A stretch of DNA of 59,612 nt from NCBI RefSeq assembly GCF_000313915.1, contig NZ_AMYT01000002.1, positions 1-59,612 on the forward strand, written 5' to 3'. Shown in pieces: positions 1 to 59,612 of the stretch. The stretch comes from Catellicoccus marimammalium M35/04/3 (GTDB lineage Bacteria > Bacillota > Bacilli > Lactobacillales > Catellicoccaceae). The notes below the pieces were generated by a model, which was given only the letters and a program-made list of their open reading frames with translations, did not search any database and had not been told where the DNA came from. The first letter of the stretch is position 1. Each line of letters opens with the position of its first letter. The position numbers were made by a program, and so were the translations under genes.

Positions 1-10
1 GAAGACTTAT

Positions 11-83
11 GGGGCCTTAGCTCAGCTGGGAGAGCGCCTGCTTTGCACGCAGGAGGTCAGGAGTTCGATCCTCCTAGGCTCCA
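11..83 (+). tRNA. tRNA-Ala (TGC)
   Basis: A 73-nt cloverleaf with a 7-bp acceptor (GGGGCCT with AGGCTCC), anticodon TGC in the loop CTTGCAC region and discriminator A. No CCA is encoded. It is the first gene of a 17-tRNA cluster and may be co-transcribed with an rRNA operon left of the window; that operon is inferred, not seen. Confidence 0.95.
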
Positions 84-106
84 TTTTATTATTTTTATAA
101 TAAAAT

Positions 107-180
107 CGCGGTGTAGCTCAGCTGGCTAGAGCGTTCGGTTCATACCCGAGAGGTCGGGGGTTCGATTCCCTCCGCCGCGA
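107..180 (+). tRNA. tRNA-Met elongator (CAT)
   Basis: A 74-nt cloverleaf with anticodon CAT. The acceptor starts with a C1:G72 pair and the body closely follows the known Firmicutes elongator tRNA-Met (GTGTAGCTCAGCTGGCTAGA), so it is not the initiator. No CCA is encoded. Confidence 0.9.
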
Positions 181-190
181 TTGTTGACTC

Positions 191-264
191 GGACCTTTAG
201 CTCAGTTGGTTAGAGCTGACGGCTCATAACCGTCCGGTCGTAGGTTCGAGTCCTACAAGGTCCA
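191..264 (+). tRNA. tRNA-Ile2 (CAT, lysidine-type)
   Basis: A 74-nt cloverleaf with a CAT anticodon whose body (GGACCTTTAGCTCAGTTGGT) matches the Bacillus tRNA that is read as Ile after TilS converts C34 to lysidine. Automated tools often call it Met. The TilS gene is in the same window at 10027-11325. No CCA is encoded. Confidence 0.88.
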
Positions 265-269
265 TTTAT

Positions 270-359
270 GGAGGATTACCCAAGTCCGGCTGAAGGGAAC
301 GGTCTTGAAAACCGTCAGGTGTGTAAAAGCACGCAAGGGTTCGAATCCCTTATCCTCCT
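270..359 (+). tRNA. tRNA-Ser (TGA), copy 1
   Basis: A 90-nt tRNA with the long variable arm typical of serine tRNAs and anticodon TGA. Acceptor GGAGGAT pairs with ATCCTCC. The discriminator is T rather than the usual G. No CCA is encoded. It opens the first copy of a duplicated tRNA block. Confidence 0.93.
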
Positions 360-377
360 TATAACGCATATTAATAT

Positions 378-451
<74 letters not shown>

Positions 452-455
452 TTAA

Positions 456-528
456 GGTTCCGTGGTGTAGGGGTTAACATGCCTGCCTGTCACGCAGGAG
501 ATCGCGGGTTCAAATCCCGTCGGGACCG
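456..528 (+). tRNA. tRNA-Asp (GTC), copy 1
   Basis: A 73-nt cloverleaf with anticodon GTC and discriminator G, 4 nt after tRNA-fMet. No CCA is encoded. Confidence 0.94.
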
Positions 529-538
529 TTATTTTTAT

Positions 539-609
539 GCGGGTGTAGTTTAGTGGTAAAACTATAGCCTTCCAAGCTATTGTCGCGAGTTCGATTCTCG
601 TCACCCGCT
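539..609 (+). tRNA. tRNA-Gly (TCC), copy 1
   Basis: A 71-nt cloverleaf with acceptor GCGGGTG/CACCCGC and anticodon TCC. No CCA is encoded. Confidence 0.94.
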
Positions 610-619
610 TTTTAAAGAA

Positions 620-693
<74 letters not shown>

Positions 694-714
694 TTACATG
701 TTAAACATGACGTT

Positions 715-786
715 GGCCCGTTGGTCAAGCGGTTAAGACACCGCCCTTTCACGGCGGTAACACGGGTTCGAATCCCGTACGGGTCA
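715..786 (+). tRNA. tRNA-Glu (TTC), copy 1
   Basis: A 72-nt cloverleaf with acceptor GGCCCGT/ACGGGTC and anticodon TTC. No CCA is encoded. It closes the first copy of the duplicated block. Confidence 0.94.
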
Positions 787-793
787 TGTTTAT

Positions 794-883
794 GGAGGAT
801 TACCCAAGTCCGGCTGAAGGGAACGGTCTTGAAAACCGTCAGGTGTGTAAAAGCACGCAAGGGTTCGAATCCCTTATCCTCCT
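794..883 (+). tRNA. tRNA-Ser (TGA), copy 2
   Basis: Identical in sequence to the Ser(TGA) gene at 270-359, including discriminator T and the TTTAT spacer before it. It opens the second copy of the duplicated block. Confidence 0.93.
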
Positions 884-902
884 TATAAGGACATATTAAT
901 AT

Positions 903-976
<74 letters not shown>

Positions 977-980
977 TTAA

Positions 981-1053
981 GGTTCCGTGGTGTAGGGGTT
1001 AACATGCCTGCCTGTCACGCAGGAGATCGCGGGTTCAAATCCCGTCGGGACCG
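981..1053 (+). tRNA. tRNA-Asp (GTC), copy 2
   Basis: Identical to the Asp gene at 456-528, with the same 4-nt spacer (TTAA) after tRNA-fMet. Confidence 0.94.
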
Positions 1054-1057
1054 TTAT

Positions 1058-1130
1058 GGCGCGGTAGCTCAGTTGGTAGAGCAACGGATTGAAGCTCCGT
1101 GTGTCGGCAGTTCGACTCTGTCTCGCGCCA
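1058..1130 (+). tRNA. tRNA-Phe (GAA)
   Basis: A 73-nt cloverleaf with acceptor GGCGCGG/TCGCGCC and anticodon GAA. It is present only in the second copy of the block, between Asp and Gly. No CCA is encoded. Confidence 0.94.
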
Positions 1131-1140
1131 TCTTATACAT

Positions 1141-1211
1141 GCGGGTGTAGTTTAGTGGTAAAACTATAGCCTTCCAAGCTATTGTCGCGAGTTCGATTCT
1201 CGTCACCCGCT
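1141..1211 (+). tRNA. tRNA-Gly (TCC), copy 2
   Basis: Identical to the Gly gene at 539-609. The downstream spacer also resembles copy 1 (runs of T then A). Confidence 0.94.
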
Positions 1212-1222
1212 TTTTGAAAAAA

Positions 1223-1296
<74 letters not shown>

Positions 1297-1307
1297 TTGA
1301 CTTGACT

Positions 1308-1395
1308 GGGGAAGTACTCAAGTGGCTGAAGAGGCGCCCCTGCTAAGGGTGTAGGCCGGGAGACTGGCGCGAGGGTTCAAATCCCTCCTTCTCCG
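1308..1395 (+). tRNA. tRNA-Ser (GCT)
   Basis: An 88-nt tRNA with a long variable arm, anticodon GCT and the normal serine discriminator G. It occurs only in the second copy of the block. No CCA is encoded. Confidence 0.92.
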
Positions 1396-1403
1396 TTCCA
1401 TAT

Positions 1404-1475
1404 GGCCCGTTGGTCAAGCGGTTAAGACACCGCCCTTTCACGGCGGTAACACGGGTTCGAATCCCGTACGGGTCA
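1404..1475 (+). tRNA. tRNA-Glu (TTC), copy 2
   Basis: Identical to the Glu gene at 715-786. It is the last tRNA of the cluster, 5 nt before the terminator hairpin. Confidence 0.94.
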
Positions 1476-1480
1476 TCGTT

Positions 1481-1511
1481 GATCGTTCCAGTTTGGGACG
1501 GTCTTTTTTTT
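1481..1511 (+). terminator. terminator of the tRNA cluster
   Basis: The stem GATCGTTCC with GGGACGGTC (two G-T wobbles) and a short AGTTT loop is followed by a run of eight or more T. It directly follows the last tRNA. Confidence 0.85.
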
Positions 1512-1641
1512 ATTATCTAAAAAAGTTCGCAAAGTCTTGCGCAACGATAGGGATTATGTCAATATAAAGAATATAAAGATTTTAGATGTGAGTTTATAAA
1601 GGAAAATAAGAATCAATAAATTGATTTTAGAGGGTTATAAA

Positions 1642-3108
1642 ATGAAAGAAAATAAAAAGCCAAAGTTAAATAAAAAGCCAATGGATAAAAAGAAGCTTAC
1701 ATTTGTTGTGATTTTTATTTTAATTGTTTTATTAGGTGGAGGATACTGTGTAAAGGCAGTACAGTATAATACACATTATTTCCCAAATACAAGCTTTAAT
1801 GGAATCGATATTGGAAATAAAACATATAAAGAAGCAATTGAAAAAATAGATCAAAAAACAGAAAATTATACATTGACTTTGCAAATTGACGGTAAAGATT
1901 GGAAGAAAGTGAACATTAATGAAATTAATAATAAAGGAGAATGTGAATCTTTCTTAAAACAAAATTTACAAAGTCAAGATATTTTCAATTGGCCAAAAGC
2001 ATATCGTCATAAAACAAAACTGACATTACCTGATGCGATTGTATCCAATCGTTTAAAAGATAAATTGTCAGAAATTAAGCAAGATATTGTTAATTACAAT
2101 GTAGATAAAAAATCAGCAACGGATGCCAAAATTCGTTTAGAAGATGGAGAAGTAAAAGTAATTGCTGGAAAACTGGGAACAAAGATTCAGGTTAATAAGG
2201 CGATGGATGCAATTCAAAAAGCTTTATACGATCATAAATCTACGTTGAATTTAGATGATTACTTTGTTCAACCTCATGTCACAGGTTCAAGTGATTCTAT
2301 TGAAGAAATTAAAGAAAAAATTGAAAAAATTCAAAATGAAAAAGTGGAATACATTTTAAATGGAAAAACCGTCGAAATTCCAAACTCTGAAATTAAAAAA
2401 TGGGTTATTTTAGATGATAATGGACAAGTAGATTTAGATTATGATCAAGTTCATGCTTATGTAACGGAGTTAGCGAAAAAAGATACTCCGACTGGAAAGA
2501 ATTATAAGTTTAAATCAACAGAAAGTGGTACAGTAAACGTTCCTTTTGATACATATACATGGACAATTAGTCCAGATCAAGAAACTCCAGCATTGATTGC
2601 GGATATTTTAAAAGGGAAAGATGTCAAACGTGTACCAATTACGAATGGAGCAGCTAGTCCAAAAGGAAAAATTATTGGCAACTCTTATGTAGAAGTCGAT
2701 TTAAATAAACAAAAAATGTTTATCTACATAAAAGGGAAAAAAGTAATTGAAACAAATATTGTTTCTGGTGAACCAAAATCACCAACAACTATTGGTGTAT
2801 TCTATGTATGGAATAAAGAACGTAATGCAATTTTACGTGGTCCAGGATATGCAAGTCCAGTAGCTTATTGGATGCCAATCGATTGGACAGGTATTGGTAT
2901 TCATGATGCTAATTGGCAACCAGCTTTTGGTGGAAAACTATGGGAACAAGGGTATGGATCTCACGGTTGTGTAAATACTCCACCGGATGTGATGGCTCAA
3001 GTTTTTGAAACGGTACCTGTGGGAACACCGGTATTAGTTTTCAAAGGAAATGAAACACCAAAACAACAAGCAAAAGATGCAGAAAAAGCTGCGAAAGGCT
3101 TACAATAG
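1642..3108 (+). CDS. L,D-transpeptidase (YkuD domain, membrane-anchored)
   Basis: Probable peptidoglycan L,D-transpeptidase of 488 residues that makes 3-3 cross-links using tetrapeptide donors. One membrane segment lies near residues 23-40 after a very basic N-terminus, so the enzyme faces outward. A long middle region (about 45-340) resembles the repeated peptidoglycan-binding-like domain of Enterococcus Ldtfm. The C-terminal YkuD domain carries the catalytic pattern with His421 and HGC at 441-443 (Cys443 the nucleophile). The ATG at 1642 follows AGAGGG; a TTG 21 nt upstream lacks a binding site. An inverted repeat (AATCAAT-AA-ATTGATT, 1611-1626) sits just before the ribosome binding site. 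The gene stands alone between two terminators. A carboxypeptidase that could supply its tetrapeptide donors is at 50533-51897. Confidence 0.92.
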   Translation: MKENKKPKLNKKPMDKKKLTFVVIFILIVLLGGGYCVKAVQYNTHYFPNTSFNGIDIGNKTYKEAIEKIDQKTENYTLTLQIDGKDWKKVNINEINNKGECESFLKQNLQSQDIFNWPKAYRHKTKLTLPDAIVSNRLKDKLSEIKQDIVNYNVDKKSATDAKIRLEDGEVKVIAGKLGTKIQVNKAMDAIQKALYDHKSTLNLDDYFVQPHVTGSSDSIEEIKEKIEKIQNEKVEYILNGKTVEIPNSEIKKWVILDDNGQVDLDYDQVHAYVTELAKKDTPTGKNYKFKSTESGTVNVPFDTYTWTISPDQETPALIADILKGKDVKRVPITNGAASPKGKIIGNSYVEVDLNKQKMFIYIKGKKVIETNIVSGEPKSPTTIGVFYVWNKERNAILRGPGYASPVAYWMPIDWTGIGIHDANWQPAFGGKLWEQGYGSHGCVNTPPDVMAQVFETVPVGTPVLVFKGNETPKQQAKDAEKAAKGLQ

Positions 3109-3116
3109 AGACAGAG

Positions 3117-3155
3117 AAAGAAAAAGAAGAGGTTCCTCTTCTTTTTCTTTTTTTT
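3117..3155 (+). terminator. terminator after L,D-transpeptidase gene
   Basis: A 16-bp A/G versus C/T stem (3117-3132 with 3135-3150) around a TT turn, followed by more T. It separates the transpeptidase gene from the pth operon. Confidence 0.85.
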
Positions 3156-3159
3156 ACTA

Positions 3160-3168
3160 TGCTATAAT
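3160..3168 (+). promoter_or_regulatory. extended -10 promoter for the pth operon
   Basis: TG-C-TATAAT, a perfect extended -10 element, lies 31 nt before the pth start. No good -35 is visible because the terminator stem occupies that position. Confidence 0.65.
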
Positions 3169-3198
3169 GAAGTGATAATTAAAGAGGAGGAACTTTTT

Positions 3199-3780
3199 AT
3201 GAAGTTAATCGTCGGATTAGGAAATATTGGAACAGAATATGAAGGGACAAGACATAACATTGGATTTATGGTCTTGGATGAATTAGCGAAGAAAAAAGGA
3301 ATTTCTTTCCATTCTGATCGAGCATTTAAAGGAGAAATTGCTAGTTTTTCTGAACAAGGAGAGAAAATTTTACTTTTAAAACCAAGTACTTATATGAATT
3401 TATCTGGGGAATCTGTTCGTGCGGTGGTTGATTTTTATAAAATCCCATTAGAAGATATTATGATTGTTCATGATGATTTAGATTTACCTTGTGGTTCTTT
3501 ACGTTTTCGTGCTTCAGGAAGTGCTGGTGGACATAATGGCTTAAAGAGTATTTTCCAAAACTGCGGCACACAAAAATTTTTACGTTTAAAAATTGGTATT
3601 GGTCGTCCACATCCTGGAAAAACAGTGGTCTACCATGTACTACATCCGTTTTCTAAAGAGGAACGAATGGAAATTGAATTTGCGATTCAAAATGGAGTAG
3701 AAGCATTACTTTATTGGATTGAGACTTCTGATTTTTCAATGGTCATGAATCGCTTTAATCAAAAGAAGGGAAAAGCATGA
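3199..3780 (+). CDS. pth: peptidyl-tRNA hydrolase
   Basis: Pth (193 residues) is a cytoplasmic enzyme that cuts the ester bond of peptidyl-tRNAs that fell off ribosomes, recycling the tRNA. The start MKLIVGLGNIGTEYEGTRHN is the classic Pth signature with Asn10 and His20 near the active site, and GSAGGHNGLKSI is the second conserved block. The ATG at 3199 has AGGAGG 8 nt upstream; an in-frame ATA/ATT stretch before it is not used. The stop codon overlaps the mfd start (ATGA), so pth and mfd are translationally coupled, the usual arrangement in Firmicutes. Confidence 0.97.
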   Translation: MKLIVGLGNIGTEYEGTRHNIGFMVLDELAKKKGISFHSDRAFKGEIASFSEQGEKILLLKPSTYMNLSGESVRAVVDFYKIPLEDIMIVHDDLDLPCGSLRFRASGSAGGHNGLKSIFQNCGTQKFLRLKIGIGRPHPGKTVVYHVLHPFSKEERMEIEFAIQNGVEALLYWIETSDFSMVMNRFNQKKGKA

Positions 3781-6700
3781 GTATTACAAGTTGGCTAGAA
3801 ACAAAAGCACCATTTTCAAGTTTGCAAGAGGAATTGGCAGAGAAAAAACGAATTTTATTATTAGGGATGGCACCGAGTTTAGAAGGTTGGCATCTTTTTT
3901 CACTTGCCAAAAAAGAAAGACGAATGATAATTATTGTTCCACAAGAGGAACGAGTATACCAATTGAAAAATGAATTAGAAAACTGGGGCTTAGAATCTAT
4001 TTATACCTTTACTGCAAATGATAGTTATTTGATAAATTTAAATCTAAGTGATTTAGAAAAGACAAGAAGTAATATTGAAGCTTTAAATGCATTAGCAGAA
4101 GACAAAGAAGGAATCTTTTTAATCAATAGTACAGCACTGACTCAATATGTGGTGCCAAAAAATGAATGGCAAGAACAACAATTACATTTGGAAGTAGGAA
4201 AAGAATATGCTTTTTCTGAATTACTAGAACAATTGGTTCGTTTGCAGTATAAACGAGTGGATGAAGTAACCGATGTAGGAGAGTTTAGTTTACGTGGTGG
4301 AATTTTGGATATTTATCCAGTAAATCAAGAAGAAGCTGTGCGTATCGATTTTTTTGCAGAAGAAATTGATAGCATCCGTAGTTTTTCTGTCGAAACACAG
4401 CGTTCTTTAGAAGAAAAAGAATACGTACAAATTTCTCCTTTACAACTTTTATGGATGACAAAAGAAGATCGTGAGCATGCAAAAGCACAGCTACAAGCTT
4501 TGCATTTACCAAAAGAAGAGTTGTTAGAAAAAGAAGTCTTTTCTTTTTGGGCGGAAGGAGAAGATACTCCTTATGATCGACATTATTTACCATTTTATCG
4601 TTCGTGGGGAAAAGTTACGGATTATTTTTCTACAGAAGATATTTTAGTATGGGAAGATCTATCACAAAGTTTTTCCTTGGAAAAAAATAATGAAAAAGAA
4701 TGGGAACAGTGGCAACAGGAACAATATCATATGGGGTACCTTCCTTATGAAGTGCCAAAACCATATTCATTAAGAGCCTTACGTAAAGCTTGTCCTCATC
4801 AAGGAATTTATTATTCTTTCTTACAAAAAGGTTTAGGAAATCTCTCTTTTGATGCGACCTATCCTTTCCATTGTCAACATTTACAACGCTGGTTTGGTCA
4901 ACTCGATCAATTGAAAAAAGAATTACAAATGTACCAAACTCAACAATGGACGATTCTTTTTACTGCCAAGACAAAAGAAGGAACGCAAAAAATTGCCCAA
5001 GTCTTATCAGATATTGATGAAGAAGCGATTTTTGTAGATGATGAGATTTATGAAGGGAAAATGCAAATTGCCTTAGCTCCTTTTGAACATGGATTTTCTT
5101 GGGAAGAAGGAAAAGTACTCATTATTACAGAACGAGAACTTTTTGCCAGTGTCAAGCAAAGAGTGGTACGCTCACACAAAGAAAATAATGTTGAACGCTT
5201 AAAACAATATACTGATTTAAAAGTAGGTGACTATGTTGTCCATATCAATCATGGGATTGGTCAATATTTAGGATTAGAAACTATTGAGCGAGATGGAATT
5301 CATCAAGATTACTTGAAAATTCAATATCAAAATGAAGACCAGCTCTTCATTCCAGTAGATCAATTGAATTGTATTCAAAAATACGTCTCTTTGGAAAATA
5401 AAACGCCTAAATTAAATCGTTTAGATAATAAAACTTGGCACAAGACAAAACATAAGGTTGAACGTCAAGTCGAAGATATGGCAGATGAGTTAATTGAATT
5501 ATATGCTCAACGCCAATTAGAAAAAGGCTTTGCTTTTTCTAAAGATGATGAAGTACAACGCAAATTTGAAGACCAATTTCCGTATGCGGAAACCGAAGAT
5601 CAATTGCGTAGTACAAGAGAAATTAAAGCAGATATGGAAAAAGAACAACCCATGGATCGTCTTTTAGTTGGAGATGTTGGCTATGGAAAAACAGAAGTAG
5701 CTTTACGTGCGGCTTTTAAAGCGATTCGTGACCATAAGCAAGTAGCCTTTCTTGTACCGACAACGATTTTAGCGGAACAACATTATACAACCATTATGAA
5801 ACGATTGCGTGATTTTCCTTATAAAGTAGGAATCTTGAATCGTTTTAAATCGAAAAAAGAGCAAAAAGAGATTTTAAATGAATTAGCAGAAGGAACGATT
5901 GATATCATCGTGGGAACGCACCGATTATTATCTAAAGACGTTATCTTCCATGATTTAGGGTTAATTATTATTGATGAAGAACAACGCTTTGGGGTTCGTC
6001 ATAAAGAACGATTGAAACAATTGAAAACAAAAGTGGATGTGTTAACGTTAACCGCTACGCCTATTCCAAGAACTCTACATATGTCAATGATGGGGGTACG
6101 CGATTTATCTGTATTAGAAACTCCACCGATGAACCGCTATCCAGTACAAACGTATGTTTTAGAATACAACTTAGAAGTAGTGCGCGATGCGATTGAAAGG
6201 GAAGTCGCTCGTGGAGGACAAGTCTTCTATTTATTTAATCAAGTAGAAACTATGCCTGAAAAGCTGCAAGAGCTGCAACAATGGATGCCAAACCTTCGTT
6301 TTTTATGTGCTCATGGACAAATGCAAGAGCATGAACTAGAAAATGTTCTCTTTGAATTTTTATCTGGGAATGCGGATGTCTTAATTACTACAACGATTAT
6401 TGAAACAGGAGTAGATATGCCTAATGTGAATACAATTATCGTTGATGGCGCAGAAAAAATGGGACTTTCTCAATTGTATCAATTAAAAGGTCGGGTTGGT
6501 CGTAGCTCTCGATTGGCACATGCCTACTTTATGTATCCGCCATTTAAACTTTTAAGTGGTGAAAGTGAAGAGCGATTGAGTGCTTTGCGTGAGTTTACGC
6601 AATTAGGAGCTGGTTTTAAAATTGCGATGCGTGATTTATCCATTCGTGGAGCAGGAGATATTTTAGGCTCCAAGCAACATGGATTCATCAATGAAGTCGG

Positions 6701-7244
6701 ATTTGACCTATATAATGAATTATTACAACAAGCAGTCGCAAGAAAACAAGGAAAAGTAGAAGTTCAATATCCAGATACAAAAATTCATTGTGTTTGTGAT
6801 GCTTATATTCCAAATGACTACATTCAATCTCCGGCTTTAAAAGTAGAAATGTATCGTCGTTTGCGTTGTCTTTCTTCTAAAGAAGAATTGGCTGAAATAA
6901 CCATGGACTTTATTGATCGCTTTGGTGAATATCCAAAAGCAGTACAGAACTTATTAGATATGGTGGCTTTAAAATGGGAAGCTTCTCATGCCTATGTAGA
7001 AAAAATTGAGGAACAAAAAGATCAATGGGTTATCTTTATGAATGAAAAAGCGCCTTTCACTCCGCCACAATATATGCAGGCGATTCCTTCAAAAAATTGG
7101 CAAATGAAAAAACAAGGTACTCAACTCTTTTTTGTTTATAAAGAAAAGCAAGGTACTTGGCAAGAACATTGGCAATGTGTCGCTCAATTTTGTCAAAATC
7201 TAGGAGAAATGGAAGAAAAATATGTCGCTGCAAAAGATCACTAA
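3777..7244 (+). CDS. mfd: transcription-repair coupling factor Mfd
   Basis: Mfd (1155 residues) removes RNA polymerase stalled at DNA damage and recruits UvrA. The order is: an N-terminal UvrB-like region, the RNA-polymerase interaction (CarD-like) domain near 480-550 (KVGDYVVHINHGIGQYLG), a RecG-like helicase motor with Walker A GDVGYGKTE at about 632 and DEEQ at about 733, the motif TATPIPRTL, and a C-terminal TRCF domain. Length is normal for the family. It overlaps pth by 4 nt upstream and the flippase gene by 23 nt downstream. Its polymerase partner, the beta subunit, is encoded in this window at 52196. Confidence 0.97.
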   Translation: MSITSWLETKAPFSSLQEELAEKKRILLLGMAPSLEGWHLFSLAKKERRMIIIVPQEERVYQLKNELENWGLESIYTFTANDSYLINLNLSDLEKTRSNIEALNALAEDKEGIFLINSTALTQYVVPKNEWQEQQLHLEVGKEYAFSELLEQLVRLQYKRVDEVTDVGEFSLRGGILDIYPVNQEEAVRIDFFAEEIDSIRSFSVETQRSLEEKEYVQISPLQLLWMTKEDREHAKAQLQALHLPKEELLEKEVFSFWAEGEDTPYDRHYLPFYRSWGKVTDYFSTEDILVWEDLSQSFSLEKNNEKEWEQWQQEQYHMGYLPYEVPKPYSLRALRKACPHQGIYYSFLQKGLGNLSFDATYPFHCQHLQRWFGQLDQLKKELQMYQTQQWTILFTAKTKEGTQKIAQVLSDIDEEAIFVDDEIYEGKMQIALAPFEHGFSWEEGKVLIITERELFASVKQRVVRSHKENNVERLKQYTDLKVGDYVVHINHGIGQYLGLETIERDGIHQDYLKIQYQNEDQLFIPVDQLNCIQKYVSLENKTPKLNRLDNKTWHKTKHKVERQVEDMADELIELYAQRQLEKGFAFSKDDEVQRKFEDQFPYAETEDQLRSTREIKADMEKEQPMDRLLVGDVGYGKTEVALRAAFKAIRDHKQVAFLVPTTILAEQHYTTIMKRLRDFPYKVGILNRFKSKKEQKEILNELAEGTIDIIVGTHRLLSKDVIFHDLGLIIIDEEQRFGVRHKERLKQLKTKVDVLTLTATPIPRTLHMSMMGVRDLSVLETPPMNRYPVQTYVLEYNLEVVRDAIEREVARGGQVFYLFNQVETMPEKLQELQQWMPNLRFLCAHGQMQEHELENVLFEFLSGNADVLITTTIIETGVDMPNVNTIIVDGAEKMGLSQLYQLKGRVGRSSRLAHAYFMYPPFKLLSGESEERLSALREFTQLGAGFKIAMRDLSIRGAGDILGSKQHGFINEVGFDLYNELLQQAVARKQGKVEVQYPDTKIHCVCDAYIPNDYIQSPALKVEMYRRLRCLSSKEELAEITMDFIDRFGEYPKAVQNLLDMVALKWEASHAYVEKIEEQKDQWVIFMNEKAPFTPPQYMQAIPSKNWQMKKQGTQLFFVYKEKQGTWQEHWQCVAQFCQNLGEMEEKYVAAKDH

Positions 7245-8754
7245 AGGAATTAGCTTATTAACCTTAGCGGGAATTATTAGTAAGATTTTGAGTGCCGCTT
7301 ACCGTATTCCTTTACAAAATATTGTGGGTGATTATGGCTTCTATGTTTATCAGCAAGCCTATCCTATTTATGGCCTTTGCTTGAGTTTAACGTTAAGTGG
7401 AGTTCCTCTTTTTATTGCTAAGGAGTTATTACAAACAAAAGAAGAAGAAAGAATAGAAAAACAAGGACAATTACTCTGCTTACTTTTTTTAGTCGGGATA
7501 GTTATTTTTCTTTTGCTTTTCTTCTTTGCTCCAATGATGGCTCAAAAGATGGGAAATCGAGCGTTAGCACCACTGATTCAAGTCAATGCGTTACTATTTG
7601 TCATTGCTCCTTTCTTATCTTTTGCTCGTGGGAAAAGTCAAAAAGAGTTAACCTTAAATCATTTTGCTTACTCGCAAGTGATTGAACAAAGTGTTCGTGT
7701 AACTTTTATTTTAGGGATTACAATGCTGGGAATTTATTGTTTTCCTAAACTTACGATTTATTCTATTGCGACTCTTGCTTTAGGAGGTTCTTTTGTGGGC
7801 ATGCTTTGTTCAACGCTTTATTTGCAAAAAAGAGAAGGCATTCATTGGCATTTTTCTTGGCCCAAAAAAAGTCTTTTTCAACGCTTTTGGCAACATTGTT
7901 TTGTGCTAGCTCTTGGTCTTTCTTTATTGCTGGTCTTGCAAGGAATGGATGCATTGATGGATATTCCTTTATTGCAAAAGGGAGGATGGAGCTTAGAAGA
8001 AGCTCAGGTTGCAAAAGGAGTTTATGATCGAGGACAACCTTTATTACAAGTGGGATTAGCGATTTTAACGAGTTTAGTTTCTGGTTTTGCTCCTCAGTTG
8101 TTACAAGCACATAAAGAAAAGAAAAAATGCTTGGAAAAACGAAAAACCGTAATTTTAAGAAAAGGCATTTGTTTTTATGGCCTAGGAGCAAGTCTTGGTT
8201 TATTTGGATTGATGCCGTTTTTAAATACGATTTTATTTGAAAATAAAATGGGTAGTGTGAGTCTTTCTTTTTTGATGTTTGCTATTTTTTTAATGGCGAT
8301 GTATCAATATTGGATTGTAGTGGCCCAAAAAGAAGAAAAAGAAGGAAAAATTATTTGGAGTTTATTATGTGCCATTCTAGTTAAAATGATAGGAAACCTT
8401 CTTTTGATTCCTAAGTGCCATTTTTTAGGTGTAGTAATAAGCACACTTTGTAGTTTAATTGTGGCCAATTATAGTTTAAAATGGCAGTTAAAAGAAAGAG
8501 AACGTTTGCCTTTCCATTTTTACTGGCAACAAGGGATTGCATTAACGATTTTTGGTAGCTTGATGCTCGTATCCTTTTTCTTAGGGTTGAAGATGGAATA
8601 TTCACGAGGAGAGGCATTGCTTTGGTTTTTCCTATTTTTTGTTTTAGGCGGAGGAAGCTACCTTTGGCTTGTCTTTCAACAAAGAATGTTTTCTTTACGA
8701 GATTGGTTACAATTACCATTTGGTAAATATTTTGCAAAAATAGGAGGGAAATAG
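7222..8754 (+). CDS. MurJ/SpoVB-like polysaccharide or lipid flippase
   Basis: An integral membrane protein of 510 residues with about 14 hydrophobic segments and the N-terminal pattern GISLLTLAGIISKILSAAYR typical of the SpoVB/YabM branch of the MOP exporter family. Family members move lipid-linked sugars across the membrane; the S. aureus relative acts as the lipid II flippase. Whether this copy does so cannot be told from sequence. The start lies inside the mfd 3-prime end with GGAG upstream. The position after mfd matches B. subtilis yabM. The stop codon abuts the rqcP start. Confidence 0.88.
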   Translation: MSLQKITKGISLLTLAGIISKILSAAYRIPLQNIVGDYGFYVYQQAYPIYGLCLSLTLSGVPLFIAKELLQTKEEERIEKQGQLLCLLFLVGIVIFLLLFFFAPMMAQKMGNRALAPLIQVNALLFVIAPFLSFARGKSQKELTLNHFAYSQVIEQSVRVTFILGITMLGIYCFPKLTIYSIATLALGGSFVGMLCSTLYLQKREGIHWHFSWPKKSLFQRFWQHCFVLALGLSLLLVLQGMDALMDIPLLQKGGWSLEEAQVAKGVYDRGQPLLQVGLAILTSLVSGFAPQLLQAHKEKKKCLEKRKTVILRKGICFYGLGASLGLFGLMPFLNTILFENKMGSVSLSFLMFAIFLMAMYQYWIVVAQKEEKEGKIIWSLLCAILVKMIGNLLLIPKCHFLGVVISTLCSLIVANYSLKWQLKERERLPFHFYWQQGIALTIFGSLMLVSFFLGLKMEYSRGEALLWFFLFFVLGGGSYLWLVFQQRMFSLRDWLQLPFGKYFAKIGGK

Positions 8755-9045
8755 ATGAGAATTGATAAATTTTTAAAAGTTTCAAGAATTATTAAACGTC
8801 GACAAGTCGCAAAAGAAGTCGCAGATCAAGGTCGAATTTGGATCAATGAGAAACAAGCAAAATGTTCTACCCCTGTAAAGGTAGGAGATCAAATTACGAT
8901 TCGTTTTGGACATAAAAAATCAACGTTTGAAGTATTAGAAATTATGGATTCAACGAAGAAAAAAGATGCTTCTGAAATGTATCGTTTAGTATCAGAAGAG
9001 AGAATTCCTTTTGATGAAAATGGTACAACGAAAGAAAGCTTATGA
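8755..9045 (+). CDS. rqcP: RqcP (S4-domain ribosome quality control protein, HslR/YabO type)
   Basis: A 96-residue protein with an S4 RNA-binding fold at the N-terminus ([20 protein letters not shown]) and [11 protein letters not shown], as in B. subtilis YabO/RqcP. Family knowledge: RqcP binds stalled 50S subunits and helps RqcH add C-terminal alanine tails. The ATG follows directly after the stop of the flippase gene, whose last codons contain the AGGAGGG binding site. The context with pth and mfd is the conserved Firmicutes order. Confidence 0.92.
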
Positions 9046-9080
9046 TATAATAATACTATCATTATAGAAGGGAGGACGAA

Positions 9081-9515
9081 ATGAAAAAAGAAGAACCAAA
9101 AAAAGAAAGCTTCTGGAAAAAGAAAAAAGAAGCTTGGATAAAAGAACGTAAAGCGATGACAAAAAAAGAAAGAAAAGAACAAAATATCTTTTTAATTATC
9201 GTTTCCTTTTGTCTATTTTTAATTCTCTTATGTAGTTTTGGCTTTGTACAATATGGACTACAACTTCATCATTTAAAAGAAGTCCAATCTTCCGTCGAAA
9301 AAGAAGCAACGTCATTATCGAGTGAACGTCGACAATTGCAAATTAAAATCAAAGAATTGAATGATCCAGAGTATGTCGCAAAACTAGCTCGTGCTCGTTA
9401 TTTCTTATCAAAAGATGGTGAACAGATTTACGTTTTCCCAAAAGATAGTGATAGTGGAGATACTGCTGAAGAAAGTACAAGCTCTTCGGCGGAGCCTGCA
9501 CAAACAAAAGAATAA
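9081..9515 (+). CDS. divIC: septum formation initiator DivIC
   Basis: A small bitopic division protein (144 residues). A strongly basic cytoplasmic N-terminus (about 1-37) is followed by one membrane segment (about 38-58) and an extracellular coiled coil (about 60-95), then the conserved DPEYVAKLARARYFLSKDGE block of the FtsB/DivIC family and an acidic, serine-rich tail. Family members join FtsL and DivIB in the divisome. AAGGGAGG lies 8 nt before the ATG. The position between rqcP and the S1 gene matches other Firmicutes. Confidence 0.93.
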   Translation: MKKEEPKKESFWKKKKEAWIKERKAMTKKERKEQNIFLIIVSFCLFLILLCSFGFVQYGLQLHHLKEVQSSVEKEATSLSSERRQLQIKIKELNDPEYVAKLARARYFLSKDGEQIYVFPKDSDSGDTAEESTSSSAEPAQTKE

Positions 9516-9556
9516 AACAAGGAATTTGTGAGTAATCACAGGAAAGGGATTAATTT

Positions 9557-9979
9557 ATGTCAGTGGAAGTAGGAGCAAAATACAAAGGAAAAATTACAGG
9601 GATTACAAAATTTGGGGCCTTTGTAGATTTAGGAGAAAAACAAAATGGATTAGTACATATCAGTGAAGTATCTAATGATTATGTAAATGATATTCATGAT
9701 GTTTTATCTGTTGGAGATGAAGTAACTGTAAAAGTTTTATCTATTTCAGAAGATGGGAAAATTGCTTTATCTATCCGTCGTTGTTTAGAACCTAAAAAAG
9801 AAACAACTCCCGCTAAAAAAGATGCGATGAAAAAGAAAGCTCCTATGAATAAACGAAAAAAACAAGTAGATTTTGAAAGTTTAATGAGTGACTTTTTAAA
9901 AACAAGTGAAGAAAATCTTTCTTCCTTACGTCGCAATACAGAAGGAAAACGCGGTGGTCGTGGTGGACGCCGTAGTTAA
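9557..9979 (+). CDS. S1-domain RNA-binding protein (YabR/CvfD type)
   Basis: A 140-residue protein with one S1 domain at residues 1-75 (GAKYKGKITGITKFGAFVDL and GLVHISEVS) and a basic tail rich in Lys/Arg/Gly that could bind RNA. Relatives are B. subtilis YabR/YugI and streptococcal CvfD, described as ribosome-associated or post-transcriptional regulators; the exact role here is unknown. GGAAAGGG precedes the ATG. A terminator hairpin follows 12 nt after the stop. Confidence 0.9.
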   Translation: MSVEVGAKYKGKITGITKFGAFVDLGEKQNGLVHISEVSNDYVNDIHDVLSVGDEVTVKVLSISEDGKIALSIRRCLEPKKETTPAKKDAMKKKAPMNKRKKQVDFESLMSDFLKTSEENLSSLRRNTEGKRGGRGGRRS

Positions 9980-9991
9980 ATATAAATGAAA

Positions 9992-10017
9992 AGAGTTGGG
10001 TAACCAGCTCTTTTTTT
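9992..10017 (+). terminator. terminator between the S1 gene and tilS
   Basis: Stem AGAGTTGG / CCAGCTCT (one G-T pair), TAA-type loop, followed by seven T. The T run ends directly at the GGAGG ribosome binding site of tilS, so tilS must be expressed by read-through or from a promoter I cannot identify. Confidence 0.75.
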
Positions 10018-10026
10018 GGAGGAAAA

Positions 10027-11325
10027 ATGAAATTTTTACTAGCGATTTCTGGAGGAAGTGATTCAATGGCACTGTGGGAATTGTTCGCTCAACTAGCACC
10101 GAATTCCTATGGCATCATTCATATTCAACATCACTTAAGAAAAGAAGCAGAACAAGAGGCAAAAATGATTGAAGCTCTTTGTCAAAAACGTGATGTGCCT
10201 TTTTATCGTTATGATTGGACTCCTTCAGAAAATAATATAGAGGCAAAAGCACGAGAGTTTCGCTATGCTTGTTTTCAAAAAACGATGCAAGAAGAAGAGT
10301 ATGATATTTTATGTACCGCTCATCATCAAGATGATCAAATAGAAACAATAATGCAACGAATTTTTCGAGGAACTCATCTTTGGCATTGCACTGGAATCGA
10401 AGAATTACGTGAATTTGGTGAGGGTTATTTGTGGCGTCCGTTATTGTCTTTTTCAAAAGAAGAATTGAAAACGTGGCTTGAAAGTCAAAATCAACAGTAC
10501 TTTGAAGATGAGAGTAATACCGATTTACACTATCAAAGAAATCGAATTCGTCATTATTGGATTCCTCAATTAGAAAAAGAAAATCCACAATGGAAAGAAC
10601 AAGTGCTACGTTATCAAGAACAATTATCTTTGCAAAATCGTTGGTTGGAAAAAAGTGCAAGAGAGATTGCTAAAAAAAGAGAAATGAAGCCACAAGTTTG
10701 GAATTTAGCACAAATAGAAGAAGATGAGTTAACTTTATTTTTATGGTATATTGCAGAAACTTATTTTATTGAACAAGGAAAATTGTGGAACGCACAAGTC
10801 GAAAAAGAGCTACAAAAGATGTGCCAAGAACAATCAGGAACGAAACAATATCTTTGGCAAGGAATGTGTTTTACTCGTTCTTATCAACAACTTTCTTTAC
10901 AAAAAGAAGTTTTAATCCAAGAAAAAGAGCTTACACATCTCCTTTCTTTTGAATCAGTGGTACAATTAGATGCGGAGACTTATCTCTACTATGGATCACA
11001 AAAGCCAACGAAGAAAACAGAGGACTGGGAATCACAAGTTTGGGCTTTTCCAGAAGAGATTTTACAGCAACAAAATCTCTCAGTACGTCATCCAAAATCT
11101 GGCGATAAAATAAAAATCGGACCAGAGTCCCATCAAAAGTTAACTCGACTATTTATCAATGCCAAGATTCCACAACCACTTCGCCAAAAGCAGTGGGTGA
11201 TAACAAAGGAAGAAAAGGTGTTGGGTGTTCTAGGATTGAAACGAGGGTATTTGAGTAATTACCAAGAAACTGGTAAAATAAATTACATTATATACTATCA
11301 AAAAAATTCAAAGAAGAAGGAATAG
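10027..11325 (+). CDS. tilS: tRNA(Ile)-lysidine synthase TilS
   Basis: TilS (432 residues) attaches lysine to C34 of tRNA-Ile2(CAT), changing its charging from Met to Ile and its decoding to AUA. The PP-loop ATP-binding motif SGGSDS is at residues 8-13, followed by the conserved [14 protein letters not shown] block, [12 protein letters not shown], and a C-terminal TilS domain (about 350-430, KSGDKIKIG). The N-terminus before the PP-loop is shorter than in many relatives, and no in-frame start exists upstream because of the terminator. GGAGG is only 4 nt before the ATG. A clear substrate gene is at 191-264. hpt follows after 16 nt, as in B. subtilis. Confidence 0.95.
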
Positions 11326-11341
11326 TAAGAGAGGAACATAT

Positions 11342-11884
11342 ATGTTAGAAAAAGATATTAAATATGTTATTTTTTCACAGGAAGAAATTGCGAAAAGAAC
11401 TCATGAATTAGGCGAAGAATTAGCAAAAGTATACGAAGGAAATGTACCTTTGTTAATTGGTCTATTAAAAGGTTCTATTCCTTTTATGGCAGATTTAGTA
11501 AAATGCATGGATGTACAATTAGAAATGGATTTCATGGATGTTTCTAGCTACATGGGAGGAACAGAATCTACAGGTGAAGTAATCATTAATCGTGATTTGA
11601 CTGCCGATGTAAAAGGACGCGATGTATTAATCGTAGAGGATATCATCGATAGTGGACGTACATTAAGCTTAGTTGTTGATTTATTAAAAGAGCGTGGCGC
11701 AAATAGCGTGAAAATTGTTACTTTATTAGACAAAAAAGAAGGACGCTTAATTGATATTGAAGCAGACTATGTAGGATTCATGTGTCCAAATGAATTCGTT
11801 GTTGGTTATGGATTAGATTATGAAGAGAAATATCGTCAAATCCCTTACGTTGGTGTATTAAAAGAAGAAATTTATACCAAATAG
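11342..11884 (+). CDS. hpt: hypoxanthine phosphoribosyltransferase
   Basis: Hpt (180 residues) salvages hypoxanthine and guanine to IMP and GMP using PRPP. The PRPP-binding loop is [11 protein letters not shown] near residues 98-108, and the flexible-loop region [13 protein letters not shown] is present. Length is standard. It sits between tilS and ftsH, the conserved order; GAGAGGAA precedes the ATG. Confidence 0.96.
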
Positions 11885-11908
11885 GGGAAAACAAAGAGGA
11901 GTAAAAGA

Positions 11909-14149
11909 ATGAAACAAAAGAAACGGAAGAGTATTTTATACTATGTGCTTTTGTTTTTAGGCGTTGCAATGTTGGTTTACTTCCTATTTGGTGATACTAA
12001 ATCCCCAAGTACGGAAATAAATTATTCGACATTTAGTCAAAACTTAGTCGATGGTAAAATTAAAGAAATGACGTTACAGCCAGCAGATGGCGTCTATAAA
12101 GTACAAGGTACACTGGATGTGAAAAAGAACGATCAACCAAAAGAGAAAGATGGTCTAAAAGTAATTGGTGGTGGCAAAAAGACAAAAGCAAATCCTCAAT
12201 TTAGTACCATTATCTTACCAAGCGATAGTTCTTTAGATGAGATTACAAAAGAAGCTCGTCAACGAGGCACAGAAGTAAAAGTTATCGAACCAAGCGATAA
12301 CTCTATGTTTATGTCTCTATTAATTAGCTTATTGCCATTAGTCTTAATGTTTGGTTTCTTCTATATGATGATGAAACAACAAGGCGGTGGCGTTGGTGGA
12401 CCAGGGGGCGTAATGAACTTTGGAAAATCAAAAGCAAAAGAAAGTGATAAGAGCGCAAGCAAAGTACGCTTTAGTGACGTCGCTGGAGCAGAAGAGGAAA
12501 AGCAAGAATTAGTCGAAGTTGTTGAATTCTTGAAAGATCCAAAACGTTATAATGCGTTAGGAGCTCGTATCCCAGCTGGGGTTTTACTAGAAGGACCTCC
12601 AGGAACAGGGAAAACATTATTAGCTAAAGCAGTAGCTGGGGAAGCAGGAGTACCTTTCTACTCTATCTCAGGTTCTGACTTTGTAGAAATGTTCGTCGGT
12701 GTTGGGGCAAGTCGTGTTCGTGACTTATTCGATACTGCGAAGAAAAATGCACCGGCCATTATCTTCATCGATGAAATCGATGCGGTAGGTCGTCAACGTG
12801 GTGCTGGTATGGGTGGCGGTCACGATGAACGTGAACAAACCTTAAACCAATTATTAGTAGAAATGGATGGATTTAATGGTAGTGAAGGAGTTATCGTCAT
12901 TGCAGCTACTAACCGTTCTGACGTATTAGACCCTGCATTACTTCGTCCAGGTCGTTTTGACCGTCAAATTTTAGTAGGACGTCCAGATGTAAATGGTCGT
13001 GAAGCTATCTTGAAAGTACATGCTCGCAATAAACCATTAGCACCAGACGTAGACTTAAAAGTAGTCGCTCAACAAACTCCAGGTTTCTCTGGGGCAGAGT
13101 TGGAAAATGTATTAAACGAAGCGGCATTAGTCGCTGCTCGTCGTAATAAAACAGTGATTGATGCTTCTGATATTGATGAAGCAGAAGACCGCGTAATTGC
13201 TGGACCTGCGAAACGTAATCGTGTAATTAGCGAAAAAGAACGTGAAATGGTAGCTTACCATGAAGCAGGACATACTATTATCGGTTTAGTTTTAAGTGAT
13301 GCTCGTGTCGTTCACAAAGTAACCATTGTTCCTCGTGGACGTGCTGGAGGATACATGGTTGCGTTACCAAAAGAAGATCGTTTCTTAATGACAAAAGAAG
13401 AAATGTTCCAACAAATCGTTGGTCTTTTGGGAGGACGTACTGCAGAAGAGATCGTCTTTGGCGTTCAATCTACAGGTGCTAGCAACGACTTCCAACAAGC
13501 AACACAAATGGCTCGTAGTATGATTACAGAATACGGTATGAGTGATAAACTAGGACCTGTTCAATACGAAGGAAATAGTCAACCATTTGTTGGTCGTGAT
13601 TATGGCCAAGCAAAACCATATTCTGAACAAACAGCTTTTGAAATTGATCAAGAAGTAGCGAATATTTTAAATGCTGCTCATGAAAAAGCACGTGAAATCA
13701 TTGAAGAATACCGTGACAAACATAAATTAATTGCTGAAAAATTATTAGAGTATGAAACATTAGATGCTCGTAGCATTAAATCATTGTTTGAAACTGGAGA
13801 AATGCCAAAAGATGATCATGCGATGCAATTCCCAAGCGAAAATGCGCAATCTTATGAAGAAACAAAAGCCGCATTAGAAGCGAAAGAAAAAGAAGAACGT
13901 TTAGAAGATCGCACAGAAGATCATTTAGAAGAAAAAGAGTTGTATCAAGAAGAACAACAAGATCCTGTTTTCCATGATGTTCATCAAGACGAAGTCGCTC
14001 ATGAAAAAGAAGAAGAAGCAGAAAAAGAAGCACAACAAAAAGAAGAAGAAGTTCAGCTTTCTGAAGCAGAACGTATTCGTCGCGAAAGAGCTCGTCAACA
14101 ACGTGAGCAACATGATCGTCGTGAACAAGAAGAAAAAGAAGATCAATAA
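11909..14149 (+). CDS. ftsH: ATP-dependent zinc metalloprotease FtsH
   Basis: FtsH (746 residues) is a hexameric membrane protease degrading membrane and regulatory proteins. Two membrane segments (about 8-26 and 131-150) flank a short outer domain. The AAA domain has Walker A GPPGTGKT at 229-236, Walker [11 protein letters not shown] and the SRH region RPGRFDRQI. The zinc site is HEAGH at 451-455. The last ~100 residues form a highly charged Glu/Lys/Gln tail, longer than in B. subtilis FtsH. GAGGAG precedes the ATG. A terminator follows. Confidence 0.97.
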
Positions 14150-14157
14150 TGAAAAAG

Positions 14158-14184
14158 TCTCCTCAGTTTTGAGGAGATTTTTTT
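14158..14184 (+). terminator. terminator after ftsH
   Basis: Perfect 8-bp stem TCTCCTCA / TGAGGAGA with loop GTTT and seven T. It ends the pth-to-ftsH transcription block. Confidence 0.9.
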
Positions 14185-14244
14185 GAGTGTATCTAAAGAA
14201 AAAATCGTTTATAATAAAAAAAGAAAATTTAAAGGGGAAAAATT

Positions 14245-15150
14245 ATGACAAAAGATTATTTAGTACGTGCCTTATGCTTTAACGATACAATTCGTGCCGT
14301 AGCTGTAACTGCGACAGGAGTAGTAAATGAAGCACATTTAGCGCATGACACTTGGAATACAGCAACTGCCGCTTTAGGTCGTACCCTAATTGCGGGATTA
14401 TTATTAGGTTCAAGTCAAAAAGGACAAGAACATATGACGATCAAAGTACAAGGAAATGGTCCCATTGGAACCATTTTAGTGGATGCCAATGCCAAAGGCG
14501 AAGTAAAAGGTTATGCTCAAAATCCACATGTAAGTTTACCTTCTAATGCGCAAGGAAAATTAGATGTCCGTGGAGCAGTAGGAACAGAAGGTTCATTAAC
14601 TGTCATTAAGGATTTAGGATTAAAAGAACCTTTTGTCGGCCAAGTGCCACTTGTTTCAGGAGAATTAGGAGAAGACTTTACAAATTATATGGCTTCAAGT
14701 GAACAAATCCCTTCTGCGATTGGCTTATCTGTTTTAGTGGATACTGATGAAAGTGTTCGTGCTGCTGGTGGATTTATGATTCAAGTAATGCCAGGTGCAA
14801 CCGAAGAAACAATTACAGAAATTGAACAACGTTTGGCAAAATTACCTTTCGTTTCTACTTTAATTGATGAAGGAAAAACACCAGAAGAAATTTTAGCAGC
14901 GATCTTAGGGGAAGAAAATATGACGATTTTAGATCGTGAACCCGTTGCTTTTGCTTGTGATTGCTCCAAAGAAAAATTTGCTCAAGCATTAACTCGTATC
15001 GGTGGCGATGCTTTACAAGAAATGATTGATGAAGATGAAGGCGCAGAAACGGTTTGTCATTTCTGTAATTCAAAATATCAATTTGATAAAGCAGAGTTAG
15101 AAGAATTACAAAAATTAGCCCAAGTACAAGAAGCAGAGGATGAAGCATAA
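14245..15150 (+). CDS. hslO: redox-regulated chaperone Hsp33
   Basis: HslO (301 residues) is a holdase chaperone activated by oxidation and unfolding. The C-terminal redox switch is complete: Cys238-x-Cys240 (CDC) and Cys271-x-x-Cys274 (CHFC), which bind zinc when reduced. AAGGGG lies before the ATG, and a TATAAT at 14210-14215 without a clear -35 may be its promoter. The stop overlaps the dusB start by one base (TAATG), so the two genes form an operon, as is common in Lactobacillales. Confidence 0.96.
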
Positions 15151-16139
15151 TGGAAATGAAATGGAAGATTGGTGATGTAGAAATTCCAAATCGCGTTGTT
15201 GTTGCGCCAATGGCTGGAATTAGTAACGCTGCCTTTCGTGTAACTGTAAAGGAAGCTGGAGCAGGCTTAATTGTTTGTGAAATGATCAGTGATAAAGGAA
15301 TTCATTTCCGTAACCAAAAAACATTAGATATGCTTTATATTGATGAACGTGAGCATCCAATTAGTGTACAAATTTTTGGTGGTGATAAAGATACATTAGT
15401 AGAAGCTGCTCAATTTGTAGAAGAAAATACAGCAGCTGATATTATTGATATCAATATGGGTTGCCCAGTAAATAAAGTAATTAAAGCAGAAGCTGGTGCA
15501 AAATGGTTACAAGATCCAGATAAAGTTTATCAAATGATGGAAGCTGTAGCTTCTTCGGTTGATATTCCTGTAACTGTAAAAATGCGTACCGGTTGGGACC
15601 AAGATCATGTTTATGCTGTAGAAAATGCTAAAGCAGCTGAAGCAGCTGGAGCAGCAGCAATTGCAATGCATGGTCGTACTCGTGCTCAAATGTATGAAGG
15701 ACATGCGGATTGGGACATTTTAGCGAAAGTAAAAGCTAATATTAATATTCCATTTATGGGCAATGGTGATGTGCGTACTCCAGAAGATGCAAAACGAATG
15801 TTAGATGAAACAGGTTGTGATGCGGTAATGATTGGTCGAGCAGCATTAGGAAATCCATGGATGATTTATCGTACTTGTCATTATTTAGAGACTGGGGAAA
15901 TCGTAGAAGAACCAAGTTTAGAAGTGAAAATTGATACTGCGAAATTGCATTTACGTCGTTTAATTGCCTTAAAAGGTGAAAACCTAGCTTGTCGTGAATT
16001 TAGACAACATGCAGCTTATTATTTGAAAGGAATTCCTCGTGCTTCTAAAACAAAAGTCTTATTAAACCAAGCAGAGACACAAGCAGAAATGGAAGCAATT
16101 TTGGATGACTTTTTAGCGAAACAACTGTCAAATCAATAG
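15150..16139 (+). CDS. dusB: tRNA-dihydrouridine synthase DusB
   Basis: An FMN-dependent enzyme (329 residues) that reduces uridines in tRNA D-loops. The N-terminal TIM barrel shows [17 protein letters not shown], the [14 protein letters not shown] motif with the catalytic Cys, and [12 protein letters not shown] followed by GNGDV. Length is normal. It is translationally coupled to hslO by a 1-nt overlap. lysS follows after 86 nt with its own promoter. Confidence 0.95.
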
Positions 16140-16146
16140 AAGACTA

Positions 16147-16175
16147 TTGGTTTCATTACTATCAAATGTTAGAAT
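16147..16175 (+). promoter_or_regulatory. promoter of lysS
   Basis: -35 TTGGTT, 17-nt spacer and -10 TAGAAT preceded by TGT (extended -10), located 50 nt before the lysS start. Confidence 0.65.
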
Positions 16176-16192
16176 ATGAGAGAGGTATTTGA

Positions 16193-17716
<1,524 letters not shown>

Positions 17717-17728
17717 AAATACAACAAA

Positions 17729-17760
17729 AAAAGGAAGTGGTCTCCCACTTTCTTTTTTAT
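17729..17760. terminator. bidirectional terminator between lysS and rpiA
   Basis: Stem AAGGAAGTGG / CCACTTTCTT with loop TCTC, flanked by A-runs on the left and T-runs on the right, so it can stop both lysS (plus) and rpiA (minus) transcripts. Confidence 0.85.
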
Positions 17761-17764
17761 TTTC

Positions 17765-18454
17765 TTATTTATGTTTATTTGTATTTTGAACCACTACTGC
17801 ACCATCGCGTTCTGTTCCTACTACAATGGCATTGACCATATTGATGAATAATCCGTGTTCTACTACTCCAGTAAGATGATCTAGTTCGTTTGCTAGAGTG
17901 ATAGGATCTTGAATTTTATCCATGTGACAGTCGATAATGAAATGTCCACCGTCTGTGACAAAAAGTTTTCCATCTTCTGTTTTACGCCAAGTAGGTTCCA
18001 TTCCTTTTTCAACAAAAAGTTGGAATAAACGTTCACTACCATAAGGGACGACTTCAATTGGTAGAGGGAAAGCTCCTAAATATTCTTTTTCTTTGCTTTC
18101 ATCGATAATCCAAACATAGGTTTTTGAATAAGTAGCCACTACTTTTTCATAAAGTAAGGCACCACCACCGCCTTTAATTCCTTGACCATTACGATCAACT
18201 TCATCAGCACCATCTACGGTTAAGTCTACACTTGCGACTTCATTGATGGATTTCAAAGGAATTCCTAAAGCCTCTGCTTGTTTTGCAGTCGCATGAGAAG
18301 TCGTTACTCCTACAATGTTTAATCCTTCTTTTTTCATACGTTCCCCAAGTGCTTCTACAAAATAGTAAGCCGTTGAGCCTGTTCCTAAACCAACAATCAT
18401 GCCATCTTCCACAAATTCAGCAGCTTTGCGGGCAGCGATTTCTTTTAAGTTCAT
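17765..18454 (-). CDS. rpiA: ribose-5-phosphate isomerase A
   Basis: RpiA (229 residues) interconverts ribose 5-phosphate and ribulose 5-phosphate in the pentose phosphate pathway. Signature motifs: [19 protein letters not shown] and [13 protein letters not shown] chose the ATG giving [13 protein letters not shown] because AGAAGG lies 7 nt before it; a further ATG 18 nt upstream has no binding site. It is a single minus-strand gene convergent with lysS and divergent from recU. Confidence 0.94.
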
Positions 18455-18566
18455 ACAAAAACCTTCTTTCATTTATGCTATTATTATTGTACACTTTTCA
18501 ATTTGAAAAAGAAAAGTTTTCAATTAGATTAAAAATGAAAAGAGGACCAAAATTAAGGAGTAAATT

Positions 18567-18575
18567 TGTTATAAT
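18567..18575 (+). promoter_or_regulatory. extended -10 promoter of recU-ponA
   Basis: TG-T-TATAAT, a perfect extended -10, 23 nt before the recU start. The -35 is weak. Confidence 0.65.
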
Positions 18576-18597
18576 AAAAAGAAAGGAGTGGAACGTT

Positions 18598-19182
18598 ATG
18601 CGTTACCCCTCTGGAATTACTCAGCCAAAGAGAGAATCGACGGTAAAAAAACAAACGATTCACTATGGCCGACGTGGAATGCGCTTTGAGGAAATGATTA
18701 ATCAAAGTAATGAATATTATTTGCAACATCAGTTGGCTGTAGTTCATAAAAAACCAACTCCGATTCGCTTAGTCAAAGTGGATTATCCAAAAAGGAGTGC
18801 GGCAAAGATTACAGAAGCTTATTTTACGGAAGCTTCTACCACCGACTACAATGGAGTATATCAAGGAAGATATATCGACTTTGAAGCGAAAGCGACAAAA
18901 AACAAGACTAATTTCCCATTAAAAAATTTCCATGAGCACCAAATTCAACACATGCGTGCTTGCACAAAACAAGGGGGGATTTGTTTTGTTTTATTATGGT
19001 TTTCTGAATGGAAGCGTTGTTTTTTACTCGATTTTGAAATCTTAGATGAATTTTGGCAAAACCAAAAAAACGGTCGAAAATCAATTCCTTTTTCCGTCAT
19101 TGAAGAAAAAGGGAGGGAATGTACCATTGGTGGTATTCCTTACGTCGACTATTTAGCACAAATTAATATCAAAGAAGCATAA
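18598..19182 (+). CDS. recU: Holliday junction resolvase RecU
   Basis: RecU (194 residues) cuts Holliday junctions during recombination and chromosome segregation. It aligns by eye with B. subtilis RecU over its full length: MRYPSGITQPK, HKKPTPIRLVKVDYPKRSAA, the nuclease core STTDYNGVYQGRYIDFEAK (catalytic Asp/Glu/Lys) and FPLKNFHEHQIQHM. The reading frame is open far upstream, but AAAGGAG before the ATG at 18598 and the family N-terminus decide the start. ponA follows after 10 nt; recU-ponA is a conserved Firmicutes pair. Confidence 0.96.
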   Translation: MRYPSGITQPKRESTVKKQTIHYGRRGMRFEEMINQSNEYYLQHQLAVVHKKPTPIRLVKVDYPKRSAAKITEAYFTEASTTDYNGVYQGRYIDFEAKATKNKTNFPLKNFHEHQIQHMRACTKQGGICFVLLWFSEWKRCFLLDFEILDEFWQNQKNGRKSIPFSVIEEKGRECTIGGIPYVDYLAQINIKEA

Positions 19183-19192
19183 AGGAGAGTTT

Positions 19193-21499
19193 ATGGGTAA
19201 AAAGAAAAAACGCCACGTTGTGCGGAATATATTTGTTACTTTACTAGTGGTATTTTGTATTGGCGTCTTGGGTGTATTAGGACTTTTCTCTTACTATATT
19301 GCGACTGCGCCAAAATTGGATGAATCAAAACTAGAGGCACAACCAGCAACAAAAATTTATGATAAAGATAAAAAGTTGGTACAAACTTTAGGGGATTCAC
19401 AAAGAGATACTATAGAAACCGATGAGATTCCTCAACAATTGAAATCAGCGATTATTTCTATTGAAGACCGTCGTTTCTATAATCACATTGGGGTAGATCC
19501 AATTCGTATTGCTGGAGCGTTATTCTCAAATATTCGAGGAAATGCCTTGCAAGGAGGAAGTACATTAACCCAACAATTAATTAAGCTATCTTACTTCTCA
19601 ACAAAAGAACAAGACCAAACGTTGAAACGTAAAGTCCAAGAAGCTTGGTTATCGATTCAATTGGAACAAAAAGTTTCAAAAGATCAAATTTTAGATTACT
19701 ACATCAATAAGGTGTATATGAATAATCAATTATATGGTATGCAAACGGCATCGAAAGCGTACTATGGAAAATCATTGGATGATTTAGACTTAGCGCAAAC
19801 CGCTTTATTAGCAGGTATGCCACAAGCACCAACGCTATATGATCCATATACCCATCCAAAAGAAGCTACGGCTCGTCGTAATATGGTTTTAAAAGCAATG
19901 TATGAAAATGATAAGATTACAAAAGCTGAATATGAAAAAGCAGAAAAAGAATCCATCAAAGATGGCTTAAAACCATTAAAACAAGAAGATAAGCAAACGA
20001 AATTGTTAGATAACTACGTGACACAAGCCGTAAAAGAGGTCGAAGAAGAAACAGGAAAAAATCCATATCTTGTCGGAATGGACATTTATACTAACTTAGA
20101 CCTAGATGCACAAAAACAGTTGTATCAAATTATGAATGATAATTCGATCGTACCTTATCCAGTGGATGATCCACATGAAAAAGGTGATGAAATGAAATCT
20201 GCTGCGACAGTTATGGATGTTAATAATGGTCGTGTCGTTGCTCAATTAGGAGATCGCGATGTGAAAAAAGAAGTTCAACAAGGACAAAACTTAGCAGTAG
20301 ATGGAAAACGTGACGTTGGTTCAACGGTAAAACCATTTACCGATTACGCACCGGCCATTGAATATTTACATTATTCAACCGCTAAACGTGTGGTAGATCA
20401 ACCGTATTACTATTCAGATACACGTAAGAAAGTGTCAAACTATGACTTAACTTACAAAGGAACAATGACGATGAAACAAGCATTGATTGATTCACGTAAC
20501 GTTCCAGCGATGGAATTTTTCGATGCAGTTGGCGCAAACCGAGTAGAAAAATTCTTGAAGACAGGATTTGATTATGAAATTGCTGGTGGAATTAACCAAG
20601 CGAGTGCGATTTCACAAGATATGTCTTCTCTAAAACTAGCAAGTATCTACACAGCCTTTGCGAATGGTGGAACATACTATAAACCAACATACGTTAATAA
20701 AGTAGTCTTTGCCAATGGTGAAGAACAAGAAATTGAAAGTAAAGGCCAACGCGCGATGTCTGAAGCTACTGCTTATATGATTACCGATATGCTAAAAGGT
20801 GTAATCAATCAAGGAACAGGTACGTATGCTCGTATTCCTGGAATTATCCAAGCTGGGAAAACAGGAACTTCTAACTATGAAGACAAAGTTAAAGATCGCA
20901 TCATTGGTGATAAAGAAGGAGTGCCAGATGTAACCTTTGTTGGTTATACTACGGATTATTGTATTTCTGTTTGGTCTGGATATACAAACTACTTCCATTC
21001 TATTGCGCCAGAATATGCGCATAACTCTCAGTTAGTTTACCGTAATATGATGAGCTATATGATGCAAAATGAACCAGTAAAAGATTGGACACAACCAGAT
21101 GATGTAGTTCGTATTGGTGATGCATTATACGTTAAGGGCTATACAAGTAATCAAAATGTTCCATTGAGTGAAGATTCAGAAACGATTCGTCAAAACTTAC
21201 AAAAAGATGGACATATGGTGGAAAATGGAGAAGCAACACCAGCTTCTGCTGAAGAAGGTGGAGAGATGCCACAAGACACAAGCAGTAGTTCAAGTCAAGA
21301 ACAGAGTCAAGGAAATACTTGGGAAACACCAACGAATATGAGTGGGACAACCCAAAGTAGTTCAGCCTCCTCAGCTTCTGTAGTATCTTATGATAATGCT
21401 CCACAACAAAATACTAATCAATCAGTAAATGACCAACAAAATGGTAATCAACAAAATGTAACAAATAATGCACCAGCAACTTCTGCTTGGGCAGATTAA
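19193..21499 (+). CDS. ponA: class A penicillin-binding protein PBP1a
   Basis: A bifunctional peptidoglycan synthase (768 residues). A basic cytoplasmic tail and one membrane segment (about 11-36) precede the GT51 glycosyltransferase with catalytic Glu91 in [12 protein letters not shown] and [11 protein letters not shown]. The transpeptidase domain has the acylated serine in STVK at 377-380, SRN at 434-436 and KTGT at 556-559. The tail of about 90 residues is rich in Ser, Gln and Asn and likely disordered, as in enterococcal and streptococcal PBP1a. AAAGGAGA precedes the ATG. It is co-transcribed with recU and ended by a strong terminator. Confidence 0.96.
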
Positions 21500-21503
21500 A
21501 GAA

Positions 21504-21535
21504 AACCCCCAAAAGTTTTTTTGGGGGTTATTTTT
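21504..21535 (+). terminator. terminator after ponA
   Basis: An 11-bp stem AACCCCCAAAA / TTTTGGGGGTT with loop GTTT, followed by ATTTTTAT, 4 nt after the ponA stop. Confidence 0.88.
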
Positions 21536-21557
21536 ATACGAATATGAGAATTGAATA

Positions 21558-21566
21558 TGATAAAAT
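21558..21566 (+). promoter_or_regulatory. possible extended -10 promoter of rplI
   Basis: TG-A-TAAAAT lies 53 nt before the rplI start and after the ponA terminator. No convincing -35 is seen. Confidence 0.4.
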
Positions 21567-21618
21567 GAAAATAGAATTTGGTAGAAGATATTTACCAAAA
21601 AGCTTAGGGAGGTCAATT

Positions 21619-22071
21619 ATGAAAGTCATTTTATTACAAGATGTTAAAGGACAAGGAAAAAAAGGAGAAGTAAAAAACGTATCGGATGGATATGGACAAA
21701 ACTTTTTAATTAAAAAAGGACTAGCAAAAGAAGCAACTTCTGCTGCAATGTCTGAATTAAAAGGACAACAAAAAGCACATGCTCGTGAAGAAGCAGAATT
21801 AAAAGCAGCAGCAGAAAAATTAAAAGCGCAAATGGAAACTGAAGGATTTGAAGTAGTATTATCAACAAAAGCAGGAGCAGATGGACGTATTTTTGGTTCT
21901 ATCTCTTCAAAACAAGTCGTTCATGCGTTAGAAGAACAACATCAAATTAAAATTGATAAACGTAAAATGAATATGCCTGCGCCAATTAAAGCCTTAGGTT
22001 ATACAAATATTGAAGTGAAATTATATCCAGGTGTTACTGCGAAATTAGCCGTTCACGTGAAAGAACAATAA
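21619..22071 (+). CDS. rplI: 50S ribosomal protein L9
   Basis: L9 (150 residues) binds 23S rRNA at the base of the L1 stalk. The N-terminal domain signature [20 protein letters not shown] is followed by a long connecting helix and the C-terminal domain with [21 protein letters not shown] precedes the ATG at 21619; open sequence upstream in the same frame is not coding. The stop overlaps the helicase start by one base. The usual gdpP partner upstream is absent. Confidence 0.96.
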
Positions 22072-23447
22072 TGGCAGAAGAGGTAGTAAAAAAGGAAGCA
22101 CAAGAAGCTGTATTGCCGCATAATATTGAGGCGGAAAAATCGGTTCTTGGTGCAATTTTATTAAATAATGAATCTTTAATTGACGCTCTTGGTTATATTG
22201 ATACAAGTGATTTTTATTTACGTGCTCATCAATTGATTTTCCAAGCGATGAAGGAATTAAATGATGAGAAGAAAAATATTGACCCAGTAACTTTGGGAGA
22301 AAAGTTAGAACGTAAGCATCAGTTAGAAGAAGTAGGAGATATCCCTTATTTAACAGAATTGTCTTATACGACTCCGACTGCAGCGAATATTAATTACTAT
22401 GCAAATATCGTTGAAGAACGAAGTGCTCTACGTTCTTTAATTCGTGAAGCAACGATTATCCAACAAAAAAGTTATGAACAAAATGTCAATGTAACTGATC
22501 TTTTGGACGAAGCTTCTAGTCGTATTATGAAAGTTTCTGAGCACCGTGATCATCAAGCAATGCGTAAAGTGGGCGATATTATGTCCAATGTTATGGTGCA
22601 AATTGAAGAAATGAGTAAGCAAAATGGGATGATTACTGGCTTGTCTACAGGTTATCCTGCTTTGGATCGGATGACGACTGGATTACACGAAGATGAATTA
22701 ATCGTTTTAGCGGCTCGTCCTGGGGTCGGAAAAACGGCTTTTGCCTTAAACATTGTGCAAAATGTGGCGGTTACACAACATTTACCTGTAGCGATTTTTA
22801 GTTTAGAAATGGGTGGAGAATCACTTGTCATGCGTATGATTGCCGCTCAAGGAATGATTCCTAACTATCATCTACGTTCTGGACAATTAACGGATGAAGA
22901 ATGGATTAAACTAGGAATGTGCTTTGAGGAGTTATCAAAGGCAGATATTTATATTGATGATACGCCAGGGATTAAAATCTCAGAAATTCGTGCAAAATGT
23001 AAACGTGTTTTGCAAGAAAATCCAGATTTAGGTTTGATTGTGATTGACTATTTGCAATTAATTGAAGGGGGCGGAAAAGAAAACCGCCAACAAGAAGTAT
23101 CCTATATTTCTCGTCAATTAAAAAAATTAGCCAAAGAATTACATGTTCCTGTGTTGGCACTTTCTCAATTATCTCGTGGAGTCGAACAACGAAATGATAA
23201 ACGTCCAATGTTAAGTGATATTCGTGAGTCAGGGGCAATTGAACAAGATGCTGATATTGTCGCTTTTTTACATCAAGAAAGAACGCCAAGTGGCGATATT
23301 GATGAAGAGGAAGAAACGACAGAAGAGGATCAATTGATTGAAGTGTTAATTGAGAAAAACCGTAGTGGATCACGTGGCTCTGTTCAGTTAGCATTTATTA
23401 AAGAATATGGTCGTTTCTTATCTGTAAGTACAAGAGAAGATGGATAA
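22071..23447 (+). CDS. dnaC: replicative DNA helicase (DnaB family, DnaC of Firmicutes)
   Basis: The hexameric replication fork helicase (458 residues). The N-terminal DnaB domain contains NIEAEKSVLGAILLNNE and the RecA-like C-terminal domain has Walker A with GVGKT at about 218-222, GLIVIDYLQLI (Walker B) and LSQLSRGVEQR. A slightly acidic insert (DIDEEEETTEED) near residues 410-421 is common in this family. The start ATG overlaps the rplI stop (TAATG). The symbol follows Firmicutes usage; other annotations call it dnaB. Confidence 0.95.
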   Translation: MAEEVVKKEAQEAVLPHNIEAEKSVLGAILLNNESLIDALGYIDTSDFYLRAHQLIFQAMKELNDEKKNIDPVTLGEKLERKHQLEEVGDIPYLTELSYTTPTAANINYYANIVEERSALRSLIREATIIQQKSYEQNVNVTDLLDEASSRIMKVSEHRDHQAMRKVGDIMSNVMVQIEEMSKQNGMITGLSTGYPALDRMTTGLHEDELIVLAARPGVGKTAFALNIVQNVAVTQHLPVAIFSLEMGGESLVMRMIAAQGMIPNYHLRSGQLTDEEWIKLGMCFEELSKADIYIDDTPGIKISEIRAKCKRVLQENPDLGLIVIDYLQLIEGGGKENRQQEVSYISRQLKKLAKELHVPVLALSQLSRGVEQRNDKRPMLSDIRESGAIEQDADIVAFLHQERTPSGDIDEEEETTEEDQLIEVLIEKNRSGSRGSVQLAFIKEYGRFLSVSTREDG

Positions 23448-23519
23448 GCATTTTGCTTTATTCTATAACAAGATTGCGTTATATTAAGAGTGTAAAGAGA
23501 TTAATGAAAAGAGGAAATA

Positions 23520-23930
23520 ATGATGACAGATTATGTAGCAAAAGAAGTTAAATTATTAAACAAAATTGCAGATCGTATTTCTATTTTAGATGGTGTATTA
23601 GACAAAATGGAAGATACAGATAGCAAAGTAAAACATTTCATGGAACAAGAAAAAGCATTACATGAAATTCGTGCAATCATCCGTGAAGAAAATAAAATCG
23701 GCAAAGAAGAAGAAAAAGCAGAAGCAAAAGAAGAAAAAGCTTTTGACGATGTAGCGAAAAAACAAGCTAAATTAATCGATAAAATTGCAGATAAAGTGGA
23801 TGCATTAGATGATACTTTAGCTAAATTAGATGATGATGATTCTAAAGTAAAAAGCTATTTAGAACAAAAGAAAGCTGTATCTGAAATTAAAACAATTGTT
23901 AAAGACGCAGACAAATTAATGAACGAATAG
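23520..23930 (+). CDS. uncharacterised charged coiled-coil protein with two internal repeats
   Basis: I do not recognise this 136-residue protein. It has no membrane segment or signal peptide and is about half Lys, Glu and Asp. Residues 11-59 and 84-132 align without gaps, with 24 of 49 positions identical (shared DSKVK, KIAD, EI..I), joined by a Lys/Glu/Ala-rich linker (60-83). It looks like two helical hairpins or a coiled coil made by internal duplication. GAGGAA lies before tandem ATG codons; the second (23523) is equally possible. It is a single gene between dnaC and a terminator. Codon choice (TTA, GAA, AAA) resembles the highly expressed genes around it. Confidence 0.8.
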   Translation: MMTDYVAKEVKLLNKIADRISILDGVLDKMEDTDSKVKHFMEQEKALHEIRAIIREENKIGKEEEKAEAKEEKAFDDVAKKQAKLIDKIADKVDALDDTLAKLDDDDSKVKSYLEQKKAVSEIKTIVKDADKLMNE

Positions 23931-23940
23931 AAAAAATAAA

Positions 23941-23974
23941 AAAAGGACGACGGAAATGTCGTCCTTTTTCTTTT
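23941..23974 (+). terminator. terminator after the repeat protein gene
   Basis: Stem AAGGACGAC / GTCGTCCTT with loop GGAAAT and a following T-rich tract. Confidence 0.88.
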
Positions 23975-23981
23975 GTAAAAG

Positions 23982-24004
23982 AAAAAAAACTCGCAACTGC
24001 GAGT
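23982..24004 (-). terminator. terminator of tRNA-Arg (minus strand)
   Basis: On the minus strand, stem ACTCGCA / TGCGAGT is followed by eight T, 9 nt after the tRNA-Arg 3-prime end. Confidence 0.82.
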
Positions 24005-24012
24005 AAAAGATA

Positions 24013-24086
24013 CGTCACAGGAGGGATTCGAACCCCCGACCGTCCGCTTAGAAGGCGGATGCTCTATCCAGCTGAGCTACTATGAC
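24013..24086 (-). tRNA. tRNA-Arg (TCT)
   Basis: A 74-nt cloverleaf on the minus strand with acceptor GTCATAG/CTGTGAC (one G-T pair), anticodon TCT and discriminator G. No CCA is encoded. It is a monocistronic unit with its own promoter and terminator, convergent with the repeat protein gene. Confidence 0.95.
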
Positions 24087-24097
24087 ATTACTTTGTT

Positions 24098-24127
24098 ATT
24101 ATAAATAAAAGATTGCTTTTTTGTCAA
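24098..24127 (-). promoter_or_regulatory. promoter of tRNA-Arg
   Basis: On the minus strand: consensus -35 TTGACA, 18-nt spacer and consensus -10 TATAAT, ending 12 nt before the tRNA 5-prime end. Confidence 0.85.
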
Positions 24128-24208
24128 GAATCCCTTTTATTTTTATCTTCTCTTCTACCAATGAAAAGAAGAAGGAAATAATTTTTGCCAAGATTCCATA
24201 AAAAATAG

Positions 24209-24237
24209 TTGACGCTAAAAATGATAAATGGTAACAT
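24209..24237 (+). promoter_or_regulatory. promoter of the str operon (rpsL)
   Basis: -35 TTGACG, 17-nt spacer, -10 TAACAT with an upstream TGG (extended -10). Transcription would start near 24244, leaving a leader of about 116 nt before rpsL. Confidence 0.75.
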
Positions 24238-24257
24238 TTAGTAGGTGCTTTATTAAC

Positions 24258-24324
24258 AGGAGCATTTGAATGCAGTTTCTGCATTATTTTTTATTCGAAA
24301 AAAATGACACACCGGGATGTGTGT
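24258..24324 (+). promoter_or_regulatory. structured leader of rpsL with terminator-like hairpin
   Basis: Hairpin AATGCAG / CTGCATT (24269-24285) with a TTT loop is followed by ATTTTTTATT, like a weak intrinsic terminator. An overlapping alternative pairing GCAT / ATGC (24262-24273) would disrupt it. A second hairpin ACACAC / GTGTGT (24307-24324) lies downstream. An attenuator is possible; this is inference from pairing only. Confidence 0.4.
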
Positions 24325-24359
24325 GTTTAGAAATGAATGGAGAGAGGAGGAAAACGGGA

Positions 24360-24770
24360 ATGCCTACAATTAACCAATTAGTACGTAAACCTCGTAAATC
24401 TAAGTTAACTAAATCAAATTCACCAGCTTTGAACCATGGCTACAACAGCTTCAAAAAAGTTCAAACTAACGTGGACTCACCACAAAAACGTGGAGTATGT
24501 ACACGTGTCGGTACAATGACACCTAAAAAACCTAACTCAGCGTTACGTAAATATGCTCGTGTACGTTTATCTAACTTAATCGAAGTTACAGCATATATTC
24601 CAGGTATTGGTCATAACTTACAAGAACACAGCGTTGTATTAATCCGTGGTGGACGTGTAAAAGACTTACCAGGGGTACGTTACCATATCGTACGTGGTGC
24701 TCTAGATACAGCTGGAGTTACTGATCGTAAACAAAGCCGTTCTAAATACGGTACAAAACGTCCTAAATAA
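24360..24770 (+). CDS. rpsL: 30S ribosomal protein S12
   Basis: S12 (136 residues) lies at the decoding centre. It begins [15 protein letters not shown] and contains the [17 protein letters not shown] loop, whose lysines are the classical streptomycin-resistance positions and are wild type here. AGAGAGGAGG lies 9 nt upstream. The same frame is open for 30 codons further to an ATG at 24270 with AGGAG before it, but the family N-terminus and the stronger binding site favour 24360. It is the first gene of the str operon. Confidence 0.97.
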
Positions 24771-24815
24771 TAGGAACCTGAAACAAAAAATTATTGATTG
24801 GAAGGAGGAAATAGG

Positions 24816-25286
24816 ATGCCTCGTAAAGGACCAGTTGCAAAACGTGACGTTTTACCAGATCCAATTTACAACTCAAAAATGGTTACTCGTTTAATCAACC
24901 GTGTAATGATCGATGGTAAACGTGGTACTGCATCAAGCATTATTTATAATGCTTTTGAAATTATTAAAGATAAAACAGGAAACAACCCATTAGAAGTTTT
25001 CAACCAAGCAATGGAAAATGTTATGCCTGTATTAGAAGTTAAAGCTCGCCGTGTTGGGGGTTCTAACTACCAAGTTCCCGTTGAAGTTCGTCCAGAACGT
25101 CGTGTAACTTTAGGATTACGTTGGATCGTAAGTTATGCTCGTCTTCGTGGTGAACACACAATGGAAGAACGCTTAGCGAAAGAAATTATGGATGCTGCTA
25201 ATAACACAGGAGCTTCTGTTAAAAAACGTGAAGATACTCATAAAATGGCTGACGCTAACCGTGCATTTGCACATTATCGTTGGTAA
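24816..25286 (+). CDS. rpsG: 30S ribosomal protein S7
   Basis: S7 (156 residues) starts assembly of the 30S head and contacts the E site. It begins [12 protein letters not shown] and has the conserved [14 protein letters not shown] block. AAGGAGG is 7 nt before the ATG. A hairpin terminator follows, so fusA expression may depend on partial read-through. Confidence 0.97.
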
Positions 25287-25294
25287 TATTAGGG

Positions 25295-25320
25295 AAAGAT
25301 TGCTATGTGGCAATCTTTTT
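25295..25320 (+). terminator. hairpin terminator between rpsG and fusA
   Basis: Stem AAAGATTGC / GCAATCTTT with loop TATGTG, followed by a short T run. Its position inside the usual str operon suggests partial termination that lowers fusA relative to rpsL-rpsG. Confidence 0.75.
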
Positions 25321-25358
25321 CACTACTTTATAAAAAATAACTTACAAGGGTGATGAAC

Positions 25359-27443
25359 ATGGCAAGAGAATTTAGTTTAGCAAAAACTCGTAACATCGGA
25401 ATCATGGCCCACATCGATGCTGGTAAAACAACAGCAACAGAACGTATTTTATACTACACTGGTAAAATCCATAAAATCGGTGAAACACACGAAGGTGCTT
25501 CACAAATGGACTGGATGGAACAAGAACAAGAACGTGGTATCACAATTACATCTGCTGCGACAACAGCTCAATGGAAAGGCTACCGTGTTAACATCATTGA
25601 CACACCAGGACACGTAGACTTCACAGTCGAAGTTGAACGTTCATTACGTGTGTTGGATGGTGCGGTTACAATCTTAGATGCTCAATCTGGGGTAGAACCA
25701 CAAACAGAAACAGTATGGAACCAAGCAACAACTTATGGTGTTCCTCGTATTGTTTTCGCCAACAAAATGGATAAATTAGGTGCAGACTTCTTATACTCTG
25801 TACGTACATTACATGATCGTTTAAACGCAAACGCTCATCCAATCCAATTACCAATTGGTGCAGAAGATGACTTCACTGGAATCATCGACTTAGTGAAAAT
25901 GAAAGCCGAAATCTACACAAACGATTTAGGTACTGAAATTCAAGAAACTGAAATTCCAGATGAATACAAAGAACAAGCGGATGAATGGCGCGAAAAATTA
26001 ATCGAAGCTGTTGCTGAAACAGACGAAGATTTAATGGAAAAATACTTCGAAGGTGAAGAAATCACTGAAGAAGAATTAAAAGCTGCTATCCGTAAAGCAA
26101 CAATCAATGTAGAATTCTACCCAGTATTATGTGGTTCTGCATTCAAAAACAAAGGGGTACAATTATTATTAGATGCGGTTATTGATTACTTACCAGCACC
26201 TACAGATATCCCTGCAATCAAAGGTATCGTTCCAAGAACAGACGAAGAAGTAGAACGTCCAGCTTCTGACGACGAACCATTCTCATCATTAGCATTTAAA
26301 GTTATGACTGACCCATTCGTAGGTCGTTTAACATTCTTCCGTGTGTACTCTGGTACATTAAATGCTGGATCATACGTATTAAATGCGACAAAAGACAAAC
26401 GTGAACGTGTAGGTCGTATCTTACAAATGCACGCAAACACTCGTCAAGAAATTCCTACAGTTTACTCTGGGGATATCGCTGCTGCAGTTGGTTTGAAAAA
26501 CACAACTACAGGGGACACATTATGTGATGAGAAAAACCCAGTAATCTTAGAATCAATGGAATTCCCAGAACCAGTTATCCAAGTTGCGATTGAACCTAAA
26601 TCAAAAGCAGACCAAGATAAGATGGGTATTGCATTACAAAAATTAGCAGAAGAAGATCCAACATTCCGTGCTGAAACAAACGAAGAAACTGGTGAAACAG
26701 TTATCGCTGGTATGGGTGAATTACACTTAGATATCATCGTTGACCGTTTACGTCGTGAATTCAACGTTGAAGCAAACGTTGGTGCTCCTCAAGTTTCTTA
26801 CCGTGAAACATTCCGTGGAAGCACTCAAGCGGAAGGTAAATTCGTTCGTCAATCTGGTGGTAAAGGTCAATACGGTCACGTATGGATTGAATTCACACCA
26901 AACGAAGAAGGTAAAGGATTCGAATTCGAAAACGCTATCGTCGGTGGGGTAGTTCCACGTGAATACATTCCAGCAGTTGAAACTGGATTGAAAGACGCTA
27001 TGGAAAACGGTGTATTAGCTGGTTACCCATTAGTAGACATCAAAGCAAAACTTTATGATGGTTCTTACCACGATGTCGACTCAAACGAAACAGCATTCCG
27101 TGTAGCTGCAAGCTTAGCCTTGAAAGAAGCTGCTAAGAAAGCTAACCCAGTAATCTTAGAACCAATTATGGCTGTAGAAGTTGTAATTCCAGAAGAAAAC
27201 TTAGGGGACGTTATGGGTCACGTTACAGCTCGTCGTGGACGCGTTGAAGGTATGGAAGCTCGTGGAGTTCAACAAATCGTTCATGCGATGGTTCCACTTG
27301 CAGAAATGTTCGGATATGCAACAACACTTCGTTCTGCAACACAAGGACGCGGTACATTCTCAATGACATTCGATCATTACGAAGATGTTCCTAAATCTGT
27401 ACAAGATGAAATCATTAAGAAAAACGGCGGAGAAGCTAAATAA
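25359..27443 (+). CDS. fusA: elongation factor G
   Basis: EF-G (694 residues) is the GTPase that drives translocation. G1 motif AHIDAGKTT at 17-25, DTPGHVDF (G3) and NKMDK (G4) are intact. Three in-frame starts lie close together (25350 GTG, 25353 ATG, 25359 ATG). The family N-terminus [14 protein letters not shown] and the distance from AAGGG support 25359. Confidence 0.97.
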
Positions 27444-27505
27444 TTCTTAAGTTTTCATTTTTATAAAGGCACAGATTTACCTTTATTTTCTTTTTAGTAT
27501 TTCTG

Positions 27506-27514
27506 TGTTATAAT
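27506..27514 (+). promoter_or_regulatory. extended -10 promoter of tuf
   Basis: TG-T-TATAAT in the 201-nt fusA-tuf gap; -35 is poor. Transcription would start near 27521. Confidence 0.65.
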
Positions 27515-27543
27515 CAAAAAATGAATGAGAGCCTTAGGGCGAA

Positions 27544-27599
27544 ATTCAAACCTAAAAAGTAGCTTGAATGACGGGGGATGAGCCTCGCTTGTCCCCTGT
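27544..27599 (+). promoter_or_regulatory. structured 5-prime leader of tuf
   Basis: Two hairpins: ATTCAA / TTGAAT (27544-27569) and an 8-bp ACGGGGGA / TCCCCTGT stem (27571-27599) with a 13-nt loop. The GAAAT at 27541 and ATTTC at 27601 could close the whole element. There is no T tract, so it is not a terminator. The second stem is G-rich in an A/T-rich region. Confidence 0.5.
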
Positions 27600-27644
27600 G
27601 ATTTCAACATATAAAAATAATTACATTATCGGAGGAAATTTATA

Positions 27645-28832
27645 ATGGCAAAAGAAAAATTTGACCGTTCTAAACCACACGTTAACATTGGTACAATCGG
27701 CCACGTTGACCATGGTAAAACTACATTAACAGCAGCTATCACTTCTGTATTAGCAGAACAAGGTGGAGCTGAAGCTATGGCTTATGACCAAATCGACGGA
27801 GCTCCTGAAGAACGTGAACGTGGTATCACAATCTCAACAGCTCACGTAGAATACGAAACAGCTAACCGTCACTACGCACACGTTGACTGCCCAGGACACG
27901 CAGACTACGTTAAAAACATGATCACTGGTGCTGCTCAAATGGACGGAGCTATCTTAGTAGTATCAGCTGCTGATGGCCCAATGCCACAAACTCGTGAACA
28001 CATCTTATTATCTCGTCAAGTAGGTGTTCCATACATCGTTGTATTCTTAAACAAAGTTGACCAAGTTGACGACGAAGAATTATTAGAATTAGTAGAAATG
28101 GAAGTTCGTGACTTATTAACTGAATATGACTTCCCAGGTGATGATATCCCTGTAGTTGCTGGTTCTGCTTTATTAGCATTAAACGGTGACGAAGAACAAA
28201 AAGCTAACATCTTAAAATTAATGGATGAAGTTGATGCTTACATCCCAACACCAGAACGTGATAACGACAAACCATTCATGATGCCAATCGAAGACGTATT
28301 CTCAATCACAGGACGTGGTACAGTTGCTACTGGTCGTGTTGAACGTGGACGCGTTGAAGTTGGTAACGAAGTAGAAATCGTTGGTATCAAAGAAGATATC
28401 ACTAAAACAACTGTTACTGGTTTAGAAATGTTCCGTAAATTATTAGATTACGCTGAAGCTGGTGACAACGTTGGTGCTTTATTACGTGGTATCAACCGTG
28501 ATGAAATTGAACGTGGTCAAGTATTAGCTCAACCAGGTACAATTACACCTCATACAAAATTCAAAGCGGAAGTTTATATCTTAACTAAAGAAGAAGGCGG
28601 ACGTCACACTCCATTCTTCGATAACTACCGCCCACAATTCTACTTCCGTACAACAGACGTTACAGGTATGATCCACTTACCAGAAGGTACTGAAATGGTA
28701 ATGCCTGGTGACAACGTTACTATCGAAGTTGAATTAATTCACCCAATCGCTATCGAACAAGGTACTCAATTATCTATCCGTGAAGGTGGACGTACAGTTG
28801 GTGCCGGAATGGTTACTGAAATCGAAGCTTAA
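27645..28832 (+). CDS. tuf: elongation factor Tu
   Basis: EF-Tu (395 residues) delivers aminoacyl-tRNA to the ribosome. It shows G1 GHVDHGKT at 19-26, the switch region [13 protein letters not shown] and NKVDQ. Length and sequence are typical. GGAGGAAAT precedes the ATG. It is transcribed from its own promoter through a structured leader and stops at a strong terminator. Confidence 0.97.
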
Positions 28833-28844
28833 TTGGATTTTTCA

Positions 28845-28873
28845 AGAGTCAGGATTTTCCTGGCTCTTTTTTT
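28845..28873 (+). terminator. terminator after tuf
   Basis: A 10-bp stem AGAGTCAGGA / TCCTGGCTCT (one G-T pair) with a TTT loop and a T tract; the downstream extended -10 promoter overlaps its end. Confidence 0.88.
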
Positions 28874-28881
28874 GTTATAAT
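28873..28881 (+). promoter_or_regulatory. extended -10 promoter of the Bce-type module
   Basis: TG-T-TATAAT directly after the tuf terminator and 20 nt before the response regulator start. The T tract occupies the -35 position. Confidence 0.6.
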
Positions 28882-28901
28882 ACAAAAAGAAGGAGGGAGA
28901 T

Positions 28902-29570
28902 ATGGAAACGATAATTTTAGTCGAAGACGAAGTGGTGATTCGAGAAGAAATCAAAAGTTTGTTAGAAAGTTATAACTACCAAGTGAAGGTTTTAACTGAT
29001 TTTGAAAATATTCTAACCGAGGTCCTAGCACTAGAAGGCGATTTATTACTTTTAGATTTGAATTTACCTAAATTTGATGGTTTTTATTGGATGAAAGAAA
29101 TTCGTAAAAATTCCAATATGCCAATTATGATTTTAACAAGTAGTCAAAAAGAAATGGATGAATTGTTGGGACTACAGCTAGGAGCAGATGATTATATTCA
29201 AAAACCATTTCATGCTCAAATTTTATTAGCTCGCATTCAAGCAGTTCTAGCTAGAACCAATCATCAAAAAAATGAACGAAAATTATTAGGTCCTAATTTT
29301 GAATATCAAGTAGAACGGCATGAAGTTTCTTGTGATTCAGGAACGTGGTCTTTGTCAGGGAATGAACATTTAATTTTGAGTCTTTTACTTGAACATAGAG
29401 GAAAAGTGGTCCAAAGAGAAACATTAATGAATCATTTGTGGCAGCATTGTTCTTTTGTCGATGATAATACGTTAACCGTAAATGTGAATCGCTTGCGAAA
29501 ACATTTAAAAGAAATGGGCATTGAAGATTGCATTCAAACGAAACGCGGGGAAGGATATATTATTTTATGA
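28902..29570 (+). CDS. OmpR-family response regulator, BceR-like
   Basis: A 222-residue regulator: receiver domain (1-115) with acidic pocket near Glu8-Asp9, phospho-acceptor Asp52 (LLLLDLNLP) and Lys in QKPF, then a winged-helix DNA-binding domain (about 130-222). The partner kinase and ABC transporter downstream mark it as BceR-type, which in family members activates the transporter genes when peptide antibiotics attack. AAGGAGGG precedes the ATG. The stop overlaps the kinase start (ATGA). A BceR-like inverted repeat is at 30576-30589. Confidence 0.9.
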   Translation: METIILVEDEVVIREEIKSLLESYNYQVKVLTDFENILTEVLALEGDLLLLDLNLPKFDGFYWMKEIRKNSNMPIMILTSSQKEMDELLGLQLGADDYIQKPFHAQILLARIQAVLARTNHQKNERKLLGPNFEYQVERHEVSCDSGTWSLSGNEHLILSLLLEHRGKVVQRETLMNHLWQHCSFVDDNTLTVNVNRLRKHLKEMGIEDCIQTKRGEGYIIL

Positions 29571-30574
29571 CGTGGAAAGAATATATCAAAACCAATCAAT
29601 CCTTTCTTTGGTCCTATCTTTTAGGAACTGTCCTTTATTTTTTTGTGAGCGATAGTTTATGGTCTAATCGAGGGGATATCTTCTTTTTATGGTGTTGTTT
29701 AACTCTTCCACTAGGTCTTTCATTTTTTAGACATTATTTTCGTCAAAAACGATACTATCAAGAAATGGATCGAAGAATGAAGGAATGTGACAAACCTTAT
29801 TTAATGGGGGAACTTACGAGTCGACCTACCTTTTTTGCGGCTAGAAAAACAAATGATTACTTAGAAGAAATGACAGAAAATTATCATACGTTGCTAGCAA
29901 AAGAGCGCAAAGAAAAAGAAGAATATTATAACTACATCCAATTATGGGTACATGAAATTAAACTTCCACTTGCTTCTTTACAATTATTATGCGAAAACGA
30001 GCATTTAACAAAAGAAAATGTTTATCCTTTAGTGCGACGGATGAATTTTTTTGTGGAACAGACATTATTTTGTGCCAAAGGAACGTTTGTGCATAAAGAT
30101 TACCACATCCAAACTTACGACGCAGTCACTTTATTACAAGAAAGTATTCAAGACATGGCTTTTGAACTGATTCAAGCGGGATTTTCTTTACAATTACCGA
30201 AAAATAGTTTTCCTTTACGTACAGATAAACAATGGATTCAATTTATTATCAAGCAAATCTTACAAAATAGTTGGAAGTATCGATCAAAGGAACAGCCTAC
30301 ATTAACCTTTGTCTGTTTAGAAACAAAAAAAGAGCAACAAATTCAAATTATAGATAATGGAGTAGGGATTTCTGCTAAAGATTTACCGCATATTTTTGAA
30401 AAAGGATATACCGGTGAAAAAGGAAGACAGACCAAAAGTGCGACAGGCTTAGGACTTTATTTGTGTGAACAATTAGCTGAACAATTAAACATCAAAATTA
30501 CCGCAGATTCTGAAGTGGAAAAAGGAACGACTATAACTCTCCATTTTCCAATCTATCAAAGAACTACCTTCTAA
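29567..30574 (+). CDS. intramembrane-sensing histidine kinase, BceS-like
   Basis: A 335-residue kinase. Two membrane segments near the N-terminus (about 13-27 and 36-54) are joined by a very short outer loop, the mark of intramembrane-sensing kinases that rely on a transporter to detect their ligand. The phospho-acceptor is His129 in WVHEIKLP, followed by an ATPase domain with N-box QNSWKYR, DNGVGI and GLGLYL. The start ATG overlaps the regulator stop by 4 nt, giving the MTWKEYIK N-terminus. Its target genes probably lie immediately downstream. Confidence 0.9.
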   Translation: MTWKEYIKTNQSFLWSYLLGTVLYFFVSDSLWSNRGDIFFLWCCLTLPLGLSFFRHYFRQKRYYQEMDRRMKECDKPYLMGELTSRPTFFAARKTNDYLEEMTENYHTLLAKERKEKEEYYNYIQLWVHEIKLPLASLQLLCENEHLTKENVYPLVRRMNFFVEQTLFCAKGTFVHKDYHIQTYDAVTLLQESIQDMAFELIQAGFSLQLPKNSFPLRTDKQWIQFIIKQILQNSWKYRSKEQPTLTFVCLETKKEQQIQIIDNGVGISAKDLPHIFEKGYTGEKGRQTKSATGLGLYLCEQLAEQLNIKITADSEVEKGTTITLHFPIYQRTTF

Positions 30575-30575
30575 G

Positions 30576-30589
30576 TGACAAAAGTGTCA
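30576..30589 (+). promoter_or_regulatory. BceR-like operator (inverted repeat)
   Basis: TGACA-AAAG-TGTCA, a perfect 5-bp inverted repeat with a 4-nt spacer, directly after the kinase stop. It fits the published Firmicutes BceR-type pattern TnACA-N4-TGTnA and sits about 60 nt before the predicted start of the transporter transcript. Confidence 0.6.
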
Positions 30590-30609
30590 TCTTTTGTTTG
30601 AAACTTCGA

Positions 30610-30638
30610 TGGTAGCTCTTTTTTTCTTTTTTTATAAT
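30610..30638 (+). promoter_or_regulatory. probable regulated promoter of the ABC transporter genes
   Basis: A consensus -10 TATAAT (30633-30638) with only a poor -35 (TGGTAG) 17 nt upstream, as expected for an activator-dependent promoter. The inverted repeat is centred about 50 nt before the -10. Confidence 0.5.
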
Positions 30639-30661
30639 AAAGAAAAAAGTAAGGGAAGGTG

Positions 30662-31429
30662 ATGGTTTTGGAATGCTTACGTGTCCAAAATTTGGAAAAA
30701 TATTATGGTAATAAATCACAAATGACAAAAGCACTAGAAAATATTGAGTTTTCTGTGGAAGAAGGAGAATTTGTGGGAATTATGGGCCCTAGTGGCTCAG
30801 GGAAAAGTACACTCTTAAATTGTATTGCGACGTTAGAACGTCCAACGAGTGGCACGGTATGTTTAAACGGAGAAGCAATTGATTATCGTAAAGAAAGAAA
30901 ATTAGAAAAAATTCGCAAAGAACATTTAGGATTTATCTTTCAAGAATATAACTTATTATCGACTTTGACAGCTTACGAAAATATTGCATTGTCTTTAACG
31001 ATTCAAAATCAATCTCCAAGTACGATTCAAAAACGTATTTCTTTACTCGCTCAACAATTAGGGATTCAAGAGATATTAGGGAAATATCCAGCAGAATTAT
31101 CGGGAGGACAACAACAACGAGTGGCTGCTGCTCGAGCTTTGGTTAAAAATCCAGATTTGATTTTAGCGGATGAACCAACAGGAGCATTAGATTCCAAATC
31201 TGCTTATCAATTATTAGAACAATTGGAAGTATTACAACAAGAAAACCAAGCAACGATTTTAATGGTTACTCATGATGCTTTTACTGCCAGTTTTGCACAA
31301 CGAATTTTATTTATTAAAGATGGCAAGATCTTTAGTGAAATTGAAAAAGGAAACGATACAAGAGAACAATTTTTCCAACGAATCTTAGAAGTGATTGCGG
31401 TGATTGGAGGCGGAGAAGATGTCTTTTAA
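30662..31429 (+). CDS. ABC transporter ATP-binding protein, BceA-like
   Basis: ATPase subunit (255 residues) of a peptide-antibiotic resistance transporter. Walker [10 protein letters not shown] at 42-50, signature LSGGQQQR from 146 and Walker [16 protein letters not shown]. The start is uncertain: GTG 30659, ATG 30662 and TTG 30668 are all in frame after AAGGGAAGGTGAT, and the spacing could favour TTG. It pairs with the FtsX-type permease, whose start lies within its last codons. Confidence 0.9.
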
Positions 31430-33440
31430 ACTAGCATGGCGTAATATACGCAAGAATCTTCGTCAATATTCCATTTATTTTTTCACTTTGATTATTGGAG
31501 TGGTTTTAATTTATAGTCTCAATGCTATTCCTTATCAAGAACTTTTAAAACCTTATTTTATTCGTGATTTTACAGGGGTAACAAGTATCCAAATCACTAT
31601 GCTTTTTCTTTCTTGTATTTTGATGGGTATTTTTGCTTGTTTATTAATTTATGCAAATCGCTATATGATTCGACAACGAGCACAAGAATTTTCGGTTTAT
31701 CTTACTTTGGGGATGGGAAAAAGAAAAATTGCGAAAATTCTATTTTTAGAAAATCTTTTATTAACTACGTTTGCTTTTGGCCTAGGAATTTTAATTGGAG
31801 GAGTCAGTTCTTATCTTTTATTACTTTTTACTAATCGATTGTTTGAAAACTCGGCTGTTCCCATTCATTTCCATTTTATTTTTTCTAAAAATAGTGCTTT
31901 TCTAACCGGAATTCTTCTCTTCTTTATGATTTTCCTTTTATATTTAGCGAATCTATATGAAATCAAAAAAGATAGTGTGATTGCTTGGATGAAAAAAGAC
32001 CAGAAGGTAAAAGTGAAAAAGAGATTATCTCCTTGGATCTATGGTTCTATTGGTTTATTAGGAATTGCTTCTTTTTCTTTTGCGGATTATCTTGCTTGCC
32101 AATTACCAGGTCCTATTTTTTCTATAAGTAAATTAACTGGATCCATTGTATTAGGAATAATTGGGATTTTTCTTTTCTTTTATGGATTTTCTCATTTATT
32201 CTCTGTAATCATCAAACGTTTATCTCGCTTCTATTATCGTGGATTGAATCCATATTTTATTGAAAAATTAGATCAATCGTTTAGCGAAACTTTTATTTCA
32301 ATGAGTTTTACTTGCATTTTACTATTTGTTTCTATTTCTATGTTAATTGGTGGAATTAGTTTGACAAAGAGCTTTACAGAGGGAACAAAATTATGTAGTC
32401 AGTATGATATTACTATGGTTGATTACGCCAACAATGGCACAGAAAAATATGTTTTTTCTCCTAAATTAAAACTGGATCAATATACTTCTAGCTATAATTA
32501 TATTCGTATTTATGAAAATGAAGGACCTAAATTTACGAATTTTATCGATGAAAATCCATCGAAAAAGGAATTATTAGAAAAAATTTACTCTTTCCATGGT
32601 ATTAATTCTACTTACGGATTAAAAAAAGTATCCTTGATTCCATTGAGTTCTTATCATAGCTATCAAAAATCAAGAGGAGAAAAAGAAACGAAGTTAAGTT
32701 CTGATGAATATTTAATGGTAGGAATGCAAGAAGAAATTGGAAAATTAATGAAGAAAAATGCGGTCATCACGTTAGATAAAAAAGAACTGCACAATAAAGA
32801 CTTACGTTATCACTGTGAACCTTTATATAATTGTGGAAGAATGAGTGGTGGAGAGGTACTCTATCTAGTCGTTCCTGATCAATATCTAAAAAATAAAAAG
32901 GCGACGATTTCTTATTTTAATTTCAATTTTCCGACGATAGAAAAGCAAGATGCAATGATTTCAAAGGTTTTCGATCTCATCGGAAATCATTATGATCCAG
33001 ATGATGAATTGTTCGAATGTATCAGTCGTCAATGGGTAATTAACGAGACGTATACTTTTGGCTTGACTGCAGCTTATATTGGAATCTTTATTGGATTGGT
33101 GTTATTGATTTGTGGCTTAGTCATTTTGTCCATTCAACAATTAATGCGAAATGATCAAGTGAAAAAAGATTATCAAGTTTTAAAACAAATTGGCAGTTCA
33201 GAAAAACAAAGACGACACACTCTTTTTGTCACGATTATGATCTACTTCCTTGTACCTGCCGTACTAGCAGTGTATCAATCACTATATGTATTACCACTAT
33301 TGAATTTTATTTCTATTTTATTTGGTCGTGGAATCGGAATTTATTCTTATTTCTTTAAAATTTTAATCGTCTTTCTTCTATTATATGGAGTATATTTCTT
33401 TATTACTTATTCTACTTCAAAAGAAAAAATCGAAGAATAA
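31419..33440 (+). CDS. ABC transporter permease (FtsX family), BceB-like
   Basis: A 673-residue permease. It shows about ten hydrophobic segments: one at 18-38, several pairs to about residue 310, then a large hydrophilic outer domain (about 320-530) and three C-terminal segments. That layout with one large extracellular domain before the last three helices is diagnostic of BceB-type permeases that sense and remove bacitracin- or nisin-like peptides from lipid II-cycle intermediates. The start [18 protein letters not shown] follows GGAGGCGG. It overlaps the ATPase gene by 11 nt. The true substrate is unknown. Confidence 0.9.
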   Translation: MSFKLAWRNIRKNLRQYSIYFFTLIIGVVLIYSLNAIPYQELLKPYFIRDFTGVTSIQITMLFLSCILMGIFACLLIYANRYMIRQRAQEFSVYLTLGMGKRKIAKILFLENLLLTTFAFGLGILIGGVSSYLLLLFTNRLFENSAVPIHFHFIFSKNSAFLTGILLFFMIFLLYLANLYEIKKDSVIAWMKKDQKVKVKKRLSPWIYGSIGLLGIASFSFADYLACQLPGPIFSISKLTGSIVLGIIGIFLFFYGFSHLFSVIIKRLSRFYYRGLNPYFIEKLDQSFSETFISMSFTCILLFVSISMLIGGISLTKSFTEGTKLCSQYDITMVDYANNGTEKYVFSPKLKLDQYTSSYNYIRIYENEGPKFTNFIDENPSKKELLEKIYSFHGINSTYGLKKVSLIPLSSYHSYQKSRGEKETKLSSDEYLMVGMQEEIGKLMKKNAVITLDKKELHNKDLRYHCEPLYNCGRMSGGEVLYLVVPDQYLKNKKATISYFNFNFPTIEKQDAMISKVFDLIGNHYDPDDELFECISRQWVINETYTFGLTAAYIGIFIGLVLLICGLVILSIQQLMRNDQVKKDYQVLKQIGSSEKQRRHTLFVTIMIYFLVPAVLAVYQSLYVLPLLNFISILFGRGIGIYSYFFKILIVFLLLYGVYFFITYSTSKEKIEE

Positions 33441-33445
33441 ACGAA

Positions 33446-33480
33446 AGAGACTAAGGAATTTTCCTTAGTCTCTTTACTTT
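33446..33480 (+). terminator. terminator after the Bce-type module
   Basis: A perfect stem AGAGACTAAGGAA / TTCCTTAGTCTCT followed by TTACTTTT, 5 nt after the permease stop. Confidence 0.85.
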
Positions 33481-33512
33481 TGGAAAAAGATTTTGTAAAC
33501 TTACAAAAAGTG

Positions 33513-33541
33513 TTGCAAAAATATTGAAGATTTAGTACAAT
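33513..33541 (+). promoter_or_regulatory. promoter of the S10-spc-alpha operon
   Basis: -35 TTGCAA, 17-nt spacer, -10 TACAAT. Transcription would start near 33548, giving a leader of about 165 nt before rpsJ. Confidence 0.75.
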
Positions 33542-33547
33542 GTAAAA

Positions 33548-33713
33548 GGTGTTACTTGAAAGAGAGAACACTGGAGAATAGCGGCGAAAGGGCCACATTC
33601 TTCGGCGAGGATGCGAGAGGTTGCGACACGCCCGGACGCTTTGCCACGTGAAGGGTGTCGGAAATTTTCGTGGAGCTAGTCTAGTTGTGAAAATAGGCGA
33701 AGGAGGGAAACAA
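33548..33713 (+). promoter_or_regulatory. structured leader of the S10 operon
   Basis: This leader is much more G/C-rich than its surroundings. A long-range stem CGACAC (33624-33629) with GTGTCG (33655-33660), extended by CC/GG across a bulged G, encloses a G/C-rich region. Family knowledge: S10 leaders are sites of autoregulation by L4 in several bacteria. Whether that holds here is inference. Confidence 0.55.
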
Positions 33714-34022
33714 ATGGCAAAACAAAAAATTCGTATTCGTTTAAAAGCGTATGAACACCGCATTTTAGATCAAGCGGCAACAAAAATCGTAGAAACAGCA
33801 GAAAGAACAGGAGCAGATGTTAAAGGACCAATTCCTTTACCAACAGAACGTTCTTTATATACAATTATTCGTGCGACTCACAAATATAAAGATTCTCGCG
33901 AACAATTCGAAATGTTAACGCATAAACGTTTAATCGATATCGTAAATCCAACACCAAAAACAGTAGATGCTTTAATGAAATTAGATCTACCTAGCGGTGT
34001 TAATATTGAAATTAAATTATAA
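33714..34022 (+). CDS. rpsJ: 30S ribosomal protein S10
   Basis: S10 (102 residues), in the 30S head and, as NusE, a transcription antitermination partner of NusB. The N-terminus [16 protein letters not shown] is diagnostic. The frame is open 93 nt upstream into the leader, but AGGAGGG lies 7 nt before the ATG at 33714. It is the first gene of the S10 block. Confidence 0.97.
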
Positions 34023-34045
34023 TTATTAAATTTGGAGGTGTACTC

Positions 34046-34678
34046 ATGACTAAAGGAATCTTAGGGAAAAAAGTAGGAATGACACAAATCTTCACTGAAT
34101 CTGGTGAATTAATCCCTGTAACTGTAATCGAAGCTACTCCAAACGTAGTTTTACAAGTGAAAACAATGGAAAATGATGGTTACGACGCAGTTCAATTAGG
34201 TTACCAAGATATGCGTGAAGTTTTAGCGAACAAACCTGCGAAAGGTCATGTAGCAAAAGCTAACACGGCTCCTAAGCGCTTCATTCGAGAAATCAGAGAT
34301 GCAGAGCTTGGAGACGTAGAAGTAGGATCAGAAGTAAAAGTGGATATTTTCCAAGCTGGTGACATCGTTGATGTTACGGGTACAACAAAAGGGAAAGGTT
34401 TCCAAGGTGTAATCAAACGTCACGGACAATCTCGTGGACCTATGTCACACGGTTCTCGTTATCACCGTCGTCCTGGTTCAATGGGGCCAGTTGCACCAAA
34501 CCGCGTATTCAAAAACAAACACTTAGCAGGTCGTATGGGTGGTAACCGTGTTACAATCCAAAACTTAGAAATTGCTAAAGTGGATGTAGAACGCAACGTA
34601 ATTTTAGTTAAAGGTAATGTACCAGGAGCTAAAAAATCATTAATTCAAATCAAATCAGCTGTAAAGGCTGCTAAATAG
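34046..34678 (+). CDS. rplC: 50S ribosomal protein L3
   Basis: L3 (210 residues), an early 50S assembly protein reaching the peptidyl transferase centre through its central loop ([17 protein letters not shown]). It begins [23 protein letters not shown] precedes the ATG, 23 nt after rpsJ. Confidence 0.97.
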
Positions 34679-34700
34679 TTAGAAGGAAGGAGGAAATAGA

Positions 34701-35324
34701 ATGCCAACAGTAGCATTATTTAAACAAGATGGAACTCAAAATGGTGAAGTTACTTTAAACGACGCTATCTTTGGAATTGAACCAAACGAAAACGCTGTAT
34801 ATGATGCAATCATTATGCAACGTGCTTCATTACGTCAAGGTACACACGCTGTACGTAACCGTAGTGCAGTAAGCGGTGGTGGCCGTAAACCATGGCGCCA
34901 AAAAGGAACAGGTCGTGCTCGTCAAGGATCAATCCGCTCACCACAATGGCGTGGAGGTGGTGTTGTATTCGGACCAACACCTCGTTCATACAGCTACAAA
35001 CTTCCTAAAAAAGTTCGTCGCTTAGCGATTAAATCTGTATTATCAGAAAAAGTAGCTGAAAACAAAATGGTAATCGTTGATGCATTAAACTTCGAAACAC
35101 CAAAAACTAAAGAATTCAAACAAGTTTTAGCAAACTTAGATGTTACAACTAAAACATTATTAGTGGTAGAAAACGAAAATGAAACAGCAATGTTATCTGC
35201 TCGTAACTTACCAAATGTATCTGTTGTATTCGCAGACAACGTAAGCGTATTAGACGTTGTATCAGCAGATAAAATGTTAATGACTCAAGCTGCTCTAAAT
35301 AAAGTTGAGGAGGTGCTTGCATAA
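34701..35324 (+). CDS. rplD: 50S ribosomal protein L4
   Basis: L4 (207 residues) lines the exit tunnel with its extended loop ([19 protein letters not shown]), where macrolide-resistance changes occur; the motif is wild type. In some bacteria L4 represses its own operon through the S10 leader. The stop overlaps the rplW start by one base. Confidence 0.97.
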
Positions 35325-35611
35325 TGGAATTACTAGATGTAATTAAACGCCCAGTAATCACAGAAGCTTCTTTCCAAGCTATGGACAACAAAAAATACAC
35401 TTTTGATGTAGATGTTCGTGCGAACAAAACATTAGTAAAACAAGCAGTAGAAGCTGCTTTTGGTGTAAAAGTTGCTAAAGTTAACATTATGAATGTTAAA
35501 CCAAAAATGAAACGCATGGGACGCTATGCAGGATATACAAACAAACGTCGCAAAGCGATCGTTACTTTAACAGCAGATTCAAAAGATATTCAAATCTTTG
35601 ATGCTGAATAA
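35324..35611 (+). CDS. rplW: 50S ribosomal protein L23
   Basis: L23 (95 residues) sits at the tunnel exit and docks trigger factor and SRP. It has the [11 protein letters not shown] start and [10 protein letters not shown] near the end. The ATG overlaps the rplD stop (TAATG), so they are translationally coupled. Confidence 0.97.
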
Positions 35612-35636
35612 TAATTATTAATAGGAGGGAATTTAC

Positions 35637-36470
35637 GTGGCTATTAAAAAGTACAAACCAACTTCAAATGGTCGTCGTAATATGACTGGTTCAGATTTTG
35701 CTGAAATTACAACATCAAAACCTGAAAAGACATTATTACAACCTTTACATAGCAAAGCGGGCCGTAACAACAACGGTCGCATTACTGTTCGTCATCAAGG
35801 CGGCGGTCACAAACGTCAATACCGCGTTATCGACTTCAAACGTAACAAAGATAACGTAGTAGCAACGGTTAAAACAATCGAATACGATCCAAACCGTTCA
35901 GCAAACATCGCATTACTTCATTACGAAGATGGTGTGAAAGCTTACATCTTAGCACCTAAAGGATTAGAAGTAGGAATGAAAGTTCAATCTGGTCCAGATG
36001 CAGATATCAAAGTAGGTAATGCTTTACCATTAGCAAACATTCCAGTAGGTACAGTTATCCACAATATCGAAATGAAACCAGGTAAAGGTGGACAATTAAT
36101 CCGTTCAGCTGGTACAAGCGCTCAAGTATTAGGTAAAGAAGGTAAATACGTATTAGTTCGCTTAAACTCAGGCGAAGTTCGTATGATTTTAGCAACATGC
36201 CGTGCAACAATCGGTGCTGTTGGTAATGAACAACATGAATTAATTAATATCGGTAAAGCGGGTCGTAACCGTTGGAAAGGTAAACGTCCAACAGTTCGCG
36301 GTAGCGTAATGAACCCTAACGATCACCCACACGGTGGTGGTGAAGGTCGTGCACCAATCGGACGTCCAGCTCCAGTTAGTCCTTGGGGACAACCAGCTAT
36401 TGGTTACAAAACTCGTAACAAAAAAGCAAAATCAAATAAATTTATTGTACGTCGTCGTAACAGTAAATAA
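35637..36470 (+). CDS. rplB: 50S ribosomal protein L2
   Basis: L2 (277 residues), one of the most conserved 50S proteins, needed for subunit joining and peptidyl transfer. It shows [33 protein letters not shown] and the C-terminal [17 protein letters not shown] with the essential His. The start is GTG, with GGAGGG 8 nt before it. Confidence 0.97.
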
Positions 36471-36515
36471 TTATTTGCAGGCTGCTTAACGGATAAAAAT
36501 TAAAGGAGGGTCATT

Positions 36516-36794
36516 ATGAGCCGTAGTCTGAAAAAAGGACCTTTCGTCGATGAACACTTAATGAAAAAAGTGGAAGCACAAAAGGATCTAGAAAAGAAAC
36601 AAGTAATTAAAACTTGGTCTCGTCGTTCAACTATTTTCCCAAGCTTCATCGGTTATACAATCGCTGTTTATGATGGTCGTAAACACGTTCCTGTATACAT
36701 CCAAGAAGATATGGTAGGACATAAATTAGGAGAATTTGCTCCAACACGTACTTATCGTGGACATGACGCTGACGATAAGAAAACTAAACGTTAA
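36516..36794 (+). CDS. rpsS: 30S ribosomal protein S19
   Basis: S19 (92 residues) in the 30S head, forming intersubunit bridges with S13. It begins [15 protein letters not shown] and contains [24 protein letters not shown] precedes the ATG. Confidence 0.97.
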
Positions 36795-36817
36795 TTTTTG
36801 AGAGGAGGACATTGTAA

Positions 36818-37162
36818 ATGGAACAAATTACAAGTGCAAAAGCAACTGCTAAAACAGTTCGTGTATCACCTCGCAAAGCACGTCTAGTTATTGACTTAAT
36901 CAGAGGTAAAAAAGTTGGAGAAGCAATTTCAATCTTGAAATATACTCCAAACAAAGCTGCTGGAATTATCGAAAAAGTTTTAATGTCAGCAGTAGCGAAC
37001 GCAGAAAATAATTATGATTTAGATGTTGAAAACTTAGTAGTAACAGAAGCTTTCGTTAACGAAGGACCAACTATGAAACGTTACCGTCCACGTGCGAAAG
37101 GTTCAGCTTCAGCAATCAACAAACGTACAAGTCATATTACAGTTGTAGTAACTGAAAAATAA
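36818..37162 (+). CDS. rplV: 50S ribosomal protein L22
   Basis: L22 (114 residues) forms part of the exit tunnel with L4. It contains the [18 protein letters not shown] block and the tunnel hairpin near [20 protein letters not shown] precedes the ATG. Confidence 0.97.
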
Positions 37163-37179
37163 TTTAAGGAGGGAATACT

Positions 37180-37836
37180 GTGGGTCAAAAAGTAAATCCT
37201 AATGGTCTGCGCGTAGGCATCATCCGTGATTGGGATGCTAAATGGTACGCTGAAAAAGAATACGCTGAATTCTTACACGAAGATTTACGTATCCGTAAAT
37301 TCATCGCAGACAAATTAAAAGACGCTGCGGTTTCACAAATCGAAATCGAACGTTCAGCTAACCGTGTTACTGTTTCAATCCATACAGCTAAACCAGGTAT
37401 GGTAATCGGTAAAGGCGGATCTGAAGTAGAAAAATTACGTACACAATTAAACAAATTAACTGGTAAAGCAGTTCATATTAATATTGTCGAAATCAAAAAA
37501 CCTGATTTAGACGCTAAATTAGTAGGAGAAAGTATTGCACGTCAATTAGAAAACCGTGTAGCTTTCCGTCGTGCTGAAAAACAAGCGTTACAACGCGCAA
37601 TGCGTGCTGGCGCTCAAGGAATTAAAACTCAAGTTTCTGGTCGTTTAAACGGAGCAGATATTGCTCGTGCTGAACATTACTCAGACGGTACTGTACCTCT
37701 ACAAACATTACGTGCAGATATCGATTACGCTTGGGTGGAAGCTGATACAACATATGGTAAATTAGGAGTTAAAGTGTGGATTTACCGTGGTGAAATCCTT
37801 CCAACGAAAAAAAACACTGAGAAAGGAGGAAAATAA
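37180..37836 (+). CDS. rpsC: 30S ribosomal protein S3
   Basis: S3 (218 residues) at the mRNA entry channel with helicase activity. It begins [19 protein letters not shown]; a KH domain with [16 protein letters not shown] is visible. The start is GTG after AAGGAGGG. Confidence 0.97.
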
Positions 37837-37839
37837 TCA

Positions 37840-38274
37840 ATGTTAGTACCTAAACGTGTAAAACACCGTCGCGAATTCCGTGGTAAAATGCGCGGAGAAG
37901 CTAAAGGTGGTAAAGAAATAGCATTTGGTGAATTTGGTTTGAAAGCAATGGAATCTCATTGGATTACAAACCGTCAAATCGAAGCAGCTCGTATCGCTAT
38001 GACTCGTTACATGAAACGTGGTGGGAAAGTATGGATTAAGATCTTCCCTCATAAATCATATACAGCTAAAGCTATCGGAGTTCGTATGGGTTCTGGTAAA
38101 GGGGCTCCAGAAGGCTGGGTAGCACCAGTTAAACGCGGTAAAATCATGTTTGAAATTGCCGGTGTATCTGAAGAAGTGGCACGTGAAGCTTTACGATTAG
38201 CATCACACAAATTGCCAGTAAAAACTAAAATCGTAAAACGTGAAGAAATGGGTGGTGAATCTAATGAAGGTTAA
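37840..38274 (+). CDS. rplP: 50S ribosomal protein L16
   Basis: L16 (144 residues), at the A-site side of the 50S. It begins [19 protein letters not shown] and contains [31 protein letters not shown] lies 8 nt upstream, inside the end of rpsC. The last 11 nt overlap rpmC. Confidence 0.97.
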
Positions 38275-38461
38275 TGAAATTCGTGAATTAACTCCTGCAG
38301 ACATGATTGCTAAGGAAAAAGAATTTAAACAAGAATTATTCAACTTACGTTTCCAACTTGCTACAGGTCAATTAGAAAACACTGCACGTATTAAAGAAGT
38401 GCGTAAATCAATCGCCCGTATCAAGACTGTTTTACGTGAACAAGAACAACAAGCTAAGTAA
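38264..38461 (+). CDS. rpmC: 50S ribosomal protein L29
   Basis: L29 (65 residues), next to L23 at the tunnel exit. The sequence [18 protein letters not shown] and [16 protein letters not shown] is typical. The start at 38264 lies inside rplP, with GGTGGTG upstream; it is chosen from the family N-terminus. Confidence 0.95.
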
Positions 38462-38484
38462 TCGTGGAAGGAGGCCATTAAAGA

Positions 38485-38751
38485 ATGACTGAAGAACGTA
38501 ATCAACGTAAGGTTTACCAAGGTCGCGTGGTTTCTGACAAAAACGATAAAACAATCGTTGTTGAAGTAGCTACACGTAAAACACATCCTATTTATGGTAA
38601 ACGCGTAAAATATTCTAAAAAATATACAGCTCATGACGAAAACAATACAGCAAAAGTTGGCGATATCGTGAAAATCATGGAAACTCGTCCACTATCTGCT
38701 ACAAAACGTTTCCGTTTAGTAGAAATTGTTGAAGAAGCAGTAATCATTTAA
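38485..38751 (+). CDS. rpsQ: 30S ribosomal protein S17
   Basis: S17 (88 residues), a primary 16S rRNA-binding OB-fold protein. It contains [19 protein letters not shown] and [26 protein letters not shown] precedes the ATG. Confidence 0.97.
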
Positions 38752-38790
38752 TGATTACGCTCGCTCAACAATTGGAACATTAAGGTCTGA

Positions 38791-39174
<384 letters not shown>

Positions 39175-39207
39175 TATCCCATTCAAAACACAAGGAGGTG
39201 CAACGAA

Positions 39208-39519
39208 ATGTTCGTAAAAAAAGGCGATAAAGTTAAAGTAATCACTGGTAAAGACAAAGGTAAAGAAGGCGTTGTTAAAACAGCTTTACCAAAACAAAAC
39301 AAAGTGATCGTAGAAGGAATTAACATCGTTAAAAAACATTCAAAACCAAGTGCAGCCGCTCCTCAAGGTGGGATTGTTGAAACAGAAGCTCCACTTCATG
39401 TTTCTAACGTTATGCTAATTGACCCATCAACAGGTGAAGCAACACGCGTTGGTTATAAAGTAGAAAACGGTAAAAAAGTTCGTTACGCTAAAAAATCAGG
39501 CGAAATTTTAGATAAATAA
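39208..39519 (+). CDS. rplX: 50S ribosomal protein L24
   Basis: L24 (103 residues), an assembly initiator of the 50S. It has the KOW motif [19 protein letters not shown] and [28 protein letters not shown] precedes the ATG. Confidence 0.97.
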
Positions 39520-39545
39520 TAGTTAAGGAAGGAGGTTTGCGTTGC

Positions 39546-40085
39546 ATGAACCGCTTAAAAGAAAAATACTTAAACGAAGTAACACCAGCTATGGTGGAAA
39601 AATTTAACTACACTTCAGTAATGCAAACACCAAAAGTTGAAAAAATCGTAATCAACATGGGTGTTGGTGATGCTGTTTCTAACTCTAAAAATTTAGATAA
39701 AGCTGTAGAAGAGTTAGCTTTAATTACAGGACAAAAACCATTGGTAACAAAAGCGAAAAAATCAATCGCTGGTTTCCGTTTACGTGAAGGTATGCCAATC
39801 GGTGCGAAAGTTACTTTACGTGGTGAACGTATGTACGAATTTTTAGATAAATTAGTAACTGTTTCTTTACCACGTGTACGTGACTTCCATGGTGTAAGCA
39901 AGAAAGCTTTCGATGGCCGTGGTAACTACACTTTAGGTGTTAAAGAACAATTAATCTTCCCAGAAATCGATTACGATTTGGTAGATAAAGTTCGTGGTAT
40001 GGACATCGTTATCGTAACAACAGCGAATACTGACGAAGAAGCTCGTGAGTTATTAACTCAACTTGGAATGCCATTCCAAAAATAA
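39546..40085 (+). CDS. rplE: 50S ribosomal protein L5
   Basis: L5 (179 residues) binds 5S rRNA and contacts P-site tRNA. It begins [16 protein letters not shown] and contains [15 protein letters not shown] and the [18 protein letters not shown] block. A TTG 9 nt upstream is in frame but too close to GGAGG, so ATG 39546 is chosen. Confidence 0.96.
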
Positions 40086-40103
40086 TTAAAGGAGGCGAAT
40101 GAT

Positions 40104-40289
40104 ATGGCTAAAAAATCAATGATTGCTAAGAACAAACGTCCAGCAAAATTCTCAACTCAAGAATATACACGTTGCGAACGTTGTGGTCGTCCACACTCAG
40201 TGTATCGTAAATTCCACTTATGCCGTATTTGCTTCCGTGAACTTGCCTACAAAGGACAAATTCCCGGCGTGAAGAAAGCAAGCTGGTAG
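40104..40289 (+). CDS. rpsN: 30S ribosomal protein S14 type Z
   Basis: A 61-residue zinc-binding S14 with Cys24-x2-Cys27 and Cys40-x2-Cys43 (CERC and CRIC). Type Z is the zinc form; Firmicutes often carry a second zinc-free copy elsewhere, which is not in this window. AAAGGAGGCG precedes the ATG. Confidence 0.96.
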
Positions 40290-40327
40290 AACATATAAAA
40301 TATTACTGAGAAGGAGGTTACACACTA

Positions 40328-40726
40328 ATGACTATGACAGATCCAATCGCAGATTTCTTAACACGCATTCGTAATGCGAACATGGTTAAACATGAAAGTT
40401 TAGAAGTGCCTGCATCAAAAATGAAACGTGAAATCGCTGAAATCTTAAAACGTGAAGGTTTCATCCGTGACGTTGAATACATTGAAGATGACAAACAAGG
40501 TGTTATCCGCGTATTCTTAAGCTACGGCAAAAACGAAGAACGTGTAATTACAAACTTAAAACGTATTTCTAAACCAGGTTTACGTGCATACGTAAAAGCA
40601 AACGAAGTACCAAAAGTATTAAATGGATTAGGTATTGCAATTTTATCAACATCTGAAGGTGTAATGACTGATAAAGAAGCTCGCGAACGCAATATCGGTG
40701 GCGAAGTTATCGCTTACGTTTGGTAA
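40328..40726 (+). CDS. rpsH: 30S ribosomal protein S8
   Basis: S8 (132 residues) binds the 16S central domain and regulates the spc operon in E. coli. It begins [16 protein letters not shown] and ends with the [22 protein letters not shown] block. An internal ATG two codons later is also possible. Confidence 0.97.
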
Positions 40727-40757
40727 TATATAATTAAAACGCAAGGAGGTGCCCATA

Positions 40758-41294
40758 GTGAGCCGTATTGGTAACAAAGTGATCATCTTACCAGCTGGAG
40801 TTGAAATTACTCGTAATGGTAACGATGTTACAGTTAAAGGACCTAAAGGCGAATTAACTCGTCCTTTTGCTCCACAAATTCAAATCAATATCGAAGGTAA
40901 TGAAGTTACATTAACTCGTCCTGATGATACAAAAGAAAGCAAAACAATGCACGGAACAATGCGTGCTAATTTAAACAACATGGTAATCGGTGTTAGCGAA
41001 GGTTTCCAAAAATCTTTAGACTTAATCGGTGTCGGTTATCGTGCACAATTACAAGGTAAAAAATTAGTCTTAAACGTTGGTTACTCTCATCCAGTTGAGA
41101 TGGAAGCACCAGCTGGTGTAGAATTTGAAGTTCCTTCAAATACTCAAATCATCGTTAAAGGTAGCAACAAAGAAGTTGTAGGACAAATTGCTGCTGAAAT
41201 CCGTGGCGTTCGTCCACCAGAACCTTACAAAGGCAAAGGTATTCGTTACACTGGCGAATATGTACGTCGTAAAGAAGGTAAAACTGGTAAATAA
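40758..41294 (+). CDS. rplF: 50S ribosomal protein L6
   Basis: L6 (178 residues) near the GTPase-associated centre. It begins [17 protein letters not shown] and ends with [13 protein letters not shown]-type sequence ([20 protein letters not shown]). The start is GTG at 40758, 7 nt after AAGGAGGT; a GTG 9 nt upstream is inside that binding site. A 131-nt gap with a strong hairpin follows. Confidence 0.96.
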
Positions 41295-41315
41295 TAAACG
41301 ATTTATCAACATAGG

Positions 41316-41369
41316 CACAGGCAATAATGGCGCATTGATCTTTCATCAATGGCTCTTATTGCTATGGTG
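41316..41369 (+). ncRNA. strong hairpin in the rplF-rplR gap (putative regulatory RNA element)
   Basis: GCAATAA (41321-41327) pairs with TTATTGC (41356-41362). CATTGAT (41333-41339) pairs with ATCAATG (41345-41351) around loop CTTTC. GGC/GCT pairs connect them, leaving one T-C mismatch and one bulged G. CAC (41316-41318) and GTG (41367-41369) may extend the base. No T tract follows, so it is not a terminator. Other gaps in this operon are mostly 15-50 nt. Confidence 0.6.
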
Positions 41370-41425
41370 GCTCATGACTGGCAAACGTTTAGCATATAAC
41401 ATAAATTATTAAAGAGGTGACAATT

Positions 41426-41782
41426 GTGATTACAAAACCAGATAAAAATAAAGTACGCTTAAAACGTCATAAACGTGTACGTTCAAAAATCTCTGGTACT
41501 GCAGAGTGCCCACGTCTTAACGTGTATCGTTCAAATAAAAACATCTACGCTCAAGTAATTGATGACGTAGCGGGTGTAACGCTAGCAAGTGCCTCTACCT
41601 TAGATAAAGAAATTTCAGGTGGAACAAAAACTGAAGCAGCAGCAGCTGTTGGTGCTTTAGTGGCAAAACGTGCAGCCGATAAAGGAATTAAAGAAGTTGT
41701 TTTCGACCGTGGTGGATACTTATACCATGGACGTGTTGAAGCTTTAGCAAATGCAGCACGCGAAAACGGACTAGAATTTTAA
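41426..41782 (+). CDS. rplR: 50S ribosomal protein L18
   Basis: L18 (118 residues) binds 5S rRNA with L5. It begins [17 protein letters not shown], close to the B. subtilis protein, and contains [15 protein letters not shown]. The start is GTG at 41426 after AAAGAGGTGA; a GTG 9 nt upstream falls in that binding site. Confidence 0.96.
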
Positions 41783-41802
41783 AAGAAGGAGGAATACCAT
41801 TC

Positions 41803-42297
41803 ATGACTTATATTGATCCAAAGAACTTGGAATTAGAAGACCGCGTTGTAGCGATTAACCGCGTTACTAAAGTTGTTAAAGGTGGACGTCGTTTACGTTT
41901 CGCTGCTTTAGTAGTAGTGGGCGATAAGAATGGACACGTAGGTTTTGGTACAGGTAAAGCTCAAGAAGTACCAGAAGCAATCCGTAAAGCCATTGAATCT
42001 GCGAAGAAAAACTTAATCGAAGTACCAATGGTAGGTTCTACAATTCCTCACGAAGTTATCGGACGCTTTGGCGGTGGACAAATCTTAATGAAACCTGCAG
42101 TAGAAGGTTCTGGGGTAGCAGCTGGTGGTCCAGTTCGTGCCGTATTAGAATTAGCAGGTGTTTCTGATATTACAAGTAAATCTTTAGGTTCAAACACACC
42201 AATCAACATGGTACGTGCGACTGTAGAAGGTTTAAAACAATTAAAACGTGCAGAAGAAGTTGCTGCTTTACGCGGTAAATCTGTAGAAGAATTATAA
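41803..42297 (+). CDS. rpsE: 30S ribosomal protein S5
   Basis: S5 (164 residues) at the mRNA entry tunnel, important for accuracy. It contains [38 protein letters not shown] and [23 protein letters not shown] precedes the ATG. Confidence 0.97.
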
Positions 42298-42313
42298 GAA
42301 GGAGGACTAAGTA

Positions 42314-42493
42314 ATGGCTCAATTAGAAATTACTTTAAAACGTAGTGTAATCGGACGTCCTCAAAAACAACGTAAAGTTGTAGAAGCTTTAGGTTTAACA
42401 AAAGTGAACAGTACAGTAGTAAAACCTGACAACGAAGCAATTCGTGGAATGGTAAATGCTGTTTCTCACTTAGTGGACGTTAAAGAAGCTTAA
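42314..42493 (+). CDS. rpmD: 50S ribosomal protein L30
   Basis: L30 (59 residues), a small single-domain 50S protein. It begins [20 protein letters not shown] and contains [14 protein letters not shown], matching the family over its whole length. GAAGGAGG lies 8 nt before the ATG. It sits between rpsE and rplO, the universal position. Confidence 0.95.
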
Positions 42494-42534
42494 TAACCAA
42501 TGAATTGATTTAATAATAAGGAGGTGCCTTTGTG

Positions 42535-42978
42535 ATGAAATTACATGAGTTACATTCTGCTGAAGGTTCAAGAAAAGTTCGCAACCGTGTAGGACGCGGT
42601 ACTTCATCTGGTAACGGTAAAACTGCTGGACGTGGTCAAAAAGGTCAAAAAGCTCGTTCAGGTGGTGGCGTACGTTTAGGATTTGAAGGGGGACAAAACC
42701 CATTATTCCGTCGTTTACCAAAACGCGGTTTCAACAACATCAACCGTAAAGAATACGCAATCGTTAATATTGAAGTATTAAACAATCGTTTCGAAGATGG
42801 TGCTGAAATTACTCCAGCTACTTTATTAGAAGCTGGCATCATCAAAAACGAAAAATCAGGCGTTAAAGTTTTAGGTAATGGTGAATTAACTAAAAAATTA
42901 AACGTAAAAGCAGCGAAATTCTCTAAATCTGCTGAAGAAGCAATTACAGCTGCAGGTGGATCAATCGAGGTGATCTAA
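42535..42978 (+). CDS. rplO: 50S ribosomal protein L15
   Basis: L15 (147 residues), a late-assembling 50S protein. It begins [22 protein letters not shown] and has the glycine-rich [23 protein letters not shown] region. ATG 42535 is preferred over the GTG codon directly before it. The stop overlaps the secY start by one base. Confidence 0.96.
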
Positions 42979-44276
42979 TGCTAAAAGTATTAAAAAATGC
43001 TTTTAAAGTTAAAGAAATTCGTCAACGAATCTTTTTTACATTTTTTATACTCTTTGTTTTTAGAATCGGTTCGTATATCACCGTTCCAGGCGTAAATGCT
43101 AGCGCGCTTCATAGTTTAGCAGATAATACGTTCTTTAATATTTTTAACATGGTCAGTGGTAGTGCGATGCAGAACTTTTCATTGTTCGCAATGGGGGTGT
43201 CTCCGTACATCACTGCTTCCATTGTTATTCAGCTCCTACAAATGGATATCGTTCCTAAATTTGTAGAGTGGGGAAAACAAGGAGAAGTAGGCCGTAGAAA
43301 GTTGACGCAAGCCACTAGATATTTAACATTAGTTTTGGCTTTCATTCAATCTGTCGGAATTACTGCCGGCTTCCACATGTATAGTCAATACGGATTAGTT
43401 AAAGATCCAGGAATGTTAACCTTTATCGTTATTGGTATTATTTTAACGGCAGGTGTAATGTTATTAACTTGGATGGGTGAATTGATTACAGAACGCGGAA
43501 TTGGGAATGGAGTTTCCATGATCATCTTCGCTGGTATCGTTTCAAAAATCCCTTCAGGCTTAAAACAGTTATATCATGAATATTTCGTAAATATACCAAA
43601 AGCACAATGGGGTAAATCATTCTTATTTATTGGCTTATTATTAGTTTGTACGTTAATTGTTGTCGGAATCGTTACATTCTTCCAACAAGCAGAACGTCAA
43701 ATTCCAATTCAATATACAAAACGTGTATCTGGAGCACCATCTAGTAGTTATTTGCCATTAAAAGTAAATGCTGCAGGGGTAATTCCAGTTATTTTTGCAA
43801 GTTCCCTATTAGCAACTCCAAGTGCAATTTTACAATTGTTCCAACATAAATGGGGGGGCTCAGCTTGGTATGATACAATTATGACGATTTGTAATTATCA
43901 AACCTTGCCAGGATGTACTTTATACTTAATCTTAATTGTAGCGTTTACGTTCTTTTATGCATTAGTACAAGTAAATCCAGAAAAATTAGCGGAAAACTTA
44001 CAAAAACAAGGAAGCTATATTCCACGTGTTCGTCCAGGTCGAGGAACAGAGGAATATATTTCTCATTTAATTATTCGCTTAAGTACAGTTGGATCTATTT
44101 TCTTAGCTGCAGTTGCGGTATTACCAATTATCGCTCAAGCAGTTTGGAATTTACCAAGTTCAATTGGCTTAGGAGGAACAAGTCTATTAATTATGATCGG
44201 TGTAGCCTTAGAATTTGTTAAACAATTAGAAGGTTTGTTATTAAAACGTCAATACATCGGTTTTATCAATAAGTAG
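42978..44276 (+). CDS. secY: protein translocase subunit SecY
   Basis: SecY (432 residues) is the ten-helix channel of the Sec translocon. Conserved blocks include RIFFTFFILFVFRIGSYI, QNFSLFAMGVSPYITASI, ERGIGNGVSMIIFAGI and the C-terminal GGTSLLIMIGVALEFVKQLE. The ATG overlaps the rplO stop (TAATG). adk follows after a 73-nt gap that contains a hairpin. Confidence 0.97.
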   Translation: MLKVLKNAFKVKEIRQRIFFTFFILFVFRIGSYITVPGVNASALHSLADNTFFNIFNMVSGSAMQNFSLFAMGVSPYITASIVIQLLQMDIVPKFVEWGKQGEVGRRKLTQATRYLTLVLAFIQSVGITAGFHMYSQYGLVKDPGMLTFIVIGIILTAGVMLLTWMGELITERGIGNGVSMIIFAGIVSKIPSGLKQLYHEYFVNIPKAQWGKSFLFIGLLLVCTLIVVGIVTFFQQAERQIPIQYTKRVSGAPSSSYLPLKVNAAGVIPVIFASSLLATPSAILQLFQHKWGGSAWYDTIMTICNYQTLPGCTLYLILIVAFTFFYALVQVNPEKLAENLQKQGSYIPRVRPGRGTEEYISHLIIRLSTVGSIFLAAVAVLPIIAQAVWNLPSSIGLGGTSLLIMIGVALEFVKQLEGLLLKRQYIGFINK

Positions 44277-44281
44277 TGTGA

Positions 44282-44320
44282 AGTGTTGGGGCTGACTAGT
44301 AAGAGGAAAGCTTCAGCACT
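44282..44320 (+). promoter_or_regulatory. hairpin in the secY-adk gap
   Basis: An 11-bp helix, AGTGTTGGGGC (44282-44292) with GCTTCAGCACT (44310-44320), includes three G-T pairs and has a 17-nt loop. It has no T tract. It could modulate adk expression or mRNA processing; its role is unknown. Confidence 0.5.
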
Positions 44321-44334
44321 ATTCGCATACTTAG

Positions 44335-45006
<672 letters not shown>

Positions 45007-45020
45007 AATCAGATAATATC

Positions 45021-45049
45021 TTGCCATTTTCAGAAAATTATGCTAAAAT
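45021..45049 (+). promoter_or_regulatory. internal promoter before infA
   Basis: -35 TTGCCA, 17-nt spacer, -10 TAAAAT with TGC directly upstream (extended -10). It would give the alpha-operon part (infA to rplQ) its own transcript with a leader of about 145 nt. Confidence 0.7.
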
Positions 45050-45059
45050 AGCGGAGTCT

Positions 45060-45081
45060 AATGTTTAGATTACTAAACATT
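45060..45081 (+). promoter_or_regulatory. hairpin in the infA leader
   Basis: Perfect 9-bp inverted repeat AATGTTTAG / CTAAACATT with loop ATTA, just downstream of the predicted transcription start. There is no T tract. It is probably part of a structured 5-prime leader. Confidence 0.5.
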
Positions 45082-45199
45082 GAACCCATGAACCGTCTCG
45101 GCGGGCATCCTTTTATAATTAAAGGAGTGGCATATTGTTCTGAATAGAGTAATTTGCTCTTTATGGTCAAGGTCAATGTCAATATAAGGAGGTACTAAC

Positions 45200-45567
<368 letters not shown>

Positions 45568-45582
45568 TTGGAGGTGTAATTA

Positions 45583-45933
45583 ATGGCTCGTATTGCAGGA
45601 GTAGATATTCCACGTGATAAACGTGTAGTTGTATCATTAACATACATTTATGGGATTGGTAACACAACATCTAAAGCAATCTTAAAAGCTGCAGGTGTTT
45701 CTGAGGATGTGCGTGTTCGCGATTTAACAAACGAACAAACAGACGCTATCCGTGCAGAAGTTGACAAATTAAAAGTGGAAGGTGATCTTCGCCGTGAAGT
45801 GAACTTAAACATTAAACGTTTAATGGAAATTGGTTCATACCGTGGTATGCGTCACCGTCGTGGTTTACCAGTTCGTGGTCAAAATACGAAAAACAATGCT
45901 CGTACTCGTAAAGGTGCGAAACGTACTAAATAA
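45583..45933 (+). CDS. rpsM: 30S ribosomal protein S13
   Basis: S13 (116 residues) in the 30S head, contacting P-site tRNA and 50S. It has [25 protein letters not shown] and [14 protein letters not shown]. The basic tail ends about five residues earlier than in B. subtilis S13. GGAGGTGTAA precedes the ATG. Confidence 0.96.
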
Positions 45934-45966
45934 TTTTAGGTAAAAAAAGAAGGAGGTTTGCATTAC

Positions 45967-46353
45967 ATGGCAAAAAAAGTGAATCGTAAACGTCGTGTGA
46001 AAAAAAATATTGAATCTGGCGTAGCTCATATTCATTCTACATTTAACAATACTATTGTTATGATCACAGATGTACACGGAAATGCAGTGGCTTGGTCATC
46101 AGCAGGTGCTCTAGGCTTTAAAGGAAGTAAAAAATCAACTCCATTTGCTGCGCAAATGGCTGCAGAAGCAGCAACTAAAGCTGCAATGGAACATGGTATG
46201 AAATCTGTTGAAGTAACAGTGAAAGGTCCTGGTTCAGGTCGTGAAGCTGCAATTCGTTCATTACAAGCAACAGGTTTAGATGTTACATCAATTCGTGACG
46301 TAACTCCAGTTCCTCACAATGGATGCCGTCCTCCAAAACGTCGTCGTGTTTAA
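45967..46353 (+). CDS. rpsK: 30S ribosomal protein S11
   Basis: S11 (128 residues) on the 30S platform. It begins [18 protein letters not shown] and ends with [23 protein letters not shown] 45967 is chosen because AAGGAGG is 9-10 nt upstream; a TTG three codons earlier overlaps that site. Confidence 0.97.
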
Positions 46354-46392
46354 TATTGAACAAGGAACGTTTTGAAAGGGGTATCGATAAGA

Positions 46393-47331
46393 ATGATTGA
46401 ATTTGAAAAACCAAGAATCACAAAAATTGATGAAGATAGAGATTATGGCAAGTTTGTTATCGAACCTTTAGAAAGAGGTTATGGTACTACTTTAGGTAAT
46501 TCTTTACGTCGTATTTTATTATCTTCTTTACCAGGGGCTGCAATTAATAGTTTAAAAATTGATGGCGTATTACATGAATTTTCAACAATTCCAGGAGTAC
46601 GTGAAGATGTAACTCAAATCATCTTAAACATCAAAGGGTTAGCTGTTAAATTGTTTGCTAAAGAAGAAAAAACCCTTGAGATTGATATTACTGGTCCAGC
46701 CATCGTAACTGCTGGGGATATTATTGCTGATAGCGATGTAGAAGTCTTAAATAAAGACATGTACATCTGTGAAGTTGCAGAAGGTGGTAACTTCCACGCT
46801 ACATTAACAGTAAAACCAGGTCGCGGTTATGTACAAGCGGATGAAAATAAAACAGAAGATATGCCAATTGGGGTCTTACCAGTAGATTCTATTTTTACAC
46901 CAATTAAACATGTTAACTACCAAGTAGAAAATACTCGTGTAGGTCATCGTAATGATTACGATAAATTAACAATGGAAATTTGGACAGATGGATCTATTAT
47001 GCCACAAGAAGCATTGAGTTTAGCTGCCAAAATTATGACTGAACATCTTTCTATCTTCGTAAATCTAACAGATGAAGCACAAAACGCTGAAATCATGGTA
47101 GAAAAAGAAGAAACTAAGATTGAAAAAGTATTAGAAATGGCAATTGAAGAATTAGAACTATCTGTTCGTTCTTACAACTGCTTAAAACGTGCAGGAATCA
47201 ATACAGTTCAAGAATTAACAGATAAATCTGAACCAGAAATGATTAAAGTACGTAACTTAGGTCGTAAATCATTGGAAGAAGTAAAACAAAAATTAGCAGA
47301 TCTTGATTTACATTTACGTCAAGATAGTTAA
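46393..47331 (+). CDS. rpoA: RNA polymerase alpha subunit
   Basis: Alpha (312 residues) forms the dimer that nucleates RNA polymerase. The N-terminal domain (about 1-230) has [23 protein letters not shown]; a linker leads to the C-terminal domain (about 245-312) with [19 protein letters not shown] and [15 protein letters not shown] that binds UP elements. The start [15 protein letters not shown] follows AAAGGGG at a rather long distance. Confidence 0.97.
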
Positions 47332-47356
47332 GTAACATAATAAGGAGGGAATTATA

Positions 47357-47737
47357 GTGAGTTATCGTAAATTAGGTCGTACAAGCGCTCAACGTAAAGC
47401 GTTATTACGTGATTTAACAACAGCAGTGATCATGAACGGTCGTATCGAAACAACAGAAGCTCGCGCGAAAGAAGTTCGTCGTACTGTAGAAAAAATGATT
47501 ACTTTAGGTAAACGTGGAGACTTACACGCACGTCGTCAAGCAGCTGCTTTCTTACGTTGCGGTGTAGTAGAAACAAAACTTGATGGAGAAAAAGTTGTTG
47601 AAACAACATCTCTACAAAAATTATTTAACGAAGTAGCTCCTAAATATGAAGGTCGTAACGGTGGATACACTCGTATCATCAAAACAGAACCTCGTCGTGG
47701 AGACGCTTCACAAATGGTTATTTTAGAACTTGTTTAA
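47357..47737 (+). CDS. rplQ: 50S ribosomal protein L17
   Basis: L17 (126 residues), near the exit tunnel, last gene of the block. It begins [20 protein letters not shown] and ends [12 protein letters not shown]. The start is GTG after AAGGAGGGA. An unusually elaborate terminator-like structure follows. Confidence 0.97.
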
Positions 47738-47754
47738 TTTCTATAGAAAAGCAT

Positions 47755-47877
47755 CACTTTATTGATGATTCGATGAGTGTTATGATGATGGAGAAATCCA
47801 AGTCTAGCTCTTGCCTTTCCACCTAGAACAATCTAGGTGGAAGTGGCTTTCATCGTATCTATAAAGTGTTTTTTTTT
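47755..47877 (+). terminator. large structured terminator or 3-prime RNA after rplQ
   Basis: A closing helix CACTTTAT (47755-47762) with ATAAAGTG (47861-47868) continues through GAT/ATC and CGATG (47771-47775) with CATCG (47851-47855). Inside lie a small hairpin TGGA-GAAA-TCCA (47789-47800) and a 14-bp hairpin, GCC-TTCCACCTAGA with TCTAGGTGGAA-GGC, loop ACAA (47813-47847). Nine T follow immediately. It ends the S10-spc-alpha transcript but is far more complex than a plain terminator. Confidence 0.7.
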
Positions 47878-47883
47878 GCCCAA

Positions 47884-47914
47884 AAAAGCTTAGTCTGTAC
47901 AGACTAAGCTTTTT
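47884..47914. terminator. bidirectional palindromic terminator
   Basis: A perfect 24-nt palindrome (47887-47910; half-site AGCTTAGTCTGT) is flanked by A on the left and T on the right. It can stop the minus-strand phosphatase transcript and any read-through from rplQ. Confidence 0.88.
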
Positions 47915-48524
47915 ATTCGTTATAGGCTAATAATGTGCAACGTTCATGGACTGGATCCCATTCTAAAACGGAAATACTGGCATTTCCTAATAATCCTTCC
48001 TTACGAATTTCTGGCATTGGGCAATGCATTAAACGCTTTAATAAGGTAGTTAAAAAGACGGCATGAGAAACGATGAGAATGTTTGCGTCTTCCGGCTCTT
48101 TTTTTGTAATTTCGTAAATGAAATCTTTGCCTCGATTTTCTAAGTCATAATAATCTTCTCCACCCGTCAAAGTTTTGTCAAAGTGGTCTGGATAATTACG
48201 GTATAGAGATAAAATTTCATCGTCTTGTAGACGTTGGATCGGTTGACCATCATATTTTCCAAAGTGAATTTCTCTTAAACGATCATCAGGAATAATCTGA
48301 GAAATTCCCGCTTGGTTTTCCTTTTCAATCCATTTTAATGTTTCTTTTGCTCTTCCTAGTGGGCTGACATAAGCAGTATGAAATTGGATATCTTTTAATT
48401 TTTCTCCCGCATTTTTCGCTTGTTGAATTCCAGTTTGTGTCAATGGCGAATCACAAGTTGCTCCCTGGACGATATTTTTTAAATTATATTCCGTTTGCCC
48501 GTGACGCACAAAAAATAAATGCAT
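47913..48524 (-). CDS. histidine phosphatase family protein (phosphoglycerate mutase-like)
   Basis: A 203-residue enzyme of the histidine phosphatase superfamily. The phospho-acceptor motif is FVRHGQTEYN (His8), with Arg7, Glu in REIHFGKYDG and a late His in IVSHAV. Members include phosphoglycerate mutase-like and broad-specificity phosphatases; the substrate here cannot be told. AAGGAGAG lies 8 nt before the ATG on the minus strand. Its promoter overlaps that of the divergent response regulator. Confidence 0.88.
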   Translation of the reverse strand: MHLFFVRHGQTEYNLKNIVQGATCDSPLTQTGIQQAKNAGEKLKDIQFHTAYVSPLGRAKETLKWIEKENQAGISQIIPDDRLREIHFGKYDGQPIQRLQDDEILSLYRNYPDHFDKTLTGGEDYYDLENRGKDFIYEITKKEPEDANILIVSHAVFLTTLLKRLMHCPMPEIRKEGLLGNASISVLEWDPVHERCTLLAYNE

Positions 48525-48560
48525 TTTTCTCTCCTTATATGTTAAAATTCCTTATAATTC

Positions 48561-48588
48561 ATTATACAGAGGTTGAAAATAGTGTAAA
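48561..48588 (-). promoter_or_regulatory. promoter of the histidine phosphatase gene
   Basis: On the minus strand: -35 TTTACA, 16-nt spacer, -10 TATAAT. It overlaps the divergent promoter at 48573-48601. Confidence 0.6.
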
Positions 48589-48601
48589 CTAAAAATACAA
48601 T
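48573..48601 (+). promoter_or_regulatory. promoter of the two-component/carboxypeptidase operon
   Basis: -35 TTGAAA, 17-nt spacer, -10 TACAAT, 48 nt before the response regulator ATG. Confidence 0.65.
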
Positions 48602-48648
48602 CTTTTAGTGATATTTAGGAATTTCAGTAAAGAAAAGAGGGAATAGTC

Positions 48649-49350
48649 ATGAAAGTACTCGTAGTAGATGATGATAAAGAAATCGTAGAATTATTAACCA
48701 TTTATTTGAAAAATGAAGGTTATGAAGTGGCACAAGCCTATAATGGAAAAGAAGCATTATTGACATTACAAAATGACAAAGATATTGCTTTAATGATTTT
48801 AGATGTGATGATGCCAAAAGTAGATGGCATGGAAGTTGTGACTACTTTACGTAAACAAAAATCAACCTTACCGATTATTATGTTGACAGCGAAAACAACG
48901 GATATGAATAAGATTCAAGGATTAATTGCTGGGGCAGATGACTATGTCACAAAACCATTTAATCCTTTAGAAGTCATGGCTCGAGTAAAATCTCTACTTC
49001 GTCGTTCTAACATGCCTACTGGACCAGAAAAAGAAGTATCTGAGGATGCTTTGATTGAAACTGGCGCTTTAACGATTAATCGTGGGTCACATGAAGTGAT
49101 TACAAAATCTGGGGAAAAAGTACAATTAACCGCACTTGAATTTGGTATTTTATATTTATTAGCCAGTCATCCAAACCAAGTATTTAGTGCAGAAGAAATT
49201 TTTGAAAAAGTTTGGCAACAAGAAAATGTTGTTTCTGCGAAGACGGTGATGGTTCACGTGAGCCATTTACGTGATAAATTAGAAAAAGCCACTCATGGAG
49301 AAAAAGTAATTAAGACCGTTTGGGGAGTGGGATATAAGATTGAAGCTTAA
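48649..49350 (+). CDS. OmpR-family response regulator (VanR-like)
   Basis: A 233-residue regulator. Receiver domain (1-118) with VVDDD (Asp7-9), phospho-acceptor Asp52 in LMILDVMMPKVDG, Thr in LTAKT and Lys in TKPF; winged-helix output domain (about 140-233) ending TVWGVGYKI. The kinase gene overlaps its end by 11 nt, and a D-Ala-D-Ala carboxypeptidase gene follows, so it probably regulates cell-wall genes. AAGAGGG precedes the ATG. Confidence 0.92.
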   Translation: MKVLVVDDDKEIVELLTIYLKNEGYEVAQAYNGKEALLTLQNDKDIALMILDVMMPKVDGMEVVTTLRKQKSTLPIIMLTAKTTDMNKIQGLIAGADDYVTKPFNPLEVMARVKSLLRRSNMPTGPEKEVSEDALIETGALTINRGSHEVITKSGEKVQLTALEFGILYLLASHPNQVFSAEEIFEKVWQQENVVSAKTVMVHVSHLRDKLEKATHGEKVIKTVWGVGYKIEA

Positions 49351-50527
49351 AAAGGAACAAGAAGTCAACCCAACGAAAATTATTTTAACGAGTAAAGAGA
49401 AGAGTGAACTAATTTTTGAAGCCATCTTTACGATGTTACTTCTTTTATTAATCAACTGTTCAGTACTCATTATTTTAGGGCAAATTATTCAACGCTCACC
49501 GGCACTAGAAAATATGATTTTTGGAATTAAAGTGGTCTTTTGGGATACCTTCCAAAAACAAGCTGTTTACTCTTGGCAATCGATTTTTGTCATTGTGTGC
49601 TTATTAGTGGATATTGGAATTACCTATTGGCGAATTAAACGACGTTACAAACAATATCAACTACAACATATTTTGTCAGAGCTTCATTATATTGCCAATG
49701 GACATTATGATCATTTAGTGCATTTTGAATTGAATGGCGATTTAGGAAGTATTGTCGATAGTATCAATGGATTGGTGCGTAGTACGAAAGAAGCAATTGA
49801 AGAAGAACGTCGGATGAAAGATTCAAAAGAAGAGTTAATTACCAATATTAGTCATGATATCCGCACACCGTTAACTTCTATTATCGGTTATTTACAACTG
49901 ATTGAAAATCAAGATCATCTATCAGAAGAAGAATTGAAAAAATATGTTCATATTGCATATTCTAAAGCAGAACAAATGAAAGTAATGGTGGATGATTTGT
50001 TTGAATATGCAACGATGCAACAAAATCCAAATTCACAGCTTCATTTGACCGTTTTTGATTTGAGTCAATTGATGAATCAAATTGCAGTAGATTTTCAATT
50101 ACAAACCGAAAATGATGCGTTACAACTAACAACGATAAGTGAACCAGAAAATATTTGTATCGAAGCAGATCCAGATAAAATTGTGCGTATTTTTAGTAAT
50201 TTATTGAGTAATGCCTTTAAATATGGTGAAGGAGCGACTAAAATTGAAATGTTGGCTCAAAAAGAACACGATCAAGTACGAATCGTTGTGCGTAATAATG
50301 GGCGAAAAATTCCTAAACACGCATTGAGTCGTTTATTTGATCGCTTTTATCGAGTAGATAGTTCACGCACTTCCCAAATTAAAGGGACAGGATTAGGATT
50401 AGCGATTGTAGAAAGTATTGTTCAATTACATCATGGAAAGATTGAAGTAACCTCTAATGATGATTGGACGAGCTTTATTATCACGCTACCTTTACAACAA
50501 AACGAAACATCAGAGAGGGGATTTTAA
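49340..50527 (+). CDS. sensor histidine kinase (VanS-like)
   Basis: A 395-residue membrane kinase with two membrane segments (about 25-49 and 80-98) around a short outer loop of about 30 residues. It has a cytoplasmic linker, His172 in NISHDIRTPLTS, and an ATPase domain with NLLSNAFKYG and GTGLGLAIVESI. The start is TTG (49340) inside the regulator gene, with GGAGTGGG upstream; no ATG lies near. The stimulus is unknown; the outer loop and neighbours suggest envelope stress. Confidence 0.9.
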   Translation: MKLKKEQEVNPTKIILTSKEKSELIFEAIFTMLLLLLINCSVLIILGQIIQRSPALENMIFGIKVVFWDTFQKQAVYSWQSIFVIVCLLVDIGITYWRIKRRYKQYQLQHILSELHYIANGHYDHLVHFELNGDLGSIVDSINGLVRSTKEAIEEERRMKDSKEELITNISHDIRTPLTSIIGYLQLIENQDHLSEEELKKYVHIAYSKAEQMKVMVDDLFEYATMQQNPNSQLHLTVFDLSQLMNQIAVDFQLQTENDALQLTTISEPENICIEADPDKIVRIFSNLLSNAFKYGEGATKIEMLAQKEHDQVRIVVRNNGRKIPKHALSRLFDRFYRVDSSRTSQIKGTGLGLAIVESIVQLHHGKIEVTSNDDWTSFIITLPLQQNETSERGF

Positions 50528-50532
50528 TCTGC

Positions 50533-51897
50533 ATGAATTCATGGAAGAAAAAAGGAATCATTGGCCTGAGTAGTCTTTTTCTTTTATTACCAAACGTTGC
50601 TTTGGCAGTAGATGAAGGAATGGGCGCTCCAGTTGTGCCAACACAAGTGACCAATACAGGAGTCGCGAACACAGGAGTAGCAACTCCAGGAGTAGAGGAT
50701 GGAACAGCAGAATCCATTCAAGATTTAAAAATTCAAGCCAAAGCAGCGATTGCGGCGGATAGCAAAACAGGACAAATTTTGTATGCGCAAAATATTGATC
50801 AAGTATTGCCAATTGCTTCAATGACTAAAATGATTAGTTGTGCGGTGGTGTTAGATGCGATTCAAAATGGAGAATTGGATTGGCAAGATAAAGTGAAAAT
50901 TTCTGCCCCATTAGCAAAATTAAGTACAGAACCAGATTTATCAAATGTACCTTTAAAAGCTGGAGCTTCTTATACCGTAGCAGATCTATTTTGTGCAACC
51001 ATTGTGCAATCAGCTAATGCAGCGATTATGGCGTTAGCGGATCGTGTGGCAGGAAGCCAAGAAAAATTTGTTGAATTGATGAAAAGCAAGTTAAAAGACT
51101 GGGGTATTACAGATGCTAATATTGTCACAGTTTCTGGACTAAATAATAAATATTTGAAAGATTTTCGTTTAAAAGGCACAAAGGAAAATGATGAGAACGC
51201 GATGAGTGCTCGTGATATGGCCGTAGTAGCGCAACATATTGTCAATGAATATAAAGATTATATGGATGTCGCAAAAGAACCAAGTCTAACCTTTGGTGCG
51301 GATACAGAGAATCCACAAATGATGGAAAACTGGAATGAGATGTTACCTGGAAAATCTTGCTACTTAGAAGGAGTGACAGGATTAAAAACAGGGACTACAG
51401 AAAAAGCTGGGGCTTGTTTTGCAGGAAGTGCGACCCAAAAAGATTTATCGATTGTTACAGTCGTGATGAATACCGAAAATGGAATTGAAAACAAACAGGC
51501 TCGCTTTTTAGAAACCAAACGTTTGATGACTTCTGTCTTTTCTTCTTATGAAAAGAAAACAGTCATTAAAAAAGGAGAAGCTGTACCAACAATTCATGAT
51601 GCTGAAGTTCAGTACGGAAAAGAAACAACCGTTCCTTTAGTGGCGAAAAAAGATGTCACTTTAGAAGTACCAAAAGGTCAAGAGGCCATTACAGTAAAAA
51701 AAGATCAAAACTTAGAATTAATTGCGCCAATTGAAAAAGGAGCCGATGCGGTTCAGTACACTGTACAGTTGAAAAAAGGTTGGGGCTATTTACAACAAAA
51801 AGACCAACCGATTCAAATGGCAGTAACGAAAACAGCTGATGAAAAAGCCAATTTCTTCACTTTACTTTTCCGTAAAGTTCGTAGTTGGTTTGCTTAG
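50533..51897 (+). CDS. serine-type D-Ala-D-Ala carboxypeptidase (DacA/PBP5-like)
   Basis: A 454-residue low-molecular-weight penicillin-binding protein that removes the terminal D-Ala from pentapeptides. Signal peptide about 1-27 ending ALA; then a low-complexity linker with repeated NTGVA; the catalytic domain has SMTK at 96-99, SAN at 160-162 and KTGT at 285-288; a C-terminal beta domain (about 350-430) and an amphipathic end (LLFRKVRSWFA) that could anchor it to the membrane. It is 5 nt after the kinase, so it is part of the operon. It makes the tetrapeptides used by L,D-transpeptidases such as the one at 1642. Confidence 0.93.
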   Translation: MNSWKKKGIIGLSSLFLLLPNVALAVDEGMGAPVVPTQVTNTGVANTGVATPGVEDGTAESIQDLKIQAKAAIAADSKTGQILYAQNIDQVLPIASMTKMISCAVVLDAIQNGELDWQDKVKISAPLAKLSTEPDLSNVPLKAGASYTVADLFCATIVQSANAAIMALADRVAGSQEKFVELMKSKLKDWGITDANIVTVSGLNNKYLKDFRLKGTKENDENAMSARDMAVVAQHIVNEYKDYMDVAKEPSLTFGADTENPQMMENWNEMLPGKSCYLEGVTGLKTGTTEKAGACFAGSATQKDLSIVTVVMNTENGIENKQARFLETKRLMTSVFSSYEKKTVIKKGEAVPTIHDAEVQYGKETTVPLVAKKDVTLEVPKGQEAITVKKDQNLELIAPIEKGADAVQYTVQLKKGWGYLQQKDQPIQMAVTKTADEKANFFTLLFRKVRSWFA

Positions 51898-51900
51898 AAA

Positions 51901-51930
51901 AGAGAAGGAAATCCCTTCTCTTCTTTTTTT
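51901..51930 (+). terminator. terminator after the carboxypeptidase gene
   Basis: Stem AGAGAAGG / CCTTCTCT, loop AAATC, followed by TCTTTTTTT. Confidence 0.88.
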
Positions 51931-51940
51931 GGAAAAAGGA

Positions 51941-51969
51941 TTGATATTTTCATGAAAATAAAGTAGAAT
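51941..51969 (+). promoter_or_regulatory. promoter of rpoBC
   Basis: -35 TTGATA, 17-nt spacer, -10 TAGAAT. Transcription would start near 51976, giving a leader of about 220 nt. Confidence 0.65.
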
Positions 51970-51995
51970 AATAGAGAAAATAGCAATTACAGAGA

Positions 51996-52070
51996 GACTT
52001 TTTGAAATATTGTCCAAAAAGTCGCAAGATAAGAGGCAAAAATAGAGGAGAAGAAGAAAAATTTTCGTCT
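51996..52070 (+). promoter_or_regulatory. structured rpoB leader (candidate Lacto-rpoB RNA position)
   Basis: A perfect 9-bp helix GACTTTTTG (51996-52004) with CAAAAAGTC (52015-52023), 10-nt loop, lies just after the predicted transcription start. A second imperfect A/T hairpin (52052-52070) is followed by a T-rich tract to 52087. A conserved Lacto-rpoB RNA motif is known upstream of rpoB in Lactobacillales; I cannot confirm a match by eye. Confidence 0.5.
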
Positions 52071-52132
52071 GTTTTTGGTTTTTTTTTGCTTTCAAACTAT
52101 GATTTTCTTCATTTTTAAAGAAAAAGTAATAT

Positions 52133-52160
52133 TTGTAATGTAATTGTAATATTTTACAAT
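52133..52160 (+). promoter_or_regulatory. possible second rpoB promoter
   Basis: TTGTAA, 16-nt spacer, TACAAT, ending 36 nt before the rpoB start. The region is very A/T-rich, so chance matches are likely. Confidence 0.35.
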
Positions 52161-52195
52161 GGTCTAAAATTAACGATAAATAAGGGGTGAATGGT

Positions 52196-55100
52196 TTGGC
52201 TGGACACGTAGTGAAATATGGAAAGCACGCAGAACGTCGTAGTTTTTCTAAAATCAGTGAAGTTCTAGAATTGCCGAATTTAATTGAAATACAAACGGAT
52301 TCTTATCAAGGATTTTTAGATGAAGGATTACGTGAAGTATTCGAAGATGTATTACCAATCAGTGACCATAACAACAAATTATCATTAGAGTTTGTTGGTT
52401 ATGAGTTAAAAGAACCAAAGTATACGGTAGAGGAAGCAAGAACTCATGATGCAAATTACTCTGCACCGTTACATGTAACTTTGCGTTTAACAAACAAAGA
52501 AACAGGAGAAATCAAATCACAAGAAGTATTCTTTGGTGATTTCCCATTGATGACAGAAATGGGCTCTTTCATTATCAACGGAGCAGAACGTGTAATTGTT
52601 TCTCAATTAGTACGTTCTCCAGGTGTTTATTATCACGATAAAACAAATAAAAACGGAAAAGAAGGCTTTGGTACAACTGTAATTCCAAACCGTGGTGCAT
52701 GGTTAGAATTAGAAACAGATGCTAAAGATATTTCTTATGTTCGTATCGACCGTACACGTAAAGTACCATTATCTGTTTTGGTACGTGCGTTAGGATTCGG
52801 TTCTGACAGTGAAATTTTAAATATTTTCGGTGAAAATGAGAGCTTACGTTTAACATTAGAAAAAGATATCCACAAAAATGCGACAGATAGTCGTACAGAA
52901 GAAGGATTAAAAGATATTTATGACCGTTTACGTCCAGGTGAACCAAAAACAGCGGAAAGTTCAAGAAACTTATTAATTTCTCGTTTCTTCGATCCAAAAC
53001 GCTATGATTTAGCTCCTGTTGGACGTTATAAATTAAATAAAAAATTAAATCTAAAATCTCGCTTATTGAATTTAACATTAGCTGAAACTTTAGTAGATGA
53101 AGAAACAGGCGAAATTTTAGCAGAAAAAGGCACAGTCATTACACGCGATGTAATGAATATGTTAGAAGGATACTTAGACAATGGATTAAATACAGTAACT
53201 TACTATCCAAGTGAAGATGCAGTATTAACAGATCCAGTTCAAGTTCAAGTGGTTAAAGTCATTTCTCCACGTGATCCAGAAAAAGTAGTTCACGTAATCG
53301 GAAATGGTATGCCAGCAGAAGATATCCGCACGATTACACCAGCAGATATCTTAGCGACAATGAGTTACTTCTTTAACTTGATGGAAGGAATTGGACATAC
53401 AGATGACATCGACCACTTAGGAAACCGTCGTATCCGTTCTGTCGGTGAATTATTACAAAACCAATTCCGTATTGGATTAACTCGTATGGAACGTGTGGTT
53501 CGTGAAAGAATGTCTATCCAAGACACAGAAACATTAACACCACAACAATTAATTAATATCCGTCCTGTGGTAGCAGCAGTGAAAGAATTCTTCGGTTCTT
53601 CACAATTATCACAATTCATGGACCAAACAAACCCATTAGGGGAATTAGCGCACAAACGTCGTTTATCTGCGTTAGGACCTGGTGGTTTGGCTCGTGACCG
53701 TGCCGGATATGAAGTTCGTGACGTACACTACTCTCACTATGGTCGTATGTGTCCGATTGAAACACCTGAAGGACCAAACATCGGGTTAATCAACGGATTA
53801 TCTACTTATGCGAAAATTAATAAATTTGGTTTCATCGAAACTCCATACCGTCGTGTGGATCGTGTAACTCATAAAGTTACAGATGAAATTGATTACTTAA
53901 CAGCAGACGAAGAAGACCAATATATTGTAGCGCAAGCGAACTCACCATTAAATGAAGATGGTACTTTCAAAGAAGACATCGTTATGGCTCGTCACCAAAG
54001 TGAAAACTTAGAAGTGAACATCAACCAAGTAGACTACATGGACGTATCTCCAAAACAAGTAGTTGCCGTAGCGACAGCATGTATTCCATTCTTAGAAAAC
54101 GACGACTCTAACCGTGCGTTAATGGGATCAAACATGCAACGTCAAGCAGTACCATTGATTGATCCACATGCTCCATATGTGGGAACAGGTATGGAATATA
54201 AAGCTGCTCATGACTCAGGAGCTGCTCTATTATGTAAACATGCCGGTGTCGTAGAATATAGCGATGCAGAAGAAATCCGTGTTCGTCGTGAAGATGGCAC
54301 ATTAGATAAATATCATGTTTCTAAATTCCGTCGTTCAAATGCAGGAACTTGCTACAACCAACGTACATTAGTAAAAGTTGGTGAAAAAGTAGAAGTTGGC
54401 GATATTTTAGCGAACGGTCCTTCAATGGAAAACGGAGAATTAGCTTTAGGTCAAAACCCATTAGTTGCCTTCATGACATGGGAAGGATACAACTACGAAG
54501 ATGCGGTTATTATGAGCCAACGCTTAGTTAAAGATGATGTTTATACTTCTATCCATATTGAAGAATATGAATCAGAAGCTCGTGATACAAAATTAGGACC
54601 AGAAGAAATTACTCGCGAAATTCCAAACGTTGGGGAAGATGCATTGAAGAACTTAGATGAACGAGGCATCATCCGCATCGGGGCAGAAGTTAAAGATGGA
54701 GACTTATTAGTTGGTAAAGTGACACCAAAAGGAGTTACTGAATTATCAGCAGAAGAACGTTTATTACATGCTATCTTTGGTGAAAAAGCACGCGAAGTTC
54801 GTGATACTTCTTTACGTGTACCACATGGTGGTGGCGGTATTGTCCATGACGTTAAAATCTTCACTCGTGAAGCAGGAGATGAATTATCTCCAGGCGTAAA
54901 CATGATGGTTCGTGTTTATATCGTTCAAAAACGTAAAATCCATGAAGGGGATAAAATGGCCGGTCGTCACGGTAATAAAGGGGTTGTTTCCCGTATTATG
55001 CCAGAAGAAGATATGCCATTCTTACCAGATGGAACACCAGTAGACATCATGTTAAACCCATTAGGGGTACCATCTCGTATGAACATCGGACAAGTATTAG

Positions 55101-55750
55101 AATTACACTTAGGTATGGCTGCACGTAATCTTGGTATTAACGTAGCAACTCCAGTCTTTGATGGTGCAACCGATGAAGACGTATGGGAAACAGTAAAAGA
55201 AGCAGGTATGGCACGCGATGCTAAAACTGTTTTATACGATGGACGTACAGGGGAACCATTTGATAACCGTATTTCTGTCGGTGTCATGTATATGATTAAA
55301 TTAGCACACATGGTTGACGATAAATTACACGCTCGTTCAACAGGTCCTTACTCATTAGTAACGCAACAACCATTGGGTGGTAAAGCTCAATTTGGTGGAC
55401 AACGTTTCGGGGAAATGGAAGTTTGGGCGTTAGAAGCTTATGGTGCTGCTTATACATTACAAGAAATCTTAACTTATAAATCTGACGATGTAGTAGGTCG
55501 TGTAAATACATACGAAGCTATCGTCAAAGGAGAACAAATTCCAAAACCTGGTGTACCAGAATCCTTCCGCGTTTTAGTGAAAGAATTACAAGCATTAGGA
55601 TTAGATATGCGCGTGTTAGATGCTGAAGATCAAGAAATTGATTTAAGCGAAATGGATGACGATGATGAAATGGTCACAGAAGACGCTTTAGCAAAATATG
55701 CACGCCAAAAAGCAAAAGAAGAAGCTGCAAAAGAAAACAATGAAAAATAA
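52196..55750 (+). CDS. rpoB: RNA polymerase beta subunit
   Basis: Beta (1184 residues) forms one pincer of RNA polymerase. The rifampicin pocket ([20 protein letters not shown], then RRLSALGP) keeps Asp476, His486 and Ser491, equal to E. coli 516, 526 and 531, so no target-based rifampicin resistance is visible. The region [13 protein letters not shown] and the C-terminal [20 protein letters not shown] are conserved. The start is TTG 52196 ([11 protein letters not shown]) after AAGGGGTGA; a GTG 9 nt upstream is within that site. The acidic end (MDDDDEM) is typical of enterococci and streptococci. Confidence 0.97.
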
Positions 55751-55773
55751 TCATTACTGGGAGGGATAAGCTT

Positions 55774-58700
55774 TTGATCGACGTAAATAAATTTGAAAGC
55801 ATGCAAATTGGGTTAGCATCACCAGAAAAGATTCGTGAATGGTCTTATGGTGAAGTTAAAAAACCAGAAACAATTAACTACCGTACCCTAAAACCAGAAC
55901 GTGATGGTTTATTCTGCGAACGCATTTTCGGTCCTACAAAGGACTGGGAATGTGCTTGTGGTAAATATAAACGCATTCGTTATAAAGGGATCGTATGTGA
56001 TCGCTGTGGTGTAGAAGTCACTCGTTCTAAAGTTCGTCGTGAACGTATGGGGCATATTGAATTAGCGGCTCCAGTTTCACACATTTGGTACTTCAAAGGA
56101 ATTCCAAGCCGTATGGGATTAGTGTTAGATATGACACCACGTGCCTTAGAAGAAATTATTTATTTCGCATCTTATGTAGTTATTGATCCAGGTGAAACTA
56201 CATTAGAATACAAACAATTATTAACAGAAAATGAATACCGTGCAAAACGTGAAGAGTTTGGTGACGGATTTGAAGCTATGATGGGAGCAGAAGCAGTTCA
56301 ACGCTTACTAGATCAAGTCGATTTAGATGCAGAAGTAGAAGAATTAAAACAAGAATTGAAATCTGCTCAAGGTCAAAAGCGTACGAAAGCGATTCGTCGT
56401 TTAGATGTTTTAGAAGCTTTCCGTACTTCTGGTAACAAACCAAGTTGGATGGTAATGAACGTATTACCAGTAATTCCACCAGAATTACGTCCAATGGTTC
56501 AATTAGAAGGTGGACGTTTTGCGACAAGTGACTTAAATGACTTATACCGTCGTGTTATCAACCGTAATAACCGTTTGAAACGTTTATTAGAAATTGGTGC
56601 ACCAAACATCATCGTTCAAAATGAAAAACGTATGTTACAAGAAGCAGTAGATGCTTTAATCGATAATGGTCGTCGTGGTCGTCCAGTAACTGGACCAGGA
56701 ACACGTCCATTGAAATCATTAAGTCATATGTTGAAAGGGAAACAAGGTCGTTTCCGTCAAAACTTACTTGGTAAACGTGTCGACTACTCAGGACGTTCTG
56801 TAATCTGTGTCGGACCATTCTTAAAAATGTATCAATGTGGTTTGCCAAAAGAAATGGCATTAGAATTATTCAAACCATTTGTGATGCATGAATTAGTAAA
56901 ACGTGAATTAGCCAATAATATTAAAAATGCAAAACGCAAAGTAGAACGCATGGATGAATGTGTATGGGATGTTTTAGAAGATGTGATTCGTGAACACCCA
57001 GTACTATTAAACCGCGCCCCTACATTGCACCGTTTAGGAATCCAAGCCTTTGAACCAATCATTGTTGAAGGTCGTGCGATTCGTTTGCACCCATTAGCCT
57101 GTGAAGCGTTCAATGCCGACTTCGATGGAGACCAAATGGCGGTACACGTACCATTAAGTGAAGAAGCACAAGCGGAAGCTCGCTTATTAATGTTAGCGGC
57201 CCAAAACATCTTGAATCCAAAAGATGGAAAACCAGTCGTTACTCCATCTCAGGATATGGTATTAGGAAACTACTACTTAACAATGGAAGAAGCTGGCCGT
57301 GAAGGGGAAGGTATGGTCTTCCGTAACATGGATGAAGCGGTAATGGCATGGCAAAATGGATACGTACATTTACATACACGTATCGGTTTGAAAACAAATG
57401 ATGAAACCTTAGCTGGTAAACCATTTACTGATTGGCAAAGAGATCGTATTATGGTAACTACTGTTGGTAAAGTCATTTTCAATAGCATTATGCCAGAAGA
57501 ATTTCCTTACTTAAATGAACCTACAGAAGAAAACTTAACAGAAAAAACTCCAGATAAGTACTTCGTAGAAAAAGGGGAAGACATTAAAGCTTTCATCGAA
57601 AAACAACCATTAGTACAACCATTCAAGAAGAAAAATCTTGGAAGCATCATTGCTGAAGTATTCAAACGTTTCCGCGTAACAGAAACTTCAATGATGTTAG
57701 ACCGTATGAAAGATTTAGGATATCATCATTCTACTTTAGCTGGAATTACTGTTGGGGTAGCTGATATCAACGTTGCCGATGATAAAGCACAAATTATTGA
57801 AGAATCTCACCAACAAGTAGAAAATATTACTCGTTTATTCCGTCGTGGTTTAATTACAGATGATGAACGTTATGAACGTGTTATTGGAGTTTGGAATGAA
57901 GCTAAAGATCGCATCCAACAAAAACTGATGGAAGCATTAGGTAGCGAAAACCCAATTTACATGATGAGTGACTCAGGTGCCCGTGGTAACATCTCTAACT
58001 TTACACAGTTAGCCGGAATGCGTGGTTTGATGGCTGCGCCTAACGGACGTATCATGGAATTACCAATCATCTCTAACTTCCGTGAAGGACTTTCTGTCTT
58101 AGAAATGTTCATCTCTACTCACGGAGCTCGTAAAGGAATGACCGATACAGCCTTGAAGACTGCCGATTCAGGTTACTTAACACGTCGTTTAGTAGACGTA
58201 GCTCAAGACGTAATCATTCGTGAAGATGATTGTGGTACAGACCGTGGATTAGAAATTACAGCGATTAAAGAAGGTAACGAAGTAATCGAATCTTTAGAAG
58301 ATCGTTTAATTGGTCGTTACACTCGTAAATCTGTCTTCCACCCAGAAACAGGAGAAGTTATCATCGGTGCCGATGAATTAATCTCTGAAGATAAAGCAGC
58401 AGAAATTGTTGCTGCAGGTGTTGAAAAAGTAACAATCCGTTCTGTATTCACATGTAATACAAAACACGGTGTATGTAAACATTGTTACGGACGCAACTTA
58501 GCTACAGGTTCAAGTGTTGAAGTCGGAGAAGCAGTAGGTACAATCGCTGCGCAATCTATCGGTGAACCAGGTACTCAGTTAACCATGCGTACATTCCACA
58601 CTGGTGGGGTTGCCGGAGACGATATCACTCAAGGGTTACCACGTATTCAAGAAATCTTTGAAGCACGTAATCCTAAAGGGGAAGCTACAATCACAGAAGT

Positions 58701-59451
58701 AACAGGTGAAGTAGTAGAAATTACAGAAGATAAAGCGAGTCATACTCGTGAAATTACTATCCAAGGTCAAGGTAATGATGTTCGTACTTATACTGTTCCT
58801 TACAACTCAAGAATGAAAGTAGAAGTAGGACAACATATTCACCGTGGTGAACCATTGACAGAAGGTTCTATTGAACCAAAACACTTATTACAAGTTACTG
58901 ATGTATTAACTGTTGAAAATTACTTATTACGTGAAGTACAAAAAGTATACCGTATGCAAGGGGTAGAAATTGGTGACAAACACGTAGAGGTAATGGTTCG
59001 TCAAATGTTACGTAAAGTTCGTGTCATGGATCCAGGAGATTCAGATATCTTACCAGGAACATTAATGGATATTTCTGACTTTAAAGAACGTAATGAAAAA
59101 ACATTATTATCTGGTGGATACCCAGCAACAGCACGTCCAGTATTACTTGGTATTACAAAAGCATCCTTAGAAACAAATAGTTTCTTATCTGCTGCTTCCT
59201 TCCAAGAAACAACACGCGTGTTAACAGATGCTGCTATCCGTGGTAAGAAAGATCCATTATTAGGATTGAAAGAAAACGTTATTATCGGTAAGATTATTCC
59301 AGCAGGTACAGGTATGCCTCGCTACCGTAATATGGAACCAAAAGAAATTGGTGTGGATAGCGAAAATGTATACAGTATCAATGATATCGAAGCACAAATG
59401 GCTGCTGACGGTATTTTAGATATGGAATATCAATTCGATGACGAAGATTAA
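55774..59451 (+). CDS. rpoC: RNA polymerase beta-prime subunit
   Basis: Beta-prime (1225 residues) carries the active site: NADFDGDQ at 447-454, whose three Asp bind the catalytic magnesium. The N-terminal zinc ribbon is [20 protein letters not shown]; the second zinc site includes [13 protein letters not shown]. The bridge-helix and trigger-loop blocks ([30 protein letters not shown]) are intact. The start is TTG after GGGAGGG, 23 nt after rpoB. A terminator follows. Confidence 0.97.
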
Positions 59452-59463
59452 TTAATAGAATGA

Positions 59464-59496
59464 AAAAACTCGGGGATTTTCCTCGAGTTTTTTGTT
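59464..59496 (+). terminator. terminator after rpoC
   Basis: Stem AAAACTCGGGG / CCTCGAGTTTT (one G-T pair), ATTTT-type loop and T tract, 12 nt after the rpoC stop. Confidence 0.88.
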
Positions 59497-59531
59497 TTGC
59501 AAAAAAATCGAAAAAAATTTCAGTAAATTCG

Positions 59532-59560
59532 TTGACGACTTTCAAAAGAGATGATATTAT
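59532..59560 (+). promoter_or_regulatory. strong promoter at the window end, possibly of an rRNA operon
   Basis: -35 TTGACG, 17-nt spacer, -10 TATTAT, preceded by an A/T-rich tract (59498-59528) resembling an UP element. No coding start is visible in the last 50 nt. The transcribed gene lies outside the window; an rRNA operon is a guess. Confidence 0.6.
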
Positions 59561-59612
59561 ATAAAAGTCAATTACGAGACGTTACTTAAAAGTTGAAAAA
59601 ACAAAAAATAAC

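Follow-up and report, generated by a model that had tools for sequence, protein, structure and literature searches.

A structured RNA at the end of the S10-spc-alpha cluster

We analysed a window of 59,612 nucleotides from Catellicoccus marimammalium M35/04/3 (RefSeq assembly GCF_000313915.1, contig NZ_AMYT01000002.1, positions 1 to 59,612), in which rplQ closes the S10-spc-alpha cluster and is followed by a structured RNA and a convergent gene:

47357..47737, + strand: rplQ, encoding ribosomal protein L17 and closing the S10-spc-alpha cluster (Pfam PF01196, 129.6 bits)
about 47755..47775, + strand: 5' arm of the closing helix, P1 (pair probabilities 0.78–1.0; P1 beats shuffles in 56/70 non-streptococcal Lactobacillales representatives)
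47774..47841, + strand: match to Rfam RF01708, L17DE (57.5 bits, gathering cut-off 37)
47775..47810, + strand: conserved L17DE core, in which two short helices flank a conserved internal loop and a variable hairpin forms the cap (core model R1, 50.4 bits)
47789..47800, + strand: GAAA-tetraloop hairpin capping the core, variable in sequence among relatives (fold and alignment)
47813..47847, + strand: P3, the second hairpin, 15 pairs with one bulge (ensemble fold)
about 47851..47868, + strand: 3' arm of P1, running into the T tract (ensemble fold)
47869..47877, + strand: nine T, the U tract of a putative terminator (sequence)
47883..47914, no strand assigned: a further inverted repeat of plain form, which probably serves the convergent gene as well as any read-through (terminator-like hit scan)
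47913..48524, − strand: convergent gene, His_Phos_1 (histidine phosphatase)

The initial annotation had read the segment after rplQ as a three-way-junction RNA, and both fold energy and pair probabilities bear this out at the position claimed: the RNA at 47738–47885 folds at −50.1 kcal/mol, a value as low being reached in none of 200 dinucleotide shuffles (z −5.87). The closing helix, proposed to join 47755–47775 with 47851–47868, was recovered as three segments—47755–47762/47861–47868, 47764–47767/47856–47859, and 47771–47775/47851–47855—and runs into the T tract, whose nine T were likewise found. It is A/U-rich, with G-C pairs at two of eight positions in its outer part. The ensemble fold also contains the GAAA-tetraloop hairpin and the second hairpin, the latter with 15 pairs and one bulged base instead of the 14 bp first assigned to it. 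Downstream, the next + strand gene starts at 48649, at the annotated distance of about 770 nt beyond the T tract, and two further features, absent from that annotation, lie in between: the convergent gene and the inverted repeat at 47883–47914, which is the only terminator-like hit in 46300–48700. Elsewhere in the window, a tRNA cluster (11–1475) contains several tRNAs that recur with identical scores about 524–689 nt apart, suggesting a duplicated block.

Assignment of the RNA to the L17DE family

The element had been thought possibly undescribed, which it is not: positions 47774–47841 match the full model (1–78) of L17DE, a family published in 2010 from Lactobacillales and Listeria, where it follows L17 genes in what may be their 3' UTRs (Weinberg et al. 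2010, PMC2864571). The core begins at 47775, shortly after the rplQ stop, and its sequence and two short helices are present, the pairs being available in the window and conserved in the family. Judged from its sequence, the window RNA belongs to this known family, with the closing helix and T tract lying outside the Rfam match, which stops at 47841. Matches to RsaD, mir-2187, and SNORA79 in the window fell below cut-off and were taken as chance.

Feedback on L17 was suggested when the family was described (PMC2864571), and a 2020 paper on r-leaders notes that L17DE might be a binding site for L17 or for some other product of the operon upstream of it (PMC7247131). In E. faecalis and E. faecium, L17DE was predicted in an expressed rplQ 3' UTR of ~180 nt with a predicted terminator (PMC7724050); passages in two other papers merely list the family (PMC7160235, PMC6064168). 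The papers on L17DE found here report no functional test.

The initial annotation had further held a small RNA to be more likely than a riboswitch. Its doubt about a riboswitch for a next gene stands, because the gene directly downstream is convergent instead of lying on the same strand, as a riboswitch or attenuator would call for. Its preference for an sRNA, by contrast, found no support. A stable small RNA that is released from the 3' end of the mRNA by cleavage and acts in trans would suit the strong fold, and a tiling array of group A Streptococcus placed a small RNA, SR79100, next to the L17 gene (PMC2765633); the published entry, however, gives SR79100 as 400 nt in orientation '<', whereas fasX is '>', so that it may lie on the other strand. 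Moreover, a simple consensus scan of the + strand at 47342–48126 returned no promoter-like site ahead of the element, and the publications found here treat L17DE as a 3' UTR element (PMC2864571, PMC7724050). We regard a trans-acting small RNA as very improbable.

The core is widespread after rplQ

Group names used below for loci without a taxonomic label (streptococci, Listeria-like, Bacillales, planococci) are our own reading, based in part on their similarity to named loci. Among genomes of the order Lactobacillales, a core pattern lies 16–98 nt after the rplQ stop in 60 of 60, the window genome included. The Rfam model finds matches in 56 of the 60, 49 of them above cut-off and one per genome; the four loci that it misses (L057–L060) are matched by our core model R1, in whose construction all four were used. 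R1 also matches 74 of 80 named rplQ loci, many of which went into building it, and has no match in the remaining six, from Fructobacillus, an unclassified Lactobacillaceae, three Bacillus, and one Anoxybacillus. Two loci that escaped the core pattern, and are thus absent from its counts, were both found by R1 (L128, L132). Within the order, L102 (Fructobacillus) and L103 carry a plain hairpin terminator after rplQ and no L17DE, an apparent loss.

Beyond the order, the reach of the core is greater than that of the Rfam model: in 398 Bacilli genomes R1 matches 88, with one match per genome and 49 of them outside the order, and Rfam 46. Of 30 loci fetched from those 49 matches, 29 have rplQ directly upstream, the exception being L197. 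A set of 249 genomes of the phylum gave five R1 matches, and the sole one outside the class (G560) is not adjacent to rplQ. Hits away from rplQ at L197 (E 5.5e-4) and L202 (E 7.5e-4) are probably chance. The gap-free, duplex-energy, register, and partner-swap tests described below skip L141–L170, loci that R1 had found for the most part in genomes sampled before or in near relatives of these.

Several Bacillales loci (L129, L173, L187, and others among L171–L200) carry a large homologous form of L17DE after rplQ, ~160–175 nt long, with a box GATTTATACGACA ahead of the core and, within P3, the conserved stretches TTGAGCA and GCGCATTTC. Eight Bacillales loci were scanned against Rfam, and in none did any family reach its cut-off.

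An invariant internal loop and two pairing registers

Conservation within the core was assessed on an alignment of 86 cores (A1), from which six of 92 representatives, with long cores, were left out. In the outer helix P2a (GAGY with GCUC) pairing stands at 99.1%, and three of its four pairs show both-side changes; the GAU/GUC helix hardly varies; and the whole structure is 92.4% paired versus 83.9% in shuffles. Four columns of the internal loop (5, 8, 47, and 48) never vary. With loop bases invariant or nearly so while the hairpins and outer helix drift, the core shows the pattern expected of a recognised site. Large extra hairpins are inserted in the capping hairpin in L063, L075, L105, and L046, indicating that this position tolerates insertions.

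Core strands can also pair in a second register, GUUA with UAGC, and it is conceivable that the RNA is a conditional terminator that slips between this register and GAGU/GCUC, the second pairing freeing bases that lengthen the closing helix. In the window ensemble the second register does prevail (0.93–0.98 per pair versus 0.002–0.004 for the first), and free-energy ensembles of 118 elements are divided, with 54 favouring the first register, 27 the second, and 37 neither—values to be read with caution, as energy models are unreliable for loops like those of the L17DE core. Both registers are largely pairable, the second at 97.0%, counted with the helix that it shares. Unlike the first, however, the second shows no both-side changes, and at three of its positions 6, 2, and 9 of the 85 sequences cannot pair. 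We consider such a slip highly improbable.

Ribosomal leaders may imitate the rRNA site of their protein, but such likeness is often absent (Weinberg et al., PMC2864571). R1 showed no likeness to the 23S rRNA locus of the window genome (best E 0.88), where a scan for the loop motif gave two hits on each strand, no more than in shuffles (mean 3.3); as no 16S gene was found in the assembly, these results cover 23S alone.

Coupling of the core to the putative terminator differs among lineages

Pairing between the region upstream of the core and the bases before the T tract was compared with shuffles by duplex energy. Over 70 non-streptococcal Lactobacillales representatives the sum was −1043.5 kcal/mol versus −567.3 kcal/mol in shuffles, with 0/200 as low and a z of −25.1, and 56 of the 70 reached p ≤ 0.05; the window alone was borderline, 9/200 shuffles being as good. 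When partners were swapped among sequences with differing 3' arms, 62 of the 70 paired better with their own arm than with foreign arms on average, which speaks for co-variation of the closing helix across lineages. The z-scores ignore kinship and so overstate independence, and two loci (L034, L091) entered both tests under a different T-run rule. The duplex-energy test gave no closing-helix signal in 7 Streptococcus, 5 Listeria-like, 4 Lactococcus/Floricoccus, and 33 Bacillales sequences (two more Streptococcus had no T run), and a gap-free helix score reached p ≤ 0.05 in 30/90 sequences from the order or named loci and in 1/29 from Bacillales.

Alignments of hand-picked subsets of 31, 21, and 24 sequences (A2–A4) were also made: RNAalifold did not predict the closing helix in three alignments, and in the MAFFT alignment A2 of 31 close relatives the helix is nearly invariant, both sides having changed in 1/11 pairs. 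Covariation of this helix, which the initial annotation had named as a test of its reading, is seen across Lactobacillales lineages; within the 31 relatives the helix is too constant to show it. Taken together, the duplex and swap comparisons argue that the closing helix is real in most non-streptococcal Lactobacillales.

The earlier claim that terminator formation requires folding of the entire domain fits the window and most Lactobacillales but not the streptococci, Bacillales, or Listeria-like genomes. Streptococci keep the core and have no closing helix beside the T tract, with a separate hairpin further on, while in Bacillales and Listeria-like genomes P3 itself adjoins the T tract; the Bacillales P3 has 11 pairs, several with both-side changes. 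An antiterminator in Bacillales, pairing the 5' strand of the core with the terminator arm, is visible by eye in some sequences and was rejected, being absent in L187, L196, L199, L192, and L139. A plain hairpin at this place, which the initial annotation had named as evidence against its reading, does occur in relatives, without the core (L102, L103, L124, L125, L130, L135).

These arrangements bear on a simpler reading, in which the RNA is no more than an ornate intrinsic terminator, or a stabiliser of the 3' end, for a very abundant mRNA, with a core that withstands 3'-to-5' nucleases and binds no ligand. A closing helix abutting the T tract, like the Bacillales P3 that abuts it too, is what one would expect of it, and a position at the end of the operon would account for the element staying with rplQ. 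Stability alone, however, needs no near-invariant unpaired bases across two orders; core and terminator are separate in streptococci; and in some relatives a plain hairpin suffices. On balance we find the ornate terminator rather unlikely.

The element stays with rplQ where ecfA has moved

Near the element in many genomes lies ecfA, which starts less than 600 nt from the rplQ stop in 36/60, 33/72, and 29/29 loci with the core. Most of the fetched Bacillales loci have a separate rplQ terminator, then the core, then another terminator just before ecfA, so that a role in read-through to ecfA is possible there. From both observations one might suppose a transcription-attenuation leader of the downstream ecfA1-ecfA2-ecfT operon, or the descendant of one. 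Yet in the window genome ecfA is on a different contig (C17) from the element, which lies beside rplQ on C2; ecfA is far away in two genomes (G003, G050) and a few kb off in three (G004, G045, G021), with the element still at rplQ in each. Its tie is thus to rplQ. Together with the convergent gene downstream in the window, the single match per genome, and the rplQ found upstream in nearly all fetched Bacillales hits, this makes an ecf leader improbable.

A proposed terminator-integrated element of the S10-spc-alpha mRNA

Our preferred reading starts from what we observed here, a core, its fixed position after rplQ, and a closing helix adjoining the T tract. We propose, with a probability of roughly 45%, that L17DE forms part of the 3' UTR of the S10-spc-alpha mRNA, is built into the terminator there, and has a core that a protein, possibly L17, reads. 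Its first step is the firmer: the closing helix and U tract probably act as an intrinsic terminator, in which case the 3' end of the operon would form with the whole three-way junction folded on it. More tentatively, the core GAGY-GUUAY-GAU / GUC-UA-GCUC could be recognised by a protein acting in trans, the likeliest candidates being ribosomal proteins encoded in the operon, L17 for instance; recognition would alter termination or mRNA stability according to ribosome supply. The idea of protein recognition and feedback was first raised by Weinberg et al. (PMC2864571).

Several observations count against this proposal. The closing helix is A/U-rich, weak for a terminator; it is near-constant in one alignment, and its duplex result is borderline for the window alone; in streptococci the core occurs with no closing helix next to a T tract; the position of the core beyond a separate rplQ terminator in most fetched Bacillales is hard to reconcile with a pure rplQ 3' UTR role; and there is no likeness to 23S rRNA, although its absence is called typical of ribosomal leaders (PMC2864571).

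A far bolder version, which we think quite improbable, would make L17DE a 3'-UTR sensor of ribosomal-protein supply in Lactobacillales and many Bacillales: a protein would read the core and a register slip would make or unmake the closing helix beside the U tract. In this way the element would define the 3' end of S10-spc-alpha from its downstream side and, in planococci, how far transcription reads on into the operon of the ecf transporter. To our knowledge, a structured 3' UTR controlling its upstream operon would be unusual in bacteria. Lineage-dependent coupling and the reach into Bacillales pose the question whether L17, or another protein of the operon, acts on the 3' end of the largest ribosomal operon.

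Comparison with known systems

With ribosomal-protein leaders, including the L17 r-leader of Actinobacteria and Proteobacteria (PMC7247131), the window element shares a structured, conserved RNA tied to a ribosomal-protein gene and a proposed feedback. A leader, however, sits in a 5' UTR, whereas the window element lies 3' of rplQ and the gene beyond it is convergent; the L17 r-leader was compared by its description only. Like an intrinsic (Rho-independent) terminator, the element has a helix with nine T directly after it (closing helix to 47868, T at 47869–47877), but here the A/U-rich outer helix encloses ~98 nt with the conserved core and a second hairpin. Closest is L17DE (RF01708) itself, in score over the gathering cut-off, position 3' of an L17 gene, core helices, loop sequence, and bacterial order. 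The Rfam match differs in omitting the closing helix and T tract of the window, and the Rfam model passes its cut-off in two of the Bacilli genomes outside the order, whereas the core-only R1 reaches 49. What our sequence comparisons add to the family is a coupling of core and terminator that appears to depend on lineage, and a spread of the core well into Bacillales.
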